From Henriciella sp. (GTDB lineage: Bacteria > Pseudomonadota > Alphaproteobacteria > Caulobacterales > Hyphomonadaceae): DNA of 55,539 nt. Shown here one piece after another: positions 1-55,539 of this stretch. Every line of letters begins with the position of its first letter. The first letter of the stretch is position 1. The notes under the pieces were generated by a model. It was given only the letters and a program-made list of their open reading frames with translations, was not told the origin of the DNA and did no database searches. The position numbers were made by a program, and so were the translations under genes. Location: the NCBI GenBank assembly GCA_021776655.1, contig JAJFFK010000044.1:1-55539 (forward strand), read 5' to 3'.

Positions 1-27
1 TTTTCGCGCCCGGTCCCATATTCCGCA

Positions 28-200
28 GACGCCGGCGCAGGCGGGGGTCTATCGACTGTTGCTGTGGTGAGGGTAAGGGATTGTTATGATTGAGTAATAT
101 CTACCATCAACGCGGCCCACTCCCGGCTTGGCAACCCCCTCGCAATGGATACCCGCCTGCGCGGGCATCGGCGGGTTTTGGGGGATTGGGGGCCGGAAAA
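28..200. repeat. REP/BIME-like inverted repeat pair
   Basis: A 'ccggcgcaggcgggggtc' unit near 32-50 faces an inverted partner near 143-172 ('gcaatggatacccgcctgcg' and following bases), about 100 bases away, followed by a G-rich stretch. The same two-headed arrangement recurs at 34441-34612, and a shorter version is at 54885-54967. No coding potential is convincing in bases 1-438; this stretch holds only repeats. The transposase that would mobilise such units is not in the window. Confidence 0.6.
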
Positions 201-215
201 TGGGAGGTGAGCTCT

Positions 216-419
216 GGTTTGGCCTCGCGCTAAGGCTCAGGTTTTGCCTCGCGCTAAGCGCCTTGCGGCGCAGCGAGGCGAAGCGGGTTCCGTTCGCTGC
301 GCGAACATGAACCGGGCTCAGGGCTGTGGTTTTGCCTCGCGCTAAGCGCCTGCGGCGCAGCGAGGCGAAGCGGGTTCCGTATCGGGCTTCGCCCTCACAT
401 GAACCGGGCTCAGGGCTGT
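216..419 (+). repeat. Tandem hairpin-rich repeat arms (2.3 copies)
   Basis: Two adjacent copies (240-327 and 328-419) run from 'gttttgcctcgcgctaagcg' through 'gcgaagcgggttccg' to 'catgaaccgggctcagggct'. A partial third copy lies at 216-239. Between 'ggttccg' and 'catgaacc' each copy carries a different short segment; in the first it is the hairpin ttcgc-tgc-gcgaa. The second copy is followed by about 30 pyrimidine-rich bases and then 'tgtcatcccgg', the same order as in the composite element at 41952-42328. Confidence 0.75.
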
Positions 420-438
420 TTTTCTCTAACTCTCTCTC

Positions 439-675
439 CTAACCCTCCCTTGTCATCCCGGCCAGAAGATTGTCACGGGCAACGCCGTAACCGGCCAGAT
501 AACCTGCTTCGGCAATCTCTTTTTGTGGCTGGCTCGCCGCCTTTATCGCGCTTTCCAGCGTATCAATTCGAACATGCACCGCTGAAATTTCCCTGGCGAC
601 TCGCGCGGCTAGCGTTGTTTTGCCAACCCCAGGACGGCCGGAGAAAACCACTAGGGCAGGCCGGGTTACTGTCAT
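439..675 (-). pseudogene. Truncated P-loop kinase / AAA ATPase
   Basis: The 78 codons read as the N-terminal third of a small predicted nucleotide kinase. The N-terminus is MTVTRPALVVFSGRPGVGKTT, with a Walker A motif at about residues 13-21, followed by the usual helix. The homologous part ends near 'VARDNLLAG'. The last codons (MTREG, stop) come from the dispersed repeat 'tgtcatcccgg...' entered at about position 453. Family members are usually around 170 residues with a Walker B region, which is missing here. The start overlaps the stop of the upstream response regulator by ATGA, so it was once a coupled operon gene. The remnant is probably non-functional. Confidence 0.7.
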
Positions 676-1358
676 GGCGCGAGGCGGTAACCGCCCGATT
701 CGGTGAGCAATAGGCGGGCATGGGCGGGATCGGGCTCAATCTTCTGGCGTAGACGGTAGATATGCGTTTCCAAAGTGTGTGTCGTGACCGCAGCATTATA
801 GCCCCAAACCTCTGACAAGAGCTCTTCACGTGCCACTGACTGGCCACCGGCGCGGTAGAGGTATTTCAAGATATTGGTCTCTTTTTCGGTCAGGCGTATT
901 TTGCGGTCATCTTCACGAACCAAGAGTTTCATGCTCGGACGGAACTCATACGGGCCGACATCGAAGGTTGCGTCTTCACTTTGTTCAAAGCTACGTAAAT
1001 GCGCCCGGACCCGGGCCAGCAGGACCGAGAATTTGAACGGCTTGGTGACATAATCATTGGCCCCGCTATCAAGCCCGAGGATCGCGTCAGCATCCGTGTC
1101 TTGCCCGGTCAGCATGATGATCGGCGCGCGCACGCCCTTGGCCCGCATCAGTTTGCACGCCTCGCGGCCATCCATGTCTGGCATATCAACGTCGAGCAGG
1201 ATCATATCGACGCGTTCTGTATCGGCAGTGCGAACCCCGACCGAGGCATTCTCAGCCTGCAGCACGGTGAACCCCTCATACAGCTCGAATTGTTCTGCCA
1301 GCGCCTCGCGCAGATCACTGTCATCATCAACGAGAAGTATCGTTTTCGTCACAGCCAT
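672..1358 (-). CDS. OmpR/PhoB-family response regulator
   Basis: This 228-residue two-component response regulator has an N-terminal receiver domain (residues 5-120; acidic pocket D11-D13, phosphoacceptor D56 in LLDVDMPDMDG, conserved Lys in VTKPFKF). A C-terminal winged-helix DNA-binding domain ends in HTLETHIYRLRQKIE...GYRLAP. The ATG at 1358 is chosen over the upstream ATG because 'agggag' precedes it and the receiver begins directly. No histidine kinase is adjacent, so its partner is elsewhere. The gene overlaps the truncated kinase downstream by four bases. The target regulon is not evident. Confidence 0.9.
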   Translation of the reverse strand: MAVTKTILLVDDDSDLREALAEQFELYEGFTVLQAENASVGVRTADTERVDMILLDVDMPDMDGREACKLMRAKGVRAPIIMLTGQDTDADAILGLDSGANDYVTKPFKFSVLLARVRAHLRSFEQSEDATFDVGPYEFRPSMKLLVREDDRKIRLTEKETNILKYLYRAGGQSVAREELLSEVWGYNAAVTTHTLETHIYRLRQKIEPDPAHARLLLTESGGYRLAP

Positions 1359-1454
1359 AATATTCTCCCTTATCTCAAGGCGCCAAATAGAGACTGACTC
1401 TCGAAACTGCATTACACACTTGATCAGCCGATGTCACAAAAAGGAGAGCAAGAC

Positions 1455-1967
1455 GTGAGGGAAACCCTGTTTGAGGCGACCGCAAGCGGTCTTTTCAGCG
1501 GCAATGGGCTCAATCTACGATGCGCGATTGGCAAGGGTGGAATATGCCAACCGGACCAAAAGCGCGAAGGCGATGGCCGCTCACCGCTTGGAATATGGCC
1601 CATGCGCCGGGTGTTCTATCGCGCTGATCGCCTGGCGCGACCACAAACCGGGCTGCCCTGCGTCGCCTTGAGACCGCATGATGGCTGGTGTGATGCCGCC
1701 GACCACCGCTTGTACAACCGTCTGATAACAAGACCTTTTGCCGCCAGTCACGAACAGCTTTGGCGCGATGATCATGTCTACGACATCATCGTTGAGCTTG
1801 GCTATAATGATGATCCGGTGCGGGCCGGGCGCGGCAGTGCTATCTTTCTGCATCTGGCCAAACCAGATTATTCGCCAACCGAAGGTTGCGTCGCGATCGC
1901 GCAAGATGACATGCTGAAAGTGCTAAAGCAGGCAGGTCCGGGCAGCCACCTCAAGATTACAAATTGA
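1455..1967 (+). CDS. L,D-transpeptidase catalytic-domain protein (YkuD)
   Basis: The 170-residue protein carries the YkuD fold signature HLAK...YSPTEGCVAI near its C-terminus. The His and the Cys of the S/T-x-G-C motif are the catalytic pair that joins or breaks meso-diaminopimelate cross-links in peptidoglycan. The DGRSPLG segment is the typical entry to the domain. I chose GTG at 1455 because 'aaaaggagag' lies just upstream; the ATG at 1431 has no such site. No signal peptide is obvious, as in several compact YkuD proteins of alphaproteobacteria. It is divergent from the response regulator and may share its promoter region. Confidence 0.85.
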   Translation: MRETLFEATASGLFSGNGLNLRCAIGKGGICQPDQKREGDGRSPLGIWPMRRVFYRADRLARPQTGLPCVALRPHDGWCDAADHRLYNRLITRPFAASHEQLWRDDHVYDIIVELGYNDDPVRAGRGSAIFLHLAKPDYSPTEGCVAIAQDDMLKVLKQAGPGSHLKITN

Positions 1968-2053
1968 TCAGTATTGCAGAGTCGGGCTGACGCGCCCTGT
2001 AATATTCTCAAAAGTGGACCTATTCTTGCAATTCTCGCCCAATACGGGAATTT

Positions 2054-3070
2054 ATGGCGCAAAACGAGATCAACCGCATGAGTATGCAGCCTGCAAATCA
2101 ACGGACCTGGTACGAGGATATCCTCGTCATAGCGGTGTTGTTTTGCGTCATGCTTGGCAGTATGGCGGTGATCGGACCAACAAAACAGGCACCGCTGATT
2201 GCGCCTGCCCCAATTGAGCTTGCTGTGACCAACACGAGCAAACGGCCATGGTTGCCTCAAATTTCACCTGATTCAGATCCGGTTTTACACCAGCCAGTGA
2301 TTGAACCGCGCGACTTGCCACTTCCTGTAGATCAATTGATCCCATCACAAGCCGCCTTCATCACACTATTTGGCGTCAGGAAACCAGCTCACATGTGGCA
2401 CCGCGCCGTTCATGATAATAATCGGCACTGGCTGACTGATTTTCGCGATGACAACATCGTTGGAACGTCTGAAGGGCTAAGTCTGACGGTCACAAAAAAA
2501 TCAGAGCCCAGCCTTCGCCCCTGGAATGGTGGTGAAATCAGCTCGTACGACACCTATGGGTATGGCCGGTATGAAACGATCATGAAACCAGCATTGGGGT
2601 CAGGACTTGTCTCGGGGTTCTTCACCTATACCGGGCCATATTTTGGCACTGACCATGACGAAATTGATTTTGAGTTTCTCGGCAAGAACCCACGCCAGGT
2701 TGAACTCAATATGTGGCGCGATCAAGTATCATACGCCTCAAAAGTGATCGACTTACCGTTTGATGCAACCGCTGATTTTCACCTATATGCCTTTGAGTGG
2801 CGGCCCGATGAGGTTGTCTGGTACATTGATGGCATCCGGGTCCACCGCGTGTCGAAAGAGGACTTTTCGATCCCGGTAACGCCTGGAAAAATTTATTTGA
2901 ATATCTGGACTGGCACTCTGCGCAGTTGGCATGGTCCAGCCAGTTTCAGATCTGGGGTTTCAGCTGACTATGCCTGCGTATCTTACCGTCCTATCGGGGA
3001 AAAAGCCCGCACATGTGCAGACTTTTATACCCCATCGCCCGGCAGCCTAAGGATCGCGGCGACCGAATAG
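2054..3070 (+). CDS. Membrane-anchored GH16 endo-beta-glycanase
   Basis: This 338-residue glycoside hydrolase belongs to family 16. A cytoplasmic N-terminus and one hydrophobic segment (about residues 22-41) suggest an anchor or uncleaved signal. A proline-rich linker follows to about residue 98, then the jelly-roll catalytic domain. The catalytic motif is E203-I-D-F-E207; D205 sits between nucleophile and acid/base. The HLYAFEWRPDEVVWYIDG segment is typical of the licheninase/ExoK group, which cuts beta-1,3-1,4-glucans or succinoglycan-like polymers. Substrate cannot be read from sequence. No polysaccharide synthesis genes are adjacent. The 3' end overlaps the convergent yggS-like gene by 24 bases. 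Confidence 0.88.
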   Translation: MAQNEINRMSMQPANQRTWYEDILVIAVLFCVMLGSMAVIGPTKQAPLIAPAPIELAVTNTSKRPWLPQISPDSDPVLHQPVIEPRDLPLPVDQLIPSQAAFITLFGVRKPAHMWHRAVHDNNRHWLTDFRDDNIVGTSEGLSLTVTKKSEPSLRPWNGGEISSYDTYGYGRYETIMKPALGSGLVSGFFTYTGPYFGTDHDEIDFEFLGKNPRQVELNMWRDQVSYASKVIDLPFDATADFHLYAFEWRPDEVVWYIDGIRVHRVSKEDFSIPVTPGKIYLNIWTGTLRSWHGPASFRSGVSADYACVSYRPIGEKARTCADFYTPSPGSLRIAATE

Positions 3071-3709
3071 GGCGGTTCCGACCCGGACATGGGTTGCACC
3101 AAGCCGGGCTGCCAAGGCATAGTCACGGCTCATCCCCATCGAAACATCTGGCAGGCCATGGCGGTCCGCCAGCTGTCTGAGAAACGCAAAATGCGGCGCG
3201 GCGGGTTGATCTTCTGGCGGAATGCACATCAGGCCGGTGATCTGACCGGGCCAATCAGCACGCGCTTTGGTCAACAGATCAGGCAGACCCTCAACACTGA
3301 TGCCGCCCTTTTGTGGCTCGTTTCCCGTATCGACCTGAATCAGCAAATCCGGCGGCTTATGCCCAATCTTGGCAACCGCTTTAACTAGCGCCCTGAGCAG
3401 TTTTTCGCGGTCCAGTGTCTCAATCACATCGAACAGCGCCGCCGCATCCTCGGCTTTATTGGTCTGTAGTGGGCCGATCAGGTGTAGCTGCAAATCGGGA
3501 AAATCCGCTCGCCGATGAGTCCAGCGGGCTTGGGCTTCTTGGACGCGGTTTTCACCGTACACGCGCTGGCCTGCCGCCAGTGCGGCCTCAATCCGGGCCG
3601 CATCTTGGCGTTTGGAGGCAGCAACCAATGTCACGCCCCCGCCAATCTCGGCCAGTATCTGCGCGCGGGCCTCGCTAATATCGTGCTGATCTGTATCTGT
3701 GTTCATCAT
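3047..3709 (-). CDS. YggS/PROSC-type PLP homeostasis protein
   Basis: About 220 residues of the alanine-racemase-like TIM barrel family that binds pyridoxal phosphate and buffers vitamin B6 and amino-acid pools. The PLP lysine lies in VAASK (about residue 32 from the second ATG). YGENRVQEA, LHLIGPLQTNK, and DYALAARLGATHVRVGTALFG are family hallmarks. Two ATGs at 3709 and 3706 are possible. The start overlaps head-on with that of the thiE-like gene (shared CATG), so no conventional promoter space exists between them. Confidence 0.92.
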   Translation of the reverse strand: MMNTDTDQHDISEARAQILAEIGGGVTLVAASKRQDAARIEAALAAGQRVYGENRVQEAQARWTHRRADFPDLQLHLIGPLQTNKAEDAAALFDVIETLDREKLLRALVKAVAKIGHKPPDLLIQVDTGNEPQKGGISVEGLPDLLTKARADWPGQITGLMCIPPEDQPAAPHFAFLRQLADRHGLPDVSMGMSRDYALAARLGATHVRVGTALFGRRDP

Positions 3710-4331
3710 GGGGTTGAAACACCAAGCCGCGTCCAATCGCAAGTTCTGCGCCGCAATCGCGCAGGTAAAAGCGCACTTTCCCGGCCATTTACCGCCTCTG
3801 TTCTACCTGACGGATCCTGCCCGCACGCCTGACCCAGCCGCCTCGGCCGAGCGCTTACCCGCTGGCAGCGGCGTGATCTATCGCCATTTCGGCGCAGACA
3901 ATCGCGAGTGTACGGCTCGTACACTTAGCCAAATCGCCAGCGACAATGGGCTTTTTCTGCTGGTTTCGGCGGACCCGGAATTGGCCCAAACCGTCAAGGC
4001 GCACGGCGTACACTGGCCCGAGGCGAGGCTCAGCGAAGCACAAAACTGGCGCGATGTGTTCGCCCTCAACACGGCCAGCGCCCATAGTGCCCGTGCGATC
4101 CAGCGCGCAGCCGAAGCAGGCATAGACGCGGCGCTGGTTTCGCCGGTTTTTGCCTCCAAGAGCGCCAGTGCAGGCACACCCCTCGGTGCAACGCGGTTTC
4201 GAACGCTCGTACAGAATGCAAACCTGCCAATCTATGGCCTAGGCGGGATCAATGCCGACACCGCCGGAAAGATTGCCAATTTCGCTGGCCTCGCCGCGAT
4301 TGAAGGGATTGAGGCGGTGTTTGGAGCGTAG
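3708..4331 (+). CDS. Thiamine phosphate synthase-like protein (ThiE/TenI)
   Basis: About 207 residues with the TMP-synthase TIM-barrel pattern: PLFYLTDPARTPDP near the N-terminus, VHWPEARL at the substrate loop, ALVSPVFASKSAS...GTPLG in the phosphate/pyrophosphate loop, and IYGLGGINADTAGKI at the end. Such compact alphaproteobacterial proteins are annotated as thiamine phosphate synthases. Whether it makes thiamine phosphate or is a TenI-like regulator cannot be decided here. A GTG at 3699 is an alternative start. No TPP riboswitch signature is visible upstream, and the upstream DNA is the coding region of the divergent PLP protein. Confidence 0.8.
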   Translation: MGLKHQAASNRKFCAAIAQVKAHFPGHLPPLFYLTDPARTPDPAASAERLPAGSGVIYRHFGADNRECTARTLSQIASDNGLFLLVSADPELAQTVKAHGVHWPEARLSEAQNWRDVFALNTASAHSARAIQRAAEAGIDAALVSPVFASKSASAGTPLGATRFRTLVQNANLPIYGLGGINADTAGKIANFAGLAAIEGIEAVFGA

Positions 4332-4517
4332 ACGCGGAAAAAGGCTGGTTTCGTCCGGGAAGGGCACGCATCAAACGAGCCGCTTCCCCTGCGAAGGCAG
4401 GCAAGTCAGGTTATCGGATTATGTCAGATTGAAAGTCCGCTCTTGGCGTCTGAGGAGGCATTAGGCTATTTGGATAAAACGCTGTAGTTATGATCCGAAA
4501 TGATTGGGAGTTATTTT

Positions 4518-4976
4518 GTGAGACTTGCAGCACTAATCGGGTTTGCCTTACTGATTAGCGCATGTAGTGCTGAACCGAACGACACAAGAAACGAAGCACG
4601 GTCTGCATTTGAAGCGTATATCGAAGCATTGAACTCTGGCGATACCGCGGCCGCAGCAAGCATGTACGACACCGAAGATGGGTTTCATTGGATTGAGCGG
4701 GGTGGCGTCCAGTACGAAACCGGGGAAGATGCGGCTGCATCGCTTCGCAGTTTATCGGCAAACGGCGGTAAACCTCAAATGACGGTTGATTCAATTAGGG
4801 TCGCGGGGCTGGCTAACGACGCCGCACTGGTCTCAGCGCATTTCAACTTCGTTATGTTGTCAGATGAAGGTGAGTCGCAATTCTCGTTTGATGGTTGGAT
4901 GACTGTCGGGATGGTCAGGCGCGCTGAAGGGTGGCGCATTGCTGGTGGGCAGACTGGACCAGGTCTCGCTAACTAG
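4518..4976 (+). CDS. Small lipoprotein with NTF2/SnoaL-like fold
   Basis: The 152-residue protein starts with a lipoprotein signal ending in LLISAC. The region after it (EARSAFEAYIEALNSGDTAAAASMYDTEDGFHWIE) has the helix-plus-cone pattern of DUF4440/SnoaL-like proteins. GTG at 4518 is preferred over ATG at 4500 because GGGAG lies seven bases upstream and the ATG has none. The signal stays intact either way. The fold hosts many small-molecule enzymes as well as non-catalytic proteins, so no activity is assigned. Its neighbours offer no operon partner. Confidence 0.7.
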   Translation: MRLAALIGFALLISACSAEPNDTRNEARSAFEAYIEALNSGDTAAAASMYDTEDGFHWIERGGVQYETGEDAAASLRSLSANGGKPQMTVDSIRVAGLANDAALVSAHFNFVMLSDEGESQFSFDGWMTVGMVRRAEGWRIAGGQTGPGLAN

Positions 4977-5022
4977 ATGCGATTAAGCCTTTTGCGCGCT
5001 ATGTCTCCTAATGCCCAAAAAC

Positions 5023-6369
5023 CTACCCCGCCTTGCGCACCGCATCGGCAATTTCGGCAACCACAGCGTCCATCAGAGCGCCGTCCAAGGCTTCGGCCAT
5101 GACGCGGATCAGGGGTTCGGTGCCGGATTTGCGGATGACCAGACGTCCAGTGCCTTCGAGCTGCTTTTCAGCCTCGACAATCGCGGCTTTCACCGTGTCG
5201 GCGTCGAGCGGGTTTGCGCCGCTATAGCGCACATTGGTCAGTTTTTGCGGCACGCGATCAAACACATGCGCGAGCTCTGACAAGGGTTTTTCCGTCTCAA
5301 CCATGATCGACAGAACCTGCAAGGCGGCCATCAATCCGTCGCCGGTCGTGGCATAGTCAGACATCACGATATGACCTGATTGCTCACCGCCAAGATTGTA
5401 GCCGCCTTCGCGCATTCGGGCGACGACATAGCGGTCGCCGACCTGCGTGCGTTCCAGTTCCAGACCGATCTCGTGCAAATGATTTTCGAGGCCAAGATTG
5501 GACATCACTGTGGTCACCACGCCTGGCTGCGACAACTTGTTGGCCTTGTGCCAATGCTCGGCGATCAGGCCGATCAATTGGTCGCCGTCAATCTCGTTGC
5601 CGGCTTCGTCGATAATGATGCAGCGGTCGGCGTCGCCGTCGAGCGCAATCCCGATATCGGCGCGATAGGTCTGCACCGCCTGTTTCAGCGCGGCGGTGTC
5701 GGTCGAGCCAACTTCGAGGTTAATGTTGAAACCATTTGGCGCCACGCCGATTGGAAAGACCTCTGCGCCTAGCTCATACAGCGCCGCCGGGGCGACCTTG
5801 TACGCCGCGCCATTGGCGCAATCCACGCAGATGCGCAGGCCTGACAAGCGCATGCCGCGCGGAAAACTGGCTTTGACAATCTCGACATAGCGCGCTTGGG
5901 CATCGTCGACGCGTTTGGTCCGGCCGAGATCTTCAGGACCAGCAAGCCTGTCATCGAGCGCGCGGTCCATCCGGCTCTCAATCTCAAGCTCAATCTCATC
6001 GGATAGTTTGTAACCGTCAGGTCCGAACAGTTTGATGCCATTGTCTTCGAAACTGTTATGGCTGGCAGATATCATCACGCCCAGATCAGCGCGCAAGCTG
6101 CGTGTCATCATCGCGACACCCGGCGTTGGCAGCGGCCCAAACAGGGTCACATCCATGCCAACGGAGGTGAACCCGGCGACCAGAGCCGGTTCGATCATAT
6201 AGCCGGACAGGCGCGTATCCTTGCCGATCACGACGGAGTGGCGACGCTCGCTCGTGGTGCGAAAATACTTGCCCGCAGCCATGCCCAAACGCATCGCAAT
6301 TTCAGGCGTCATGGGCGGAGTATTGGCGGTTCCACGGATACCGTCAGTGCCGAAATATTTTCGTGTCAT
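5023..6369 (-). CDS. glmM: Phosphoglucosamine mutase
   Basis: The 448-residue GlmM converts glucosamine-6-phosphate to glucosamine-1-phosphate in UDP-GlcNAc synthesis for peptidoglycan and LPS. The sequence starts with the typical [10 protein letters not shown], carries the phosphoserine loop MISASHN (S103), the Mg-binding DGDADR loop and the C-terminal phosphate-binding [15 protein letters not shown] at 6369 is chosen because GGAG precedes it and the family N-terminus begins there. GlmS, which makes the substrate, is close by (7262-9100) but divergent, separated by a lipoprotein gene. All key residues are present. Confidence 0.97.
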
Positions 6370-6526
6370 TGGAGTCTCCACTTGCACTTTTCCAATTTTC
6401 GAAGGCAGATGCCATACTTGCAATGGCAATGCCACGGTTGCAATGGCAGCGCCAAGGCGTAATTTCATCCATTATGTGGCACAAAAGCTGCATATATGGT
6501 GATGGGGAAATAAAGGAGACGCGAAA

Positions 6527-7087
6527 ATGCGTTCATTGATATTTATGGCCAGCCTTGGTTTGGCCGCTACGTTGGCAGGGTGCCAAAGCCTTTCCGGCGA
6601 TATGAGCCTGGCAGACTATTGTGCCAATCCAAACAATGGCAATGATGCCGTGTGCCGATTGAAAGTCGATGTCGACGGCAATGCCACGACGCTTGCGGAC
6701 ACCAATATGAGCCTGTCCACCGCCCGCACGGTCGCTGACAGTGCTGCGTCAGCCGCCAGCGATGCGCAAGCTGCTGCAGACGCGGCTATGTCGACTGCCA
6801 ATCAGGCGCAAGCCACTGCTGACAGCGCGATGTCGCTGGCAAGTGAAGCCGGTATGAGCTGCAAGACAGATACGATCCAGAAAACCAATATCGGCACCTG
6901 TGAGCCCGGTTATGTGGTCATGGGCTGTACCCAAACCCGCTACACGACCCGCGCCGGTAGACTGTCTTTTCTGCGCGAGATTAACAACGAGCAGTGCCGG
7001 TTCAATAGCCGCGTTCTGGAAATGCAGGTGCGTTGCTGCACCGCAGACGCTGCAGCGATGGACACAAGCGAAGTTGCGATGAACTAG
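6527..7087 (+). CDS. Alanine-zipper lipoprotein with Cys-rich C-terminus
   Basis: This 186-residue lipoprotein has lipobox LAGC (Cys19). Residues about 65-110 are a near-perfect Ala/Ser/Asp heptad run (DSAASAASDAQAAADAAMST...), the pattern of the Lpp/OprI trimeric alanine zipper. A C-terminal part of about 75 residues has six to seven cysteines (SCKTDT...GTCEPGY..MGCTQTR...QCRF...RCC) and could form disulfides in the periplasm. I do not recognise the C-terminal domain. 'aaaggaga' precedes the ATG. The stop codon lies in a perfect palindrome, and a strong terminator follows. It is divergent from glmM, and a role at the cell wall is an inference from this. Confidence 0.8.
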   Translation: MRSLIFMASLGLAATLAGCQSLSGDMSLADYCANPNNGNDAVCRLKVDVDGNATTLADTNMSLSTARTVADSAASAASDAQAAADAAMSTANQAQATADSAMSLASEAGMSCKTDTIQKTNIGTCEPGYVVMGCTQTRYTTRAGRLSFLREINNEQCRFNSRVLEMQVRCCTADAAAMDTSEVAMN

Positions 7088-7100
7088 GGCCTGGCCCTAG
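7084..7100. repeat. Stop-codon palindrome CTAGGGCC-T-GGCCCTAG
   Basis: A perfect 8-base inverted repeat with a single central base. Its left arm contains the TAG stop of the lipoprotein gene. It lies 21 bases before a Rho-independent terminator and resembles other stop-linked CTAGGG palindromes in the window. Confidence 0.7.
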
Positions 7101-7121
7101 GTAACAGATTTGATCTGTGCG

Positions 7122-7149
7122 GAAGGGGGCCATTGTGCCCCCTTCTTTT
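7122..7149 (+). terminator. Rho-independent terminator of the alanine-zipper lipoprotein gene
   Basis: A perfect 9-base stem GAAGGGGGC / GCCCCCTTC with a six-base loop is followed by TTTT. It isolates the lipoprotein gene from glmS. Confidence 0.85.
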
Positions 7150-7261
7150 CACTTGGCGCCCTCACCCTCGTCACAATCAGCAACGCAATTTGCAGTGACG
7201 AAACCTGTTATCGCTTAGTAGGCATTATCAGGTTGATCAGACGGTGCGGAGTAAGCTCTAT

Positions 7262-9100
7262 ATGTGTGGAATTATCGGAATTCTTGGCCGTGATGCCGAA
7301 GCGACCCCGCGACTTGTTGAAGCGCTACGCCGCCTTGAATATCGCGGCTATGACAGTGCCGGGGTGGCGACATTAGAGAACGGCCATCTGGATCGTCGCC
7401 GCGCGGCTGGTAAATTGCGCAACTTGGAAGATGTTCTGCGCGATACGCCGCTGCCAGGAACCACCGGGATCGGTCATACACGCTGGGCCACACATGGACC
7501 GCCAACCCTAGACAATGCCCATCCGCACGTCTCTGGCCCGGTCGCGCTGGTGCATAATGGCATTATCGAGAACTTTCGGGCGCTACGCAGCGAGCTGGAA
7601 AGCAAGGGTCACACGTTTGAAACCCAAACCGATACTGAAACGGTGGCGCATCTGATCGCGGATCATTTACAGACGGGCCTCAGCCCACAAGCGGCGGTAG
7701 AAAAGGCGCTTGGACATCTCGAGGGCGCGTTTGCACTCGCCATGATGTTTGAAGGGGAGCAAGACCTGTTGATCGGTGCGCGCAAAGGCTCGCCCCTGGT
7801 TATCGGGGTTGGTGATGGCGAGATGTTTCTAGGCTCAGACGCGCTCGCAGTGGCACCGTTTACCAACCAGGTGGTGTATCTGGAAGAAGGCGACTGGTGC
7901 GTCCTGAGCCGCGACGGCTATCAGGTCTACGCCGCTGACGGATCCGCTGTGACACGGGCAGAAACCCCGGTGCAGGGTGCAGGCGCAGCGATTGAGAAGG
8001 GCAATTATCGCCACTTCATGCAGAAAGAAATCTTCGAGCAACCCGACAGCACCGCGCGCACAATCGGGGCCTATGTCAACGCGCTCAGCCAAAGCGTTGA
8101 ACTGCCTAAGACCGATGGCAGGGAAATTGACTGGTCGGCCTTCACCCACCTTCACATGGTTGCTTGCGGGACCGCCTATTACGCCACCTGCGTGGCTGAA
8201 TACTGGTTCGAGCAATTGGCCGGCTTGCCGGTCAAAACCGACATCGCATCCGAGTTCCGTTATCGCGAACCGGCCTTGCCGACGAGCGGCGGGTTGGCAC
8301 TCTTCGTCAGCCAGTCAGGGGAAACCGCCGATACGCTCGCGGCCCTGCGCTATTGCAAACAAGCAGGCCTAGCCACGGCAGCTATCGTCAATGTCCCAAC
8401 TTCGTCCATCGCGCGCGAGGTTGATCTTGTGCTGCCGACTTTGGCAGGCCCTGAAATTGGAGTGGCCTCTACCAAGGCCTTCACCGCGCAATTATGCGCG
8501 CTTGCCGCCGTGGCAATAACCGCCGGTCGGGCGCGCGGGAAATTAAGCCGCGATGACGAGATCCACCTGACTGGCATATTATCAGAACTGCCGCGCCTGA
8601 TCGCAGAGACATTCAAGCTCGATAATACGATCGCCGCCCTCGCGCGCGGCATGGCGAAAGCCCGTGACGTGATCTATCTTGGCCGCGGTGTGCATTATCC
8701 AATTGCCATGGAGGGCGCCTTGAAGCTGAAAGAGATCAGCTATATTCACGCCGAAGGCTATGCCTCTGGCGAGCTGAAACATGGACCGATCGCATTGATT
8801 GATGAAGACACACCCGTGGTTTTCGTCGCCCCGCACGATGGCCTGTTCGACAAGTCACTCTCCAACTTGCAGGAAGTCGCCGCGCGCGGTGGCCTTGTGC
8901 TCTTAATCTCTGATAAAAAAGGGCTGGAAGCGGCAGGCGACACGCCTGCGCAAAGCATCGAAATGCCTGATTGTGATCCGTTTATTGCGCCGATCCTGTA
9001 TGCCCTACCGGTGCAAATGCTGGCTTATCATGTTGCGGTCGAAAAGGGCACAGATGTTGACCAACCGCGTAATTTGGCAAAATCGGTTACAGTCGAATAG
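7262..9100 (+). CDS. glmS: Glutamine-fructose-6-phosphate aminotransferase
   Basis: The 612-residue GlmS makes glucosamine-6-phosphate from fructose-6-phosphate and glutamine. The N-terminal Ntn amidotransferase domain begins MCGIIGI; Cys2 becomes the catalytic N-terminal residue after Met removal, which fixes the start at 7262 rather than upstream in-frame codons. RRLEYRGYDSAG and HTRWATHGPP are further active-site motifs. Two SIS sugar-isomerase domains follow (SQSGETADT, STKAFTAQ, ASGELKHGPIALI), ending in QPRNLAKSVTVE. No glmS ribozyme is recognisable in the short leader. A hairpin follows the gene. Confidence 0.97.
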   Translation: MCGIIGILGRDAEATPRLVEALRRLEYRGYDSAGVATLENGHLDRRRAAGKLRNLEDVLRDTPLPGTTGIGHTRWATHGPPTLDNAHPHVSGPVALVHNGIIENFRALRSELESKGHTFETQTDTETVAHLIADHLQTGLSPQAAVEKALGHLEGAFALAMMFEGEQDLLIGARKGSPLVIGVGDGEMFLGSDALAVAPFTNQVVYLEEGDWCVLSRDGYQVYAADGSAVTRAETPVQGAGAAIEKGNYRHFMQKEIFEQPDSTARTIGAYVNALSQSVELPKTDGREIDWSAFTHLHMVACGTAYYATCVAEYWFEQLAGLPVKTDIASEFRYREPALPTSGGLALFVSQSGETADTLAALRYCKQAGLATAAIVNVPTSSIAREVDLVLPTLAGPEIGVASTKAFTAQLCALAAVAITAGRARGKLSRDDEIHLTGILSELPRLIAETFKLDNTIAALARGMAKARDVIYLGRGVHYPIAMEGALKLKEISYIHAEGYASGELKHGPIALIDEDTPVVFVAPHDGLFDKSLSNLQEVAARGGLVLLISDKKGLEAAGDTPAQSIEMPDCDPFIAPILYALPVQMLAYHVAVEKGTDVDQPRNLAKSVTVE

Positions 9101-9120
9101 GAACCAGATTTGCGCTTATA

Positions 9121-9154
9121 GAGACCCTATCCGGACTGTTCCGGACAGGGCTCT
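9121..9154 (+). terminator. Hairpin downstream of glmS
   Basis: CCCTATCCGGA (9125-9135) pairs with TCCGGACAGGG (9140-9150) with one mismatch; the flanking GAG/CTC extends the stem. No long U tract follows, so it may act as a Rho-assisted or bidirectional terminator between glmS and the convergent small peptide gene. Confidence 0.6.
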
Positions 9155-9163
9155 AAATCGTCA

Positions 9164-9280
9164 TCATACGACGAAACCAGCGAAGGCCAGTGTCACACCG
9201 ACAGCAACCAATGTCAGGGGGAGGGAAAGAGCAGCTGCGAACATGCCTTGGCGAAATTCAGTTGGGGAGGAAACACGCAT
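9164..9280 (-). CDS. 38-residue single-span membrane peptide
   Basis: This small frame encodes MRVSSPTEFRQGMFAAALSL followed by a hydrophobic stretch ending in AFAGFVV, so residues about 13-37 form one transmembrane helix. An 'aaaaaagga' ribosome site lies nine bases before the ATG on the minus strand. It fills the gap between glmS and the tetR-like gene. I do not recognise the peptide. Small membrane peptides of this form exist as regulators or subunits of envelope complexes, but nothing here identifies a partner. Synonymous conservation in relatives would decide whether it is real. Confidence 0.5.
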   Translation of the reverse strand: MRVSSPTEFRQGMFAAALSLPLTLVAVGVTLAFAGFVV

Positions 9281-9377
9281 TGGATTTGTCCTTTTTTGCG
9301 TTTTAAACAGCGGCTATTCGCTGCCTGTACACATCATATGGGACGCCTTGACCAATAATCAATGAATAATTTGTTTT

Positions 9378-9995
9378 TTATTCAATTTTCACAGATTGCT
9401 GCACCGTAATCGGCAATTTCAGCCCGTTCAATACGATATCCATAACGCCTGCCAATTCGCGCTCAAGCTTAGGCAGGGTCAGGCGAGAGAACAATTGAGG
9501 ATAGCGAAATTTCATGGTCGCCGATTGCATCATTTCGGCGACAAAATTGAGGTTCTCCATCGCTGCGAAATGGCCTTCAGCAACACCTTGCTCAAGAATT
9601 TGCACCAGAAACACACGCTCCTGCGCCATTTTTTCGTTGGCGAAACTTGGTCGCTCATGTGCCAGAACTTCCGCAACTTCCAAGACTTTGGCATCCTTGT
9701 CCAACTTCTCAAAAGTTGTCCGCAGAGCCATTAGATGAAACGCCCGCATCTTCTCTAATGCGTTGCCTTTGCCTCGAACCAGGGCCGCACTCTGTGCATC
9801 CGTCACCAAATTCAATTTGCGGGCAATTGCCTCTGCAATATCGATCTTTGACGCAAAGAAGCGATAGATATTACCTGCTGACATACGGCAATCTCTGGCG
9901 ATTTCTGCCATAGTTGTCTTGGCATAACCGTAATGCATAACGCGCGCGATGGCAGCATCGAGGATATTCTGGCGGGTATCATTTTTCTCACTCAT
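9378..9995 (-). CDS. TetR-family transcriptional regulator
   Basis: The 205-residue TetR-like repressor has its helix-turn-helix at residues about 8-55 (ILDAAIARVMHYGYAKTTMAEIARDC..SAGNIYRFFASK). A C-terminal all-helical ligand domain of unassigned specificity follows. It is divergent from gpsA with about 70 bases between, so it could control itself and gpsA, but no efflux pump or degradative operon flanks it. Codon use is like its neighbours. Confidence 0.9.
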   Translation of the reverse strand: MSEKNDTRQNILDAAIARVMHYGYAKTTMAEIARDCRMSAGNIYRFFASKIDIAEAIARKLNLVTDAQSAALVRGKGNALEKMRAFHLMALRTTFEKLDKDAKVLEVAEVLAHERPSFANEKMAQERVFLVQILEQGVAEGHFAAMENLNFVAEMMQSATMKFRYPQLFSRLTLPKLERELAGVMDIVLNGLKLPITVQQSVKIE

Positions 9996-10067
9996 GCGGT
10001 TAAGATACTCAAAATTTGTGAATAATCAACGATATGTTCAATTTGGAAGCCCTTTTTGAGAGATATG

Positions 10068-11060
10068 ATGACTAAAATGACCAAAATCGGCATCCTCGGC
10101 GGCGGAGCTTGGGGCACGGCCCTGGCCATCAATGCGCAGGAGGCCGGATGCCAAACCCGGCTTTGGGCGCGTGAAGAAGCGATCGCTGAAGCCTTGTCAG
10201 CGGGCAATGGCAATCCGTTATTTCTACCAGACCTTGAGACTCCAAGGATCGCAGCTTCCACAAATATGGCCGATTTGAGCGATTGCGACGCTGTTCTGGC
10301 AGTTGTGCCCGCGCAGTTTGCACGCAGCGCGTTTCAACAATTGGCGCCGCACCTGAAACCGCAAACCCCGGTCCTGCTTTGTGCCAAGGGGATTGAACAA
10401 TCCTCGCTCAGCCTGATGACAGATGTCTTGCACCAAACCATTCCACAGGCCATCCCGGCCGTGCTGTCCGGCCCAAGCTTTGCGATTGATGTCGCCCAGC
10501 ACCTGCCCACGGCGGTGACGCTGGCCTGCAAAGACCGCGCACTTGGCCACGCTCTCAGCGATGCCATAGGCCAACCGAGCTTCCGGCCCTATTGGACAGA
10601 TGACCTGATCGGCGCAGAGATTGGCGGCGCGGTCAAAAACGTCCTCGCGATTGCCTGCGGAATTGTTGAGGGGCTGGGTCTTGGCAAGTCGGCGCATGCC
10701 GCCCTGATCGCACGCGGATTTGCTGAAATGACCCGGCTCGGCGTGGCCATGGGGGCACGAACCGAAACCCTTGCCGGGCTTTGCGGGCTTGGCGACCTGG
10801 TTCTGACCTGTTCCTCGACCCAGTCGCGCAATATGAGTTTCGGCAAAGCGCTGGGCGAGGGCCAGCGCGCCGAGGACATCCTTGCAGCGCGTAACTCAGT
10901 CACCGAAGGCGCGGCCACAGCGCCGGTGATGGTCAAGCTTGCCGTACGCGAGGGTGTTGAGATGCCGATTTGCGCTGCGGTGAATAGCATTCTATCTGGC
11001 CAAGCAACGGTTACTGATGCAATGACAGGCCTACTGGCTCGACCCTTCAAAGGAGAATAA
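10068..11060 (+). CDS. gpsA: Glycerol-3-phosphate dehydrogenase [NAD(P)+]
   Basis: About 330 residues. GpsA reduces dihydroxyacetone phosphate to sn-glycerol-3-phosphate, the backbone precursor of phospholipids. The NAD-binding loop [13 protein letters not shown] is at the N-terminus. The catalytic lysine is in [21 protein letters not shown] and the substrate pocket in [12 protein letters not shown]. Three ATGs (10065, 10068, 10077) and a TTG are available; 'gagag' fits 10068 best. It leads a tight operon with the two small genes downstream, with one base between gpsA and the YciI gene. Confidence 0.95.
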
Positions 11061-11061
11061 T

Positions 11062-11361
11062 ATGCCCCTCTTCCTCGTAAATGCCCGAGACCGGGCCGAT
11101 TGCCTTGATCTTCGTCTGGCCAATCGCAGTGACCATCTCGGCTGGGCATCTGGCTTCGTTGACCGGATCGCGATGGCCGGCCCGGTTTTCAGCGCCGATG
11201 GTGAGAGCATGGCTGGATCGACATTCGTGATCTCGTTTGACAGTCTGGATGAAGCGAAAGACTGGGCTGCCGACGATCCATATGCCAGAGCAGGCCTGTT
11301 CGAAAGCGTTGAGATCGTGGCGTTCAACTGGTCAATTGGCGACGGCAAACCGGGCGCGTGA
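11062..11361 (+). CDS. YciI-like (YCII domain) protein
   Basis: A 99-residue ferredoxin-like small protein of the YCII family: MPLFLVNARD, the conserved His in NRSDHLGW, AGPVFSADGESMAGSTFVI and the FESVEIVAFNWSIG end. The His/Asp pair is implicated in catalysis in some members, but the substrate is unknown. It begins one base after the gpsA stop and overlaps the next gene by GTGA, so it is translationally coupled. gpsA-yciI-like neighbours are common in alphaproteobacteria (recalled, not checked). Confidence 0.85.
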   Translation: MPLFLVNARDRADCLDLRLANRSDHLGWASGFVDRIAMAGPVFSADGESMAGSTFVISFDSLDEAKDWAADDPYARAGLFESVEIVAFNWSIGDGKPGA

Positions 11362-11816
11362 GCAAGACAGATCGACCTTTTTGGGAAACCAAACCGCTGG
11401 CGCAGATGTCACCGCAAGAGTGGGAATCTCTGTGCGATGGCTGCGCCAAATGCTGCCTGCTCAAGCTTGAGGATGAAGACACAGGCGACATCGCCTATAC
11501 CCGCTTGCATTGTCACTTGCTGGACGAGGAGACTTGCCGCTGCTCGGACTACGACAATCGCCAGGCCAGCGTACCTGATTGTGTGATCCTGACCCCAAAA
11601 TCCGTAGGTGAGCTGAAATGGATGCCATCCAGCTGCGCCTACCGCCTGATCCATGAAGGTAAACCACTCCCCGATTGGCATCACCTGATCAGTGGCGACA
11701 AGACGCTGGTGCACACAGCGGGTCGGTCAATTGCCGGGCGTACGGTCAGCGAAGACACGGTGCTAGAGGACGACCAGATGGACTGGATTGTCGACTGGGA
11801 AGGCAATGAGCCTTGA
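11358..11816 (+). CDS. UPF0260/YcgN-family cysteine cluster protein
   Basis: The 152-residue protein has the cysteine cluster CDGCAKCC (residues 27-34) and further cysteines in LHCHLLDEETCRCSDY and SVPDCVILTP, typical of the UPF0260 (YcgN) zinc/iron-cluster proteins of unknown function. The SCAYRLIHEGKPLPDWHHLISG block is a second family hallmark. It starts at GTG overlapping the preceding stop (GTGA). It is the last gene before a palindromic intergenic element. Confidence 0.9.
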   Translation: MSKTDRPFWETKPLAQMSPQEWESLCDGCAKCCLLKLEDEDTGDIAYTRLHCHLLDEETCRCSDYDNRQASVPDCVILTPKSVGELKWMPSSCAYRLIHEGKPLPDWHHLISGDKTLVHTAGRSIAGRTVSEDTVLEDDQMDWIVDWEGNEP

Positions 11817-11831
11817 GCTGTGCGGGCTCCG

Positions 11832-11993
11832 CAGGTTCTGATTATATCTCTTTCGGTTTGGTTTCGCTCAGGTAGCAAGGCTGCCCGGCGCTAATGCGGC
11901 GCGCCCGCGCAGGCTCGGTGCAAAGCACCGAAATAGCCGTGAGCGAAACCAAGCCGAAAGAGGCATAATCAGAACCTGTTGAAAACATCCTAG
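11832..11993. repeat. 147-base palindromic element with conserved core, copy A
   Basis: The arms 11832-11870 and 11940-11978 are inverted copies of each other with about three mismatches in 39 bases (cores caggttctgattat / ataatcagaacctg). The 69-base interior contains 'gctgcccggcgctaatgcgg', a cggtgc-aaa-gcaccg hairpin and 'agccgtgagcgaaac'. The interior recurs at 50699-50770 and in part at 37311-37356. All three copies end in CTAG on the right (here 11990-11993). It lies between convergent genes. Confidence 0.8.
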
Positions 11994-12000
11994 ACCACCT

Positions 12001-13155
12001 TTAGCGGTAACGCAGCATGTCGCGGCCCAGCTGTGAGATCTTGGTCACGCCGAGTAGTTTCATGTCTCGCTCTATTTCCGAGCGTAGGTTTCCGAGTGCG
12101 CGCTCAACCCCCGGCTGACCAGCGGCGGCCAGCGCGTACAGGTACATCCGCCCGCCAGAACAGGCATTTGCGCCTGCCGCCAAGGCTTTCATCACATGCG
12201 TGCCGCGCCGCACACCGCCATCCAGGATGATCTCAATCTTGCCGCCAACCGCATCGGCAATTTCAGAGATCTGATCAAACGGTGAGCGTGAGCCATCGAG
12301 CTGACGTCCGCCATGATTGGACACCATGATCGCGCTGGCCCCGATATCGACCGCTTTGCGCGCGTCGGCGACACTCATGATCCCTTTCAGGCAAAACGGG
12401 CCATCCCACTTGGCCCGCAGCGCTTCGGCATCGGCCCAGTCGAGCGACTGATCGAGCATATCGGAGAAATAATCACCCACCGAAACAGCAACATTCGAGC
12501 CTTCGCTGATATGATCTTTCAATTCAACCAGTTCAAACTTCTTGCGCAACAGATGGTTCAAGGCCCACATCGGATGGGCCGCAAAACTGGCCAGGCTTTT
12601 CAAAGTCAGGCGCGGCGGCGAGGTAAAGCCAGTATACAGATCACGCTCGCGATTGCCGCCAGTACTGGTATCCACGGTCAGGGTCAGAACCTCGAACTTG
12701 GCCGCCTTGGCACTTTGCAGCATCTTATCGTTGAGACCGCGATCCTTGTGGAAATAGAACTGGAACATTTTCGGCGTTTTGATCAGGGCGTCGATCTCCG
12801 CCAAGCTCACCGTGCCGAGTGAAGAGACCCCAAACAGCGTGCCAAATTTCTCTGCCGCCAGTGCCACCGCCCGTTCGCCGTCATGATGGAACAGGCGCTG
12901 CAAGGCTGTCGGTGAACAAAACAGCGGCATTGCCAGCTCTTGGCCCAGGACAGTAACCGACATGTCGACGGTTTCGACCCCGACCAGAACATTCGGCACC
13001 AGATCGCAATCCTGGAACGCGTCGCTATTGCGCCGATAGGTCAGTTCATCGTCAGCCGCGCCATCGATATAGTGAAAGATCGGCCCCGGCAGGCGCTGCT
13101 TTGCCAGCAAGCGCATGTCCGCGACATTGTGGCAGTCACGTAGACGTCGAAACAT
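12001..13155 (-). CDS. lldD: FMN-dependent L-lactate/alpha-hydroxyacid dehydrogenase
   Basis: The 384-residue TIM-barrel flavoenzyme of the LldD/glycolate oxidase family oxidises L-2-hydroxyacids to 2-oxoacids at the membrane or in the cytosol. The N-terminal FHYIDGAADDELTYRRN, the FMN phosphate region ILDGGVRRGTHVMKALAAGA and the catalytic histidine in VSNHGGRQLD are all present. L-lactate is the likely substrate, but mandelate or glycolate cannot be excluded. A short intergenic gap separates it from the TraB-like gene upstream in the same direction, so the two may be co-transcribed. Confidence 0.88.
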   Translation of the reverse strand: MFRRLRDCHNVADMRLLAKQRLPGPIFHYIDGAADDELTYRRNSDAFQDCDLVPNVLVGVETVDMSVTVLGQELAMPLFCSPTALQRLFHHDGERAVALAAEKFGTLFGVSSLGTVSLAEIDALIKTPKMFQFYFHKDRGLNDKMLQSAKAAKFEVLTLTVDTSTGGNRERDLYTGFTSPPRLTLKSLASFAAHPMWALNHLLRKKFELVELKDHISEGSNVAVSVGDYFSDMLDQSLDWADAEALRAKWDGPFCLKGIMSVADARKAVDIGASAIMVSNHGGRQLDGSRSPFDQISEIADAVGGKIEIILDGGVRRGTHVMKALAAGANACSGGRMYLYALAAAGQPGVERALGNLRSEIERDMKLLGVTKISQLGRDMLRYR

Positions 13156-13191
13156 ATTTGCCTCCCAGTCTTCCCGGTCGCCGCGTGCCGC

Positions 13192-14199
13192 TTATGGGCC
13201 GCTCACCGCATGACCATTATCACGCAGCATAGTGATCACACTATCCGGCCCGGCCAGATGCGCCGCACCCACCGCGATAAAAACCGTTCCCGGCGTGTCC
13301 AGCATCGCTTCAATCTGCGGCACCCAATTACGGTTACGATTGCGCAGCAGCGAATTGTAAACCTCTGCGCCGCCAACCCCGGCAGCAGAAGGATCAGCTG
13401 CAATCGCGCCAAGGCCGATAACATCACCATCGGCCCATTCATCAACCAATTGATCAAGCATTTGCGGTGACTCGTCGAGCAGGAGCGCGGTCTCATACAG
13501 AAACTCGATCTGCACATCCTCCGGCAGCAGGTCGAACGCGTCCGCTTGGTCGCTGGCGCTTTCAAGATATCCGAACGCCTTGCCCGCCGCCTGCGCTTCG
13601 ATCTCCAAAACGCTCTCGACCCCAGATTCGGGATCAAATCCGTCAGCTTGCAGTTTCAACACGCCAAGATTGACCGCGCCCATCCACGGCTCCATCGCAT
13701 TGACTGCATCAAGCGGCACTCCGATTGAGTCAAAAGCCGCTTCAATGATCGGCTCAATCTGATCATCGAGCGCGCCGCGCAGGGTCTGACCATCCTGATA
13801 AAATCCACGCGTCAAGAAATCCTCCATCAAGGCGCGCTGGCCTTCCGGGCTTTTCAAATCGACTTCAAACACCAGCGTATCGGCCGCAGAAAATGCTGTA
13901 TTGAACGCGTCAGATCGCCAATCCATATCCGGGCGCAGCAAATGAACCGTACCGAACATATGGATCGCTGTGTCCTCGTCCGACAAGGTCCAGAGCACCG
14001 GCTTGCCAGGACCATGCGTCTCGGCGGCGCGGGCCATTGTATCATTGAACTGCGCCAGAAGCTCCGCTTTGGAGGGCCGTTCCACCTCACTGCTATCAGA
14101 CTGTTCGGTGACCTCAGCGGTTGGTGTTGAGGTTTCTGGACTACAGGCCACTGCCAGCAAAGCAGTTGCAATCATTGGTACAATTGATCGTCTCAACAT
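13192..14199 (-). CDS. TraB/GumN-family lipoprotein
   Basis: This 335-residue lipoprotein (lipobox AVAC, Cys19) has a 40-residue low-complexity linker and then a TraB/GumN domain. GTVHLLRPD near residue 82 and the C-terminal VFIAVGAAHLAGPDSV are the two GxxH motifs of the family related to TIKI metalloproteases. DTLVFEVDLKSPE supplies the conserved Glu. Activity is unproven for bacterial members. The protein is probably anchored in the periplasm. Confidence 0.87.
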   Translation of the reverse strand: MLRRSIVPMIATALLAVACSPETSTPTAEVTEQSDSSEVERPSKAELLAQFNDTMARAAETHGPGKPVLWTLSDEDTAIHMFGTVHLLRPDMDWRSDAFNTAFSAADTLVFEVDLKSPEGQRALMEDFLTRGFYQDGQTLRGALDDQIEPIIEAAFDSIGVPLDAVNAMEPWMGAVNLGVLKLQADGFDPESGVESVLEIEAQAAGKAFGYLESASDQADAFDLLPEDVQIEFLYETALLLDESPQMLDQLVDEWADGDVIGLGAIAADPSAAGVGGAEVYNSLLRNRNRNWVPQIEAMLDTPGTVFIAVGAAHLAGPDSVITMLRDNGHAVSGP

Positions 14200-14341
14200 A
14201 TCAGGCTTCTTTCATCTGCACATTGCGGTCACGCCGCAGGATCTGTTTACACCTGCCACATGGGCACAGATATCTAAACCCCAGATTACGCGCAGACCAG
14301 CAATTGCATCGCACCGCCCCTTGGCATATGACGCCCATAAC

Positions 14342-14418
14342 GCACCCATAGCTCAGCTGGATAGAGTGCTGCCCTCCGAAGGCAGAGGTCATAGGTTCGA
14401 ATCCTATTGGGTGCGCCA
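14342..14418 (+). tRNA. tRNA-Arg (anticodon CCG)
   Basis: The 77-base cloverleaf has acceptor stem GCACCCA/TGGGTGC, a D-arm starting GCTC, anticodon stem CTGCC/GGCAG with loop CTCCGAA (anticodon CCG, reading CGG), the T-loop GGTTCGAATCC, discriminator G and encoded CCA. It stands alone between divergent genes; no integrase or partial tRNA repeat is seen downstream, so it shows no sign of use as an attachment site here. Confidence 0.95.
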
Positions 14419-14438
14419 TTGATGATTGCAGAACACGG

Positions 14439-15221
14439 TCATGATCTGGCGTCTTGCTTGAGCGCGTTTCGCGGGTGCTGTCTTGGGAAGGGCATGAATG
14501 TTGGTACCTTGTTGCGGTAGGCGATGTAGGGCTCACCGATTTCCTCGATCAGGTCTGCCTCTTCGAACGGCGTCGCCAGCATGATGTAGACGAATGTCGC
14601 GGCTGCAAAAACGAGATGACCAACCGTCAAATGTGGCATGATCAGCGGCGCGGTCATCCAGCCGAGACTGATCGGGTGGCGAACCAGTGCGTAGAGATAG
14701 CGCGCCGTCATGCTGGATGGTTTGGGCGGTGTGGTCCTGAAATTCTGCCAGGCTTGCGCCAGACCGAAGAAACTGAAATGCCCGAAATGGAAGGTCGCGG
14801 CTGACATCATCGTCCACACGCCGACATAGATCCCGATGATCAGACCTGAGGCCAATTCAGACTCGACCCGCCAGATTGTGATCGGGATCGGACGCCAAAA
14901 GATAACGATGACGCCTGTCATGATGGCCGTCATGTAGAGATAGGTCGCGCGCTCGATCGGCGCTGGAATGATCTTGGTCCACCAGCGTTTGAACGAAGCG
15001 CGAGCTGTGATTGAATGATGCAGGCCAAACAGGCCGATCAGACCGGCGTCAATGAAAACTGCCGTCCAAAACGGTGCGGGTGTGCCGTCGCTAATGCCTT
15101 TTGGGACGCCGAAATCAGCCAGAAAACCCATAATGTAGAGGAGACTAGCGGTTGCCAGTCCATAAGCTGACAGAGCATAAATCAGCATGAGTGTTTTGCG
15201 GATCATGATATTTTCTTTCAT
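14439..15221 (-). CDS. mddA: MddA-like methanethiol S-methyltransferase
   Basis: The 260-residue membrane protein of the NnrU/ICMT-like superfamily has five to six hydrophobic helices. The motifs [41 protein letters not shown], and [24 protein letters not shown] with a C-terminal [13 protein letters not shown] match MddA, which methylates methanethiol to dimethyl sulfide with S-adenosylmethionine. Other NnrU-like methyltransferases are possible. A methyl-sulfur role is supported by the homocysteine S-methyltransferase two genes upstream. An internal ATG at 15206 is an alternative start. Confidence 0.75.
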
Positions 15222-15268
15222 TTCAGGCGGGTTGGCAGCGGCTCTAATTGAGCCGCCGCCAGACTCGT

Positions 15269-16672
15269 CTAGGTCCAGTTTTTTGCATTATCTGCATGGG
15301 TGTTCAGATATGACCCGGGCGTAAAATGCTCGTCGTAGAAGCCGGTATCGAGCTTATGCGCTTGCAGGTACATCAGAGTCAGGATTGCTGGCACCTTGGC
15401 TGGGAAGCGACCGAATGTGTCTTGTACATATTGTGCCATGGTCGCAACGCAGTCGATAAACTCATCATTCATCGGTGCACCTGTGCGGCGTACGGCGTCC
15501 GTCTCCTTATACGGACCTTCTGTATTAGCATTGAACGGTCCGTCTGTTCCAAACTTGCGGCGAACAACGGCCTCCACAGTGGCGCGCATATCACTGAAAT
15601 GCGGTTGGCAGTGGCCTTCCAGAATACCATCCAGGCCAGTGACATGTGGCAATGGCTGGCCATCAATCATGTCAAACCGAAAGCCCAGGCCCGGTACGTC
15701 CGGGTCGCCGCTCGCGCCGAGAATGCTGAACGGATTATAGCCGTCATACATCCAACCGCCCAAGCCCATCGCCTGCAACATCAAGGCGCCGGCATAGCAT
15801 GAGCAGGATAACTCCACCGTGACCTCGGTGGCAGCCACCTGTTCGATATATGACAGTGGGTAAGGGTTATCCACGTCAACCAAATGCTTGAACTTCTCAA
15901 GTCCGGGAATAGGTCGATTATTCGTATCATCGTAGATGCACGCACCGTTTTGTACGAGATAGCACAGTGACTGCACAATATGCTGTGCCAGATCGGCGAC
16001 CGGGATGATGAGTGTGCTACCTGGAACATTCCCGCACCATTGATTGTGCATTTCCATATGTTCCGGCTGGGCAGGTATCTTCAGACGCCCATCAGCAATC
16101 TTGACGATGCGGCTTCTGTGCGCCTCCAAATAGGCATTCAGATCAGTCTCGCCATTGGCGGCTTTGGCATCGACCGCTGGCATATCGCGGGTTGGCAGGA
16201 AGTAGACGCCATTGTCGTCTGTGTAAAAGAACTCGGTGATCTGAAACCCTGCGCAAGACGGGAAAGTACGGCCACCTGCAGCACCTGCATAGTTTGGGAT
16301 ATTAGGGCTATAATTTTTGTTGTGAGGGATCAGATTGGACCAGCCTGTATTGCCAGCAACTGTTGTTAACAGCAACATTTGTTCAAGCTCTGACAGTGGC
16401 TCTGGCGGATGTTTCGAGGTGTAGGCCAGTGGTCCATCCGGGATAGAGGCACCGCGCGCGAACCGGCGCGAACGGCGCCCATGAATGGCGTCTATCAATG
16501 GAAATTGCGTTGCTTCACTTAACCCCTTTGGCAAGTTCGGAATCTTATCAAGTAGGATATTTCCATTCTCGATTGATGTCGGGGTAGTGGCACAGCCGCC
16601 AAGACCCGCAAGGGTCGTTCCAGCTCCAATAACGGAGGCACCTAGTAGTTTACGTCGTGATGTTTCAAACAT
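15269..16672 (-). CDS. Tat-exported nitroreductase-like lipoprotein
   Basis: The 467-residue protein has a twin-arginine signal (TSRRKLLGASVIGAGTTLAG) followed by the lipobox LGGC (Cys27), so it is probably exported folded and lipidated. IDAIHGRRSRRFARGASIPDGPL and a following helix resemble the start of FMN-binding nitroreductase/SagB-type proteins. LMLQAMGLGGWMYDGYNPFSILGA resembles their C-terminal half. A cofactor would explain Tat export. I do not recognise the closest family, and the fold is an inference. Conserved Cys in ELSCSCYAG and NQWCGNVPG are notable. 'aaggaaa' precedes the ATG; it sits between mddA-like and the S-methyltransferase on the same strand. Confidence 0.55.
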   Translation of the reverse strand: MFETSRRKLLGASVIGAGTTLAGLGGCATTPTSIENGNILLDKIPNLPKGLSEATQFPLIDAIHGRRSRRFARGASIPDGPLAYTSKHPPEPLSELEQMLLLTTVAGNTGWSNLIPHNKNYSPNIPNYAGAAGGRTFPSCAGFQITEFFYTDDNGVYFLPTRDMPAVDAKAANGETDLNAYLEAHRSRIVKIADGRLKIPAQPEHMEMHNQWCGNVPGSTLIIPVADLAQHIVQSLCYLVQNGACIYDDTNNRPIPGLEKFKHLVDVDNPYPLSYIEQVAATEVTVELSCSCYAGALMLQAMGLGGWMYDGYNPFSILGASGDPDVPGLGFRFDMIDGQPLPHVTGLDGILEGHCQPHFSDMRATVEAVVRRKFGTDGPFNANTEGPYKETDAVRRTGAPMNDEFIDCVATMAQYVQDTFGRFPAKVPAILTLMYLQAHKLDTGFYDEHFTPGSYLNTHADNAKNWT

Positions 16673-16741
16673 TTTAGTATTTTCCTTATGCTGTCTTATT
16701 GCTGCATCGAAGGGCGATGCATCCGGGAGGATTTGGGGAGG

Positions 16742-17704
16742 TTAAAGCGCCGGTGTGAGCTGGTTAGGTGCTACCAGTTTGATAGCGCTGGAGATCGCTG
16801 CGACATGCTGGTGGTCGGTGCCACAGCAACCGCCGAAGACGCGCAGGGCTGGCAATCGGGCATAGAGATCGGCATGGTCGGCCGCGAGTTCGATCGGATT
16901 GCCGCGATCAAGTTCGGTTGCGGCGTCCAGTTCTGCGTGGCTCTTACAGGACGCGTTGACCCGCAGGCCGCCGATCCGGCGAGTCCATGAGGCGCCAACA
17001 TCAAGCGTCGCGGCGAAATGCGAAGGGTGCGCGCAATTGATCATGTAATAAGCGGGCGTAGACGCGGTTTCATTATCAACCTCGATTATAGCGTCTTGCA
17101 GCGTCTGGCCGCTGGGCAGGCGACCATCAGTTTCAACGGTGAATGAGATGACCGAGGGCTTGCCATTGCGGGCGGCGGCGCGCGCGATGCCGATGGCTTC
17201 GCTCGCATTCGTCATGGTGATCGCGGTGATCAGATCGGCGCCAGCCTTAGCGAGGACTGCGATCTGTTCATTATGATAAGCCTCAGCTTTGACCGGGCAC
17301 ATGATCTCGCCAGCGACATAACCATCGCCGCGCGGACCGACACAGCCGGAGACAAGCATCGGCGTGGCGGGCGTCTCGTACTGGCCTTTGATATCCAACA
17401 ACATCCCAACCGCCATGAAATTGGCATCTGACAAATCGACTTTGGAATAGCCAAGCAGATCTCCCCAGTCAGGGCTGGCGCGCCATGTCGGGCTTTCAAG
17501 GATGAAGCCAGTGGACTGGCGTTTGGCTATAGCTATGTAGCGCTCAAAATAGGTTTTCAGCGCCGCAACGCCTTTGGGTTTTCGCAGCAGCGTGAAGGCG
17601 GCGAAATGCGGCAAGTCGAAACCTTCATCGAAGATCAAAGTGGTTTCGAGTCCGCCATCGGTAAGGAAGATATGCGGGGGTTCTGTCAGGGGGGAGTGAG
17701 TCAT
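16742..17704 (-). CDS. Homocysteine S-methyltransferase family protein
   Basis: The 320-residue TIM-barrel enzyme transfers a methyl group to homocysteine, giving methionine. TDGGLETTL opens the barrel, and the zinc ligands are C224 (MINCAHPSHF) and C293/C294 (VFGGCCGTDHQH). The methyl donor in the family is S-methylmethionine, betaine or DMSP; it cannot be read from sequence. It heads the operon with the Tat protein and the MddA-like gene and is divergent from a winged-helix regulator. That context suggests a locus handling methylated sulfur compounds. Confidence 0.85.
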   Translation of the reverse strand: MTHSPLTEPPHIFLTDGGLETTLIFDEGFDLPHFAAFTLLRKPKGVAALKTYFERYIAIAKRQSTGFILESPTWRASPDWGDLLGYSKVDLSDANFMAVGMLLDIKGQYETPATPMLVSGCVGPRGDGYVAGEIMCPVKAEAYHNEQIAVLAKAGADLITAITMTNASEAIGIARAAARNGKPSVISFTVETDGRLPSGQTLQDAIIEVDNETASTPAYYMINCAHPSHFAATLDVGASWTRRIGGLRVNASCKSHAELDAATELDRGNPIELAADHADLYARLPALRVFGGCCGTDHQHVAAISSAIKLVAPNQLTPAL

Positions 17705-17893
17705 GGGGTTCTCTTTGGGTTAAGGTGTGCGCCGGACGGGCAACTAACGGGCAGCGGGCTTGAAAATGATTTGCATGATAAAAATCTCAAGCTGTGCTAA
17801 TCGGGTTATCGATTTCAGGACAATGGCCCGCTGCCTCGACGCGCAACAGGGTCAGCGCCCGACGATTAGCCGATGAAAAACCGATGACGCTCC

Positions 17894-19468
17894 ATGATTG
17901 AACCAATTCCCTCGCAGATTGATCTCGCCAACACCGCGGACTTCGCACTCGGAGCGCTACGGATTCGTCCGGCGCTGCGGACGATTGAAACACCGGGTGA
18001 GCGGATCACACTGGAGCCGCGCGTCATGCAAGTCCTGGTTTTGCTGGCCAATCATCGCGGCGAGGTCGTCACGCGCGATACGATGATTGCATGCTGCTGG
18101 GATGGGGTCATCGTCGGTGAGGATGCCATTCAGCGCAGTATTGGCCGCTTGCGGCGCGTGGCGGAGACGGTCGGGAATTTCGAAATTGAGACGCTAAGCC
18201 GAATTGGGTATCGGCTTATCGCGCCGGAACCTGAAACCAAAAATCGTTTGCCACAAACCCGATCTCCAGATGATCCGAATCGGCGCACGTCTGTCGCATT
18301 TGGTGCCGTAGAAGTTAAGTCTGCGCAGAGTCAGGACGAGGAATTTATCGAATTGCTGGCCGACGATATTACAGCGGCCCTGTCATTGAACCGCGATCTG
18401 AAAGTCGCTGCGCGAATTCCGTCGGCTGATGTTGCGACTGATATCCGAGATATCGGACAGACTTTCAGTGTCGATTACATTGCGACGCTTCTTCTGCGAC
18501 GTGCGGGCGATCAGGTCCGGTTGCGGGTGCAGTTGGTGGAAACCGACAGCCGGCGTATCGCGTGGACACATTCAGTCGGCGGTCTGACCTTTATCGGCGC
18601 TGCGCCCTCTGATGATCTGATCATCGATCTGGCTAGCCGACTTGCAACCGAACTGGTCCGCGAAGAAACCGACCGGGCGTTGCGCAAACATGAAGACCTG
18701 ACGGCATGGGAAGCGGTGGTGCGTGCGAATGCCGCGTATCAACGGATCAATCTGGATAGCCTGGCCTTCGCAGAGGCAGAGGCGCGGCGTGCGGTTGCTC
18801 TCGATCCCGGTTTTGGCGCGGCGCAAGCGGCGCTGGCAAACGCGCTTGCCGCAACCTACGAGCTTGGCGGCGCCTTAAACGAGGGCGTTGCGACCGAAGC
18901 GCGAATTCATTGCGATCTCGCATTAGCGGCAGATCAAGCCAATCCGACCGTTTTAGCCTGGGTGTCAAATGCGCTCGGCATGATCACGCGGCCGTCGGAA
19001 GGGTTTGAGTTGGCGGAACGCGCAATTGAACTGGCGCCAACCCATCCGATTGCGCATCTTTATCTTGCGCGTCATCAGCTCTACCGGGGGGATGCTGAGG
19101 CCGCGCTCGCGGCGCTGGCGCAACATGATCGCGTCGCACCGCGATTCCCGTGGCAGTATTTTGTCGAGTTTCATAAAGGACTGGCCCGCTTTATGGCAGG
19201 ACAGATCGACAGCGCAGAGAGGGCGTTTGAGCGGGCCGCGCTCATGAACCCGGATTATCCATATTGCTGGATTGCAAAGACAATTGTTTACGGATTGCAA
19301 GGTCGGTCTGAAGACGCCGCAGCAGCGGCGGTTAGCTTGTGGGCATTGGACGGCGCGGAGTCGCTGGACTTACAATTGGCAAGGGTGGCTCATAGCTATC
19401 CTGATCCAGACATAAGCCAGACACTTCAAGCAACCCTGAAAAATGCCTGGGCCTCAGAAACGAATTGA
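17894..19468 (+). CDS. CadC-like winged-helix regulator with TPR domain
   Basis: The 524-residue protein has an OmpR/CadC-type winged helix at residues about 16-110 (RITLEPRVMQVLVLLANHRGEVVTRDTMIACCWDG...SIGRLRRVAE). A FlgO/TolB-N-like domain follows at about 130-225 (DDITAALSLN...DYIATLLLRRAGDQVRLRVQLVE). The C-terminus is a superhelix of TPR repeats (YQRINLDSLAFAEAEARRAVALDP...). No transmembrane helix is visible, unlike CadC. It is cytoplasmic and may sense a ligand or partner through the TPRs. It is divergent from the sulfur-methylation operon and is its likely regulator. Confidence 0.85.
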   Translation: MIEPIPSQIDLANTADFALGALRIRPALRTIETPGERITLEPRVMQVLVLLANHRGEVVTRDTMIACCWDGVIVGEDAIQRSIGRLRRVAETVGNFEIETLSRIGYRLIAPEPETKNRLPQTRSPDDPNRRTSVAFGAVEVKSAQSQDEEFIELLADDITAALSLNRDLKVAARIPSADVATDIRDIGQTFSVDYIATLLLRRAGDQVRLRVQLVETDSRRIAWTHSVGGLTFIGAAPSDDLIIDLASRLATELVREETDRALRKHEDLTAWEAVVRANAAYQRINLDSLAFAEAEARRAVALDPGFGAAQAALANALAATYELGGALNEGVATEARIHCDLALAADQANPTVLAWVSNALGMITRPSEGFELAERAIELAPTHPIAHLYLARHQLYRGDAEAALAALAQHDRVAPRFPWQYFVEFHKGLARFMAGQIDSAERAFERAALMNPDYPYCWIAKTIVYGLQGRSEDAAAAAVSLWALDGAESLDLQLARVAHSYPDPDISQTLQATLKNAWASETN

Positions 19469-20055
19469 AAGATTCATCGAGCTTGCTTTGCTAATGTGTC
19501 ATTAGTGGCGATGGCTAATAGGACATATTGTCAGTTCTGAGTCTCCACTGCCCCATCGTGGCATTAGGGTCAGGAGTGGGCATAACGATGATAAGTCCGG
19601 CAGAGGCGAACAATCTACAAACCAGCGCTACGAATTTTGCTCGTTCGCCTGTTCTTTTTTGTTCCAAGGCAACAGTATCAATAATATTTATGTAACCATC
19701 CGTCATGATCTCGGAGCGCCGAGTAGGCCGCGCCGTGATGTTTCAAGATTATTGTTCGTTTCATTGGGAGGCATTTTTTGTTCCTTTGGTTTAGCGGTAC
19801 CGCATCCTTGCGGCCTGCATACTTTGGAAAAAGCTAGGTTAGGCAGGCGTAGATCAACAATCTATCCGCTGGATACTTTATAGACATACTCGCGTACCTC
19901 TTGTCACCGACAAGCTTGGGTTGAGCTGCAAATGGTACGCGGCAACGGCGCTCAGGGGCAAAATTACACGACCCAAAACTCGCTGGGTCCCATTATTCTG
20001 CGAGGGTTAGAGCAGCTTTGAGCAAATTGGCTTCTTTGCGATATTCCGGGCCTGC
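19469..20055. other. Gene-free, AT-richer stretch
   Basis: I see no convincing gene here. A 63-codon minus frame at 19515-19706 has a hydrophobic segment but no good ribosome site, and plus-strand frames are short and odd in codon use. The composition is less GC-rich than on either side, so it could be a remnant of decayed or acquired DNA. The right edge leads into the ECF-type promoter at 20056. Confidence 0.4.
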
Positions 20056-20084
20056 GGAATAAATTTCCGCTGCTACCGTAGTCT
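20056..20084 (+). promoter_or_regulatory. Predicted ECF promoter: GGAAT-N16-CGTAGTCT
   Basis: The -35-like GGAAT (20056-20060), a 16-base spacer and the -10-like CGTAGTCT (20077-20084) match the promoter candidates at 22878-22907 (plus) and 22828-22856 (minus). An inverted repeat, ATTCCGggcctgCGGAAT, overlaps its -35. It lies 26 bases before the ATG of the exported Arg/Asp-rich protein. Confidence 0.7.
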
Positions 20085-20110
20085 TCCTATCGCAACCATA
20101 GGAGGCGTTG

Positions 20111-20647
20111 ATGAAAACCACGACAATCGGCCTGGGGACTTTATATGTTGCCCTCGCTACAGCCGCGACCTTGTGCCTGGCGCAAACCGCAACGGCCCAA
20201 ACCCAAACGGCGAGCGTTGATGCTGCCCGGCCCGCTATTGTGGCCGATATGGTCAACGACCATCGCCCGCATGATGGACCACCACACGGTGTCCCGCCAG
20301 AGCTGCACCGCAAAGTCGTGCACCTGTATAAACGAATCCACAACGCCTATCCCGATGCCTCGCGCAAGCGCATCCTCTACAAGATCGCTCAAGAGTTGGG
20401 CATATCACCGAGGCGGTTGTGGAATGCCTATCATTCAGGCGGCGGGGGGACAAACGGCCCGGTCGATATCCTTCCTGCGGATCGGGTTACAGACCGCCGC
20501 CTGTCTGATCGCGCCGTCTCTGATCGAGCAACAGACAGATCTCGGCACCGGATCACAGATCGTCCGCGATCTGCAGACCGCGTGCGGGTCAGGCCCGATC
20601 GTCCGGTTCGGGATCGCCCGCAGCGGGCCCGGCCGGGACGTGACTAA
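20111..20647 (+). CDS. Exported Arg/Asp-rich low-complexity protein
   Basis: The 178-residue protein has a signal peptide (residues 1-30, ending TATAQ). A compact central region has a helix-turn-helix-like stretch (RILYKIAQELGISPRRLWNAY, 87-107), and residues about 124-178 are a run of DR-containing repeats (DRVTDRRLSDRAVSDR...). The motif RHRITDRPRSADR is closely matched by RDRIIDRPAADR in the N-terminus of the nearby subtilase. A ggagg site lies five bases before the ATG at 20111. No family is recognised; I infer it belongs to the ECF regulon around it and may be a protease substrate or partner. Confidence 0.75.
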   Translation: MKTTTIGLGTLYVALATAATLCLAQTATAQTQTASVDAARPAIVADMVNDHRPHDGPPHGVPPELHRKVVHLYKRIHNAYPDASRKRILYKIAQELGISPRRLWNAYHSGGGGTNGPVDILPADRVTDRRLSDRAVSDRATDRSRHRITDRPRSADRVRVRPDRPVRDRPQRARPGRD

Positions 20648-20672
20648 GCTCAACCAATAGAGACACGCACAG

Positions 20673-20699
20673 CGGAGAGGACATGTCGTCTTCTCCGCT
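20673..20699 (+). other. Hairpin between the Arg/Asp-rich gene and the barrel gene
   Basis: Inverted repeat gcggaga / tctccgc with a roughly 13-base loop in the 87-base gap. It could be a weak attenuator or an RNA-processing site between two co-directional genes. Confidence 0.45.
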
Positions 20700-20734
20700 C
20701 GTGTCGTATAAGCAAGACAAAGGGAGGCGAAACG

Positions 20735-21514
20735 ATGGGATCGCGAATTTTATTTTTGAGTGCCAGTGCATTTGTACTGGCCGGGCATGCTGGCGCACAG
20801 ACAATGACAGTCTCCGCCGGCGCAGAATACACAACTGGCGACTATGGCGGCGGCAGCGACACAGACGTGCTCTATGCACCTTTCTCGCTTGGCATCGCAG
20901 GCGACAATTGGTCGGCGCGTGCAATTTTGCCTTATCTTCGCCTATCTGGCCCAGGCGTCTTTCTCGGCGAAGATGTTCCGATTGTGCGCGATCCTGCGAT
21001 GCCAATTCGAGGTGCCTCCGAGAACGTGTCTGGTTTGGGAGATCTCAGTCTTTCACTGACAAGAACGACACAATTAGACGAGGCCGGGGTGTGGGAGCTG
21101 GACATTACCGGGCGCGTAAAAGTGCCAACCGCTGACCAGGATAAGGGCCTTGGTACCGGCGAAACAGACTATTCTCTCGCCGGTGATCTGGTGCACAATA
21201 CCGGCGCTTGGAGCCTGTTTGCAGGCGGCGGATACCGCATAAATGGCGACCCCGACACCCGCGACCTCAACAATATTGCGTTTGGGTCTCTGGGGGCAGT
21301 GCGCTATACAGATAGCGGCTCAAGTTGGGGCTTTGCGTATGACTATAGCCAGGCCGTCAGCGACGGTGTTGACGAGGCCCACGAGCTGTCCTCATGGCTA
21401 AGCTTTGGCCTGTCAGACAGCGCCCGATTGCAGGTCTATGGCCTGACTGGACTGAGCAATGGCGGACCTGATTATGGCGGCGGCGCACGTCTGATTCTGA
21501 CATTCAAACGCTAG
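20735..21514 (+). CDS. Predicted outer-membrane beta-barrel protein
   Basis: The 259-residue protein has a signal peptide ending AGHAGAQ. Alternating amphipathic strands follow, with Gly/Tyr/aromatic turns (GAEYTTGDYGGGSDTDVLYAPFSLGIAG, SWGFAYDYSQAVSDG, LSSWLSFGLSDSARLQVYGLTGLSNGG), ending in LILTFKR. This pattern fits a small barrel or transporter-like outer-membrane protein. GGGAGG lies seven bases before the ATG. It is probably co-transcribed with the exported Arg/Asp-rich gene from the promoter at 20056. The stop codon lies in a palindrome shared with the convergent anti-sigma gene. Confidence 0.75.
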   Translation: MGSRILFLSASAFVLAGHAGAQTMTVSAGAEYTTGDYGGGSDTDVLYAPFSLGIAGDNWSARAILPYLRLSGPGVFLGEDVPIVRDPAMPIRGASENVSGLGDLSLSLTRTTQLDEAGVWELDITGRVKVPTADQDKGLGTGETDYSLAGDLVHNTGAWSLFAGGGYRINGDPDTRDLNNIAFGSLGAVRYTDSGSSWGFAYDYSQAVSDGVDEAHELSSWLSFGLSDSARLQVYGLTGLSNGGPDYGGGARLILTFKR

Positions 21515-21525
21515 GGTCGACCCTA
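21511..21525. repeat. Palindrome TAGGGTCGACCCTA holding both stop codons
   Basis: The 14-base perfect palindrome (21512-21525) begins with the TAG stop of the barrel gene and ends with the TAG stop of the convergent anti-sigma gene (read on the minus strand). A symmetric structure of this type could be a bidirectional terminator core. Confidence 0.75.
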
Positions 21526-22296
21526 ATCGCTTTTGCGCGTCCAACCTGCTTCGATCAATTGCGCTTCCTGGCGCTCATTGAAGCGGGTTGTGACGCCCAA
21601 TTCGGCGCTCGCCACAGCAACCGGGTCGCCGCCACCAGCCGCTTGAAACCGATCCGGCGATGACGCCTCGGCCAAGATGACCAAGCGCCAGGACGCATCT
21701 TCGCGACATGCAATCCCCGTTTGCTGCTCTAGCCGAAACTGTCGACACAGCGATCCATCACCCGCTTCAAAGCTGGCCTCGATTAGTACCCGCCGGGTAT
21801 CATCACCGGAAGGCAACGTATCCAACGCCTTGACCAACAGGTGCCCCGGCTCAGCGGAACCATTGTCGGCAAGTTGCAAAAAGGTATCTGGTCCGCTGCG
21901 CCCAGGCAGGACATAGCCCGCCAACAGGCCCATCGCGGCGCACGCAGCAACCAGCGCCGGCCAAATGGTTTGCGGCCAAGTCAGCGCCGCTGCGCCGCCA
22001 CGTGATCGCGTGGGCATTGGCACAATAACCGGATCAGTTGGTTCGCGGCCTTGCGGCTGCCCGATCTCAGCGTGCGGTGTTTCAATCTCCCCTATCAATG
22101 CGGCAAGACCCTGCGACATAGGTGCCGCTTCGACATCTTCAAAAGCCGCCTGCGCCAATGCTCGGCTCGCCTGCAATTTCGCGATAATATCGGCCAGCGC
22201 CGGGTCAGCTTTAATCGCCTCCTCAATCTCCAGCGCGGCTGCATCATCCAACTCGCCATCGGCATAGGCCATCAAATCCAGATCGGTCGGTCTCAT
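21523..22296 (-). CDS. Anti-sigma factor (single-pass, DUF-type periplasmic domain)
   Basis: The 257-residue anti-sigma factor has a cytoplasmic N-terminal helical domain (DLDLMAYADGELDDAAALEIEEAIKADPALADIIAKL), the anti-sigma ZAS-like fold without the canonical His-x3-Cys-x2-Cys zinc site. A membrane helix lies at about 108-130 (IWPALVAACAAMGLLAGYVLP). A periplasmic domain of about 125 residues follows, with two Cys (SLCRQF, IACRED) that could form a disulfide. It is coupled to the sigma gene by an ATGA overlap, so the two form one regulatory pair. A sensor role for the periplasmic domain is inferred. Confidence 0.85.
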   Translation of the reverse strand: MRPTDLDLMAYADGELDDAAALEIEEAIKADPALADIIAKLQASRALAQAAFEDVEAAPMSQGLAALIGEIETPHAEIGQPQGREPTDPVIVPMPTRSRGGAAALTWPQTIWPALVAACAAMGLLAGYVLPGRSGPDTFLQLADNGSAEPGHLLVKALDTLPSGDDTRRVLIEASFEAGDGSLCRQFRLEQQTGIACREDASWRLVILAEASSPDRFQAAGGGDPVAVASAELGVTTRFNERQEAQLIEAGWTRKSD

Positions 22297-22817
22297 TGCA
22301 ATGTCCCTTCCGGCGCGCTCGGTTCTAAAACGCCGATGAGTTTCTGCCTGGCTCGATATAATCGGCTCATCACTGTCCCGACAGGCAGGTCAAGCACATT
22401 AGCCGCGTCCTGATAGCTTTCGCCATTGACCAGGATCAGGCCGACAACCGCACGCTGATCATCTGGCAAGGCTTCAATTGCGATACGCGCCTTGGCTGAC
22501 ATGTCCAACACTTCCAGTCGCTCGCGACCATCCTCGCCGACAAGGCTGTAGGCGGCACTGATATCGTCATGCGGACCCTGTCTTTCGGTTTTTCTCATCT
22601 GATCAATCCAATGGTTCTGAATGATTTTGAACACCCAGCTTTCCAGCCGATAAGCTGGATTATATGAAGCAGCGCGCACCAATGCCCGCTCCAGTCCCGC
22701 TTGCACCAAATCATCGGCATCCGCCGGATTTCTGGCAAGCACCAGCGCAAACCGCCGGAACTTCGGCAGATGCTCAACAAGGCCTTCGCGGACCAGAAGT
22801 TCCGGGCTGTTCGCCAT
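22293..22817 (-). CDS. ECF-type sigma-70 factor
   Basis: The 174-residue sigma factor has region 2 at about 15-80 (LPKFRRFALVLARNPADADDLVQAGLERAL..YNPAYRLESWVFKIIQNHWIDQMRKTERQ) and region 4 at about 115-170 (IEALPDDQRAVVGLILVNGESYQDAANVLDLPVGTVMSRLYRARQKL). It has no regions 1 or 3. ATG at 22817 is chosen because the protein begins there. It lacks a ribosome site, consistent with near-leaderless transcription from the -10 at 22828-22835. A TTG at 22859 is an alternative. The overlap with the anti-sigma gene is ATGA. Confidence 0.92.
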   Translation of the reverse strand: MANSPELLVREGLVEHLPKFRRFALVLARNPADADDLVQAGLERALVRAASYNPAYRLESWVFKIIQNHWIDQMRKTERQGPHDDISAAYSLVGEDGRERLEVLDMSAKARIAIEALPDDQRAVVGLILVNGESYQDAANVLDLPVGTVMSRLYRARQKLIGVLEPSAPEGTLQ

Positions 22818-22827
22818 GATTACAAGA

Positions 22828-22856
22828 GGACTACGTACGGCACGCCAATTTCTTCC
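22828..22856 (-). promoter_or_regulatory. Predicted ECF promoter of the sigma/anti-sigma operon
   Basis: On the minus strand GGAAG (22852-22856), a 16-base spacer and CGTAGTCC (22828-22835) lie 10 bases before the sigma ATG. This matches the motif of the other two promoters and implies autoregulation and a very short or absent leader. Confidence 0.65.
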
Positions 22857-22877
22857 CAAGTTTTTTCATCTCTTCGT

Positions 22878-22907
22878 GGAATGATACGCTATACTAAGGC
22901 GTAGTCT
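22878..22907 (+). promoter_or_regulatory. Predicted ECF promoter of the subtilase gene
   Basis: GGAAT (22878-22882), a 17-base spacer and CGTAGTCT (22900-22907), followed by the 'aagga' ribosome site at 22921-22925. It is the mirror partner of the sigma promoter in the 110-base divergent gap. Confidence 0.7.
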
Positions 22908-22933
22908 CTGTGCTGGCAAAAAGGATCATGAGT

Positions 22934-24250
22934 ATGACTAGGATGCAAGGCACACTGATCTGTATCATTTTGCTGGGGTTGCAAGGCCTGTCAGAAGTCG
23001 CCGCGCAGACCTCAGATCGCGTCCACCGCGTCGATCGACTTGACCGGGCTCGCGAACGGTCCGTCACACGCGACCGGATCATTGACAGACCCGCAGCCGA
23101 CCGACGCGTGGCAACCCGGATTATCGACGAACCAGAGAGTGATGCGCGCAAGGACGAAATTGAGACTGCCACACCAGATGCTGACACGCAGGTGCGCCCA
23201 ACCATCATTCAGGATGAGCGCGGCGACCGCGTTCGGCGCGGCGAAATGCTGGCGCTGAACCCCTCGCTGCAAGCCCTGGATACTCTGAGCCGCCTCGGTT
23301 TACGCCAGGCAAACCAGCGCGACCTGGGCAATGGCGATCATCTTCACATTTTTCGCGCAGACCGCTCTGACACTTTGTACGAGGCCATCGCTCAAGTGCG
23401 CAGGCTTGATCCAGCCGGTGTCTATACCACGAACCACGTTTTCAGCCCCAGCCAAGTTGGATCAGACACGACAGGTGCCCAGCCTCCAACCTCACCCGAA
23501 AGCGCGGATCAGGACTGTGATATCGGTGTGATTGATGGCCCGATAGATACAAGTCTACCTCTGCTCACTCAGCCGATTGTTGCGATGCGCGCGTTTGATA
23601 CAGCCCCACAAGGGTCAAGCGCGCATGGCACCGCCGTTGCGGCCCGGCTGATCCTTGCTGCAAAGGGGTTTGCGCCTCACACCGATCTTAGAATTTGCGC
23701 TGCAAATGTGTTTACGACAGATCTCCCAGGGTCTGTCGCGGCCGACACGCTCGCTGCCGCAATTGGCTGGCAACAACAACAGGGCGCGGTGATTGTGAAT
23801 ATCAGTTTGGCAGGCCCGGATAATGAAATTGTCGCTTATATGGTTGCCCGGTACTTGCGCGGTAATCGGCTTATGGTGGCAGCTGCCGGCAATGGCGGTC
23901 AGCTTAGCCGAAACATCTATCCCGCCGCCTATGACGGCGTCATTGGCGTCACTGCAATAGATGATAACGGGCAAGTCTATCCACTCGCCACGCGCGGACG
24001 TCATGTCGACCTGGCCGCGATTGGGGTTGATCTCGATTTCTCTATGATGGGCATAGACCAGCCTCTATCGGGCACGTCTTTTGCAGCGCCCGTGATCACC
24101 GCCTGGCTGGCCACCAAAGGGCAAAGCGGCGCTGACCTGGGCGCAATCCTAACCGATCTGGGCCCTTCTGGACATGATGACACATACGGCGCGGGTGCCT
24201 TGTTTGAGCAAGCCGATGCACAAATCCAACTGGTTGCCGTCAAGCCATAG
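22934..24250 (+). CDS. Subtilase (S8) family serine protease
   Basis: About 438 residues. A signal peptide (1-25) is followed by an Arg/Asp-rich segment (28-66) matching the exported protein upstream, and the catalytic domain is at about 195-435. The triad is D201 (GVIDGPID), H231 (AHGTAVA) and S382 (GTSFAAP); N320 (AAAGNGG) is the oxyanion residue. ATG at 22934 is preferred for spacing from 'aagga' (22921-22925); ATG at 22928 and GTG at 22910 are alternatives. Its domain order, exported with all catalytic residues, fits a periplasmic or secreted protease controlled by the adjacent sigma factor. Confidence 0.88.
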   Translation: MTRMQGTLICIILLGLQGLSEVAAQTSDRVHRVDRLDRARERSVTRDRIIDRPAADRRVATRIIDEPESDARKDEIETATPDADTQVRPTIIQDERGDRVRRGEMLALNPSLQALDTLSRLGLRQANQRDLGNGDHLHIFRADRSDTLYEAIAQVRRLDPAGVYTTNHVFSPSQVGSDTTGAQPPTSPESADQDCDIGVIDGPIDTSLPLLTQPIVAMRAFDTAPQGSSAHGTAVAARLILAAKGFAPHTDLRICAANVFTTDLPGSVAADTLAAAIGWQQQQGAVIVNISLAGPDNEIVAYMVARYLRGNRLMVAAAGNGGQLSRNIYPAAYDGVIGVTAIDDNGQVYPLATRGRHVDLAAIGVDLDFSMMGIDQPLSGTSFAAPVITAWLATKGQSGADLGAILTDLGPSGHDDTYGAGALFEQADAQIQLVAVKP

Positions 24251-24261
24251 TCGCGGTGCCA

Positions 24262-25473
24262 TCATTTCCGGCCAAGTGCGCGCTTGGTTTCCTGGATGAT
24301 GTCATAGCCGTAGACCGCGTCCTGGCGCATCAAGCCAATCACTGGCGCGACCCGGCCGGCGAGCCAGATCGGGCCATAGGTCTTCAGGCGGCCAAAACCG
24401 GTGCGTTGATGGAACGTCTTGGCATTGGCGCGTGATCCAGCTTGTACATTTGTGGCGCGAGAATACCGGATGCGTTGATAGGCATTCAGCGCCTCTGGAA
24501 CGGTGAGATCTTGGCTCAAGCATACCGATAAAGCCCAAGCATCCTCAATCGCCATCGCCGCACCCTGCGCCATGAAAGGCAGCATCGGATGCGCGGCATC
24601 GCCAAGCAGTGCAACCCGGCCATCTGTCCATGTACTGAGTGGCGCGCGGTCATACAACGCCCAGCGGTACAGTGTATCGGCCTCCGAGATCAGCCGCGTG
24701 ATCACGCGGTCCCAGCCCTCGAAATCGGCCATGGCATCGGCCCGGCTGCCCGCTTCAGTCCAGCTTTCGCCGGTCCAATCATCGCGCTCAACCACGCCAA
24801 CAAAATTGGCCAACTGGCCGCCGCGTAGCAAATAGGTGACCGCATGCTTGCCGCGCCCCAGCCATGCACCAGCCACCGGATTGGGGGTATCGCCGCCAAG
24901 CCTCTCAACTGGCACGACAGCGCGCCAGGCGACATTGCCGGTAAAGGTCGGGGCATCCGGCCCAAGCATTTGCGCGCGCAAGGGTGAATGGAGGCCATCC
25001 GCCCCGATCAGTGCGTCACCCTTAACCTGCTGACCATTGGCGAGTTGAGCGGTCACGCCCGTACTGTCTTGCTGATAATCCTTCACTTCGCTGTTGAGTT
25101 TGATTGTCCCAGGTGCGCGCTCGTTCAGGGCAGTGGCAAGCACGTCGACCAGATCGGCGCGGTGGATATGTAGATAGGGCGCGCGCCAACGCCGGAATGC
25201 GGTTTCCCCAAGCGGCGCGTGGATCAGCTTAAGTCCGCTAACCCCCATGCGGAGCTCAATACCCTCCGGCTGAAAGCCTACCTTTGCCAATTGTTGGTCG
25301 AGGCCCAGTGCTTCAAACACTTTCATCGCATTCGGGCTGAGTTGCAGACCGGCGCCGATTTCACCCAATTCTGCTGCCTGTTCGAGACTAGTGACCCGGT
25401 GGCCTTGATGCAGGCAGCACAGCGCGGCGGTAAGCCCGCCAATTCCGCCGCCAGAGATAATCACTTTAACCAT
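24262..25473 (-). CDS. FAD-dependent aromatic-ring hydroxylase-type monooxygenase
   Basis: The 403-residue class-A flavoprotein monooxygenase of the UbiH/salicylate-hydroxylase group has FAD-binding GGGIGGL at residues 8-14, DG motif GADGLHSPLR and the second FAD motif RVALLGDAAHPMLPFMAQGAAMAIEDA. Family members hydroxylate phenolic acids or similar substrates with NAD(P)H. The substrate cannot be inferred because no degradative pathway genes are adjacent. It converges on the subtilase with only 11 bases between and diverges from the first DUF3604 gene. Confidence 0.88.
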   Translation of the reverse strand: MVKVIISGGGIGGLTAALCCLHQGHRVTSLEQAAELGEIGAGLQLSPNAMKVFEALGLDQQLAKVGFQPEGIELRMGVSGLKLIHAPLGETAFRRWRAPYLHIHRADLVDVLATALNERAPGTIKLNSEVKDYQQDSTGVTAQLANGQQVKGDALIGADGLHSPLRAQMLGPDAPTFTGNVAWRAVVPVERLGGDTPNPVAGAWLGRGKHAVTYLLRGGQLANFVGVVERDDWTGESWTEAGSRADAMADFEGWDRVITRLISEADTLYRWALYDRAPLSTWTDGRVALLGDAAHPMLPFMAQGAAMAIEDAWALSVCLSQDLTVPEALNAYQRIRYSRATNVQAGSRANAKTFHQRTGFGRLKTYGPIWLAGRVAPVIGLMRQDAVYGYDIIQETKRALGRK

Positions 25474-25559
25474 CCCGATTGTCTAAATCGTCTTGGCCGC
25501 CGCGAGAAGTATTGAAATTCTGAACAGGGTCGCCATGATGACTAAAAAGGATCTTGGGA

Positions 25560-27470
25560 ATGAACAGACAACAACTGATTGGCATTTCGGTACTGGCGCT
25601 CGCCGCTTGCACACCCGCAGCGGTCGAGACCGGCACAGAAGATGGGCAGACCGTCGACGCCCCCACGGTTGAACAGCCCGCCAGCGCGCCAACCCGCAAC
25701 GCCTATTTTGGCGATGTCCATGTCCATACTGGAAACTCGTTCGACGCCTATGTCTTCGGGGTGCGTGCTTCGCCAGACGATGCCTACCGTTTCGCCAAGG
25801 GTGAGTCGATCCACCATGATGCTGGATATGAGATTCAACTTGCGGGTCCGCCGCTCGATTTCCTCGCGGTCACTGATCACGGCGAATATCTCGGCGTTAT
25901 TCCCGCCATGGATGATCCAACCAATGCCTTGTCACAAACCGATATGGCGCAGGCCGCCTTTGGCCCCGACCGCGCCGATGCCGCACAAGTGTTCCAACAG
26001 ATCGGATTGTCTTTTGTCATTGGTCAACCGATTGAGGAGATTAATGACCAGGACCAGATGAATTCGGTTTGGGCCAAAACCATTGCCGCGGCCGAACAAC
26101 ATAATATTCCGGGTGAGTTCAGCGCTTTTGCAGCTTACGAGTTCACCGCGATGCGGCTCGTCGATGGGCCGGTTCCTGCGGCGGCAAACTTGCACCGCAA
26201 TGTGATCTTTCGCGGCGCAGCGCCAGACCAGTTATTCACCACGCTCAACTCAACCAATCCTGAAGACCTCTGGTCATGGATGAATGAGCAGCGGGCGCAA
26301 GGCATAGATTCGCTCGCCATACCGCACAATTCCAATGCTTCGAATGGTGAGATGTTCGCGCTGGAAACCTATAGCGGTGCAGCCCTGACAGCCGATTATG
26401 CCAACACCCGCCGGGCCAATGAGCCCTTGGTCGAGATCACCCAGATCAAAGGCACATCCGATACGCTGCCGGAATTGTCGCCGAATGACGAATGGGCCGA
26501 ATTTGAACGCTATGATCATTTCATTGGCAGCTCGGAAAAGCTGACTGTGGGTGTCGGTGATTTCGTTCGCTCTTCGCTGGCACGCGGCCTGGCGATTGAA
26601 GACGAGATCGGCGTCAACCCATATATGTTCGGCCTGATCGGGTCGAGTGACACCCATATCGGCGCGGCAACGCTGGAAGAAGAGAAGCACTGGGGCAAGT
26701 TTCCAACCGATGGGAGTAGCCCAGAGGCGCGGTCTTCAGTGCCACCAAATGGCGCGCCCAATTGGGACAATGCAGAAAGCGAAGGCGGCCGAGTTCTGGC
26801 TAGCTCGCAATACAGCGCCAGCGGCTTGGCCGGGGTTTGGGCCGAGGCCAATACAAGAGAGGCGATTTTTGACGCGATGCGCCGCCGCGAGACGTTTGGA
26901 ACATCTGGACCGCGCATCAAGGTACGTTTCTTTGCGGGTGCGGCGCTTGATGCGGCGCTGACCGAAAGCGCCGACCTGGTTGAACAAGCCTACGCGACCA
27001 GCGTACCAATGGGCGGACAGATCATGGGCGACACCGAGGATAGCCCTCCTGGCTTCATCGCCTGGGCCGTGCGCGACCCATTGAGCGCGCCGCTGCAACG
27101 TCTGCAGATTATCAAAACCTGGACTGAGAACGGAGCGCTGCATGAAGCGGTCTTTGACGCGGCCTGTTCGGATGGTTCAACGCCTGACCCAGAAAGCCAT
27201 CGCTGCGCCGATAATGGCGCGTCGGTGGATGTTGCAACCTGCGCGCGATCTGATGGCACCGGCACGGGCGAGCTTAAAGCGTTCTGGCGTGATCCGAGTT
27301 TCGATCCGAGTGTAGATGCGGCTTATTATGTTCGGGTTCTGGAAAACCCAAGCTGCCGCTGGTCGACCTGGGATGCCGTGCGCGCGGGCACACCACCAAA
27401 CCCAGGCCTGCCGGAAACCCTGCAGGAGCGGGCTTGGTCATCGCCGATCTGGTATAGCGCGCCGAGCTAA
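25560..27470 (+). CDS. DUF3604 lipoprotein, paralog 1 (PHP-like phosphoesterase fold)
   Basis: The 636-residue protein has a lipoprotein signal (VLALAACTP). The DUF3604 domain resembles a PHP-type metal-binding fold: YFGDVHVHTGNSFDAY (HxH), FLAVTDHGEYLG, IPHNSNASNG and IGSSDTHIGA supply clustered His/Asp residues. The C-terminus has a Cys-bearing region (CARSDG, PSCRWSTW) ending in ERAWSSPIWYSAPS. It is clearly paralogous to the protein at 29269-31188. The stop overlaps by four bases that of the convergent HupE gene. The reaction is unknown. Confidence 0.85.
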   Translation: MNRQQLIGISVLALAACTPAAVETGTEDGQTVDAPTVEQPASAPTRNAYFGDVHVHTGNSFDAYVFGVRASPDDAYRFAKGESIHHDAGYEIQLAGPPLDFLAVTDHGEYLGVIPAMDDPTNALSQTDMAQAAFGPDRADAAQVFQQIGLSFVIGQPIEEINDQDQMNSVWAKTIAAAEQHNIPGEFSAFAAYEFTAMRLVDGPVPAAANLHRNVIFRGAAPDQLFTTLNSTNPEDLWSWMNEQRAQGIDSLAIPHNSNASNGEMFALETYSGAALTADYANTRRANEPLVEITQIKGTSDTLPELSPNDEWAEFERYDHFIGSSEKLTVGVGDFVRSSLARGLAIEDEIGVNPYMFGLIGSSDTHIGAATLEEEKHWGKFPTDGSSPEARSSVPPNGAPNWDNAESEGGRVLASSQYSASGLAGVWAEANTREAIFDAMRRRETFGTSGPRIKVRFFAGAALDAALTESADLVEQAYATSVPMGGQIMGDTEDSPPGFIAWAVRDPLSAPLQRLQIIKTWTENGALHEAVFDAACSDGSTPDPESHRCADNGASVDVATCARSDGTGTGELKAFWRDPSFDPSVDAAYYVRVLENPSCRWSTWDAVRAGTPPNPGLPETLQERAWSSPIWYSAPS

Positions 27471-28447
27471 ATCAACGACGCCGACAGGCGCTCAATCACC
27501 CAGAAAGTCCCGGCAATTCCGATGACATAGGACAACGCCGTTCGAACCTGCGCCAGGCCGGCGCGGTAGAGGCGTGCCAATGTCCAAAATCCGGCCAGAA
27601 CCGCGAGAACGAAGATCAGCTGGCCGAGCTCAACTCCAAGATTGAACAGCATGAGCGCGGCGATCTCTGCGCCCTCTGGCAAACCAATATTGGCCAAAGC
27701 GCCCGCAAAGCCAAAGCCGTGGATCAAACCAAAGCCAAACGCGATCAACCATGGAAAACGCGCGCTGAGAGACGGCGCAGAGCCGGCCCGGACCAGACCC
27801 TCACGCGCCAGTAAAACGATGCTCATTGCGATCAGTATTTCGACCGGCGCGCCGGGCAGTGAAATTCCGGCCAGCGCAGACATTGCCAGAGTGACCGAAT
27901 GGGCGAGCGTAAATGCGGTTATCGTCTTCAAAATATGCCGTTTTTGAACCAGCAAAACCAGGCCGAGTACAAAGAGTAAATGGTCATATCCGAACAGAAT
28001 ATGTTCAATACCGGTGCGCAGATAGGCAATAACGGCCGTCCCCGCAGGCGCGGTCAGATCAAGTTGCGCCGCACCCGGCCGCAGCACCGCGCTAATCACG
28101 TCGCCATCAAGACGAGTGACGCGGACATAGGCATCGGTGATCGTGCGGTCGAGGCCGCTAATCCTGATCGTGCCAGACGACAGATCGCAGACCGTATTCC
28201 AACGCAAGACAATCACGCCTTGCGCGCGGCTGACGCGCTCATTTTGAGGCTCGCAAGCGGCTGGGAAAACTGGATCGATCTTTAAACGGCGACCCTCTTT
28301 AACCGGCTGTTTCCAGACAATCATATGCTCACCCGGCGCAGTTTCGGTGACCTCCAAATAGGCAGGCTTGACCTCGTGGGCCTCTGCTATCGCAGTCATC
28401 AGGCCCAAAAGGATCAACAGGCCAAACAGCCGCAGCAGCCCGATCAC
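27467..28447 (-). CDS. HupE/UreJ-family membrane protein
   Basis: The 326-residue protein has a signal sequence ending IAEAHEV, an exported N-terminal domain of about 125 residues and then six to seven hydrophobic helices. The motif GIEHILFGYDHLLFVLGLVLL and the charged histidine in HSVTLAMSAL, GLIHGFGFAG mark the HupE/UreJ group linked to nickel or cobalt permeases. Metal transport is not demonstrated for this branch. It starts at a GTG overlapping the stop of the isomerase gene (GTGA), so it is coupled to it. Confidence 0.85.
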   Translation of the reverse strand: MIGLLRLFGLLILLGLMTAIAEAHEVKPAYLEVTETAPGEHMIVWKQPVKEGRRLKIDPVFPAACEPQNERVSRAQGVIVLRWNTVCDLSSGTIRISGLDRTITDAYVRVTRLDGDVISAVLRPGAAQLDLTAPAGTAVIAYLRTGIEHILFGYDHLLFVLGLVLLVQKRHILKTITAFTLAHSVTLAMSALAGISLPGAPVEILIAMSIVLLAREGLVRAGSAPSLSARFPWLIAFGFGLIHGFGFAGALANIGLPEGAEIAALMLFNLGVELGQLIFVLAVLAGFWTLARLYRAGLAQVRTALSYVIGIAGTFWVIERLSASLI

Positions 28448-29268
28448 GGCGATACGCCTTCAATCTCGACCTTGTACTTTGCGATAATTTCACCAATCGC
28501 CTGCTCATTTTGCAGCCGTGTCGTAGCGCTGCGCCAGTCGGCCTCGACAGCACTGCGAATGGCATCGAACTCAGGCAAAGCCGCATCACGTCTGGCAATC
28601 AGCCGGACCATATGCGCGCCATAAGCCGATGCAATTGGTCCGGTCCAGACTGCATTGGCGTCGATATTGGTAATGGCATCGGCAAAACCTGAACCAAAGA
28701 GGCGAACAATCTCGCGCGGCGGCAGGTCGCCATATTGGCGCTGTAGAATGAACGGGTCGCCCATTCTGCGCCAATCATCCGCCGCGCCGCTATTCAAGGA
28801 GAGCAAAGCGTCCTCAATTCGGGCATCATCGCGGTCAGCAAAAAACACATGCTCAAACGTGAACGCTGCCGGACGCTGGAATTTCTCTTTGTGGCTATCA
28901 TACCACTCGCGTAACTCAGCCTCACGCGGCGCTTCGATCTCAACCAGATCAGACACCATGAATGACATTTTCTGGGCGAGGCGGCGTTCAACCACGATAT
29001 CGCCTTGGTCAAGCCCGAGGTGGCGCGCCTCGCGGGCCAAGGCAATCTGGCGAACATGATCGATGACAATGGCGCGGACCTCATCCGGCGAAGGTGCAAC
29101 CCCTGCCTCGCTGGCATAGAGCGAGGCCAGTCGCTGCATATCAGCCAGCGTGACCTCAATCGTCAGATCATCGCTCGTCTGGCGATCTCCGAACAGGCCA
29201 AGCACCGCCAGCACCAATCCAGCAGCCACAATGAAGCGGACCAGGGGTTCACGAAGCAACTGGCGCAT
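28444..29268 (-). CDS. Parvulin-like peptidyl-prolyl isomerase
   Basis: The 274-residue protein has one N-terminal membrane anchor (RFIVAAGLVLAVLGLFG), a SurA-like helical region (MQRLASLYASEAGVAPSPDEVRAIVIDHVRQIALAREARHLGLDQGDIVVERRLAQKM), then a parvulin rotamase domain (AFTFEHVFFADRDD). It probably acts as a periplasmic folding catalyst. It begins directly after the stop of the DUF3604 gene with no gap and overlaps the HupE gene, so the three are one operon. The likely clients are its own operon partners. Confidence 0.83.
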   Translation of the reverse strand: MRQLLREPLVRFIVAAGLVLAVLGLFGDRQTSDDLTIEVTLADMQRLASLYASEAGVAPSPDEVRAIVIDHVRQIALAREARHLGLDQGDIVVERRLAQKMSFMVSDLVEIEAPREAELREWYDSHKEKFQRPAAFTFEHVFFADRDDARIEDALLSLNSGAADDWRRMGDPFILQRQYGDLPPREIVRLFGSGFADAITNIDANAVWTGPIASAYGAHMVRLIARRDAALPEFDAIRSAVEADWRSATTRLQNEQAIGEIIAKYKVEIEGVSP

Positions 29269-31188
29269 CTACTGAGACGGCGAGTACCAGATCGGCGATG
29301 TATAGGCGCGTTCCTGGATTGTCGTGGCCCGGTCTGGGCGCGGCGGCGTGCCATTTCTCAACGCTTCCCAGGTTGACCAACGACAGGTTGGGTTTTCCAG
29401 CACCCGAACATAATACGTCGCGTATGTGTCGGCTGAGAAGTTTGGATCGCTCCACAAGGTTTTCAGCTCACCTGCGCCATCCCCTGTCGGTGCGCAGGTC
29501 TGCATATCGACCCCGGATCGATTGTCGGCGCAGCGATGCGTGACCGGGTCTGGCTTACCAATATGGCAAGCGACATCGTATACGGTTTCACCCGCTGCAG
29601 TGACTTTCACCACCTGTGCCCGTTGCAACGCCGCGGCGTTCGGATCACGCTGTGCCCAGACCAGGAAAACCGGCGCGCTGCCATCCCCGATCAGGTCACT
29701 GCCCATAGGAACACCCGACGCATAGGCTTTTGACACCAGGTCTGGATCGTTCAGCAGGTCGGGAGAAAAGGACAAGCTGCCAAAGAAGCGAACCTTCATA
29801 CGCGGCCCGGTTGTGGCGAATGTCTCCTTGCGCCGGAACGCGTCGTAGATCGCATCGCGGGTATTCTCCTCGGCCCAGACCCCGGTCAGGCCCGATGCGG
29901 ACCAACGCGAGAACCACTCACTGGCATTTCGTGTCGTGCTATTGTCTGGCTGATTGTCCCAATCGGTTGCGTTGCCAAATGGGATCGAACCGCGAAACAC
30001 GGGTAATCCATCAACAATCCCGACTTTCGACCAATAGTCATCTTCGGCATACGCCCCGGCGACGGTATGGCTGTCGGACGCGGCCACGAGACCAAATCGG
30101 AACGGGTCAAAGCCTTGCGCTTCGAGCAGGCTCAAACCATTGCGATAGGCTTCGCGCACAAACCCGCCATTGGTTGCAGAAATCGTGTAGCCGCCGAGCA
30201 AACGGTCATAGAGTTCGAAATCGGCCCACTCGTCATTTGGCGACAGGTCAGGATGGGTTTCGGACGTCCCTTTGACCTGCGTAATTTCAACCAGCGGCTC
30301 ATTGCGCATCCGCTGATCGGCATATTCGACAGATAGCGGATCACCGTCATAGGTCTCACGCTTGAACATCTGGCCATTTGAGACGTTCGAATTGTGCGGA
30401 ATGGCGAGCGCCTCAAAACCTGCATCGCGCTGTTCATCCATCCAATCCCACAAGTCTTCCGGGTTTGGAGAATCCAGAGTTGAAAAGGCCCGCGAAGGGG
30501 CCGCGCCCCTGAAAAAGACATTGCGATGTAAATTGCCGCCCGCAAAGGTCTGCTCGCCATCAGCCGAGCCAACTGAAACAGCGGTATATTCGTAAGCAGA
30601 AAACGTCGTGAACACGCCGGGCTGGTTATGGCTTTCAGCCGCAGCGATATTTTCCGCCCAGACAGAATCCATCAGGTCCTGATCGTACATTTCGTCAATC
30701 CGCTCGCCAGTTCGCACCGATGAGCCAACGGTTTGGAAGGCTGCGGTAATTTTTTCGCGATCCACCGAGAACATATCTTGCGACCGCTGCAACCCGTTGA
30801 GCGGATGGCCCTCAGTGTTCATCGCCGGTAGAATGCCCAAATATTCGGCATGGTCCGTCACAGCGTAAAAGTCGAGCGGGCCACCTGCAATCGTCATATC
30901 AAAGCCTGAAGGGTGGCGAACGGTCTCTCCCTTGGCAAAGCGGTACGCATCGTCGGCGGTTTTACGGACATTGAAAATATAGGCGTCGAAACTGGCTTGT
31001 GTATGAATATGCAAGTCGCCGAAATAGGCATTGCGGTCAGCATTATAGGCCGGCGGTTGGACAGCCGTGGATTCGGTCGCTTCAGGTGCGTCTTGATCGC
31101 TCTCAGGCAACGTGCCCGGCGTGTCACCAGCGCCGCACGCCGCCAAGGCAAGCAATGCAAATGCGCAAGTTGCTGTGTAGCGTTTCAT
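29269..31188 (-). CDS. DUF3604 lipoprotein, paralog 2
   Basis: The 639-residue lipoprotein (LALAACGAG) has the DUF3604 motifs YFGDLHIHTQASFDAY, YAVTDHAEYLG, IPHNSNVSNG and VAASDSHTVAGA, and the C-terminal ERAYTSPIWYSPSQ. Overall similarity to the copy at 25560 is high, including the linker with a proline/glutamate-rich N-terminal tail. gggagg precedes the ATG. It is the first gene of the operon with PpiC and HupE. The duplicated copy downstream is convergent and has no such partners. Confidence 0.87.
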   Translation of the reverse strand: MKRYTATCAFALLALAACGAGDTPGTLPESDQDAPEATESTAVQPPAYNADRNAYFGDLHIHTQASFDAYIFNVRKTADDAYRFAKGETVRHPSGFDMTIAGGPLDFYAVTDHAEYLGILPAMNTEGHPLNGLQRSQDMFSVDREKITAAFQTVGSSVRTGERIDEMYDQDLMDSVWAENIAAAESHNQPGVFTTFSAYEYTAVSVGSADGEQTFAGGNLHRNVFFRGAAPSRAFSTLDSPNPEDLWDWMDEQRDAGFEALAIPHNSNVSNGQMFKRETYDGDPLSVEYADQRMRNEPLVEITQVKGTSETHPDLSPNDEWADFELYDRLLGGYTISATNGGFVREAYRNGLSLLEAQGFDPFRFGLVAASDSHTVAGAYAEDDYWSKVGIVDGLPVFRGSIPFGNATDWDNQPDNSTTRNASEWFSRWSASGLTGVWAEENTRDAIYDAFRRKETFATTGPRMKVRFFGSLSFSPDLLNDPDLVSKAYASGVPMGSDLIGDGSAPVFLVWAQRDPNAAALQRAQVVKVTAAGETVYDVACHIGKPDPVTHRCADNRSGVDMQTCAPTGDGAGELKTLWSDPNFSADTYATYYVRVLENPTCRWSTWEALRNGTPPRPDRATTIQERAYTSPIWYSPSQ

Positions 31189-31306
31189 AGTCGACCTCCC
31201 GAAATTCTCTCAATCCCGCCATGCTAACTGCAACCGGCGAAGAATCCAGTCCGGACCCTACGTCACCATCAATAGAAGCTATTCACCGCCCTTAGGTGCG
31301 GGCGCG

Positions 31307-31924
31307 TTATGCAAAGTCGCTTTGAAGTTCAGCGCATGTGGATGGCTGGAGAATGGTCATGTGCGGATAGTTTTCATGGCGAATGCCAAGAACCACATCG
31401 CCGTCAAAGTCGGCAAACGCCGCCACATCCTCATCGCTGAACGAAAAGTGCAAGAACTGAACCGATGAAGCCTTACCGTCAGCATTGGTGCGATCAACAT
31501 CTTCCTCAGCCGTGGCGGTAATCTCGCGGTCGCCAAACTTGATGAAGACAGTCTCTTCAACCCCGCCAAGCCCGCCGAGGACGCGTTTGCGCAACGGTTC
31601 GTCATCAATCTCGAACATCAATGTCGCCACCAGTTCGCGCCCGTTCGGGATCAGCGGATTATACGCCGCTAACTCGTCCGGGATTTGTTGCTCACCGCCT
31701 TTTTCGATGTACAGCATTTCGTGGATTTGCAGCCACATCGTGTCATAGCTCTCGAAATAGAAAGTCGCGTGCGGCCCGATTGAGACGCGGCGATGGGCCT
31801 TGGTTTTGACCAGAGCTTTGCGCTTCTCAATGCGGATTTTAGTGTAGTCGTCTATGTCCATAATATCGGCGCGCGTGACCTCGAACTTGCGCGGCGGTGG
31901 ATTGAAACTCACAACATTGCTCAT
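31307..31924 (-). CDS. DUF3501 protein
   Basis: The 205-residue protein of DUF3501 begins about 10 residues before KFEVTRADIMDIDDYTKIR. FYFESYDTMWLQIHEMLYIEKGGEQQIPDELAAYNPLIPNGRELVATLMFEI is the family core. aggaga precedes the ATG. It is nine bases after the stop of the Fe-S oxidoreductase. Rubrerythrin, the Fe-S protein and DUF3501 form a conserved neighbourhood in aerobic proteobacteria (recalled), suggesting a shared stress function. The precise activity is unknown. Confidence 0.9.
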   Translation of the reverse strand: MSNVVSFNPPPRKFEVTRADIMDIDDYTKIRIEKRKALVKTKAHRRVSIGPHATFYFESYDTMWLQIHEMLYIEKGGEQQIPDELAAYNPLIPNGRELVATLMFEIDDEPLRKRVLGGLGGVEETVFIKFGDREITATAEEDVDRTNADGKASSVQFLHFSFSDEDVAAFADFDGDVVLGIRHENYPHMTILQPSTCAELQSDFA

Positions 31925-31933
31925 CTGTGTCTC

Positions 31934-33292
31934 CTAAAGCCCGTAGGCCATGGCGAAAATCTCAATTGGATGCCAGGTTTTTTCCGGCGCAGCGTCGGCC
32001 TGCAACGAATTGATGCCGGTCTTGATATGCTCGCAGGATAGCGGGCAAGTTGAGGTGATAAAGGCGCTATGGGCGTCGAGCGCCTTGCGAAACACCGGTT
32101 TGCCGACCTTCAGCGCCTTGTCATGATTGTCTTTCTTGATGCCGAACGTGCCGCCATGACCAGAGCAGCGCTCAATCACTGTGATCTCTGTATTCGGGAT
32201 CATTCTCAGCAGCTCGGCTGATTTCTGACCAATATTCTGCGCTCGGCTGTGGCAGGAGAGATGCAGTGTGACCCCGCCTTTAACCGGCTTCAAGCCCTCG
32301 GCCAGGCCTTCGGTCTTGGCGACATCGACCAGCAATTGGTCAAAATCCATCACTGCCTTGGCCAGCACAGCAATGTCCTCATCATCCGGCAACAGAAGCG
32401 GCCACTCGAATTTCAGCATCAGTGAACAAGACGGGACAAGGCCCATGATGGTGTAACCTTGATCGACCAGCGGGCGCAGCGCCTTGGCGACTTTTCGAGC
32501 ATTCGCCGCAACCTTGTCGAGATTGCCTTGCTCAAGCTCTGGCATACCGCAGCAGCCGGGATAGACCACTTTCGGATCAATCCCATTCTTGGCCAGAACT
32601 GCCAGCGTCGCCTCGCCAAATTCCGGCTTGTTATACTCGCCAAAACAAGTGGCGTAGACCGCGATTTTGCGGGTTCCAAAAGCTGGAGCGTCACGGTTGA
32701 TCTCACGCGGCTGCTTGGCGCGGCTGGTCAGGGTGCGCGTGTTGAAACGCGGCAGGTCAGCGTCTGGATGAATATCGCCGAGCGTATTGATCAGGGTGCG
32801 AACGCGCTTGTGAGACTTGTCCGTCGCCCAGTTGATGACCACGGCAAGCGGGCGAGCCAGCGTGCCATTGCGGTCAGTCTTGACCAATTGCTTGTCGGCG
32901 AACTTGGTCTTGCCTTGCTTGTGCTGAATGGCGCGGTGGCGAAGCATCAGGTGCGGGAAATCAATATTGAACTCGTGCGGCGGCACATAAGGACACTTGG
33001 TCAGAAAGCACATGTCGCACAAGGTGCAACCATCCACCGTATCTTGAATGTCGTCCTTGGTCAGGTCATCGACGGAGAAATTCTCGCTTTCATCAACCGC
33101 ATCAAACAGGGTTGGAAAGCTGTCGCAGAGATTGAAACAGCGGCGGCAGGAATTGCACACTTCGGCCTGGCGTTTGAATTCCTTGTCGAACGCCGCCTCG
33201 TCGTAGAATTCATCGGTCTGCCACGGCACCGGATGGCGGGTCGGTGCATCAAGTGAGCCTTCGCGCGGTGCGGCGGTTTTCTTGTCAGTCAT
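31934..33292 (-). CDS. Fe-S oxidoreductase of the heterodisulfide-reductase (CCG) type
   Basis: The 452-residue protein has two 4Fe-4S-type clusters near the N-terminus (CNSCRRCFNLC and CTLCDMCFLTKCPYVPP). Two CCG domains follow (YPGCCGMPELEQG, and ERCSGHGGTFG with a CSLM/LSCHSRAQ region). The layout matches GlpC/HdrB-like oxidoreductases that move electrons between quinone or thiol partners. The partner is not in the window. It lies between rubrerythrin and DUF3501 genes in one direction, probably feeding electrons to the peroxide-scavenging rubrerythrin; that is an inference. Confidence 0.88.
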   Translation of the reverse strand: MTDKKTAAPREGSLDAPTRHPVPWQTDEFYDEAAFDKEFKRQAEVCNSCRRCFNLCDSFPTLFDAVDESENFSVDDLTKDDIQDTVDGCTLCDMCFLTKCPYVPPHEFNIDFPHLMLRHRAIQHKQGKTKFADKQLVKTDRNGTLARPLAVVINWATDKSHKRVRTLINTLGDIHPDADLPRFNTRTLTSRAKQPREINRDAPAFGTRKIAVYATCFGEYNKPEFGEATLAVLAKNGIDPKVVYPGCCGMPELEQGNLDKVAANARKVAKALRPLVDQGYTIMGLVPSCSLMLKFEWPLLLPDDEDIAVLAKAVMDFDQLLVDVAKTEGLAEGLKPVKGGVTLHLSCHSRAQNIGQKSAELLRMIPNTEITVIERCSGHGGTFGIKKDNHDKALKVGKPVFRKALDAHSAFITSTCPLSCEHIKTGINSLQADAAPEKTWHPIEIFAMAYGL

Positions 33293-33333
33293 CCGTGTCA
33301 GCCCTCATCCGGCGCGATCGGCAAGTGATCAGA

Positions 33334-33359
33334 GCGACCCGCTAAATGTAACGGGTCGC
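33334..33359. terminator. Hairpin between rubrerythrin and the Fe-S oxidoreductase
   Basis: Perfect 8-base stem GCGACCCG / CGGGTCGC with a ten-base loop, without a U tract. It may attenuate or process the transcript and set a higher level for rubrerythrin than for the genes behind it. Confidence 0.5.
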
Positions 33360-33392
33360 CCAGGAGTAGAGTATGGGTCAGGTCCAAGCAGC

Positions 33393-33818
33393 CTATCCGG
33401 CCTCGACAACCTCATCCAAAGTCTTCTGAAATTTGCCAGCATGCGAGCGCTCGGCTTTGGCCAGTGTCTCGAACCAGTCAGCAATCTCGTCAAAGCCTTC
33501 ATCGCGCGCTGTGCGGGCCATGCCGGGATACATGTCGGTATATTCGTGAGTTTCACCAGCGATGGCTGACTTCAGATTGTCGACCGTGTTGCCAATCGCC
33601 AGACCGGTCGCCGGATCGCCAACTTCTTCGAGAAATTCAAGATGGCCGTGGGCGTGGCCGGTTTCGCCTTCAGCGGTTGAGCGGAAGACAGAAGCGACAT
33701 CATTATAGCCTTCAATATCAGCCTTTTGCGCGAAATAGAGATAGCGGCGATTGGCCTGGCTTTCGCCAGAAAAAGCGGCTTTCAGATTGTCTTCGGTTTT
33801 TGAGCCTTGCAGTGACAT
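33393..33818 (-). CDS. Rubrerythrin-family diiron protein
   Basis: The 141-residue ferritin-like four-helix protein has ExxH-type diiron ligands ([64 protein letters not shown]). The rubredoxin domain found in classical rubrerythrins is missing, so an external electron donor is needed. It probably reduces hydrogen peroxide. A strong agggag site and, 89 bases upstream, a perfect iron-control-element palindrome indicate regulation by an Irr-type repressor. Confidence 0.92.
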
Positions 33819-33906
33819 GTTTCAGTCTCCCTTACGTCTGTGGTCGTGCAAAATTAGCAGATATTTGCTGCCCCTTGATAGAATTTCTGTGGCCGAAGTC
33901 AATTAA

Positions 33907-33921
33907 TTAGAACGATTCTAA
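33907..33921. promoter_or_regulatory. Iron-control-element (Irr box): TTAGAA-CGA-TTCTAA
   Basis: A perfect 6-3-6 inverted repeat with A-rich flanks (A before, A after) matching the consensus recalled for Irr binding in alphaproteobacteria (TTTAGAA-N3-TTCTAAA). It lies between the irr-like gene and rubrerythrin, in front of the latter. Confidence 0.75.
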
Positions 33922-33943
33922 AGTGGAAAAATCGCCGCACAGA

Positions 33944-34351
33944 CTAACGAACCCGGATCACCACATCATAGCCAGAAACTGTCTTCCCCTCTGGCAGATC
34001 AATTTGATCAGCCAGACTGACATCGACCGCAGAAATATCTGTGAGCTGCCCGGTCGTCTCGTCGTAAATATGGTGATGGGGATGGGTATTGGTGTCAAAT
34101 ATTGTCGCCCCCGTCCGCGTGCCATGGACTTCGCGTACGAGGCCGAGGTCGAGGAAATGGCGCAGCGTATTGTAGATCGTGCCGAGCGCGATATGCTTGC
34201 CGCCCTTGTCCAACGCCGCAGCGATCCAATCAGCCGTCACGTGCCGGGCTTGCCCATCGCCAAACAGAACCCGCGCGATTTCGGTGCGCGGAGATGTCAG
34301 GCGCAAACCGGCATCAAGCAAGGTCTGAAGATGTGGCGGCGTGCTCGTCAT
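33944..34351 (-). CDS. irr: Irr-like Fur-family iron/peroxide regulator
   Basis: The 135-residue Fur-family protein has winged-helix residues (LRLTSPRTEIARVLFGDGQARHVTADWIAAAL...ALGTIYNTLRHFLDLGLVREV) and a C-terminal dimerisation part with HPHHHIYDETTGQLTDI. It lacks the Cys-x2-Cys pairs of typical Fur. The HxHHH stretch is characteristic of Irr, the haem-responsive regulator. It lies upstream of the rubrerythrin-Fe-S-DUF3501 genes on the same strand and has its predicted operator between. Confidence 0.82.
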   Translation of the reverse strand: MTSTPPHLQTLLDAGLRLTSPRTEIARVLFGDGQARHVTADWIAAALDKGGKHIALGTIYNTLRHFLDLGLVREVHGTRTGATIFDTNTHPHHHIYDETTGQLTDISAVDVSLADQIDLPEGKTVSGYDVVIRVR

Positions 34352-34720
34352 GTACCATGCCTAGGCTCCAAACGGGGTCAAATCTACCCTTTCACGGTGT
34401 GAATTTGGTGCGGGTACAAGAAAACGCCCTTTGTCCGCCGACACCAGCGCAGGCTGGGGTCCATCACCTGTCGGTAAAGTAAAGGTCGTCGGGTGTTATC
34501 GTCGGGTCATTCCAAACCCCAACGCAGCCTGTGTCCAACTTTGCACCCTCCTTGCGATGGATACCAGCCTGCGCTGGTATCGGCGGATGACGGGGGATTG
34601 GGTCGGGTTTGGGGGCTATGACGTTGCGGCAATCCCTGCACATACGCACCCGCGAAAATGTGACTGTCTTGCAGGTGCGATGATTGATAGGTCTCAACTC
34701 ACTGGCAGGAGCCCAAATCT
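34352..34720. repeat. Gene-free stretch with an inverted REP-like pair
   Basis: 'acaccagcgcaggctggggt' (34441-34460) and its inverted partner 'gcgatggataccagcctgcg' (34552-34571, continuing ctggt) are about 100 bases apart. A G-rich tail 'gggggattgggtcgggtttg' follows. The arrangement copies 28-200. Beyond this the stretch holds only the promoter region of the membrane protein gene that follows. Confidence 0.6.
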
Positions 34721-35242
34721 ATGACACAGATATTCAGACCCTTATGGGCCGCGCTGATCTTCGCAGCGATTGTGCTGATTGCTGGATCAGCGGTCGCGGA
34801 GACGGCGGCGCGCCTCTATGAACCCGGCCCTGGCGCGTTACAGGTCTGGAACAGCGAAGGCTCTGACAATTTACCCCTTGGCCTGATCATCTGGCTCGCG
34901 GCGCTACAGATCGTTCTGGTCAGTTCGGTCCTGTTTGTGCGCCATCATGTTGCGGCGCGGTGGTTGCTGGCTGGATATGTCAGCCGCTATGTCGTCGGCG
35001 CGGCCCTGATCAATTTTGAGCTTGCGACCATGCTGGCGGGTCTGTCAGCGCTGATGCATGTGGTGTTCTGGATGCCGGGTTTTGTGCTTTTGTGCATCCG
35101 GCGACCGATCATGCAGGATCGCTCTGTGTTTGCCATCTGGGCGTCGCTCGCGACAGTGATGATCTTCATCTCTTTCATCTTCGATTTCAGGGATGCCGCG
35201 ACATATCTCGGACATGTCCTGGAGATTGGCCGAATTCCCTGA
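34721..35242 (+). CDS. Small multi-spanning membrane protein of unknown function
   Basis: The 173-residue protein has about five hydrophobic helices (FRPLWAALIFAAIVLIAG, IIWLAALQIVLVSSVLFV, WLLAGYVSRYVVGAALINF, LSALMHVVFWMPGFVLLCI, VFAIWASLATVMIFISFIF). The N-terminal helix could be a signal anchor. No motif places it in a known family. A caggag site precedes the ATG. It is followed by trpS with a short gap, so the two may be co-transcribed. Confidence 0.75.
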   Translation: MTQIFRPLWAALIFAAIVLIAGSAVAETAARLYEPGPGALQVWNSEGSDNLPLGLIIWLAALQIVLVSSVLFVRHHVAARWLLAGYVSRYVVGAALINFELATMLAGLSALMHVVFWMPGFVLLCIRRPIMQDRSVFAIWASLATVMIFISFIFDFRDAATYLGHVLEIGRIP

Positions 35243-35311
35243 TGCCTTCCCTGACCCCGGCCCTGACACTGGCCCTGTTCAATCAGCTTAAATGCGCTAA
35301 ACCCCCGCCCC

Positions 35312-36346
35312 ATGACTGATCAACCGACCTATACTGGCCCCGACCGCGTTTTCTCCGGCATTCAGCCGACCGGCAACCTACACCTCGGCAATTATCTTGG
35401 CGCGTTGAAGAAATTCACCGACCTGCAAGAAGCTGGTTGGGATGGCCTGTATTGCGTCGTCGATCTGCATGCGATCACGATGCCGCAAGACCCTGCTTTG
35501 TTGGCGGATCAGACCCGTCAGATTGCAGCGGCGATGATGGCTTGCGGGCTCGATCCGGACACGTCGGTGATTTTCGCACAATCATCGGTGCAGGCGCACA
35601 CCGAGCTGGCCTGGATATTCAACTGCGTCGCGCGCATGGGTTGGCTCGAAAAGATGACCCAGTTCAAGGATAAAGGCGGGGATAATTCCGAACGCGTCTC
35701 GGTTGGCCTGTTTGACTATCCAGTCCTGCAAGCGGCAGATATTCTGGCCTATAAAGCGACGCATGTCCCGGTCGGCGAAGACCAAAAACAGCACCTTGAG
35801 CTGAGCCGCAATATCGCTGCCCGTTTCAATCAGCAATTTGACGCGCCGGGCTTCTTCCCCGAACCTGAGCCGCTGATCAAAGGGCCGGGCGCGCGGATCA
35901 TGAGCCTGAAAGACGGCACCAAGAAAATGTCGAAATCCGACCCGGCAGAGAACTCGCGGATCAATCTGATTGACGATGCCGACACGATTGCGCGCAAGAT
36001 CAAGAAGGCGAAAACCGATACGCTCGGCGATATGCCGGTGACGATGGAAGACATGGCGGCGCGCCCGGAAGTTGAGAACCTGGTGGGGATTTACGCGGCC
36101 TTGTCCAGCCAAACCAGCGCGCAGGTTCTTAACCAATATGGCGGTAAGGGCTTTGGTACGTTCAAGCCAGCGCTGGCGGATCTGGCCGTCGCCCACCTGT
36201 CTCCGATTACCGAGCAGATGCGCCATTTGCTTGATGATCCGGCAGAGATTGATCTTGCTTTGCGCAAAGGGGCAGAAAAGGCCGATGCCATCGCCTCGCC
36301 GATCATGGCAGAGGTGCGTCGCACTGTCGGCTTCTGGCAAGTCTGA
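35312..36346 (+). CDS. trpS: Tryptophanyl-tRNA synthetase
   Basis: The 344-residue class-Ic synthetase charges tRNA-Trp. The HIGH-like motif is [11 protein letters not shown] (21-30), and KMSKS is at 205-209. The [12 protein letters not shown] and [12 protein letters not shown] segments are typical. Length and motifs are normal. The gene follows the membrane protein and is followed by the copper-chaperone-like gene 40 bases on, with no strong terminator between. Confidence 0.97.
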
Positions 36347-36386
36347 GAATAGGCTAGGCAGACGCTCTCAGCCAACGGAGCCTGTC

Positions 36387-36854
36387 ATGACCCGAACATT
36401 TGCCTTCGCCGCGATATTTGCCTTTGCAGCGGCCTGCTCATCTGCTGACGCGCCAAAGCCGAGCGCCGCTGAGACCGGGCCTGTCCTGTCTTATACCGAT
36501 GCCTATGTGAGCGAGCCGATCGGCGGACGCGACATGACCAAAGGCGGGGTCATATTGTCGGTTAGCGGCGGGGATGTTCGCCTTGTCGGTGCCAGTTCAG
36601 ATGCCATTGGCACGATTGAAATGCACACGATGAGCGTGGCTGGCGGCAGGATGCAGATGCGTCAGGTCGACGGGTTTGATCTGGCCGATGGCGAAACCCT
36701 GGCGCTGGTCACAGGTGGCAATCATTTCATGATGTTCGACCTCAGCTCGGATGTTCAGGTCGGCGATACGGTCGATATCCTGCTTAACTTTGACGCCAAT
36801 GGCACAGCCATGACATTAGTGATTGAAGCCGATGTCAAAGCTATCGGTGAGTAG
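36387..36854 (+). CDS. PCuAC-type periplasmic copper chaperone (lipoprotein)
   Basis: The 155-residue lipoprotein (FAAACSS, Cys17) has the PCuAC fold: VRLVGASSDAIGTIEMHTMSVAGGRMQMRQVDGFDLADGETLALVTGGNHFMMFDL, containing the methionine/histidine copper ligands of the H(M)-x10-M-x21-H-x-M type. Such proteins hand Cu(I) to cytochrome oxidase CuA. acggag precedes the ATG. The SCO1 gene, also a CuA assembly factor, is close by. Confidence 0.83.
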   Translation: MTRTFAFAAIFAFAAACSSADAPKPSAAETGPVLSYTDAYVSEPIGGRDMTKGGVILSVSGGDVRLVGASSDAIGTIEMHTMSVAGGRMQMRQVDGFDLADGETLALVTGGNHFMMFDLSSDVQVGDTVDILLNFDANGTAMTLVIEADVKAIGE

Positions 36855-36866
36855 AGGAGTTAAACC

Positions 36867-37166
36867 ATGACCGAGATAAGTTCTGAACGACAAGACAAAT
36901 TGGATGCCGCCGCGTTCCGGCGGCTGCTTGCACATCTCGATGCGCGCAAGGATGTGCAGAATATCGACCTGATGATCCTCGCCAATTTTTGCCGCAACTG
37001 TCTCGGTGAATGGTACCGCGACGCCGCCGAGGCCGAGGGCATCGAGATGAGCAAGGATGAGGCCCGCGAACGGGTCTACGGCATGCCCTATTCAGACTGG
37101 AAACAGAAGCACCAACAGCCCGCTACGCCCGAACAACTTGCCGCGTTCAAGGCCGCTAAGTCATAA
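36867..37166 (+). CDS. DUF1244 protein
   Basis: The 99-residue helical protein of DUF1244 has the invariant block HLDARKDVQNIDLMILANFCRNCLGEWYRDAAEAEGIEMSKDEARERVYGMPYSDWK. The CRNC pair is conserved in the family and could bind metal. No function is known. It sits 12 bases after the chaperone gene in the same direction. Confidence 0.88.
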   Translation: MTEISSERQDKLDAAAFRRLLAHLDARKDVQNIDLMILANFCRNCLGEWYRDAAEAEGIEMSKDEARERVYGMPYSDWKQKHQQPATPEQLAAFKAAKS

Positions 37167-37199
37167 GGCACGTAGGATTGGTGGTCTTTGTGGGGGCGG

Positions 37200-37392
37200 A
37201 TTTTTTGCCATCCCGGACGCACACTTATTTTGTCATCCCGGAATTTGTGAAAGCAAATATCCGGGACCTAGTTACTCTAGATGTGGTTATTGTGGTGCTA
37301 GGGTCTGAGCGATTAGGCGCCCAAGTGCAAAGCAGCGAAACAGCCGTGAGCGAAAATAACCATCACGTTTCGATGACATCAGAAACGCGCTA
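37200..37392. repeat. Dispersed repeat cluster including palindromic element copy C
   Basis: A permuted 'catcccggac...tgtcatcccggaatttg...atccgggacc' unit (37208-37270) is followed by element C (about 37277-37392). Element C contains 'tgcaaagcagcgaaacagcc' and 'gtgagcgaaaataaccatca', and ends CGCGCTAG. Its last CTA is the stop codon of the SCO1 gene. The interior matches the elements at 11832-11993 and 50655-50807. Confidence 0.65.
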
Positions 37393-38007
37393 GCCGAGTT
37401 GCTGGGCCAGACACTCTGCCATGTCCTGCGGGTTGGCGTCGCTTTCGGAAAAGAACGTCTTCAGCGACCAATCCTCGTCCATCAGATAGAGTAGCGATGT
37501 ATGATCCATCGTGTATTCGCTCTGGCTATCCGGCGTTTCGATCTTCTGAAAATCAGCCAGAAACGCGTCGGCTGCCGCGCGAATGTCTTCCGGTGTTCCG
37601 GTTAGTCCAAAAGTACCGTCTGGAAAGGCCGCATTGGTCACATAACTGGCCAGCGCCTGCGGCGTATCGCGTTCCGGATCAACCGTGATCAGAACGGTTT
37701 GCGGCGGGTCGATACCCTCGGGCAAACGGTCATAGGCGTTCTTGATCGCGACCAGAGTGGCAGGGCAGATATCCGGGCAATAGGTGAAGCCGAAATAGAC
37801 CAGGGTCGGCCGGCCCTTGAAATCGGCCTCGGTCATCCGTTCACCGGTATGCGCGATCAGGCTGATCGGTCCGCCGATCGTGTCATAGGCGCGAGTTAAA
37901 CACCCGGCCTGCGCGCCACCAGCGGTCGATCCACCTCTGTCGCTGGCCCCGCAAGCCGCAACGGCAAGACTGCTAAAGGCAAGAACTATGCTCTGTATTG
38001 GTTTCAT
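37390..38007 (-). CDS. senC: SCO1/SenC-family copper chaperone
   Basis: The 205-residue lipoprotein (VAAC, Cys19) has a thioredoxin-like fold with the copper ligands C77-P-D-I-C81 and H169 (TMDHTSL). Such proteins insert Cu into the CuA site of cytochrome c oxidase and signal to RegB/PrrB in some species. ATG at 38007 follows 'aggcgg'. It is divergent from regB with about 66 bases between, the usual arrangement of a senC-regB-regA group. Confidence 0.93.
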   Translation of the reverse strand: MKPIQSIVLAFSSLAVAACGASDRGGSTAGGAQAGCLTRAYDTIGGPISLIAHTGERMTEADFKGRPTLVYFGFTYCPDICPATLVAIKNAYDRLPEGIDPPQTVLITVDPERDTPQALASYVTNAAFPDGTFGLTGTPEDIRAAADAFLADFQKIETPDSQSEYTMDHTSLLYLMDEDWSLKTFFSESDANPQDMAECLAQQLG

Positions 38008-38073
38008 GCCGCCTGATATGGCCTTAATAGCCTCATTTGGGCAGGCGGCGTGGTGCCGCATCGGAGCATGAAC

Positions 38074-39462
38074 ATGGAAGACCTGCACGGCGCCCGCGAT
38101 GGCATGGACGAGGCGCTCTACAGTCTGCTGCCAGAAGGCCTGTCGACGGTTGGGTCTGCGCGCGGGCGCACTCGCCTTGGCACGCTGATGACCCTGCGTT
38201 GGATGGCCGTGGTCGGGCAGACAATTGCTGTCCTGTTTGTCTATTTCGGGCTTGGCTTCAATCTGCCACTAGCGCTTTGTCTGGCTGTGATTTCGGCGTC
38301 GGCCTGGCTCAACGTGTTCCTGTCCCTCGCCGCGCGCAGCCCGCAATTGCTGAAAGGCTGGGAAGCTGCGACGCAATCGGCGTTTGATGTCGTGCAGCTT
38401 GTTCTTCTGATCAGTTTTACCGGCGGCCTGTCCAACCCGTTCCTGCTCTTCATCATCGCCCCGGTGACGGTTTCGGCGTCCAGCCTGAAAGCCCGCTACA
38501 CTGCAGCTGTTGCGGGTCTGGCCATTGCACTGGCGGCCCTGATGCCGCTTTTTGCATACGACTTACCATGGAAGGATGGGCAACAGTTAAGCGTACCTGA
38601 ACTGTTCGAAAGCGGTCATTTTGCGGCCCTGTGTATCGGGATCGTGTTCTTTGCTGTCTCGGCCCTGCGGATCAATGAGGACGAGGCCAAACTGGTGCGC
38701 GCGCTTGATGCAGCCAGCGTGGTGATGTCGCGCGAGCAGCGTCTGTCCGCAATCGGAGCAATGTCGGCAATGACCGCACATGAAATGGGCACACCTCTCG
38801 CGACGATCCATCTGGTTTCCAGCGAGTTGCGCAATGAGCTCCCAAATGACAGCCAATACCGCGAAGACATCGAGCTTATCGCCGAACAGGCTGAGCGCTG
38901 CCGTGGCATCTTGCGTAAACTTGGGCAGGCGCGTGAGGCGATCGATATTGTCCATGCCCAGATGCCGGTCAGCGCGTTGCTGGAAGAAGCCGCGACCCCG
39001 CACAAGGGCTTGGGGGTAAATGTCCGGGTGACCTATGAGCGCGGCGAGGGCGGGGAAGAAAAAGTCCCGGTGATCCGGCGCAGCCCGGAAATCCTGCATG
39101 CGCTCGGCGCATTCCTCGAAAATGCGGTCAGTTTCGCAGCAACCGACGTTCGCGCGGTCGCCAGTTGGACCGATCAGCAGATCATTGTCACTATTCGTGA
39201 TGACGGCCCCGGCTTCGCCGCTGAGGTCATGCCCCGGCTCGGCGAGCCTTATGTGTCGCAGCGCGGAGAGGCGCATCTTGGCGGCGGCGATATGGGGCTT
39301 GGCTTCTTCATTGCCAAAACCCTGATTGAGCGAACTGGCGGCCGGGTTGCGACACGCAACCGCGCGGCACCTCGTCGCGGCGCAATCGTTCAGGCCGTGT
39401 GGCCTAGGTCGGTGCTACAGCCATTGGACAACACTCAGTTGGATGGGCTATCTGAACCCTGA
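38074..39462 (+). CDS. regB: Redox sensor histidine kinase RegB/PrrB
   Basis: The 462-residue kinase has six hydrophobic segments, the quinone-site motif GGLSNPF and the H-box HEMGTPLATIHLV with the phospho-His. The conserved redox cysteine is in AERCRGILRKLG. ATPase motifs FLENAVSFA, DDGPGF and GGGDMGLGF complete it. ATG at 38074 fits the ggag site at 38063. It phosphorylates RegA and represses or activates respiration and other genes by redox state. The gene precedes regA, whose ribosome site GAGGAG overlaps the regB stop. Confidence 0.95.
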   Translation: MEDLHGARDGMDEALYSLLPEGLSTVGSARGRTRLGTLMTLRWMAVVGQTIAVLFVYFGLGFNLPLALCLAVISASAWLNVFLSLAARSPQLLKGWEAATQSAFDVVQLVLLISFTGGLSNPFLLFIIAPVTVSASSLKARYTAAVAGLAIALAALMPLFAYDLPWKDGQQLSVPELFESGHFAALCIGIVFFAVSALRINEDEAKLVRALDAASVVMSREQRLSAIGAMSAMTAHEMGTPLATIHLVSSELRNELPNDSQYREDIELIAEQAERCRGILRKLGQAREAIDIVHAQMPVSALLEEAATPHKGLGVNVRVTYERGEGGEEKVPVIRRSPEILHALGAFLENAVSFAATDVRAVASWTDQQIIVTIRDDGPGFAAEVMPRLGEPYVSQRGEAHLGGGDMGLGFFIAKTLIERTGGRVATRNRAAPRRGAIVQAVWPRSVLQPLDNTQLDGLSEP

Positions 39463-39472
39463 GGAGTACCAA

Positions 39473-40045
39473 ATGGAACCGCTGGTCACCGTAAAGCTTC
39501 ATGAAAGCCTCAAAGATGTTGAGGACAGAACCTGTCTCGTCCTCGACGATGATGGCCCATTCCTGCAACGGTTGTCGCGGGCGCTGACGCAGCGCGGCTT
39601 TCTTGTATCGGCGACATCCAAAGTCTCCGAGGCGCGCGATATTGCTCGGCTGAACCCGCCCGCTTTCGGGGTGTTTGATCTGCGTTTGGAAGACGGATCA
39701 GGGCTTGATGTGGTTGAAGTCCTGCACCGCTACCGCCCCGATGCGCGGGCCGTCATTCTAACCGGATATGGCGCCATCGCCACGGCTGTCGCTGCAGTTA
39801 AAGCTGGCGCTGTGGACTATCTGGCCAAACCCGCCGACGTCGAGGACATTGTTCGCGCACTTGTCAATCGTGGAGATCGCTTACCTGAGCCACCAGAGAA
39901 CCCAATGTCGGCAGATCGGGTGCGCTGGGAACATATTCAGCGCGTCTATGAACTGTGCGGGCACAACGTGTCGGAAACAGCGCGGCGCCTGAACATGCAC
40001 CGGCGCACCTTGCAACGCATCCTGGCCAAGCGCGCGCCACGTTAG
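39473..40045 (+). CDS. regA: Response regulator RegA/PrrA/ActR
   Basis: The 190-residue response regulator of the RegA type has acidic pocket DDD (25-27), phosphoacceptor D69 (VFDLRLEDGSG), conserved Lys in YLAKPADVED and a short C-terminal Fis-type helix-turn-helix (NVSETARRLNMHRRTLQRILAKRAPR). ATG at 39473 is set by the GAGGAG site at 39461-39466. It is coupled to regB and completes the redox pair. Targets typically include cytochrome oxidases and other respiratory genes, but none are identified in the window. Confidence 0.95.
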   Translation: MEPLVTVKLHESLKDVEDRTCLVLDDDGPFLQRLSRALTQRGFLVSATSKVSEARDIARLNPPAFGVFDLRLEDGSGLDVVEVLHRYRPDARAVILTGYGAIATAVAAVKAGAVDYLAKPADVEDIVRALVNRGDRLPEPPENPMSADRVRWEHIQRVYELCGHNVSETARRLNMHRRTLQRILAKRAPR

Positions 40046-40098
40046 GGCGTTCTCTGGCAAAACAGACGGCCACTTCAAACACTGTCAGAAAAACAAGC

Positions 40099-40299
40099 CT
40101 ATTCGGCCGCAACCAGCTCAAGTACAGGGGCGCAGCGATCCAGCGTTTCGGCGATCACTTCGCCCATCGCACAGCGGCATTTGCCACAATTGAACTGGCA
40201 GCCAAAATGCGCCTGCACCGCCTCAGGCGAGCGCGCGCCAGCCTTGACGGCCTCGCGGACGCTTGTGTCATTGATATTACGGCAGTTGCAAATGATCAT
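40099..40299 (-). CDS. bfd: Bacterioferritin-associated ferredoxin
   Basis: The 66-residue [2Fe-2S] protein has cluster ligands C4, C6, C38 and C41 at the positions known for E. coli Bfd. It carries electrons to bacterioferritin for iron release. ATG at 40299 is chosen from the cysteine spacing; an upstream start would add six residues. A Fur-like operator overlaps the start region. The matching bacterioferritin gene is at 45410-45886. Confidence 0.9.
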   Translation of the reverse strand: MIICNCRNINDTSVREAVKAGARSPEAVQAHFGCQFNCGKCRCAMGEVIAETLDRCAPVLELVAAE

Positions 40300-40345
40300 G
40301 AGAACCATTTGCAACACTTGCGAATGATTGTCAAGTTCAACAACT
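40285..40345 (-). promoter_or_regulatory. Fur-type operator candidate at bfd
   Basis: On the minus strand a near-palindromic array reads 'gacaatcattcgcaagtg', then 'ttgcaaatggttctcatgat' and 'catttgcaac', a repeated AAT-CATTCGC/TTGCAAATG-type pattern recalled from alphaproteobacterial Fur/Mur sites. It overlaps the translation start, so iron-dependent control is likely. I could not align it to a curated motif. Confidence 0.5.
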
Positions 40346-40588
40346 GCACATCTTCATTGACTGTTCATACCTTCCCCTGCATGAGGCCGGTGTCGCAGCG
40401 CGAATGACGCGCATGGGGCGGGCCGCGTGAAGCGCGCTTCTCTGGATTCGCCAGTGAGCTTTGAGCCTCCCCCTTCAGGCAGACAACAAATTTACACGTC
40501 CCTTTTCACGCGGGTCGTTCCGAAAGCCCCAAAACGGGCCGCAGGAGCGATATTTCGCATGCGGCCTTGTATAATTGAAAGATATTAC

Positions 40589-41935
40589 GTGACCACATTT
40601 TCCGACCTCGACCTGCACAAGCTGCTGATGAAAGCGATTAACGCGCAGGGCTATGAGACCCCGACCCCGATCCAAACCCAAGCTATCCCGCATCTGCTCG
40701 ATGGCCGCGACTTGCTCGGCATTGCCCAGACCGGCACCGGCAAGACCGCAGCTTTTGCGCTGCCAACCCTCGACTATCTGCTTGAGCACCAGGAGCTGCG
40801 TGAGCCGAAAAAGCCACGCGTTCTGGTCCTTGCCCCGACCCGTGAACTGGCCAGCCAGATCGCCGAGAGTTTCCGTGAATATTCGCAATTCATGGATTGC
40901 GTGACCCAGACCGTGTTTGGCGGGGTCAAGATCAACAAACAAATCCGCGACCTGCAAAAAGGCGCGCATGTTCTGGTCGCGACACCCGGCCGTCTACTCG
41001 ATTTGATGAGCCAGGGCGCACTGCATCTGTCCAAGATTGAAATCCTGATCCTTGATGAGGCCGACCAGATGCTCGATATGGGCTTCATCCGCGACCTCAA
41101 TAAAATCATCGCGGCGGTGCCCAAGGATCGCCAGACCTTGCTGTTTTCCGCGACCATGCCGAAGACCATTTCCGAACTGGCAGGCCAATATCTCGATGAC
41201 CCGATCAAGGTCTCGGTTGCGCCTGAAAGCACCACTGCAGAGCGCGTCAATCAAGGTATCATCCATGTTGCCAATGGCGACAAGTTACGCCTGCTCAGCG
41301 CGATCCTGAAGGACCCATCAATCAACCGCGCTCTGGTGTTTACCCGCACGAAGCATGGCGCCGACAAGGTGGTTCGCAAACTTCTGCAATCTGGCGTGCA
41401 AGCGGCGGCTATTCACGGCAACAAGTCCCAGCCGCAACGGACCAAGACACTGGCAGCGTTCAAGGCTGGCACGACGCCAGTTCTGGTCGCTACCGATATT
41501 GCAGCGCGCGGAATTGACGTCGATGGCATCAGCCACGTGGTCAATTTCGAAATGCCGAATGTCGCTGAGCAATATGTCCACCGGATCGGCCGCACAGCCC
41601 GCGCAGGCAAGGATGGCCTGGCCATTTCCTTCGTCGCCGAAGACGAGTTGTATTACTTGCGCGAAGTTGAGAAAGTCGTTCGCAAACCGATTGATATCAT
41701 CGCGATGCCGGCAGACTGCGACGTAACACCCCTGCCGGTTCCTGATCCAAATTTCCGCCCGCCCAAGCCCAAAGGCCCGAGCCGCGGCGGCGGCGGCGGT
41801 CGCTCAGGCCAGCGCCAGGGCAACCGGCGTCCAGGCGGCCAGTCTGCATCAGGTAAATCTCCAGGCGGCGATCAGCGCAAACGCTCTGGTGGCCACGCAA
41901 ACCGAAATCGCACCCGGGCCAAAGTATCGGCATAA
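40589..41935 (+). CDS. DEAD-box RNA helicase (RhlE-like)
   Basis: The 448-residue helicase remodels RNA structures, for instance in ribosome assembly or cold adaptation. Motifs run Q (PTPIQTQAIP), I (AQTGTGKT), Ia (APTRELA), Ib (TPGRLLD), II (LDEADQML), III (SATMP), V (VATDIAARGIDV), VI (HRIGRTARAGKDG). The C-terminal tail is Gly/Arg/Gln-rich, as in RhlE. GTG at 40589 matches the family start VTTFSDLDLHK; upstream codons add a non-homologous N-terminus. A composite repeat follows the stop. Confidence 0.92.
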   Translation: MTTFSDLDLHKLLMKAINAQGYETPTPIQTQAIPHLLDGRDLLGIAQTGTGKTAAFALPTLDYLLEHQELREPKKPRVLVLAPTRELASQIAESFREYSQFMDCVTQTVFGGVKINKQIRDLQKGAHVLVATPGRLLDLMSQGALHLSKIEILILDEADQMLDMGFIRDLNKIIAAVPKDRQTLLFSATMPKTISELAGQYLDDPIKVSVAPESTTAERVNQGIIHVANGDKLRLLSAILKDPSINRALVFTRTKHGADKVVRKLLQSGVQAAAIHGNKSQPQRTKTLAAFKAGTTPVLVATDIAARGIDVDGISHVVNFEMPNVAEQYVHRIGRTARAGKDGLAISFVAEDELYYLREVEKVVRKPIDIIAMPADCDVTPLPVPDPNFRPPKPKGPSRGGGGGRSGQRQGNRRPGGQSASGKSPGGDQRKRSGGHANRNRTRAKVSA

Positions 41936-41951
41936 GTCTCGCGTCGCGCTT

Positions 41952-42328
41952 GTTTTGCAACCCGCTAAGGCGCTTTGCGCCACGGGTTGCTTAAGCGGGT
42001 TCCGCGACAGCGCTTATGCGCTGCGCATGAACCAAGCTCAGGGCTGTATCCCATACTCTAACTTGTCATCCCGGACGCGCAGCGATCCGGGACCCAGTGC
42101 ACCACTTCCTAGGTCCCGGATATTTGCTGACGCAAATTCCGGGATGACAAACTTAAGTATGGAAGCGTAGCGACCAAGACCGGAAGTGCTGCGGGAGATC
42201 CCGGGTCAAGCCCGGGACAGTCGGAGTTGGAGATACAGCCCTGAGCCCGGTTCATGTGGCAGCGCAAAGCGCTGTCGCGGAACCTGCTTCGCGACGCTGC
42301 GCCGAAGGCGCTCAGCGCGTCGCAAAAC
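41952..42328. repeat. Composite inverted repeat element, about 380 bases
   Basis: Two arms (41952-42047 and 42235-42328) are inverted copies of each other: 'gttttgc...aagcgggttccgcgacagcg...catgaaccaagctcagggct'. The middle (42060-42152) is a large hairpin 'ttgtcatcccggacgcgcag...tccgggatgacaa' plus a 'ccgggtcaagcccgggac' palindrome at 42191-42219. The right end abuts the stop codon of the convergent carboxyltransferase gene. Arms match the tandem copies at 240-419 and the partial element at 49601-49702. Confidence 0.85.
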
Positions 42329-43876
42329 TCAAGGTCTTGGCCCAAACGCTGTGCGTCCGGTTTCCAGCACACGGCGGGCGTGATGGACGAAATCGACCAA
42401 TAGGGGCCGCGTATCCCGTGGGTCAATGATCTCCTCGGCATAGAAGGCTTCGGCGGTTCTAAACGGTGAGGCGATGGCGTCGAAGCGTTCGTGCAGGGAC
42501 TTCAAATAAGCCTCTTTATCCTCGGCCTCGAGCAATTCCTTGCGATAGGCCGCTTCAATTCCCCCCGCCATAGGCAGCGACCCCCAATCGCCAGACGGCC
42601 AGCAATAGCGCCATTTCGCCTTGCTCGGATTGAACATCACACTCCCGGCCAGGCCATAGGCTTTGCGGATCACGACAGCACAGATCGGCACGGTCGCCTG
42701 ATACATCGCGGCCATCGCGCGCGCACCTTTGCGCGTCACGCCAGCCGTTTCATGGCGCACGCCGCAGGCAAATCCGGGGCAATCAACAAAGTGAACAACT
42801 GGCAGATGAAAGGTTGAGCAGAGGTCCATATGCCGGATAACTTTCTCGCAGACATCGGCGGTCCATGCGCCGTCCAGAAAGAATGGATCACCGGCCAGAA
42901 TACCAACCGGGTGGCCATCAATCCGGGCAAATCCGGTGACAAGGCCTCTGCCCCATTGGCTACCAATCTCGAAGAAGCTACCCAGATCAACCGCCGCTTC
43001 AACAATCTTGCGGGGTTTGTACGGCGTCTTGCCATCGGTCGGCACGATTGACAGCAAGGCCTCATCCTTACGGGCCGGATCATCGTCAGACACTGTGATC
43101 GGCGGCAATTCATGCACACTGCTCGGCAAGTAAGACAAGAACCGCCGCGCCGCTACAAACGCATCGGCTTCGCTATCGACGACATCATCGACCGTGCCGT
43201 TGCGGGCCTGAATCCGCCAGCCGCCAAGCTCTTCCTTGGTGACATCCTCGCCGAGCGCGCGCGTCACCGGAGGCCCAGCGACAAAGACCTGGCTCAGGCC
43301 GCGTACCATGACCGAGTAATGGCTCGCCGCGACCCGGCCTGCGCCCATACCAGCGCATGGCCCAAGGGCCAGCGAGACAAATGGCACTTCGCCCATGCCG
43401 TGAACGATATATTCCCACCCCGGCGTTTCGGGAATGTAGGTCCGTGGGTCCTTCTCGAACATCTTGATTGAGCCGCCACCGCCCGTGCCATCGATCAGCT
43501 GCACGAACGGCATGCGATAGTCCTGCGCCTGTTTGATCGACTGGATCAGCTTGCCGCGGATTGAGGCGTCCGCCGCGCCGCCCCGAACGGTAAAATCATC
43601 GCCAAGAATGAAGGCAGGTCGGCCATTCAAACGACCTCGACCCATCACCGAGTTTGAGGGCAGAAAGGTCTCAAGCTCCTGATCGTCATTATAGGTTGCG
43701 ACACCGGCAATCTTGCCAATTTCGTGAAAACTTCCCGGATCGGCCAGAAACACGACCCGTTCGCGCACGGTTAGTTTTCCGCGCCCGCGTTGACGCGACA
43801 CCGGCTCTTCGCCGCCCATTTTTTCCGCCAACCGTTCACGGCGGCGCAACTCTTCGATTGATTTTTCCCAGCTCAT
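42329..43876 (-). CDS. Acyl-CoA carboxylase carboxyltransferase subunit (PccB/AccD-like)
   Basis: The 515-residue biotin-dependent carboxyltransferase subunit has the N-terminal crotonase-like half FLADPGSFHEIGKIAG...GDDFTVRGGAADA...QLIDGTGGGGSI, then a second half VDLGSFFEIGSQWGRGLVTGFARIDGHPVGILAGDPFFLDGAWTAD...DCPGFACGVRHETAG. It carboxylates propionyl-, methylcrotonyl- or another acyl-CoA; a precise substrate cannot be read. ATG at 43876 begins MSWEKS. No biotin carboxylase is adjacent. It converges on the helicase and diverges from the SCP2 gene. Confidence 0.88.
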   Translation of the reverse strand: MSWEKSIEELRRRERLAEKMGGEEPVSRQRGRGKLTVRERVVFLADPGSFHEIGKIAGVATYNDDQELETFLPSNSVMGRGRLNGRPAFILGDDFTVRGGAADASIRGKLIQSIKQAQDYRMPFVQLIDGTGGGGSIKMFEKDPRTYIPETPGWEYIVHGMGEVPFVSLALGPCAGMGAGRVAASHYSVMVRGLSQVFVAGPPVTRALGEDVTKEELGGWRIQARNGTVDDVVDSEADAFVAARRFLSYLPSSVHELPPITVSDDDPARKDEALLSIVPTDGKTPYKPRKIVEAAVDLGSFFEIGSQWGRGLVTGFARIDGHPVGILAGDPFFLDGAWTADVCEKVIRHMDLCSTFHLPVVHFVDCPGFACGVRHETAGVTRKGARAMAAMYQATVPICAVVIRKAYGLAGSVMFNPSKAKWRYCWPSGDWGSLPMAGGIEAAYRKELLEAEDKEAYLKSLHERFDAIASPFRTAEAFYAEEIIDPRDTRPLLVDFVHHARRVLETGRTAFGPRP

Positions 43877-44033
43877 TCGCCCATCTCGGCCCCTTACGTT
43901 GGGTCGCGTCAAGTCCTGATTCAAACATTGCCGACCCGGCGCCGTTATGCGCAGCGGAAACCTGCAAGCCCTCTTGCACTCTACCGCTACCCCTGCTTTA
44001 TCAACTGGCAGAAGCATATAGATGGAGGCTTTC

Positions 44034-44336
44034 ATGGATCTTTCGGAACTCACAGCAAAAGCAGCGTCAGCAATTTCCGCTGGCGGCGACTTCACCAAAA
44101 AAGTAAAATTCGATTTTGGCGACGTCGGTAAATTGTTCATCGACGGAGTTGCTGGCAATGTCGACAATTCCGACAGCGAAGCGGATGCCACGATCAAAGT
44201 TGACTGGGATGATTTTAAGAAACTGTCTGCCGGTGAACTCGACCCAACAATGGCCTTCATGCAAGGCAAGCTGAAAGTTGCCGGCGACATGTCAGTGGCG
44301 ATGCAGCTACAAGGCCTGATGAGCAAATTCTCTTAA
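44034..44336 (+). CDS. SCP2 sterol-carrier-domain protein
   Basis: The 100-residue SCP2-like lipid-binding protein, with KVKFDFGDVGKLFIDG...EADATIKVDWDDFKKLSAGELDPTMAFMQGKLKVAGDMSVAMQL, shows the alpha/beta SCP2 fold with lipid tunnel. It probably binds acyl-CoA or sterol-like lipids. ATG at 44034 follows 'ggagg' by five bases; an ATG at 44022 is in frame but has a poorer site. It is divergent from the carboxyltransferase and followed by a terminator. Confidence 0.93.
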   Translation: MDLSELTAKAASAISAGGDFTKKVKFDFGDVGKLFIDGVAGNVDNSDSEADATIKVDWDDFKKLSAGELDPTMAFMQGKLKVAGDMSVAMQLQGLMSKFS

Positions 44337-44361
44337 GGCAAACTCTCAAGATTACTGACCG

Positions 44362-44400
44362 GGCCTCATCTTGCATTTTGCCAGGTGAGGCCTTTCGTTT
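44362..44400 (+). terminator. Rho-independent terminator after the SCP2 gene
   Basis: Stem GGCCTCAT / GTGAGGCC (one G-U pair) followed by TTTCGTTT. It likely lowers read-through into the hydrolase gene that starts 12 bases later. Confidence 0.75.
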
Positions 44401-44412
44401 CTGGATGATGCT

Positions 44413-45351
44413 ATGACGACAAGCACCGATGACAATATCATAGATGTGCCAGGCAACCCCCGGCCAGACGGCGCGCGGATTATCTGGTTCAAAGGTGGCG
44501 GTGGCCGCAAGCTGCGCGCCTGCCTCGTCCCGGCAATAGCTGATCCGGCCCGTGGCACCTGCATCATCTGCCCAGGCCGCAGCGAGTTTATTGAAAAGTA
44601 TTTCGAGGTCGCCCGCGACGTTCAGGCCAGAGGTTTCGCCGCAATTATTATCGACTGGCCCGGCCAGGGCTTGTCTGAACGGTTGCTGGATGATCGCCAA
44701 AAGGGACATATCGACCGATTCGAAACATTCATGGACGCCTTGCACAACGGGCTTGAAGCCATGCAAGACGTCTTGCCGCGTCCATATATTGCTCTCGCCC
44801 ACTCTATGGGTGGTGCGATTGCGCTGGCGGCGATTGGGCAAGGCCTGGTGAAGGTTGACGCGGCAGCGTTCAGCGCGCCAATGTGGGGCCTGCCGCTGGG
44901 GCGTATGCAGCGCTATTTCGTCTGGGCGATGCGGGTGATGGGACGGTCAAACGATTTCGCCCAGAAGCCGGGGCCACCGGAGCGCTTTGAAGAAAATATC
45001 GTGACCCATGACAAGGTCCGCTGGACCGTGCACGAAGACTTGACCAACGCCGCGCCAGACCTGTCACTTGGGCCGGTAACCTGGGGCTGGCTCGGTGCAT
45101 CGCTGGACATTGTCAGCCGGATTACACAGCCCGCTGTCCTGAGCAAAATCGACATACCCGTTTTTGTGGCCAGCGCGGCGGAGGAAAAACTGGTCGACAA
45201 TCGTGTGCATTCAGATGTTGCCGAAAACCTCCCCAATTGTGAGCATATCGCCGTCGAAAATGCATATCATGAAATCCTGATGGAAACCGATGACAAGCGC
45301 GCATTATTCTGGGCCGGGTTTGATCGGATGCTCGCCAAAGCGAATATCTAG
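44413..45351 (+). CDS. Alpha/beta hydrolase (lysophospholipase-like)
   Basis: The 312-residue serine hydrolase has the nucleophile elbow AHSMGGAIAL, an oxyanion region ICPGRSEFIEKYFEVARDVQARGFAAIIIDWPGQGLSER and the terminal catalytic His in ENAYHEILMETDD. This is the PldB/monoglyceride-lipase group acting on lysophospholipids or monoacylglycerols. Location is probably cytoplasmic, as no signal peptide is seen. The TAG stop is followed by a hairpin shared with the bacterioferritin gene. Confidence 0.9.
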   Translation: MTTSTDDNIIDVPGNPRPDGARIIWFKGGGGRKLRACLVPAIADPARGTCIICPGRSEFIEKYFEVARDVQARGFAAIIIDWPGQGLSERLLDDRQKGHIDRFETFMDALHNGLEAMQDVLPRPYIALAHSMGGAIALAAIGQGLVKVDAAAFSAPMWGLPLGRMQRYFVWAMRVMGRSNDFAQKPGPPERFEENIVTHDKVRWTVHEDLTNAAPDLSLGPVTWGWLGASLDIVSRITQPAVLSKIDIPVFVASAAEEKLVDNRVHSDVAENLPNCEHIAVENAYHEILMETDDKRALFWAGFDRMLAKANI

Positions 45352-45409
45352 GGTCTGATTTTGCCCCGCTCTAAGACGCTTGCGCATTAGCGCGAGGCAA
45401 AAAAAGCGC
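45352..45409. terminator. Bidirectional hairpin between hydrolase and bacterioferritin genes
   Basis: TTTTGCCCCGCTCTAA (45359-45374) pairs with TTAGCGCGAGGCAAAA (45387-45402) with two mismatches, giving a 16-base stem with a 12-base loop between convergent genes. Its sequence resembles the start of the repeat arm at 240-419, so it may be a fragment of that family reused as a terminator. Confidence 0.6.
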
Positions 45410-45886
45410 TTACGCGTTCGGCTCTGACTGCAAGTGCGTGTAGTTCTGGATACCAATCCGCTCGATCAGGTCGAACTGAGTTTCGAGATAATCGACATGC
45501 TCTTCCTCGTTCTGCAGGATCTTCCCGAACAGGTCGCGGCTAACATAGTCACGAACCTTTTCGGCGTGGTCCATCGCGTCACGTAAAAGCGGGATCGCGT
45601 CATTTTCAAGTGCCAGATCCGCCTTGAGAATTTCCTCGACACTTTCACCGATCCGCAACCGGCCAAGATCCTGTAGATTGGGCAGGCCGCCGAGAAACAA
45701 GACCCGCTCAATCAACCAATCGGCGTGGTGCATCTCCTCAATCGATTCCTTGTGCTCATAGTCGCCAAGTTTCGACACACCCCAATCCTTCAGCATCCGC
45801 GAATGCAGAAAATACTGATTGATCGCGGTCAGTTCATTCTTCAACGCCTGGTTCAAGAACTCGATAATTTTTGCGTCGCCCTTCAT
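45410..45886 (-). CDS. bfr: Bacterioferritin
   Basis: The 158-residue haem-binding ferritin has the diiron ligands E18, E51 and H54 and the haem-ligand M52 at positions identical to E. coli Bfr ([27 protein letters not shown]). The 24-mer stores iron in the cytoplasm. The upstream region carries a candidate Fur-like operator. With bfd (40099-40299), irr and rubrerythrin it forms part of an iron-homeostasis theme in the window. Confidence 0.96.
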
Positions 45887-45964
45887 GGTACGGTCTCCGT
45901 ATATCTACCTATGCAGCGTGATTACCGATGATCGCCCCAAAAAGCAAGAAAAATACAACAAAAA

Positions 45965-45996
45965 CAATTGCATATGAAATTGAGAAGCAATTGCAG
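45965..45996. promoter_or_regulatory. Fur-type operator candidate at bfr
   Basis: Inverted half-sites 'caattgcatatgaaattgag' and 'aagcaattgcag' lie upstream of the bfr start and echo the TTGC...GCAA-type pattern seen at bfd. The match to a known box is approximate. Confidence 0.45.
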
Positions 45997-46026
45997 AGCG
46001 ACTGAAACACAGTCGCAGTGCGAGCA

Positions 46027-47493
46027 CTAGATCATCTCATAGTCCTCAAATTTCACCTCAGCGACAGCCTTGGCATAGTCGCGTGTGTTGGCTGACCAGT
46101 TTTGGGTGATCTTGCCTTGGTCATTCTTGTACCAGGAATTACAAGCCGGATCGGCCCAGACCGTATTTTCCAAATCGGCTTGCAGCTTCTTGTTGAAACG
46201 GTCCTGCGCCGCGCGGGTTGGGACCATCGCCACAGCCCCATTTGACGCCAAACCGTCCAGCGCTTTGACGACATATTCGACCTGGCGCTCGAGCATGAAG
46301 GTAATCGCATTATGGCCAAGATTGGTGTTGGGTCCGTACAGCACGAACAGGTTCGGGAAGTCCGTCACTGTGATGCCAAGATAGGCTTCCGGCGCGGCGT
46401 CCCAGACCTGGCTCAAGTGCTGGCCATCGCGGCCCTGAATATCAACCGACCAGCGCCAACCCGTCGTCTCAAACCCGGTGGCGAAGACAACCGCGTCCAG
46501 CTCATGCAGCACACCATCCTTGGTCCGAATACCGCTCGCCTCAATCGCGGATATATGGCTTGTCTCTAGCGTAACATTATCCTGCATCAAGGTTGGGAAA
46601 TAGTCGTCAGAAATCAAAATACGCCGACAGCCAATCGGATAATCGGGCATCAGTTTCGCGCGTAGTTTTTCATCCGGAATTTGCGTATTCATGTGGTTTG
46701 TCGCCACAGTTTCATACGCCGCGCGGCCCTCTGGCGTCCATTTGAACACTTGCCAGAAATACGTGTCGGCCTGCTCGTAAATCATCTCACGGTTCATTGC
46801 GCCCAGCTTCATAGCCAGGTCTGGGGCGGACATTAACAGGGCCCCTTCTTGCGGGCTCATCGCCACGTCGCGGCGCGGAATGAACCAGTTCGGGCTGCGT
46901 TGAAACACGGTCAGGTGCGATGCCTGTTTGGCCACTTCCGGGATGATCTGCACAGCACTGGCCGCAGACCCAATCACCCCAACCTGTTTGCCGTCCAGCG
47001 CTACCGAATGATCCCACGCCGCCGAATGCAAGATGTCGCCTTCAAAGCTGTCTTTACCCTCAATCAGTGGCCAGTTCGGGCGGTTAAGTTGCCCCAGAGC
47101 ACCGATCACCGCATCGGCGATAATCTCCTCGCCGCTGGCCGTACGAACCGTCCACTGCTTGTCCGCCTCACTCCAAACCGCCGACACGGCTTCGTCGCCA
47201 AGGCGCAGGCTTGGGCGCAGCTGGTAGCGGTCGGTGATCTCCTCGGCATAGGCCTGAATCTCCGCGCCTTGCGGATAGGACCTGCTCCAATTGATGCTTT
47301 GCGCGAACGAGAACTGGTATAGCGCCACAGGCACATCGCAGGCAACGCCGGGATAGGTGTTCTGCGCCCAAGTGCCGCCGACACGGTCCAGTTTTTCGAT
47401 GATCGAGAACGTGTAACCGGCCTCTTGCAGCTTGATCGCCGCGCACAGCCCGCCCAGTCCTGCTCCGATAATTGCAACATGCATTTGCGCCAT
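46027..47493 (-). CDS. Baeyer-Villiger-type flavin monooxygenase
   Basis: The 488-residue class-B flavoprotein has the FAD-binding GAGLGG (10-15), the BVMO fingerprint F150-x-G-x3-H156-x3-W160 (FEGDILHSAAW) and the NADPH-binding GVIGSAASA. Members insert oxygen into ketones or oxidise heteroatoms; the substrate is unknown. A good gaggatgag site precedes the ATG. It is divergent from the prephenate dehydratase only in function, since both are on the minus strand, with a 137-base gap. Confidence 0.9.
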   Translation of the reverse strand: MAQMHVAIIGAGLGGLCAAIKLQEAGYTFSIIEKLDRVGGTWAQNTYPGVACDVPVALYQFSFAQSINWSRSYPQGAEIQAYAEEITDRYQLRPSLRLGDEAVSAVWSEADKQWTVRTASGEEIIADAVIGALGQLNRPNWPLIEGKDSFEGDILHSAAWDHSVALDGKQVGVIGSAASAVQIIPEVAKQASHLTVFQRSPNWFIPRRDVAMSPQEGALLMSAPDLAMKLGAMNREMIYEQADTYFWQVFKWTPEGRAAYETVATNHMNTQIPDEKLRAKLMPDYPIGCRRILISDDYFPTLMQDNVTLETSHISAIEASGIRTKDGVLHELDAVVFATGFETTGWRWSVDIQGRDGQHLSQVWDAAPEAYLGITVTDFPNLFVLYGPNTNLGHNAITFMLERQVEYVVKALDGLASNGAVAMVPTRAAQDRFNKKLQADLENTVWADPACNSWYKNDQGKITQNWSANTRDYAKAVAEVKFEDYEMI

Positions 47494-47630
47494 AGCTCAT
47501 CCTCAACCCGCTCATTCTGGGCAGGATGGACGATCCCAGCGACATGACAAGGCTTATCGCCGGGGAATATGACTTAGAGGTTCGCGCGCTTTGCGGACGG
47601 CGAACCGCGTACACTTCGCCTGAAAGCGCT

Positions 47631-48473
47631 TTAGCTTCGTCCCGGATGCGCCGGATAGACGCCGAGAATCTTTAACGAGGTCGAAAAGAAACCAAGCTCC
47701 TCGAGCGCCAATTGAACCGGCCTTTGGTCAGGATGTCCCTCGATCTCAGCATAAAATTGCGACGCGCTGAAAGACCCCTCGATCTGGTAACTTTCCAGCT
47801 TGGTCATGTTGACGCCATTGGTCGCAAAACCGCCTAACGTCTTGTACAAAGCTGACGGAATGTTGCGCACCTGAAACAGGAAAGCCGTCACCATTTTTTC
47901 GTCACCTGGCTCAATATCCAACGGTTTTGGTGCCATGATCAGGAACCGGGTCGTATTGTGTGCCGCATCTTCAATATCCCAGGCGAGGATATCCAGCCCG
48001 TACACTTCTGCAGCCAGGCTCGGCGCGATTGCCGCCGCGCGCGTGTCACCGCGTTCAGCAACCAGCCGCGCCGCGCCAGCCGTATCGGCTGCGGTCACCG
48101 CTATGATCTCACGCTCCCGCAAATATTGTCGGCACTGGCCAAGCGCCATGACGTGCGAGTAGGCCCGTTTGATATCGCCGATCTCAGCCCCTTTAACCCC
48201 CATCAGCTGAAAGCGAATGCGCATCAGATGTTCGCCGATCATGTGCAGGCTCGTAGAGGGTAGCAGGTGATGAATGTCCCCGACCCGGCCGGCAATCGTA
48301 TTCTCAACAGGAATCATCGCGAGATCGACTTGGGCCCCTTCAGCCGCCGCAAACGCGTCCTCAAAAGTACGGTAGGCCACAGGCTCGAGGTCTGGATACA
48401 CGTCCAGACAGGCAATGTGCGAGTTTGAGCCGCGCTCACCCTGATAGGCAATTTTCCCACTCGTATCAGCCAT
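47631..48473 (-). CDS. pheA: Prephenate dehydratase
   Basis: The 280-residue enzyme converts prephenate to phenylpyruvate in phenylalanine synthesis. The substrate-binding domain holds KIAYQGERGSNSHIA, the DLAMIPVENTIAGRVGDIH segment and the catalytic TTRF motif (HNTTRFLIM). A C-terminal ACT domain with NGVNMTKLESYQIEGSFSASQFYAEIEGH probably binds Phe for feedback control. The usual ESRP appears as ESYQ, as I recall for alphaproteobacteria. aggaagag precedes the ATG. Confidence 0.95.
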   Translation of the reverse strand: MADTSGKIAYQGERGSNSHIACLDVYPDLEPVAYRTFEDAFAAAEGAQVDLAMIPVENTIAGRVGDIHHLLPSTSLHMIGEHLMRIRFQLMGVKGAEIGDIKRAYSHVMALGQCRQYLREREIIAVTAADTAGAARLVAERGDTRAAAIAPSLAAEVYGLDILAWDIEDAAHNTTRFLIMAPKPLDIEPGDEKMVTAFLFQVRNIPSALYKTLGGFATNGVNMTKLESYQIEGSFSASQFYAEIEGHPDQRPVQLALEELGFFSTSLKILGVYPAHPGRS

Positions 48474-48608
48474 ATATTCTCTTCCTCACCTGCGCCGTTT
48501 CGCCGCTGCAAAAGCCCGGCGCGCGTTTCGCCACATCTGTTTATATTGAAACCAACGCAATAGCGTGTCAGAAGGCGCGCGCAAACTTGATTTTTAGGAA
48601 CGATCCTG

Positions 48609-49403
48609 ATGGGTGAACTCGGTCTGAATAAAATTTTTGGTGCTCTTCTCGCTGTTGCCCTTGCTGTCATGGGCCTGCGAGAGATTTCCAGCATGGTTTT
48701 CGGTAGCGCGCATGGCGAGGCGCACCACTTCTCATCCCTGAATGAATGGGCCGAAGAAACCTTTCACGGTTATCGCATTGAGCTAGCTGATTCGGGCGGC
48801 GCGGAGATTATTGAAGACGTCTATGATCTTGGCCTATTACTGGCGCGCGCAGATGCGACACGCGGCGAACGTAGCTTCAAAGCCAAATGCGCATCATGCC
48901 ATACAATTGAACAAGATGGCGGCAACAGCACCGGGCCAAACCTGTTTGGAACTGTTGGCGCGGCCAAGCAGAGCCATGCCAGTTTCGGCACCTATTCTGG
49001 CGCACTTGCAGGCACAGAAGGCGATTGGACTTATGCCAATATCGATGCATGGCTCGAAAGTCCGGCAAAATATGCCCGTGGAACAAGTATGGGCTTTGCT
49101 GGCCTGAAACGCGATGACGAACGCGCCAACGTGATCGCTTATCTGGCAACCTATTCAGACCTGGCACCAGCCTTCCCTGAACCTCTCCCGGCGGCTGCGC
49201 CCGAAGAGGCTGTTATCGAAGGCGCGGCCGAAGACGCCGCCGCAACCAATGCAGCAGAGACCGACACAGCAATTATTGAGGCTGGCGAGGAAGCGGTTGT
49301 CGACACAAGCGTAACGGAAACAGTCGACATTATGATCGACGATGCTGTTGAGGACGGCATTGAAACGGTCACTGAGACGGTTGAAGAGGCCACTGAACAC
49401 TAG
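48609..49403 (+). CDS. Membrane-anchored c-type cytochrome (CycM-like) with acidic tail
   Basis: The 264-residue protein has an N-terminal membrane anchor (FGALLAVALAVMGLREI), a haem-binding CASCH motif in ERSFKAKCASCHTIEQ and the class-I fold ending with a haem ligand Met in RGTSMGFAGL. It resembles CycM/cytochrome c552, which shuttles electrons from bc1 to aa3 oxidase. A tail of about 65 residues rich in Glu/Ala/Asp/Thr (residues about 197-264) is not in the CycM core. The TAG stop is followed by the CTAGGGTC motif. Confidence 0.88.
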   Translation: MGELGLNKIFGALLAVALAVMGLREISSMVFGSAHGEAHHFSSLNEWAEETFHGYRIELADSGGAEIIEDVYDLGLLLARADATRGERSFKAKCASCHTIEQDGGNSTGPNLFGTVGAAKQSHASFGTYSGALAGTEGDWTYANIDAWLESPAKYARGTSMGFAGLKRDDERANVIAYLATYSDLAPAFPEPLPAAAPEEAVIEGAAEDAAATNAAETDTAIIEAGEEAVVDTSVTETVDIMIDDAVEDGIETVTETVEEATEH

Positions 49404-49751
49404 GGTCTGAACCCGATCATATCCCCGCTTCCCCTGCCTTACCACATTCTTAATTGTCATCCCGGACGCGAAGCGATCCGGGACCCAGAGTTAAGCGTCC
49501 CTGGGTCCCCACGGGTGTCCCGGATATTTGCTGACGCAAATTCCGGGATGACAAGGAGAAGTTAGGAAACAACATAAAGACCGGACATCCCGAACACAAA
49601 ACAGCCCTGAGCTTGGTTCGTGGGCTGACACCCGTGGGGGCGCAGCCAGACCGGAACCTGCTTGGCGAAGCGTGCCCGTCAGGGCTTAGCGCTTCGCAAA
49701 ACGGCACTGAGGCGTGTTAAAAAAGTCTTGGCTTGTCATCAGATCCTGACC
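49404..49751. repeat. Partial composite repeat between convergent genes
   Basis: A 'tgtcatcccggacgcgaagc...' hairpin unit (49456-49553) and a right arm (49601-49702) of the element described at 41952-42328 fill this 348-base gap. Both edges show CTAGGGTC at the stop codons (49401 forward, 49754 reverse). I see no coding sequence here. Confidence 0.75.
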
Positions 49752-50603
49752 CTAGACACTCAACCAGTCCGGCTTGCGGCCTCTTTCAAGCTCAATATTA
49801 ACTCGGCGCGCGCCGATAGGCTCGCCATATTGGTTTGAAATGCGCGTAATCGCCGTCTTCAACGGTTCAGCTGCCACGGCCATGTGATAGCCATTGGCGT
49901 GCAGGAACATGCCCGTATCCAGCATGATCCCGACATGCCCCTTCCAGAACACCAGATCATTGCGCTGCAAGGCCCCCGGGCTTTGCCAATTCTCAATCAC
50001 CTCACCGGCCCAGTCGCTCTGCATATCGCTGTCACGTGGCAAGCTGACCCCGCAAGCTGCGAAAGCTTGCTGCATCAATCCCGAACAATCCACGCCGACG
50101 CTCTCACGACCACCCCACAAATAAGGCGCATGCATATAGCGCTGTGCAACCGCCGCCGGATCAGTCTCGAAATCGTCAACGAGACCCAATTGGTCCTCGT
50201 ACAGCCATCCAGCGCGGGCACATTTCAGAAACCTGCCCTCGCGTTGATTGTCACTGACCAATTTGGCGCCAAGCGAGATCTCGTAGCGTGGTACGGACTT
50301 GATTGACGGCTCTGGATAGACATAGGCGCGCAGCACCCGCAGACGGTGAGTGACCGTCATTTCCGGGGCTGACAGTGCGGTGATATCTGCCCACCCGGTA
50401 TAGCGATCAGCGAGGGTCTGGATCAAACCGAATCCGTTCTCGCAGTGATGCAGAACAACCCGCTCACCATGCAAGGCTTGGCTAACCGTTTCCGCGTCTG
50501 GTGCAGGGGTTTTGCGCAGCGCCGCCAGACCAGCAGTGACCTGCATTGCCAAACCCTCGCCACCGGGTGGCAAGGTCAAACGACTATCATTAAACTCTGG
50601 CAT
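49752..50603 (-). CDS. NlpC/P60-family cell-wall hydrolase
   Basis: The 283-residue cysteine peptidase has two SH3-like N-terminal regions (LRVLRAYVYPEPSIKS..) and a C-terminal NlpC/P60 domain. The catalytic Cys is in YLWGGRESVGVDCSGLMQQAF, with His in FWKGHVGIMLD and a third polar residue in LHANGYHMAV. It probably cleaves the D-Glu-mDAP bond of peptidoglycan peptides. aggag lies six bases before ATG 50603; in-frame codons upstream are not used. No signal peptide is evident, so activity may be cytoplasmic on recycling products. Confidence 0.87.
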   Translation of the reverse strand: MPEFNDSRLTLPPGGEGLAMQVTAGLAALRKTPAPDAETVSQALHGERVVLHHCENGFGLIQTLADRYTGWADITALSAPEMTVTHRLRVLRAYVYPEPSIKSVPRYEISLGAKLVSDNQREGRFLKCARAGWLYEDQLGLVDDFETDPAAVAQRYMHAPYLWGGRESVGVDCSGLMQQAFAACGVSLPRDSDMQSDWAGEVIENWQSPGALQRNDLVFWKGHVGIMLDTGMFLHANGYHMAVAAEPLKTAITRISNQYGEPIGARRVNIELERGRKPDWLSV

Positions 50604-50654
50604 TCGCCGCTCCTGACCCTGCGAACCGATTAGGACACAATGATTAAGGCGACG

Positions 50655-50807
50655 TCTAGCGCGTTTCAGGTTTCGCCGGAAACGGGCGTCCGGCAGCAAG
50701 TGCTGCCCGGCGCTGATGCGACGCGCCCGTGCAGGCCCTCGCTTTAGCGAGAAATAGCCGTGAGCGAAAACAACTGGAGCGTTTCGCTCAAAGACGGAAA
50801 TGCTCTA
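50655..50807. repeat. Palindromic element copy B
   Basis: Core 'ctgcccggcgctgatgcgac...ctcgctttagcgag...agccgtgagcgaaaac' matches the interior of the element at 11832-11993. Outer arms are more diverged but both ends carry CTAG (50656-50659 and 50804-50807). It lies between nlpC-like and marR-like genes. Confidence 0.75.
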
Positions 50808-50822
50808 GGTGTTTAGTCCCGC

Positions 50823-51194
50823 TTAAGCGACCGCGCGGCCTTTACCGGGTTCTGCCAGATCGCCTGCTTCGGCGGCAACAATATTTGCGCCAAACTCCCG
50901 CAGCCAGGTCATGCCTTCGACGGTGCGCTCAATATGCACACTGCGAAGATCACTCTCATCAGGGGTACGCCGGATAAAGGCGTGCTTTTCAAGCACATCG
51001 AGCGCCCGTGTCACGGCAGGTTTGGCAATATTCAGATCGGCGGCCAGACCGCGCACCGTATGCGGGCCGGGGGTTAGCGCCACGGTCATCATCACCGCTT
51101 GCTGGCGCGCCGTCATGTCGGATTCCTCGCGGCGAACATATGCCGTCAATGCGCACCGCCATAATTCCAGAGCCTGCCTTTGTGTCATCGCCAT
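50823..51194 (-). CDS. MarR-family transcriptional regulator
   Basis: The 123-residue MarR-like winged-helix regulator has DMTARQQAVMMTVAL, HTVRGLAADLNIAKPAVTRALDVLEKHAFIRRTPDESDLRSVHIERTVEG, covering helix-turn-helix and wing. ATG at 51194 follows 'agagg'; an upstream ATG would add a short tail. Targets are not evident; the globin gene is adjacent. Confidence 0.87.
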   Translation of the reverse strand: MAMTQRQALELWRCALTAYVRREESDMTARQQAVMMTVALTPGPHTVRGLAADLNIAKPAVTRALDVLEKHAFIRRTPDESDLRSVHIERTVEGMTWLREFGANIVAAEAGDLAEPGKGRAVA

Positions 51195-51298
51195 AGCCGA
51201 TACCTCTTTTCCGATTCGGTACCGAATCAAGAATCCGATTTGCGGACTCCGTCTAGAGTCCAGAGCATATTTTTAATCTGGATAAGATTTTCAAATGG

Positions 51299-51742
51299 TC
51301 ATGGTCGCGTTGGCAGGCCCGGCAAACCATACATCGCCAGTTGCAGGCTCTTGGCAATCCGGTCAGCACGCTGCATGAAATAATCCACAGTCTCTGTGCT
51401 CGGAGCGATATCAATCAGGGTTTGCTTGAACAGGCCCAGCCATGTTTCAAAATCAGCGGCGCTGACCCCTGCAAGCTTTTGATGGGCGGGGACCGGTTTG
51501 CCAGCATAGCGACCCGTATTCATAGCAACCGATGACCAAAAGTCTTTCATCTTGGGCATGTGCGCGTCCCACTTGTCACCAATCTCCGCCTCAAAGATCG
51601 GACCGAGCCGCGCATCGGCCCGCACCCGGTCATAGAATGTATCGACCAGTTTGGAGATAAACGCTTCGTCGATCCCCAAACGCGCCGCTTGGGCTTGTAT
51701 CTCTGTGCGGCGCTGCTCAGCGCTACGAACGCGGTAGGTCAT
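51299..51742 (-). CDS. Group III truncated hemoglobin
   Basis: The 147-residue trHbIII has LVDTFYDRVRADARLGPIF, the proximal-region MKDFWSSVAMNTGRYAGKPVPAHQKLAG (His in AHQKL) and DYFMQRADRIAKSLQLAMYG. It binds O2/NO and may detoxify nitric oxide or ligate sulfide. ggag precedes the ATG. It lies between marR-like and serA in the same direction, and could be controlled by the MarR. Confidence 0.9.
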   Translation of the reverse strand: MTYRVRSAEQRRTEIQAQAARLGIDEAFISKLVDTFYDRVRADARLGPIFEAEIGDKWDAHMPKMKDFWSSVAMNTGRYAGKPVPAHQKLAGVSAADFETWLGLFKQTLIDIAPSTETVDYFMQRADRIAKSLQLAMYGLPGLPTRP

Positions 51743-51819
51743 CTAAAGCATCTCCAAATAAACCGGGCCAGGTGCGCTCACTAACAAGCGCGCTCTGGTC
51801 CAGACATAAGTAAGACTGC

Positions 51820-53415
51820 CTAGAATTTCAGCACTTTAGCGTAGCGTACATGCGGCAGGCCCTTGAGCTGTTTCAGTATATCACCCGGCGGCTGGCTGTC
51901 GATCCCGATCAAGGCGATCGCTTCACCGCCAGCATCGGTACGGCCCATGTGGAAAGTCGCGATATTCACCCCAGCACTGCCCAGTAATGCACCAAGCCCG
52001 CCGATGAAGCCCGGTTTGTCGCGATTGTTGACATAGAGCACGGTCGGCGAGAAATCGCCTTCAAGGGCCATGCCTTTGACCTCAACAATGCGCGGCTGTC
52101 CGGCAATCAGAGTGCCCGCCAGCGAACGCCAGCCAGATTCGCTGTCATTCTCGGTCCGTTTCACCTTCACCCTGATCCGGATCAGGCTGTCATAGACAGG
52201 GCTATCATCGGTTTTGGTCTCCGAAAGCTTGACCCCACTCTCTGCCAGGATGGCCGGGGCCGAGACCATATTGACGTCACCGCGTGAGGCGCGCAGCAGG
52301 CCCGCCAGCGCCGCTGCTGTCAGAGGTTTACGGTTGAGCTCTGTGACCTCACCCTCATACTCAATGACGACTTCTTCAAAGCCATAATCACTGATCTGTC
52401 CGGCAAACAGGCCAAGCTTTTCAGCCAGTTCAGCAAACGGCTTGAGGCGCGGCGCCTCATCTGCGGTAATTGACGGCATGTTGAGCGCATTGGTCACTGC
52501 CCCGGTCAGCAGATAGTCCGACATCTGTTCAGCCACTTGCAGCGCGACATTCTCCTGAGCTTCGCTGGTCGCGGCGCCAAGGTGCGGTGTGGCGACAAAG
52601 TTAGGCGCGCCGAACAAGACATTCTCCTTAGCCGGTTCTGAGGCAAACACATCAAACGCCGCAGCAGCGATATGACCAGATTTCAGACCTTCCGCCACAG
52701 CCTCCTCGTCAACCAGACCGCCACGGGCGCAATTGACAAGGATTATACCCTTTTTGGTCTTGGCCAGTGCATCCCTGCTGAGAATATTGCGGGTCTGATC
52801 GGTTAGCGGTGTATGCAGGGTGATGACATCAGCGCGGGCCAGTAGCCCATCAAGGTCAACTTTCTCAACGCCCAATTCCAGCGCTCGCTCTTCGGTCAGG
52901 AACGGATCGTACGCCACGACTTTCATGGTCAGACCCTTGGCCCGTTCCGCCACCCGCGCGCCAATATTGCCGCACCCGATCAAGCCAAGCGTCTTGTAGG
53001 ATAATTCAGTGCCCATGAAGGCCTTTTTGGGCCAGTCACCGGCCTGCGTACCGGCATTCGCAGCCGGGATATGCCGCGCCGCAGCGAACATCATCGCGAT
53101 CGCGTGCTCAGCCGTGGTCACCGCGTTTCCGAACGGCGTATTCATCACCACAATGCCTTTGGCTGTGGCCGCCTTGATGTCAATATTATCAACGCCAATC
53201 CCGGCCCGGCCGATGACTTTGAGCTTGCTCGCCGCCCTGATCACCTCGGCATTCGGCTTACAGGCCGAGCGCACGACCAGGCCGTCATAGTCTGCAATCA
53301 CCGCGATCAGCTCGTCAGTTGAAAGCCCGACCTTGATGTCGGTTTCGATGCCGCGCGCTTTGAATATCTCAACCGCAGCGGGGGAGAGCGTGTCTCCGAT
53401 AAGAACTTTCGTCAT
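51820..53415 (-). CDS. serA: D-3-phosphoglycerate dehydrogenase
   Basis: The 531-residue first enzyme of serine synthesis has the Rossmann NAD motif GCGNIGARVAERAKG, catalytic ATPHLGAATSEAQENVALQ (His) and the ASB-like intervening domain. It closes with a C-terminal ACT domain (VLYVNNRDKPGFIGGLGALLG...ALIGIDSQPPGD) for serine feedback. It lies downstream of serC on the same strand with a repeat-bearing 119-base gap. Confidence 0.97.
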   Translation of the reverse strand: MTKVLIGDTLSPAAVEIFKARGIETDIKVGLSTDELIAVIADYDGLVVRSACKPNAEVIRAASKLKVIGRAGIGVDNIDIKAATAKGIVVMNTPFGNAVTTAEHAIAMMFAAARHIPAANAGTQAGDWPKKAFMGTELSYKTLGLIGCGNIGARVAERAKGLTMKVVAYDPFLTEERALELGVEKVDLDGLLARADVITLHTPLTDQTRNILSRDALAKTKKGIILVNCARGGLVDEEAVAEGLKSGHIAAAAFDVFASEPAKENVLFGAPNFVATPHLGAATSEAQENVALQVAEQMSDYLLTGAVTNALNMPSITADEAPRLKPFAELAEKLGLFAGQISDYGFEEVVIEYEGEVTELNRKPLTAAALAGLLRASRGDVNMVSAPAILAESGVKLSETKTDDSPVYDSLIRIRVKVKRTENDSESGWRSLAGTLIAGQPRIVEVKGMALEGDFSPTVLYVNNRDKPGFIGGLGALLGSAGVNIATFHMGRTDAGGEAIALIGIDSQPPGDILKQLKGLPHVRYAKVLKF

Positions 53416-53425
53416 TTTGATGTCT

Positions 53426-53530
53426 CTTCTCCGACTGCCCCGGACGCGATCCGAGGTCTCTATCGGTAATGGGGAATAATTGAGGGAGATCCCGGATCAA
53501 GCCCCACGGGTGTTCCGGGACCATCGGCCT
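53426..53530. repeat. Dispersed repeat between serC and serA
   Basis: 'ccggacgcgatccgaggtct...gggagatcccggatcaagcc...gttccgggaccatcgg' belongs to the same 'tccgggat/atcccgga' repeat class as the units at 42060-42219 and 55388-55539. Confidence 0.65.
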
Positions 53531-53534
53531 CTTG

Positions 53535-54698
53535 CTAAAGCGCCGCCAGTTCCAACCCGAAGGCCCAATCGAGCCAGGGCGTCAGCTTGGCGACATCATC
53601 CGGTTCCACCGTTGCGCCGCACCAGATGCGCAGGCCCGGAGGTGCTTTGGCATAGGCTGCTGCATCGTAGCAGACATCCTCAGCCTCAAGCCGTGCCATC
53701 ATCCGCTTGACGAAGCTGCGCTGCGCACCCTCGTCCAGCTTGGCAATCTTCGGATCAGCGATGGTGAAGGTGACACCTGTATTTGAACGCACATCCGCGC
53801 TGGGGCACAAGAACTGGACCCAATCGGTCTTGGCTTCCCATTCGGTCAATATGTCGAGGGAGCGGTCGGAGCGCGCTTTCAGACCCTGGTAGCCGCCCGT
53901 TTCCTCAGCCCAGTCGAGCGCTTTGAGGTAATCCTCCGTCGCCAACATGGACGGCGTGTTGATCGTCGCGCCTTCGAACAGCGCTTCGTTCAACTTGCCA
54001 TCCTTGGTCATCTTGAACAGCTTTGGCAGCGCACGCGGCGGGGTGTAGCTTTCGAGACGCCGTACCGCATTCGGGCTGAGGATCAGCATACCGTGCGCGG
54101 CTTCCCCGCCAAGCACTTTTTGCCAGGAATAGGTCACAACATCGAGCTTTTCCCACTCGATATCCTGCGCAAACACCGCAGATGTCGCGTCACAGATCAC
54201 CACGCGATCTGGATTTGGTTTGATCCAGTCGGCGTTTGGCACCCGCACGCCAGAGGTCGTGCCATTCCAGGTGAAGACGATATCGGCGTCGTCGCGGGCC
54301 TGATCGAACGGCGGCAAAATACCGTAATCGCCAACATGGATGTTGCAGTTGGCCAGTTGCAGCTCGCTGACCGCATCGGTGACCCAGTCCTTGCCGAAGC
54401 TTTCCCAGGCGAAAATATCGGTCGGGCGACCGCCCAGCATCGACCACATGCACATCTCAACCGCGCCAGTGTCTGACGCTGGTACAATCGCCACGCGATA
54501 GCCCTCAGGCAGGCCGAGAATGGTTTTGGTGCGATCAATCGCTTGCTTCAGTTTGGCTTTTGCATGTGCAGAGCGATGCGAACGCCCAAAAGCAGTGGTC
54601 TCTAATTGTGATAAAGAAAATCCGGGGCGCTTGGCGGTCGGTCCGGAAGAAAAATGCGGGCACGTCGGGCGTGCGCCGGGTTTAACGGCTTCAGTCAT
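53535..54698 (-). CDS. serC: Phosphoserine aminotransferase
   Basis: The 387-residue PLP enzyme (class V fold) converts 3-phosphohydroxypyruvate to phosphoserine. PHFSSGPTAKRPGFS opens the protein, DATSAVFAQDI carries the PLP-phosphate-binding part, and SWQKVLGGEAAHGMLILSP holds the catalytic Lys. A putative leader precedes the ATG. The alphaproteobacterial type of about 390 residues is matched in length. It is followed by serA. Confidence 0.96.
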   Translation of the reverse strand: MTEAVKPGARPTCPHFSSGPTAKRPGFSLSQLETTAFGRSHRSAHAKAKLKQAIDRTKTILGLPEGYRVAIVPASDTGAVEMCMWSMLGGRPTDIFAWESFGKDWVTDAVSELQLANCNIHVGDYGILPPFDQARDDADIVFTWNGTTSGVRVPNADWIKPNPDRVVICDATSAVFAQDIEWEKLDVVTYSWQKVLGGEAAHGMLILSPNAVRRLESYTPPRALPKLFKMTKDGKLNEALFEGATINTPSMLATEDYLKALDWAEETGGYQGLKARSDRSLDILTEWEAKTDWVQFLCPSADVRSNTGVTFTIADPKIAKLDEGAQRSFVKRMMARLEAEDVCYDAAAYAKAPPGLRIWCGATVEPDDVAKLTPWLDWAFGLELAAL

Positions 54699-54699
54699 C

Positions 54700-54780
54700 T
54701 GTTTGTACTCCTATCCTTACAGATAGGCTGGCCCCCGTTGGGGAGGGCTGGCCCACCGCGCATATGGCGTAAGGGGACAC
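54700..54780 (-). promoter_or_regulatory. Possible serC leader hairpins
   Basis: Directly upstream on the minus strand lie 'ccctccccaacggggg' and 'cctatctgtaaggatagg', the second a stem with loop TGTAA whose 3' arm contains the GGATAGGAG ribosome site. A serC leader RNA is known in alphaproteobacteria (recalled). I cannot confirm that this is the same family. Confidence 0.4.
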
Positions 54781-54879
54781 GGAGCGCAAGGTGGAATATT
54801 TAGAATGCGCGAATCGCGTCCGCCCGCTCCGATCGGGGGCATCCGTGCGACCCCATCACCCGGACTTTTTTTCCGCCGA

Positions 54880-54970
54880 TAGCCAGGCAGGTGGGTATCC
54901 AAGGACCGCTCTATCCCCCAATTCGTGGCGGCGCGCTCAGCCATAGATCCCCGCCTGCACGGGCATATTC
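54880..54970. repeat. REP-like inverted pair upstream of the last gene
   Basis: 'gccaggcaggtgggtatcca' and the inverted 'ccatagatccccgcctgcac' lie about 50 bases apart, a short version of the units at 28-200 and 34441-34612. With the leader region, it fills the 340-base gap before 55039. No gene is seen there. Confidence 0.55.
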
Positions 54971-55038
54971 GGGGCATTTGAGCGTGGTCAAAATAAAACT
55001 TATCCGCCCCCTCCTGAGCCTAGCATATACTCCTCGCC

Positions 55039-55476
55039 ATGGATTTTGCGCTTCAGCCTCATCTCTACAGAAACGTGCCGGTCATTTATTGGCCGTGGCT
55101 GTTCTGGCAGCTTTGGCGCATCGCGCTTTGGGGCGAGCTGACCGGGCGCGACGTGATGGTCGCCGTTGACAGATATGGCCGCGTCTATGTCCGCCACATT
55201 GGCGACGACCCGGGCGTCTGGACGCCCAGCGCGGCACCTCACCGACACGAACACTATCTCACCCCCCGTCTTCGCGGTGAAAACCGGGATCAATGGCGGT
55301 TGCGGATCGAGGCCGCCTACGCGCCCGGCTTTGGCGTACAGGCCTGGATCATCTCGCCGCGGGTTTTGGGTGCGACTGTTCCCCAATTTGTCATTCCGGA
55401 CTTGACGCTGCCCCCGGCTGGACCGGGGGTCCGCGACCCCGTTTTAACTCATATACTCCGACTGTCCCGGGCTTGA
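55039..55476 (+). CDS. Hypothetical protein with repeat-derived C-terminus
   Basis: The 145-residue frame starts MDFALQPHLYRNVPVIYWPW. An aromatic, mostly helical N-terminal region (WPWLFWQLWRIALWGELTGRDVMVAVDRYGRVYVRHIGDDPG) looks real and similar to small membrane-proximal hypothetical proteins. Residues about 117-145 (FVIPDLTLPPAGPGVRDP...) are the translation of the dispersed repeat starting at 55388. The original C-terminus is therefore probably lost or fused. No family is recognised. Confidence 0.6.
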   Translation: MDFALQPHLYRNVPVIYWPWLFWQLWRIALWGELTGRDVMVAVDRYGRVYVRHIGDDPGVWTPSAAPHRHEHYLTPRLRGENRDQWRLRIEAAYAPGFGVQAWIISPRVLGATVPQFVIPDLTLPPAGPGVRDPVLTHILRLSRA

Positions 55477-55539
55477 CCCGGGATCTCCATCGGGGCTTCC
55501 AAACTCAATTGCACGAGATTCCGGATCAAGCCCGGAACC
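55388..55539. repeat. Dispersed 'tgtcattccggac...cccgggatc' repeat cluster
   Basis: 'tttgtcattccggacttgac', 'ccccggctggaccgggggtc', 'gtcccgggcttgacccggga' and 'gattccggatcaagcccgga' follow each other up to the window end. The family is the same as at 42060-42219, 49456-49553 and 53426-53530. Confidence 0.75.

What the first reader, a model, noticed from the sequence alone, without database searches (positions are those of the whole stretch)
20056..24250. Self-contained ECF sigma regulon with an exported protease, a barrel protein and an Arg/Asp-rich protein
Seen: sigma and anti-sigma genes overlap (ATGA). Within 2 kb on each side lie an exported Arg/Asp-rich protein, an outer-membrane-type barrel protein and a subtilase with an intact triad. 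Three promoter-like sites with the same motif GGAA(T/G)-N16-17-CGTAGTC(T/C) precede the sigma operon, the subtilase and the Arg/Asp-rich gene. Inferred: the sigma factor drives a closed envelope-response module in which the protease acts on, or with, the other two exported proteins. I do not recall such a unit being described.
Basis: partly seen in the sequence, partly recalled or inferred. Interest (0 to 1): 0.85.

Follow-up and report, generated by a model that had tools for sequence, protein, structure and literature searches.

The report
Sigma-factor module with protease and repeat protein
A bacterium carries a small self-switching gene cluster in which a stress-type sigma factor appears to turn on itself, an exported protein-cutting enzyme and an exported highly repetitive protein; the core of it is known from a soil bacterium, but its repeated pairing with repetitive exported proteins may be new.

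Summary
Sigma and anti-sigma genes overlap by 4 nt, a subtilase with an intact triad lies divergent, and a barrel-type gene and an exported Arg/Asp-repeat (DR) gene lie beyond the anti-sigma gene. One promoter motif precedes sigma, subtilase and DR gene: 3 of its 4 genome hits are here, and 11 of 12 equivalent sites in this and three related genomes match. The core is not new: it resembles group ECF26, as in S. meliloti RpoE6-EcfR6 with a divergent serine protease that rises on RpoE6 overexpression (PMC6180224). Of 80 named loci, 70 hold the subtilase, 64 divergent, with GGAA-CGT promoters far above shuffles. What I found in no paper searched is a third regulon class: exported low-complexity proteins of unlike repeat types (NSSS, DAADEA, QLLGG, RGADDPAGH; DR here), about 17 times denser beside the module than further off, with the promoter in 22 of 80 loci against 0-1 for control motifs. 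Elsewhere the subtilase's own tail is low-complexity. I read this as an auto-amplified envelope response exporting a subtilase with a disordered repeat partner; signal and substrate are unknown. New variant of a known kind.

The parts
20056..20083 (+). ECF26-type promoter of the DR-protein gene, GGAAT-N16-CGTAGTC
   Evidence: kept in G028 and G008, -35 degraded in G015
20111..20647 (+). Exported Arg/Asp-repeat (DR) protein, 178 aa: signal peptide, nearly invariant helical-looking domain (residues about 57-108), DR-repeat C-terminal part (20474-20644)
   Evidence: match in 6 of 105 genomes of the family; no Pfam or NCBIfam hit; best PDB match E 1.6, not meaningful
20671..20699 (+). Stable inverted repeat between DR and barrel genes
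   Evidence: folds in window, L033, L034 and L035 with z -7.1, -5.2, -6.0, -7.3; in the consensus fold 1 of 16 pairs has a change on both sides and 8 are broken in one sequence
20735..21514 (+). Exported barrel-type protein (Phenol_MetA_deg-like), probably co-transcribed with the DR gene
   Evidence: same place in L033-L035
21523..22296 (-). Anti-sigma factor: N-terminal anti-sigma domain, one hydrophobic helix, C-terminal domain (periplasmic by inference) with conserved Cys pair (C184, C197)
22293..22817 (-). ECF sigma factor, ECF26 (RpoE6-like)
22830..22856 (-). Promoter of the sigma/anti-sigma operon, GGAAG-N16-CGTAGT
22878..22906 (+). Promoter of the subtilase gene, GGAAT-N17-CGTAGTC
22928..24250 (+). 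Exported subtilase (peptidase S8): signal peptide, DR-rich tail, propeptide-like region, catalytic domain with intact triad
23012..23137 (+). DR-rich segment directly after the subtilase signal peptide, resembling the DR repeats of 20111-20647
   Evidence: composition similarity 0.95 in the orthologue L117

Best explanation
The locus is an ECF26 (RpoE6-type) sigma/anti-sigma switch with a tiny local regulon. SHOWN by sequence: the sigma operon, a divergent subtilase gene and a gene for an exported low-complexity (here DR-repeat) protein share one promoter type, and this is conserved. INFERRED: the membrane anti-sigma, through a Cys-bearing periplasmic domain, holds sigma until an envelope cue. 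Freed sigma transcribes its own operon (positive feedback), the subtilase zymogen and the low-complexity protein, with the barrel gene by read-through. Both exported products here carry charged repeats of like composition, so the most likely design is a protease working together with a disordered polypeptide in the envelope or outside: the repeats either tether or concentrate the protease or are what it processes. In other lineages the repeat is part of the protease (cis) rather than a separate protein (trans). Step odds: autoregulated regulon 0.9; protease and low-complexity protein act in one process 0.6; the low-complexity protein is a substrate 0.3.
For: (1) 3 of 4 genome hits of the motif lie here, the fourth in a coding frame. 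(2) In 80 named loci the subtilase was found in 70; 62 divergent by the rule, 64 by the laxer rule. In those 64, GGAAN15-19CGT precedes sigma in 45, the subtilase in 40, both in 30; dinucleotide shuffles 6.5, 5.9, 0.5; other regions of the same loci 5.9, 6.5, 0.9. (3) A neighbour-blind motif scan of the 80 loci puts the motif before sigma in 53, the subtilase in 39, and an exported low-complexity gene in 22 loci (25 less 3 whose frame lies in the subtilase gene); six control motifs give 0-1, 0-2, 0-1, from 26-51 hits each against 211. (4) Exported low-complexity frames: 24 in 178 kb beside the module, 5 in 619 kb further off. (5) The S. meliloti and A. tumefaciens plasmid loci hold sigma, anti-sigma, divergent subtilase and an NSSS-repeat exported ORF with a GGAAT-N16-CGTT site in front. 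RpoE6 overexpression raises ecfR6 and the protease (PMC6180224). (6) Tail and partner composition agree better than permuted, one pair per lineage, n=14, p 0.007. (7) The anti-sigma Cys pair is present in 75 of 79 complete proteins (73 by pattern, 2 by eye). All 4 without it are among the 8 from loci where no subtilase was found, none among the 71 others.
Against: No expression data for this organism. A low-complexity gene with the promoter is found in 22 of 80 loci only, 13 of them one Sphingopyxis-type group, and the L176 hit is doubtful; 58 have none by my filter. Of the 24 near frames, one (L130) looks like a membrane protein and two (L132, L181) are second frames over the same gene. The DR protein itself matches in 6 of 105 family genomes, and in one of these (G087) no module gene was found within 16 kb. 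The cis/trans anti-correlation (71 subtilases, p 1.4e-5) weakens to p 0.05, 0.10 and 1.0 when relatives are collapsed to 32, 17 and 4 clusters. The composition test rests mainly on the DR and DAADEA lineages; the NSSS pair tested is poor (0.47), and some tails were cut crudely. The -35/-10 listed for rpoE6 itself in PMC6180224 departs from the consensus. Nothing shows that the protease touches the partner.
Confidence: 0.65

Rival explanations
1. An ordinary RpoE-like envelope-stress regulon: the subtilase is a general quality-control protease like DegP, and the repeat proteins are unrelated passengers.
For: Sigma-controlled exported proteases are classic (DegP under RpoE, PMC8103513 passages); 58 of 80 loci have no repeat partner with the promoter by my filter.
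Against: Repeat-protein frames sit beside the module about 17 times more often per kb than further off and carry its promoter in unlike repeat types. The regulon found by motif is local, 3 promoters in this genome, unlike RpoE.
Confidence: 0.25
2. The subtilase is part of the signalling path: it cuts the periplasmic domain of the anti-sigma (site-1-like), so that its own synthesis closes a positive loop, with the repeats as a decoy that restrains it.
For: The subtilase is the most constant extra neighbour (70 of 80). The 4 anti-sigma proteins with another C-terminal domain and no Cys pair are all from loci where no subtilase was found.
Against: The S. meliloti section read gives no role for the protease in RpoE6 activation (PMC6180224). 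Those 4 loci are related; 4 other loci without a subtilase do match the Cys pattern; for L185 and L159 the upstream flank is short.
Confidence: 0.2
3. The repeat proteins are a secreted or surface material (adhesive, matrix or ion-binding) and the subtilase is its maturation protease; the barrel is its outer-membrane exit or anchor.
For: Repeats of simple composition with signal peptides; barrel profile hits in 11 of 80 loci, two of them with Gly/Ser-rich stretches; DR protein and barrel adjacent in five loci (window, L033, L034, L035, L085).
Against: No secretion machinery recognised in the module; the barrel's family model is a putative transporter-like one; the barrel is absent from most loci.
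Confidence: 0.2
4. The shared motif is chance.
For: GGAA and CGT are short words, and the reversed pattern is commoner in this genome (39 against 4).
Against: Position in front of the same genes in four genomes and in 80 loci against shuffles and control motifs.
Confidence: 0.02

Closest known systems
Sinorhizobium meliloti RpoE6-EcfR6 with serine protease SMa0142 (group ECF26)
   Same: Sigma 44% identical over 152 aa; membrane anti-sigma; divergent S8 protease with low-complexity tail; GGAAT-N16-CGT site before the protease; autoregulation and protease control reported (PMC6180224, passages and section 7)
   Different: No barrel or DR protein seen in the 12 kb fetched; instead an NSSS-repeat exported ORF (my reading; in strain ml47 a hypothetical gene is annotated on the other strand there) and a DUF6065 gene; -10 CGTTC there, CGTAGTC here; rpoE6's own listed promoter departs from the consensus; RpoE6 overexpression raised 40 genes, 27 shared with RpoE2
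S. meliloti RpoE1 and RpoE4 (group ECF26, sulfite response)
   Same: Same sigma group, promoter type and anti-sigma plan (PMC3511301 passages, PMC6180224)
   Different: Targets include sulfite oxidation genes; [quoted passage not shown] no divergent protease is mentioned for them in what I read
ECF54 and ECF282 (proteolysis-regulated ECF groups)
   Same: ECF54 has subtilase genes in its conserved context (PMC8999054 passages)
   Different: Described as lacking an anti-sigma factor, with proteases proposed to act on the sigma factor; here an anti-sigma is present and the protease has a signal peptide
E. coli RpoE-RseA with DegP
   Same: Sigma, membrane anti-sigma, exported protease in the regulon (PMC8103513, passages)
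   Different: Larger, unlinked regulon and a different protease family; RseA is cut by DegS in the passages read
ECF16-type module of Brucella (B0021-B0023)
   Same: An ECF pair beside a gene for a methionine-rich repeat protein (PMC8315932, passages)
   Different: Other sigma group, six-helix NrsF-family anti-sigma, link to HOCl; no protease mentioned in the passages read; the DR and NSSS repeats here contain no Met

Membership tests
ECF sigma group ECF26, RpoE6 branch | Minimal ECF sigma (sigma2 and sigma4) related to a characterised ECF26 member | tested here: met
   Pfam Sigma70_r2 and r4_2; 44% to RpoE6; in the tree it lies in the 71-row part that holds RpoE6 (93/92, midpoint root), not next to it. 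RpoE1, RpoE3 and RpoE4 were not in the tree.
ECF sigma group ECF26, RpoE6 branch | Match to the formal ECF26 profile of the published classification | not testable with these tools
   The classification paper is not held; its models are not among the libraries offered
ECF sigma group ECF26, RpoE6 branch | Anti-sigma downstream with N-terminal anti-sigma domain, transmembrane helix, periplasmic C-terminal domain | tested here: met
   zf-HC2 only below its cut-off, as in the EcfR6 of strain ml47; topology is my reading of the sequence
ECF sigma group ECF26, RpoE6 branch | Divergent serine protease gene | tested here: met
   also in the S. meliloti locus
ECF sigma group ECF26, RpoE6 branch | Promoters with -35 GGAATA and -10 GT | tested here: met
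   GGAATA, GGAATG and GGAAGA with CGTAGT, spacing N16-N17 after GGAAT/G; only one of three is exactly GGAATA
ECF sigma group ECF26, RpoE6 branch | Sigma-dependent transcription of itself and the protease | not testable with these tools
   Reported only for S. meliloti by overexpression (PMC6180224)
Peptidase S8 (subtilase) | Catalytic D, H, S and oxyanion N | tested here: met
   D203, H233, N322, S384 invariant in 14 of 14
Mycosin or QhpE maturation proteases | Score above the curated NCBIfam cut-off | tested here: not met
   76.3 against 278.75 and 56.9 against 165 bits
EcfG / ECF15 general stress sigma | Sequence placement with EcfG-like sigma factors | tested here: inconclusive
   Six rows that I labelled EcfG-like from recall form one branch (100/100) away from the window row, but no call typed them as EcfG

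The most novel reading that the evidence does not exclude
ECF26-subtilase modules are a widespread three-part envelope system whose third part is defined not by sequence but by physics: an exported low-complexity, disordered repeat polypeptide, provided in trans as a co-regulated protein of fast-changing repeat type (DR, NSSS, DAADEA, glycine-rich, RGADDPAGH) or in cis as the N-terminal tail of the subtilase itself, and matched in composition to that tail. The repeat would be the working partner (scaffold, reservoir or controlled substrate) of the protease.
Probability: 0.4. Interest if true: 0.75.

Novelty: new variant of a known kind. Interest (0 to 1): 0.55.

Why it matters
A hidden third component, which annotation can miss (in the S. 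meliloti ml47 record a gene is annotated on the opposite strand there), gives a concrete, testable partner for the protease. If the cis/trans reading holds, it is a case where selection keeps disorder, export and co-regulation while the repeat sequence itself turns over. The symmetric bidirectional promoter of the Sphingopyxis forms is a neat natural design in its own right.

Tried and rejected
Chance motif: rejected. EcfG/general stress: the window row lies apart from six rows I take for EcfG-like from recall; their 15 loci (L018-L032) show no subtilase within about 1.5 kb. Mycosin/QhpE membership of the protease: below cut-offs. Solved relatives of the DR protein: none with a meaningful E-value. 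[quoted passage not shown] The profile search with A1 in 105 family genomes also pulled in more distant sigmas, so I did not use it for counts. Papers looked at in passages and not used further: PMC7406223, PMC7907618, PMC6527743. That the low-complexity partner is not in print rests and on the papers read; the main ECF reclassification paper is not held.

Rows dropped before counts: 16 of 80 loci (no subtilase, or not divergent by its rule). In the count of low-complexity genes, 3 loci whose frame lies in the subtilase gene (L121, L152, L153). In one search, loci without a subtilase or without a recognisable catalytic start (71 of 82 used); its list of loci with a separate partner was compiled by me and includes partners without the promoter. 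In one search, one pair per lineage, lineages assigned by me. In one search, 79 complete anti-sigma proteins of 82 loci. The signal-peptide and low-complexity filters are my own simple rules and differ slightly between calls (entropy limit 2.45 in 65 and 68, 2.62 in 80).
Full report
What is there. The window is the whole of contig C39 of a 2.97 Mb genome in 47 contigs. The nearest named loci are a Hyphomonadaceae MAG (L117, the same contig as G015) and a Henriciella sp. MAG (L118, the same as G008). Between 20056 and 24250 lie, in order: an exported DR-repeat protein (+), a barrel-type exported protein (+), an anti-sigma gene (-), an ECF sigma gene overlapping it by ATGA (-), and a divergent subtilase (+). 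The subtilase keeps D203, H233, N322 and S384, invariant in 14 of 14 aligned homologues. Between signal peptide and propeptide-like region it carries a DR-rich stretch like the C-terminal part of the DR protein, kept in three orthologues.

Promoters. GGAAN16-19CGTAGT occurs 4 times in the genome: before the DR gene, before sigma, before the subtilase, and once inside a coding frame. The reversed control string occurs 39 times, so rarity alone is not the argument. A looser form gives 17 hits, of which only the same three stand before convincing genes. In the three genomes with close orthologues the strict motif recurs before sigma (3 of 3), subtilase (3 of 3) and DR gene (2 of 3). One of the other hits there, in G015, stands before an exported lipoprotein-like ORF, so the regulon may be a little larger in that genome. 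One DR gene (G008) is cut by a contig end, with its start and promoter on another contig. The barrel gene has no such motif and follows the DR gene after a gap that folds into a strong hairpin in all four genomes (z -5.2 to -7.3). I take it as co-transcribed (inference).

How general. Among 30 sigma loci from relatives, 13 have the subtilase within the 1.5 kb flank, 2 end at a contig end, and 15 more distant ones have none. Of these 80, 70 hold the subtilase, 62 divergent by one rule and 64 by a laxer one. GGAAN15-19CGT precedes sigma in 45, the subtilase in 40 and both in 30 of the 64, against shuffle means of 6.5, 5.9 and 0.5. Of 30 loci with both sites, 14 have them overlapping. In 12 Sphingopyxis-type loci and L195 one 32-bp near-palindrome serves both directions, each -10 lying within the other's -35. 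A second, paralogous module (sigma, anti-sigma, subtilase, barrel) lies on contig C27 of the same genome.

What it is. In S. meliloti the RpoE6-EcfR6 pair (group ECF26) stands divergent to a serine protease, an arrangement called widely conserved in that group. RpoE6 overexpression raises ecfR6, the protease and other neighbouring genes; the group consensus is -35 GGAATA, -10 GT; no functional role is defined (PMC6180224, passages and section 7). The promoter listed there for rpoE6 itself departs from that consensus. [quoted passage not shown] I fetched that locus. The sigma is 44% identical over 152 aa, the protease is S8 (strain ml47), and the published protease promoter lies upstream of it. 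In a tree the window sigma lies in the part that holds RpoE6 (71 rows, 93/92, midpoint root). Six rows that I take for EcfG-like form one long branch (100/100), attached in the other part with weak support, so the tree does not prove that the S8-linked sigmas are one clade. So the core is best read as a member of a known kind.

What seems new. Looking for what else shares the promoter, I found genes for exported low-complexity proteins: NSSS repeats (S. meliloti, A. tumefaciens, Thetidibacter, a Hyphomicrobiales MAG), D/DAADEA repeats (Sphingopyxis bauzanensis, Sphingosinicella), RGADDPAGH repeats (Sphingobium), glycine-rich QLLGG proteins (Sphingopyxis and others), and DR repeats here and in another Hyphomonadaceae MAG (L119, the same contig as L085). 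Beside the module there are 24 such frames in 178 kb, against 5 in 619 kb further off; three of the 24 are weak (L130, and second frames in L132 and L181). A neighbour-blind motif scan put such a gene behind the promoter in 22 of 80 loci, 13 of them one Sphingopyxis-type group and one (L176) doubtful; six control motifs gave 0 or 1. The DR genes are not among these 22. Many subtilases without a partner carry the low complexity themselves as poly-Asp, Asp/Gly or similar tails. Of 71, 7 have both, 30 tail only, 24 partner only, 10 neither (entropy cut 2.4, p 1.4e-5). After collapsing relatives the direction stays at 32 clusters (p 0.05) and 17 clusters (p 0.10), and 4 clusters say nothing (p 1.0). 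Tail and partner composition agree better than by permutation, one pair per lineage (14 pairs, p 0.007); the DR and DAADEA lineages carry most of this, and the NSSS pair is poor. I found such partners in none of the papers read, and the literature searches listed none on them by title or abstract start; the main classification paper is not held.

Signal side. The anti-sigma C-terminal domain has two conserved cysteines (CRxF ... C), by pattern in 73 of 79 complete proteins and by eye in 2 more. The 4 without them (L159, L167, L170, L185) are all among the 8 from loci where no subtilase was found. For L185 and L159 the upstream flank is short. This hints that the sensor domain and the protease belong together. 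It does not tell the signal.

Mechanism and limits. I commit to an auto-amplified envelope switch that exports a subtilase together with a disordered repeat partner. The regulon is shown by sequence only. The partnership rests on co-regulation, adjacency and composition, and catalysis on the partner is a guess. The DR protein matches in 6 of 105 family genomes, one of them without module genes nearby; the barrel profile hits 11 of 80 loci.

Noticed in passing
L038 (G000 contig C27, 39000-49022): A second sigma/anti-sigma/subtilase/barrel module in the same genome; a promoter-like site at its sigma gene has -10 CGTTATC instead of CGTAGTC, so the two modules may be insulated by the -10 element.
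   Followed up: partly
L127, L135, L139, L143, L146, L149, L150, L157, L158, L163, L179, L183, L195: Near-palindromic 32-bp bidirectional ECF promoters in which each -10 lies inside the other direction's -35, so that the two directions should exclude each other.
   Followed up: partly
L197 7305-7787 (S. meliloti pSymA); L198 7310-7699: An NSSS-repeat exported ORF with an ECF26-type site in front; in strain ml47 a hypothetical gene is annotated on the other strand in the matching stretch. The published RpoE6 target SMa0146 may be this locus (not checked).
   Followed up: partly
L155, L189, L188; L199 7991-9469: SLC13-type permease genes near the module: with an ECF26-like motif in front in L155, L189 and L188 (family named by eye), and as an annotated neighbour in A. 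tumefaciens pAt (L199).
   Followed up: no
L159, L167, L170, L185: Anti-sigma proteins with a different C-terminal domain, without the Cys pair, in loci where no subtilase was found.
   Followed up: partly
window 20671-20699: Strong hairpin between the DR and barrel genes (z -7.1), also in L033, L034 and L035, without a clear T run; possible attenuator or RNA stabiliser.
   Followed up: partly
L086 (G087 contig C16): A weak DR-protein homologue (E 8.7e-5) with none of the module's genes detected in 16 kb around it.
   Followed up: no
L064 (G015 contig C13), motif at 1501: The module's motif stands before an exported, lipoprotein-like ORF of at least 473 aa in a related genome: a possible further regulon member there.
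   Followed up: no
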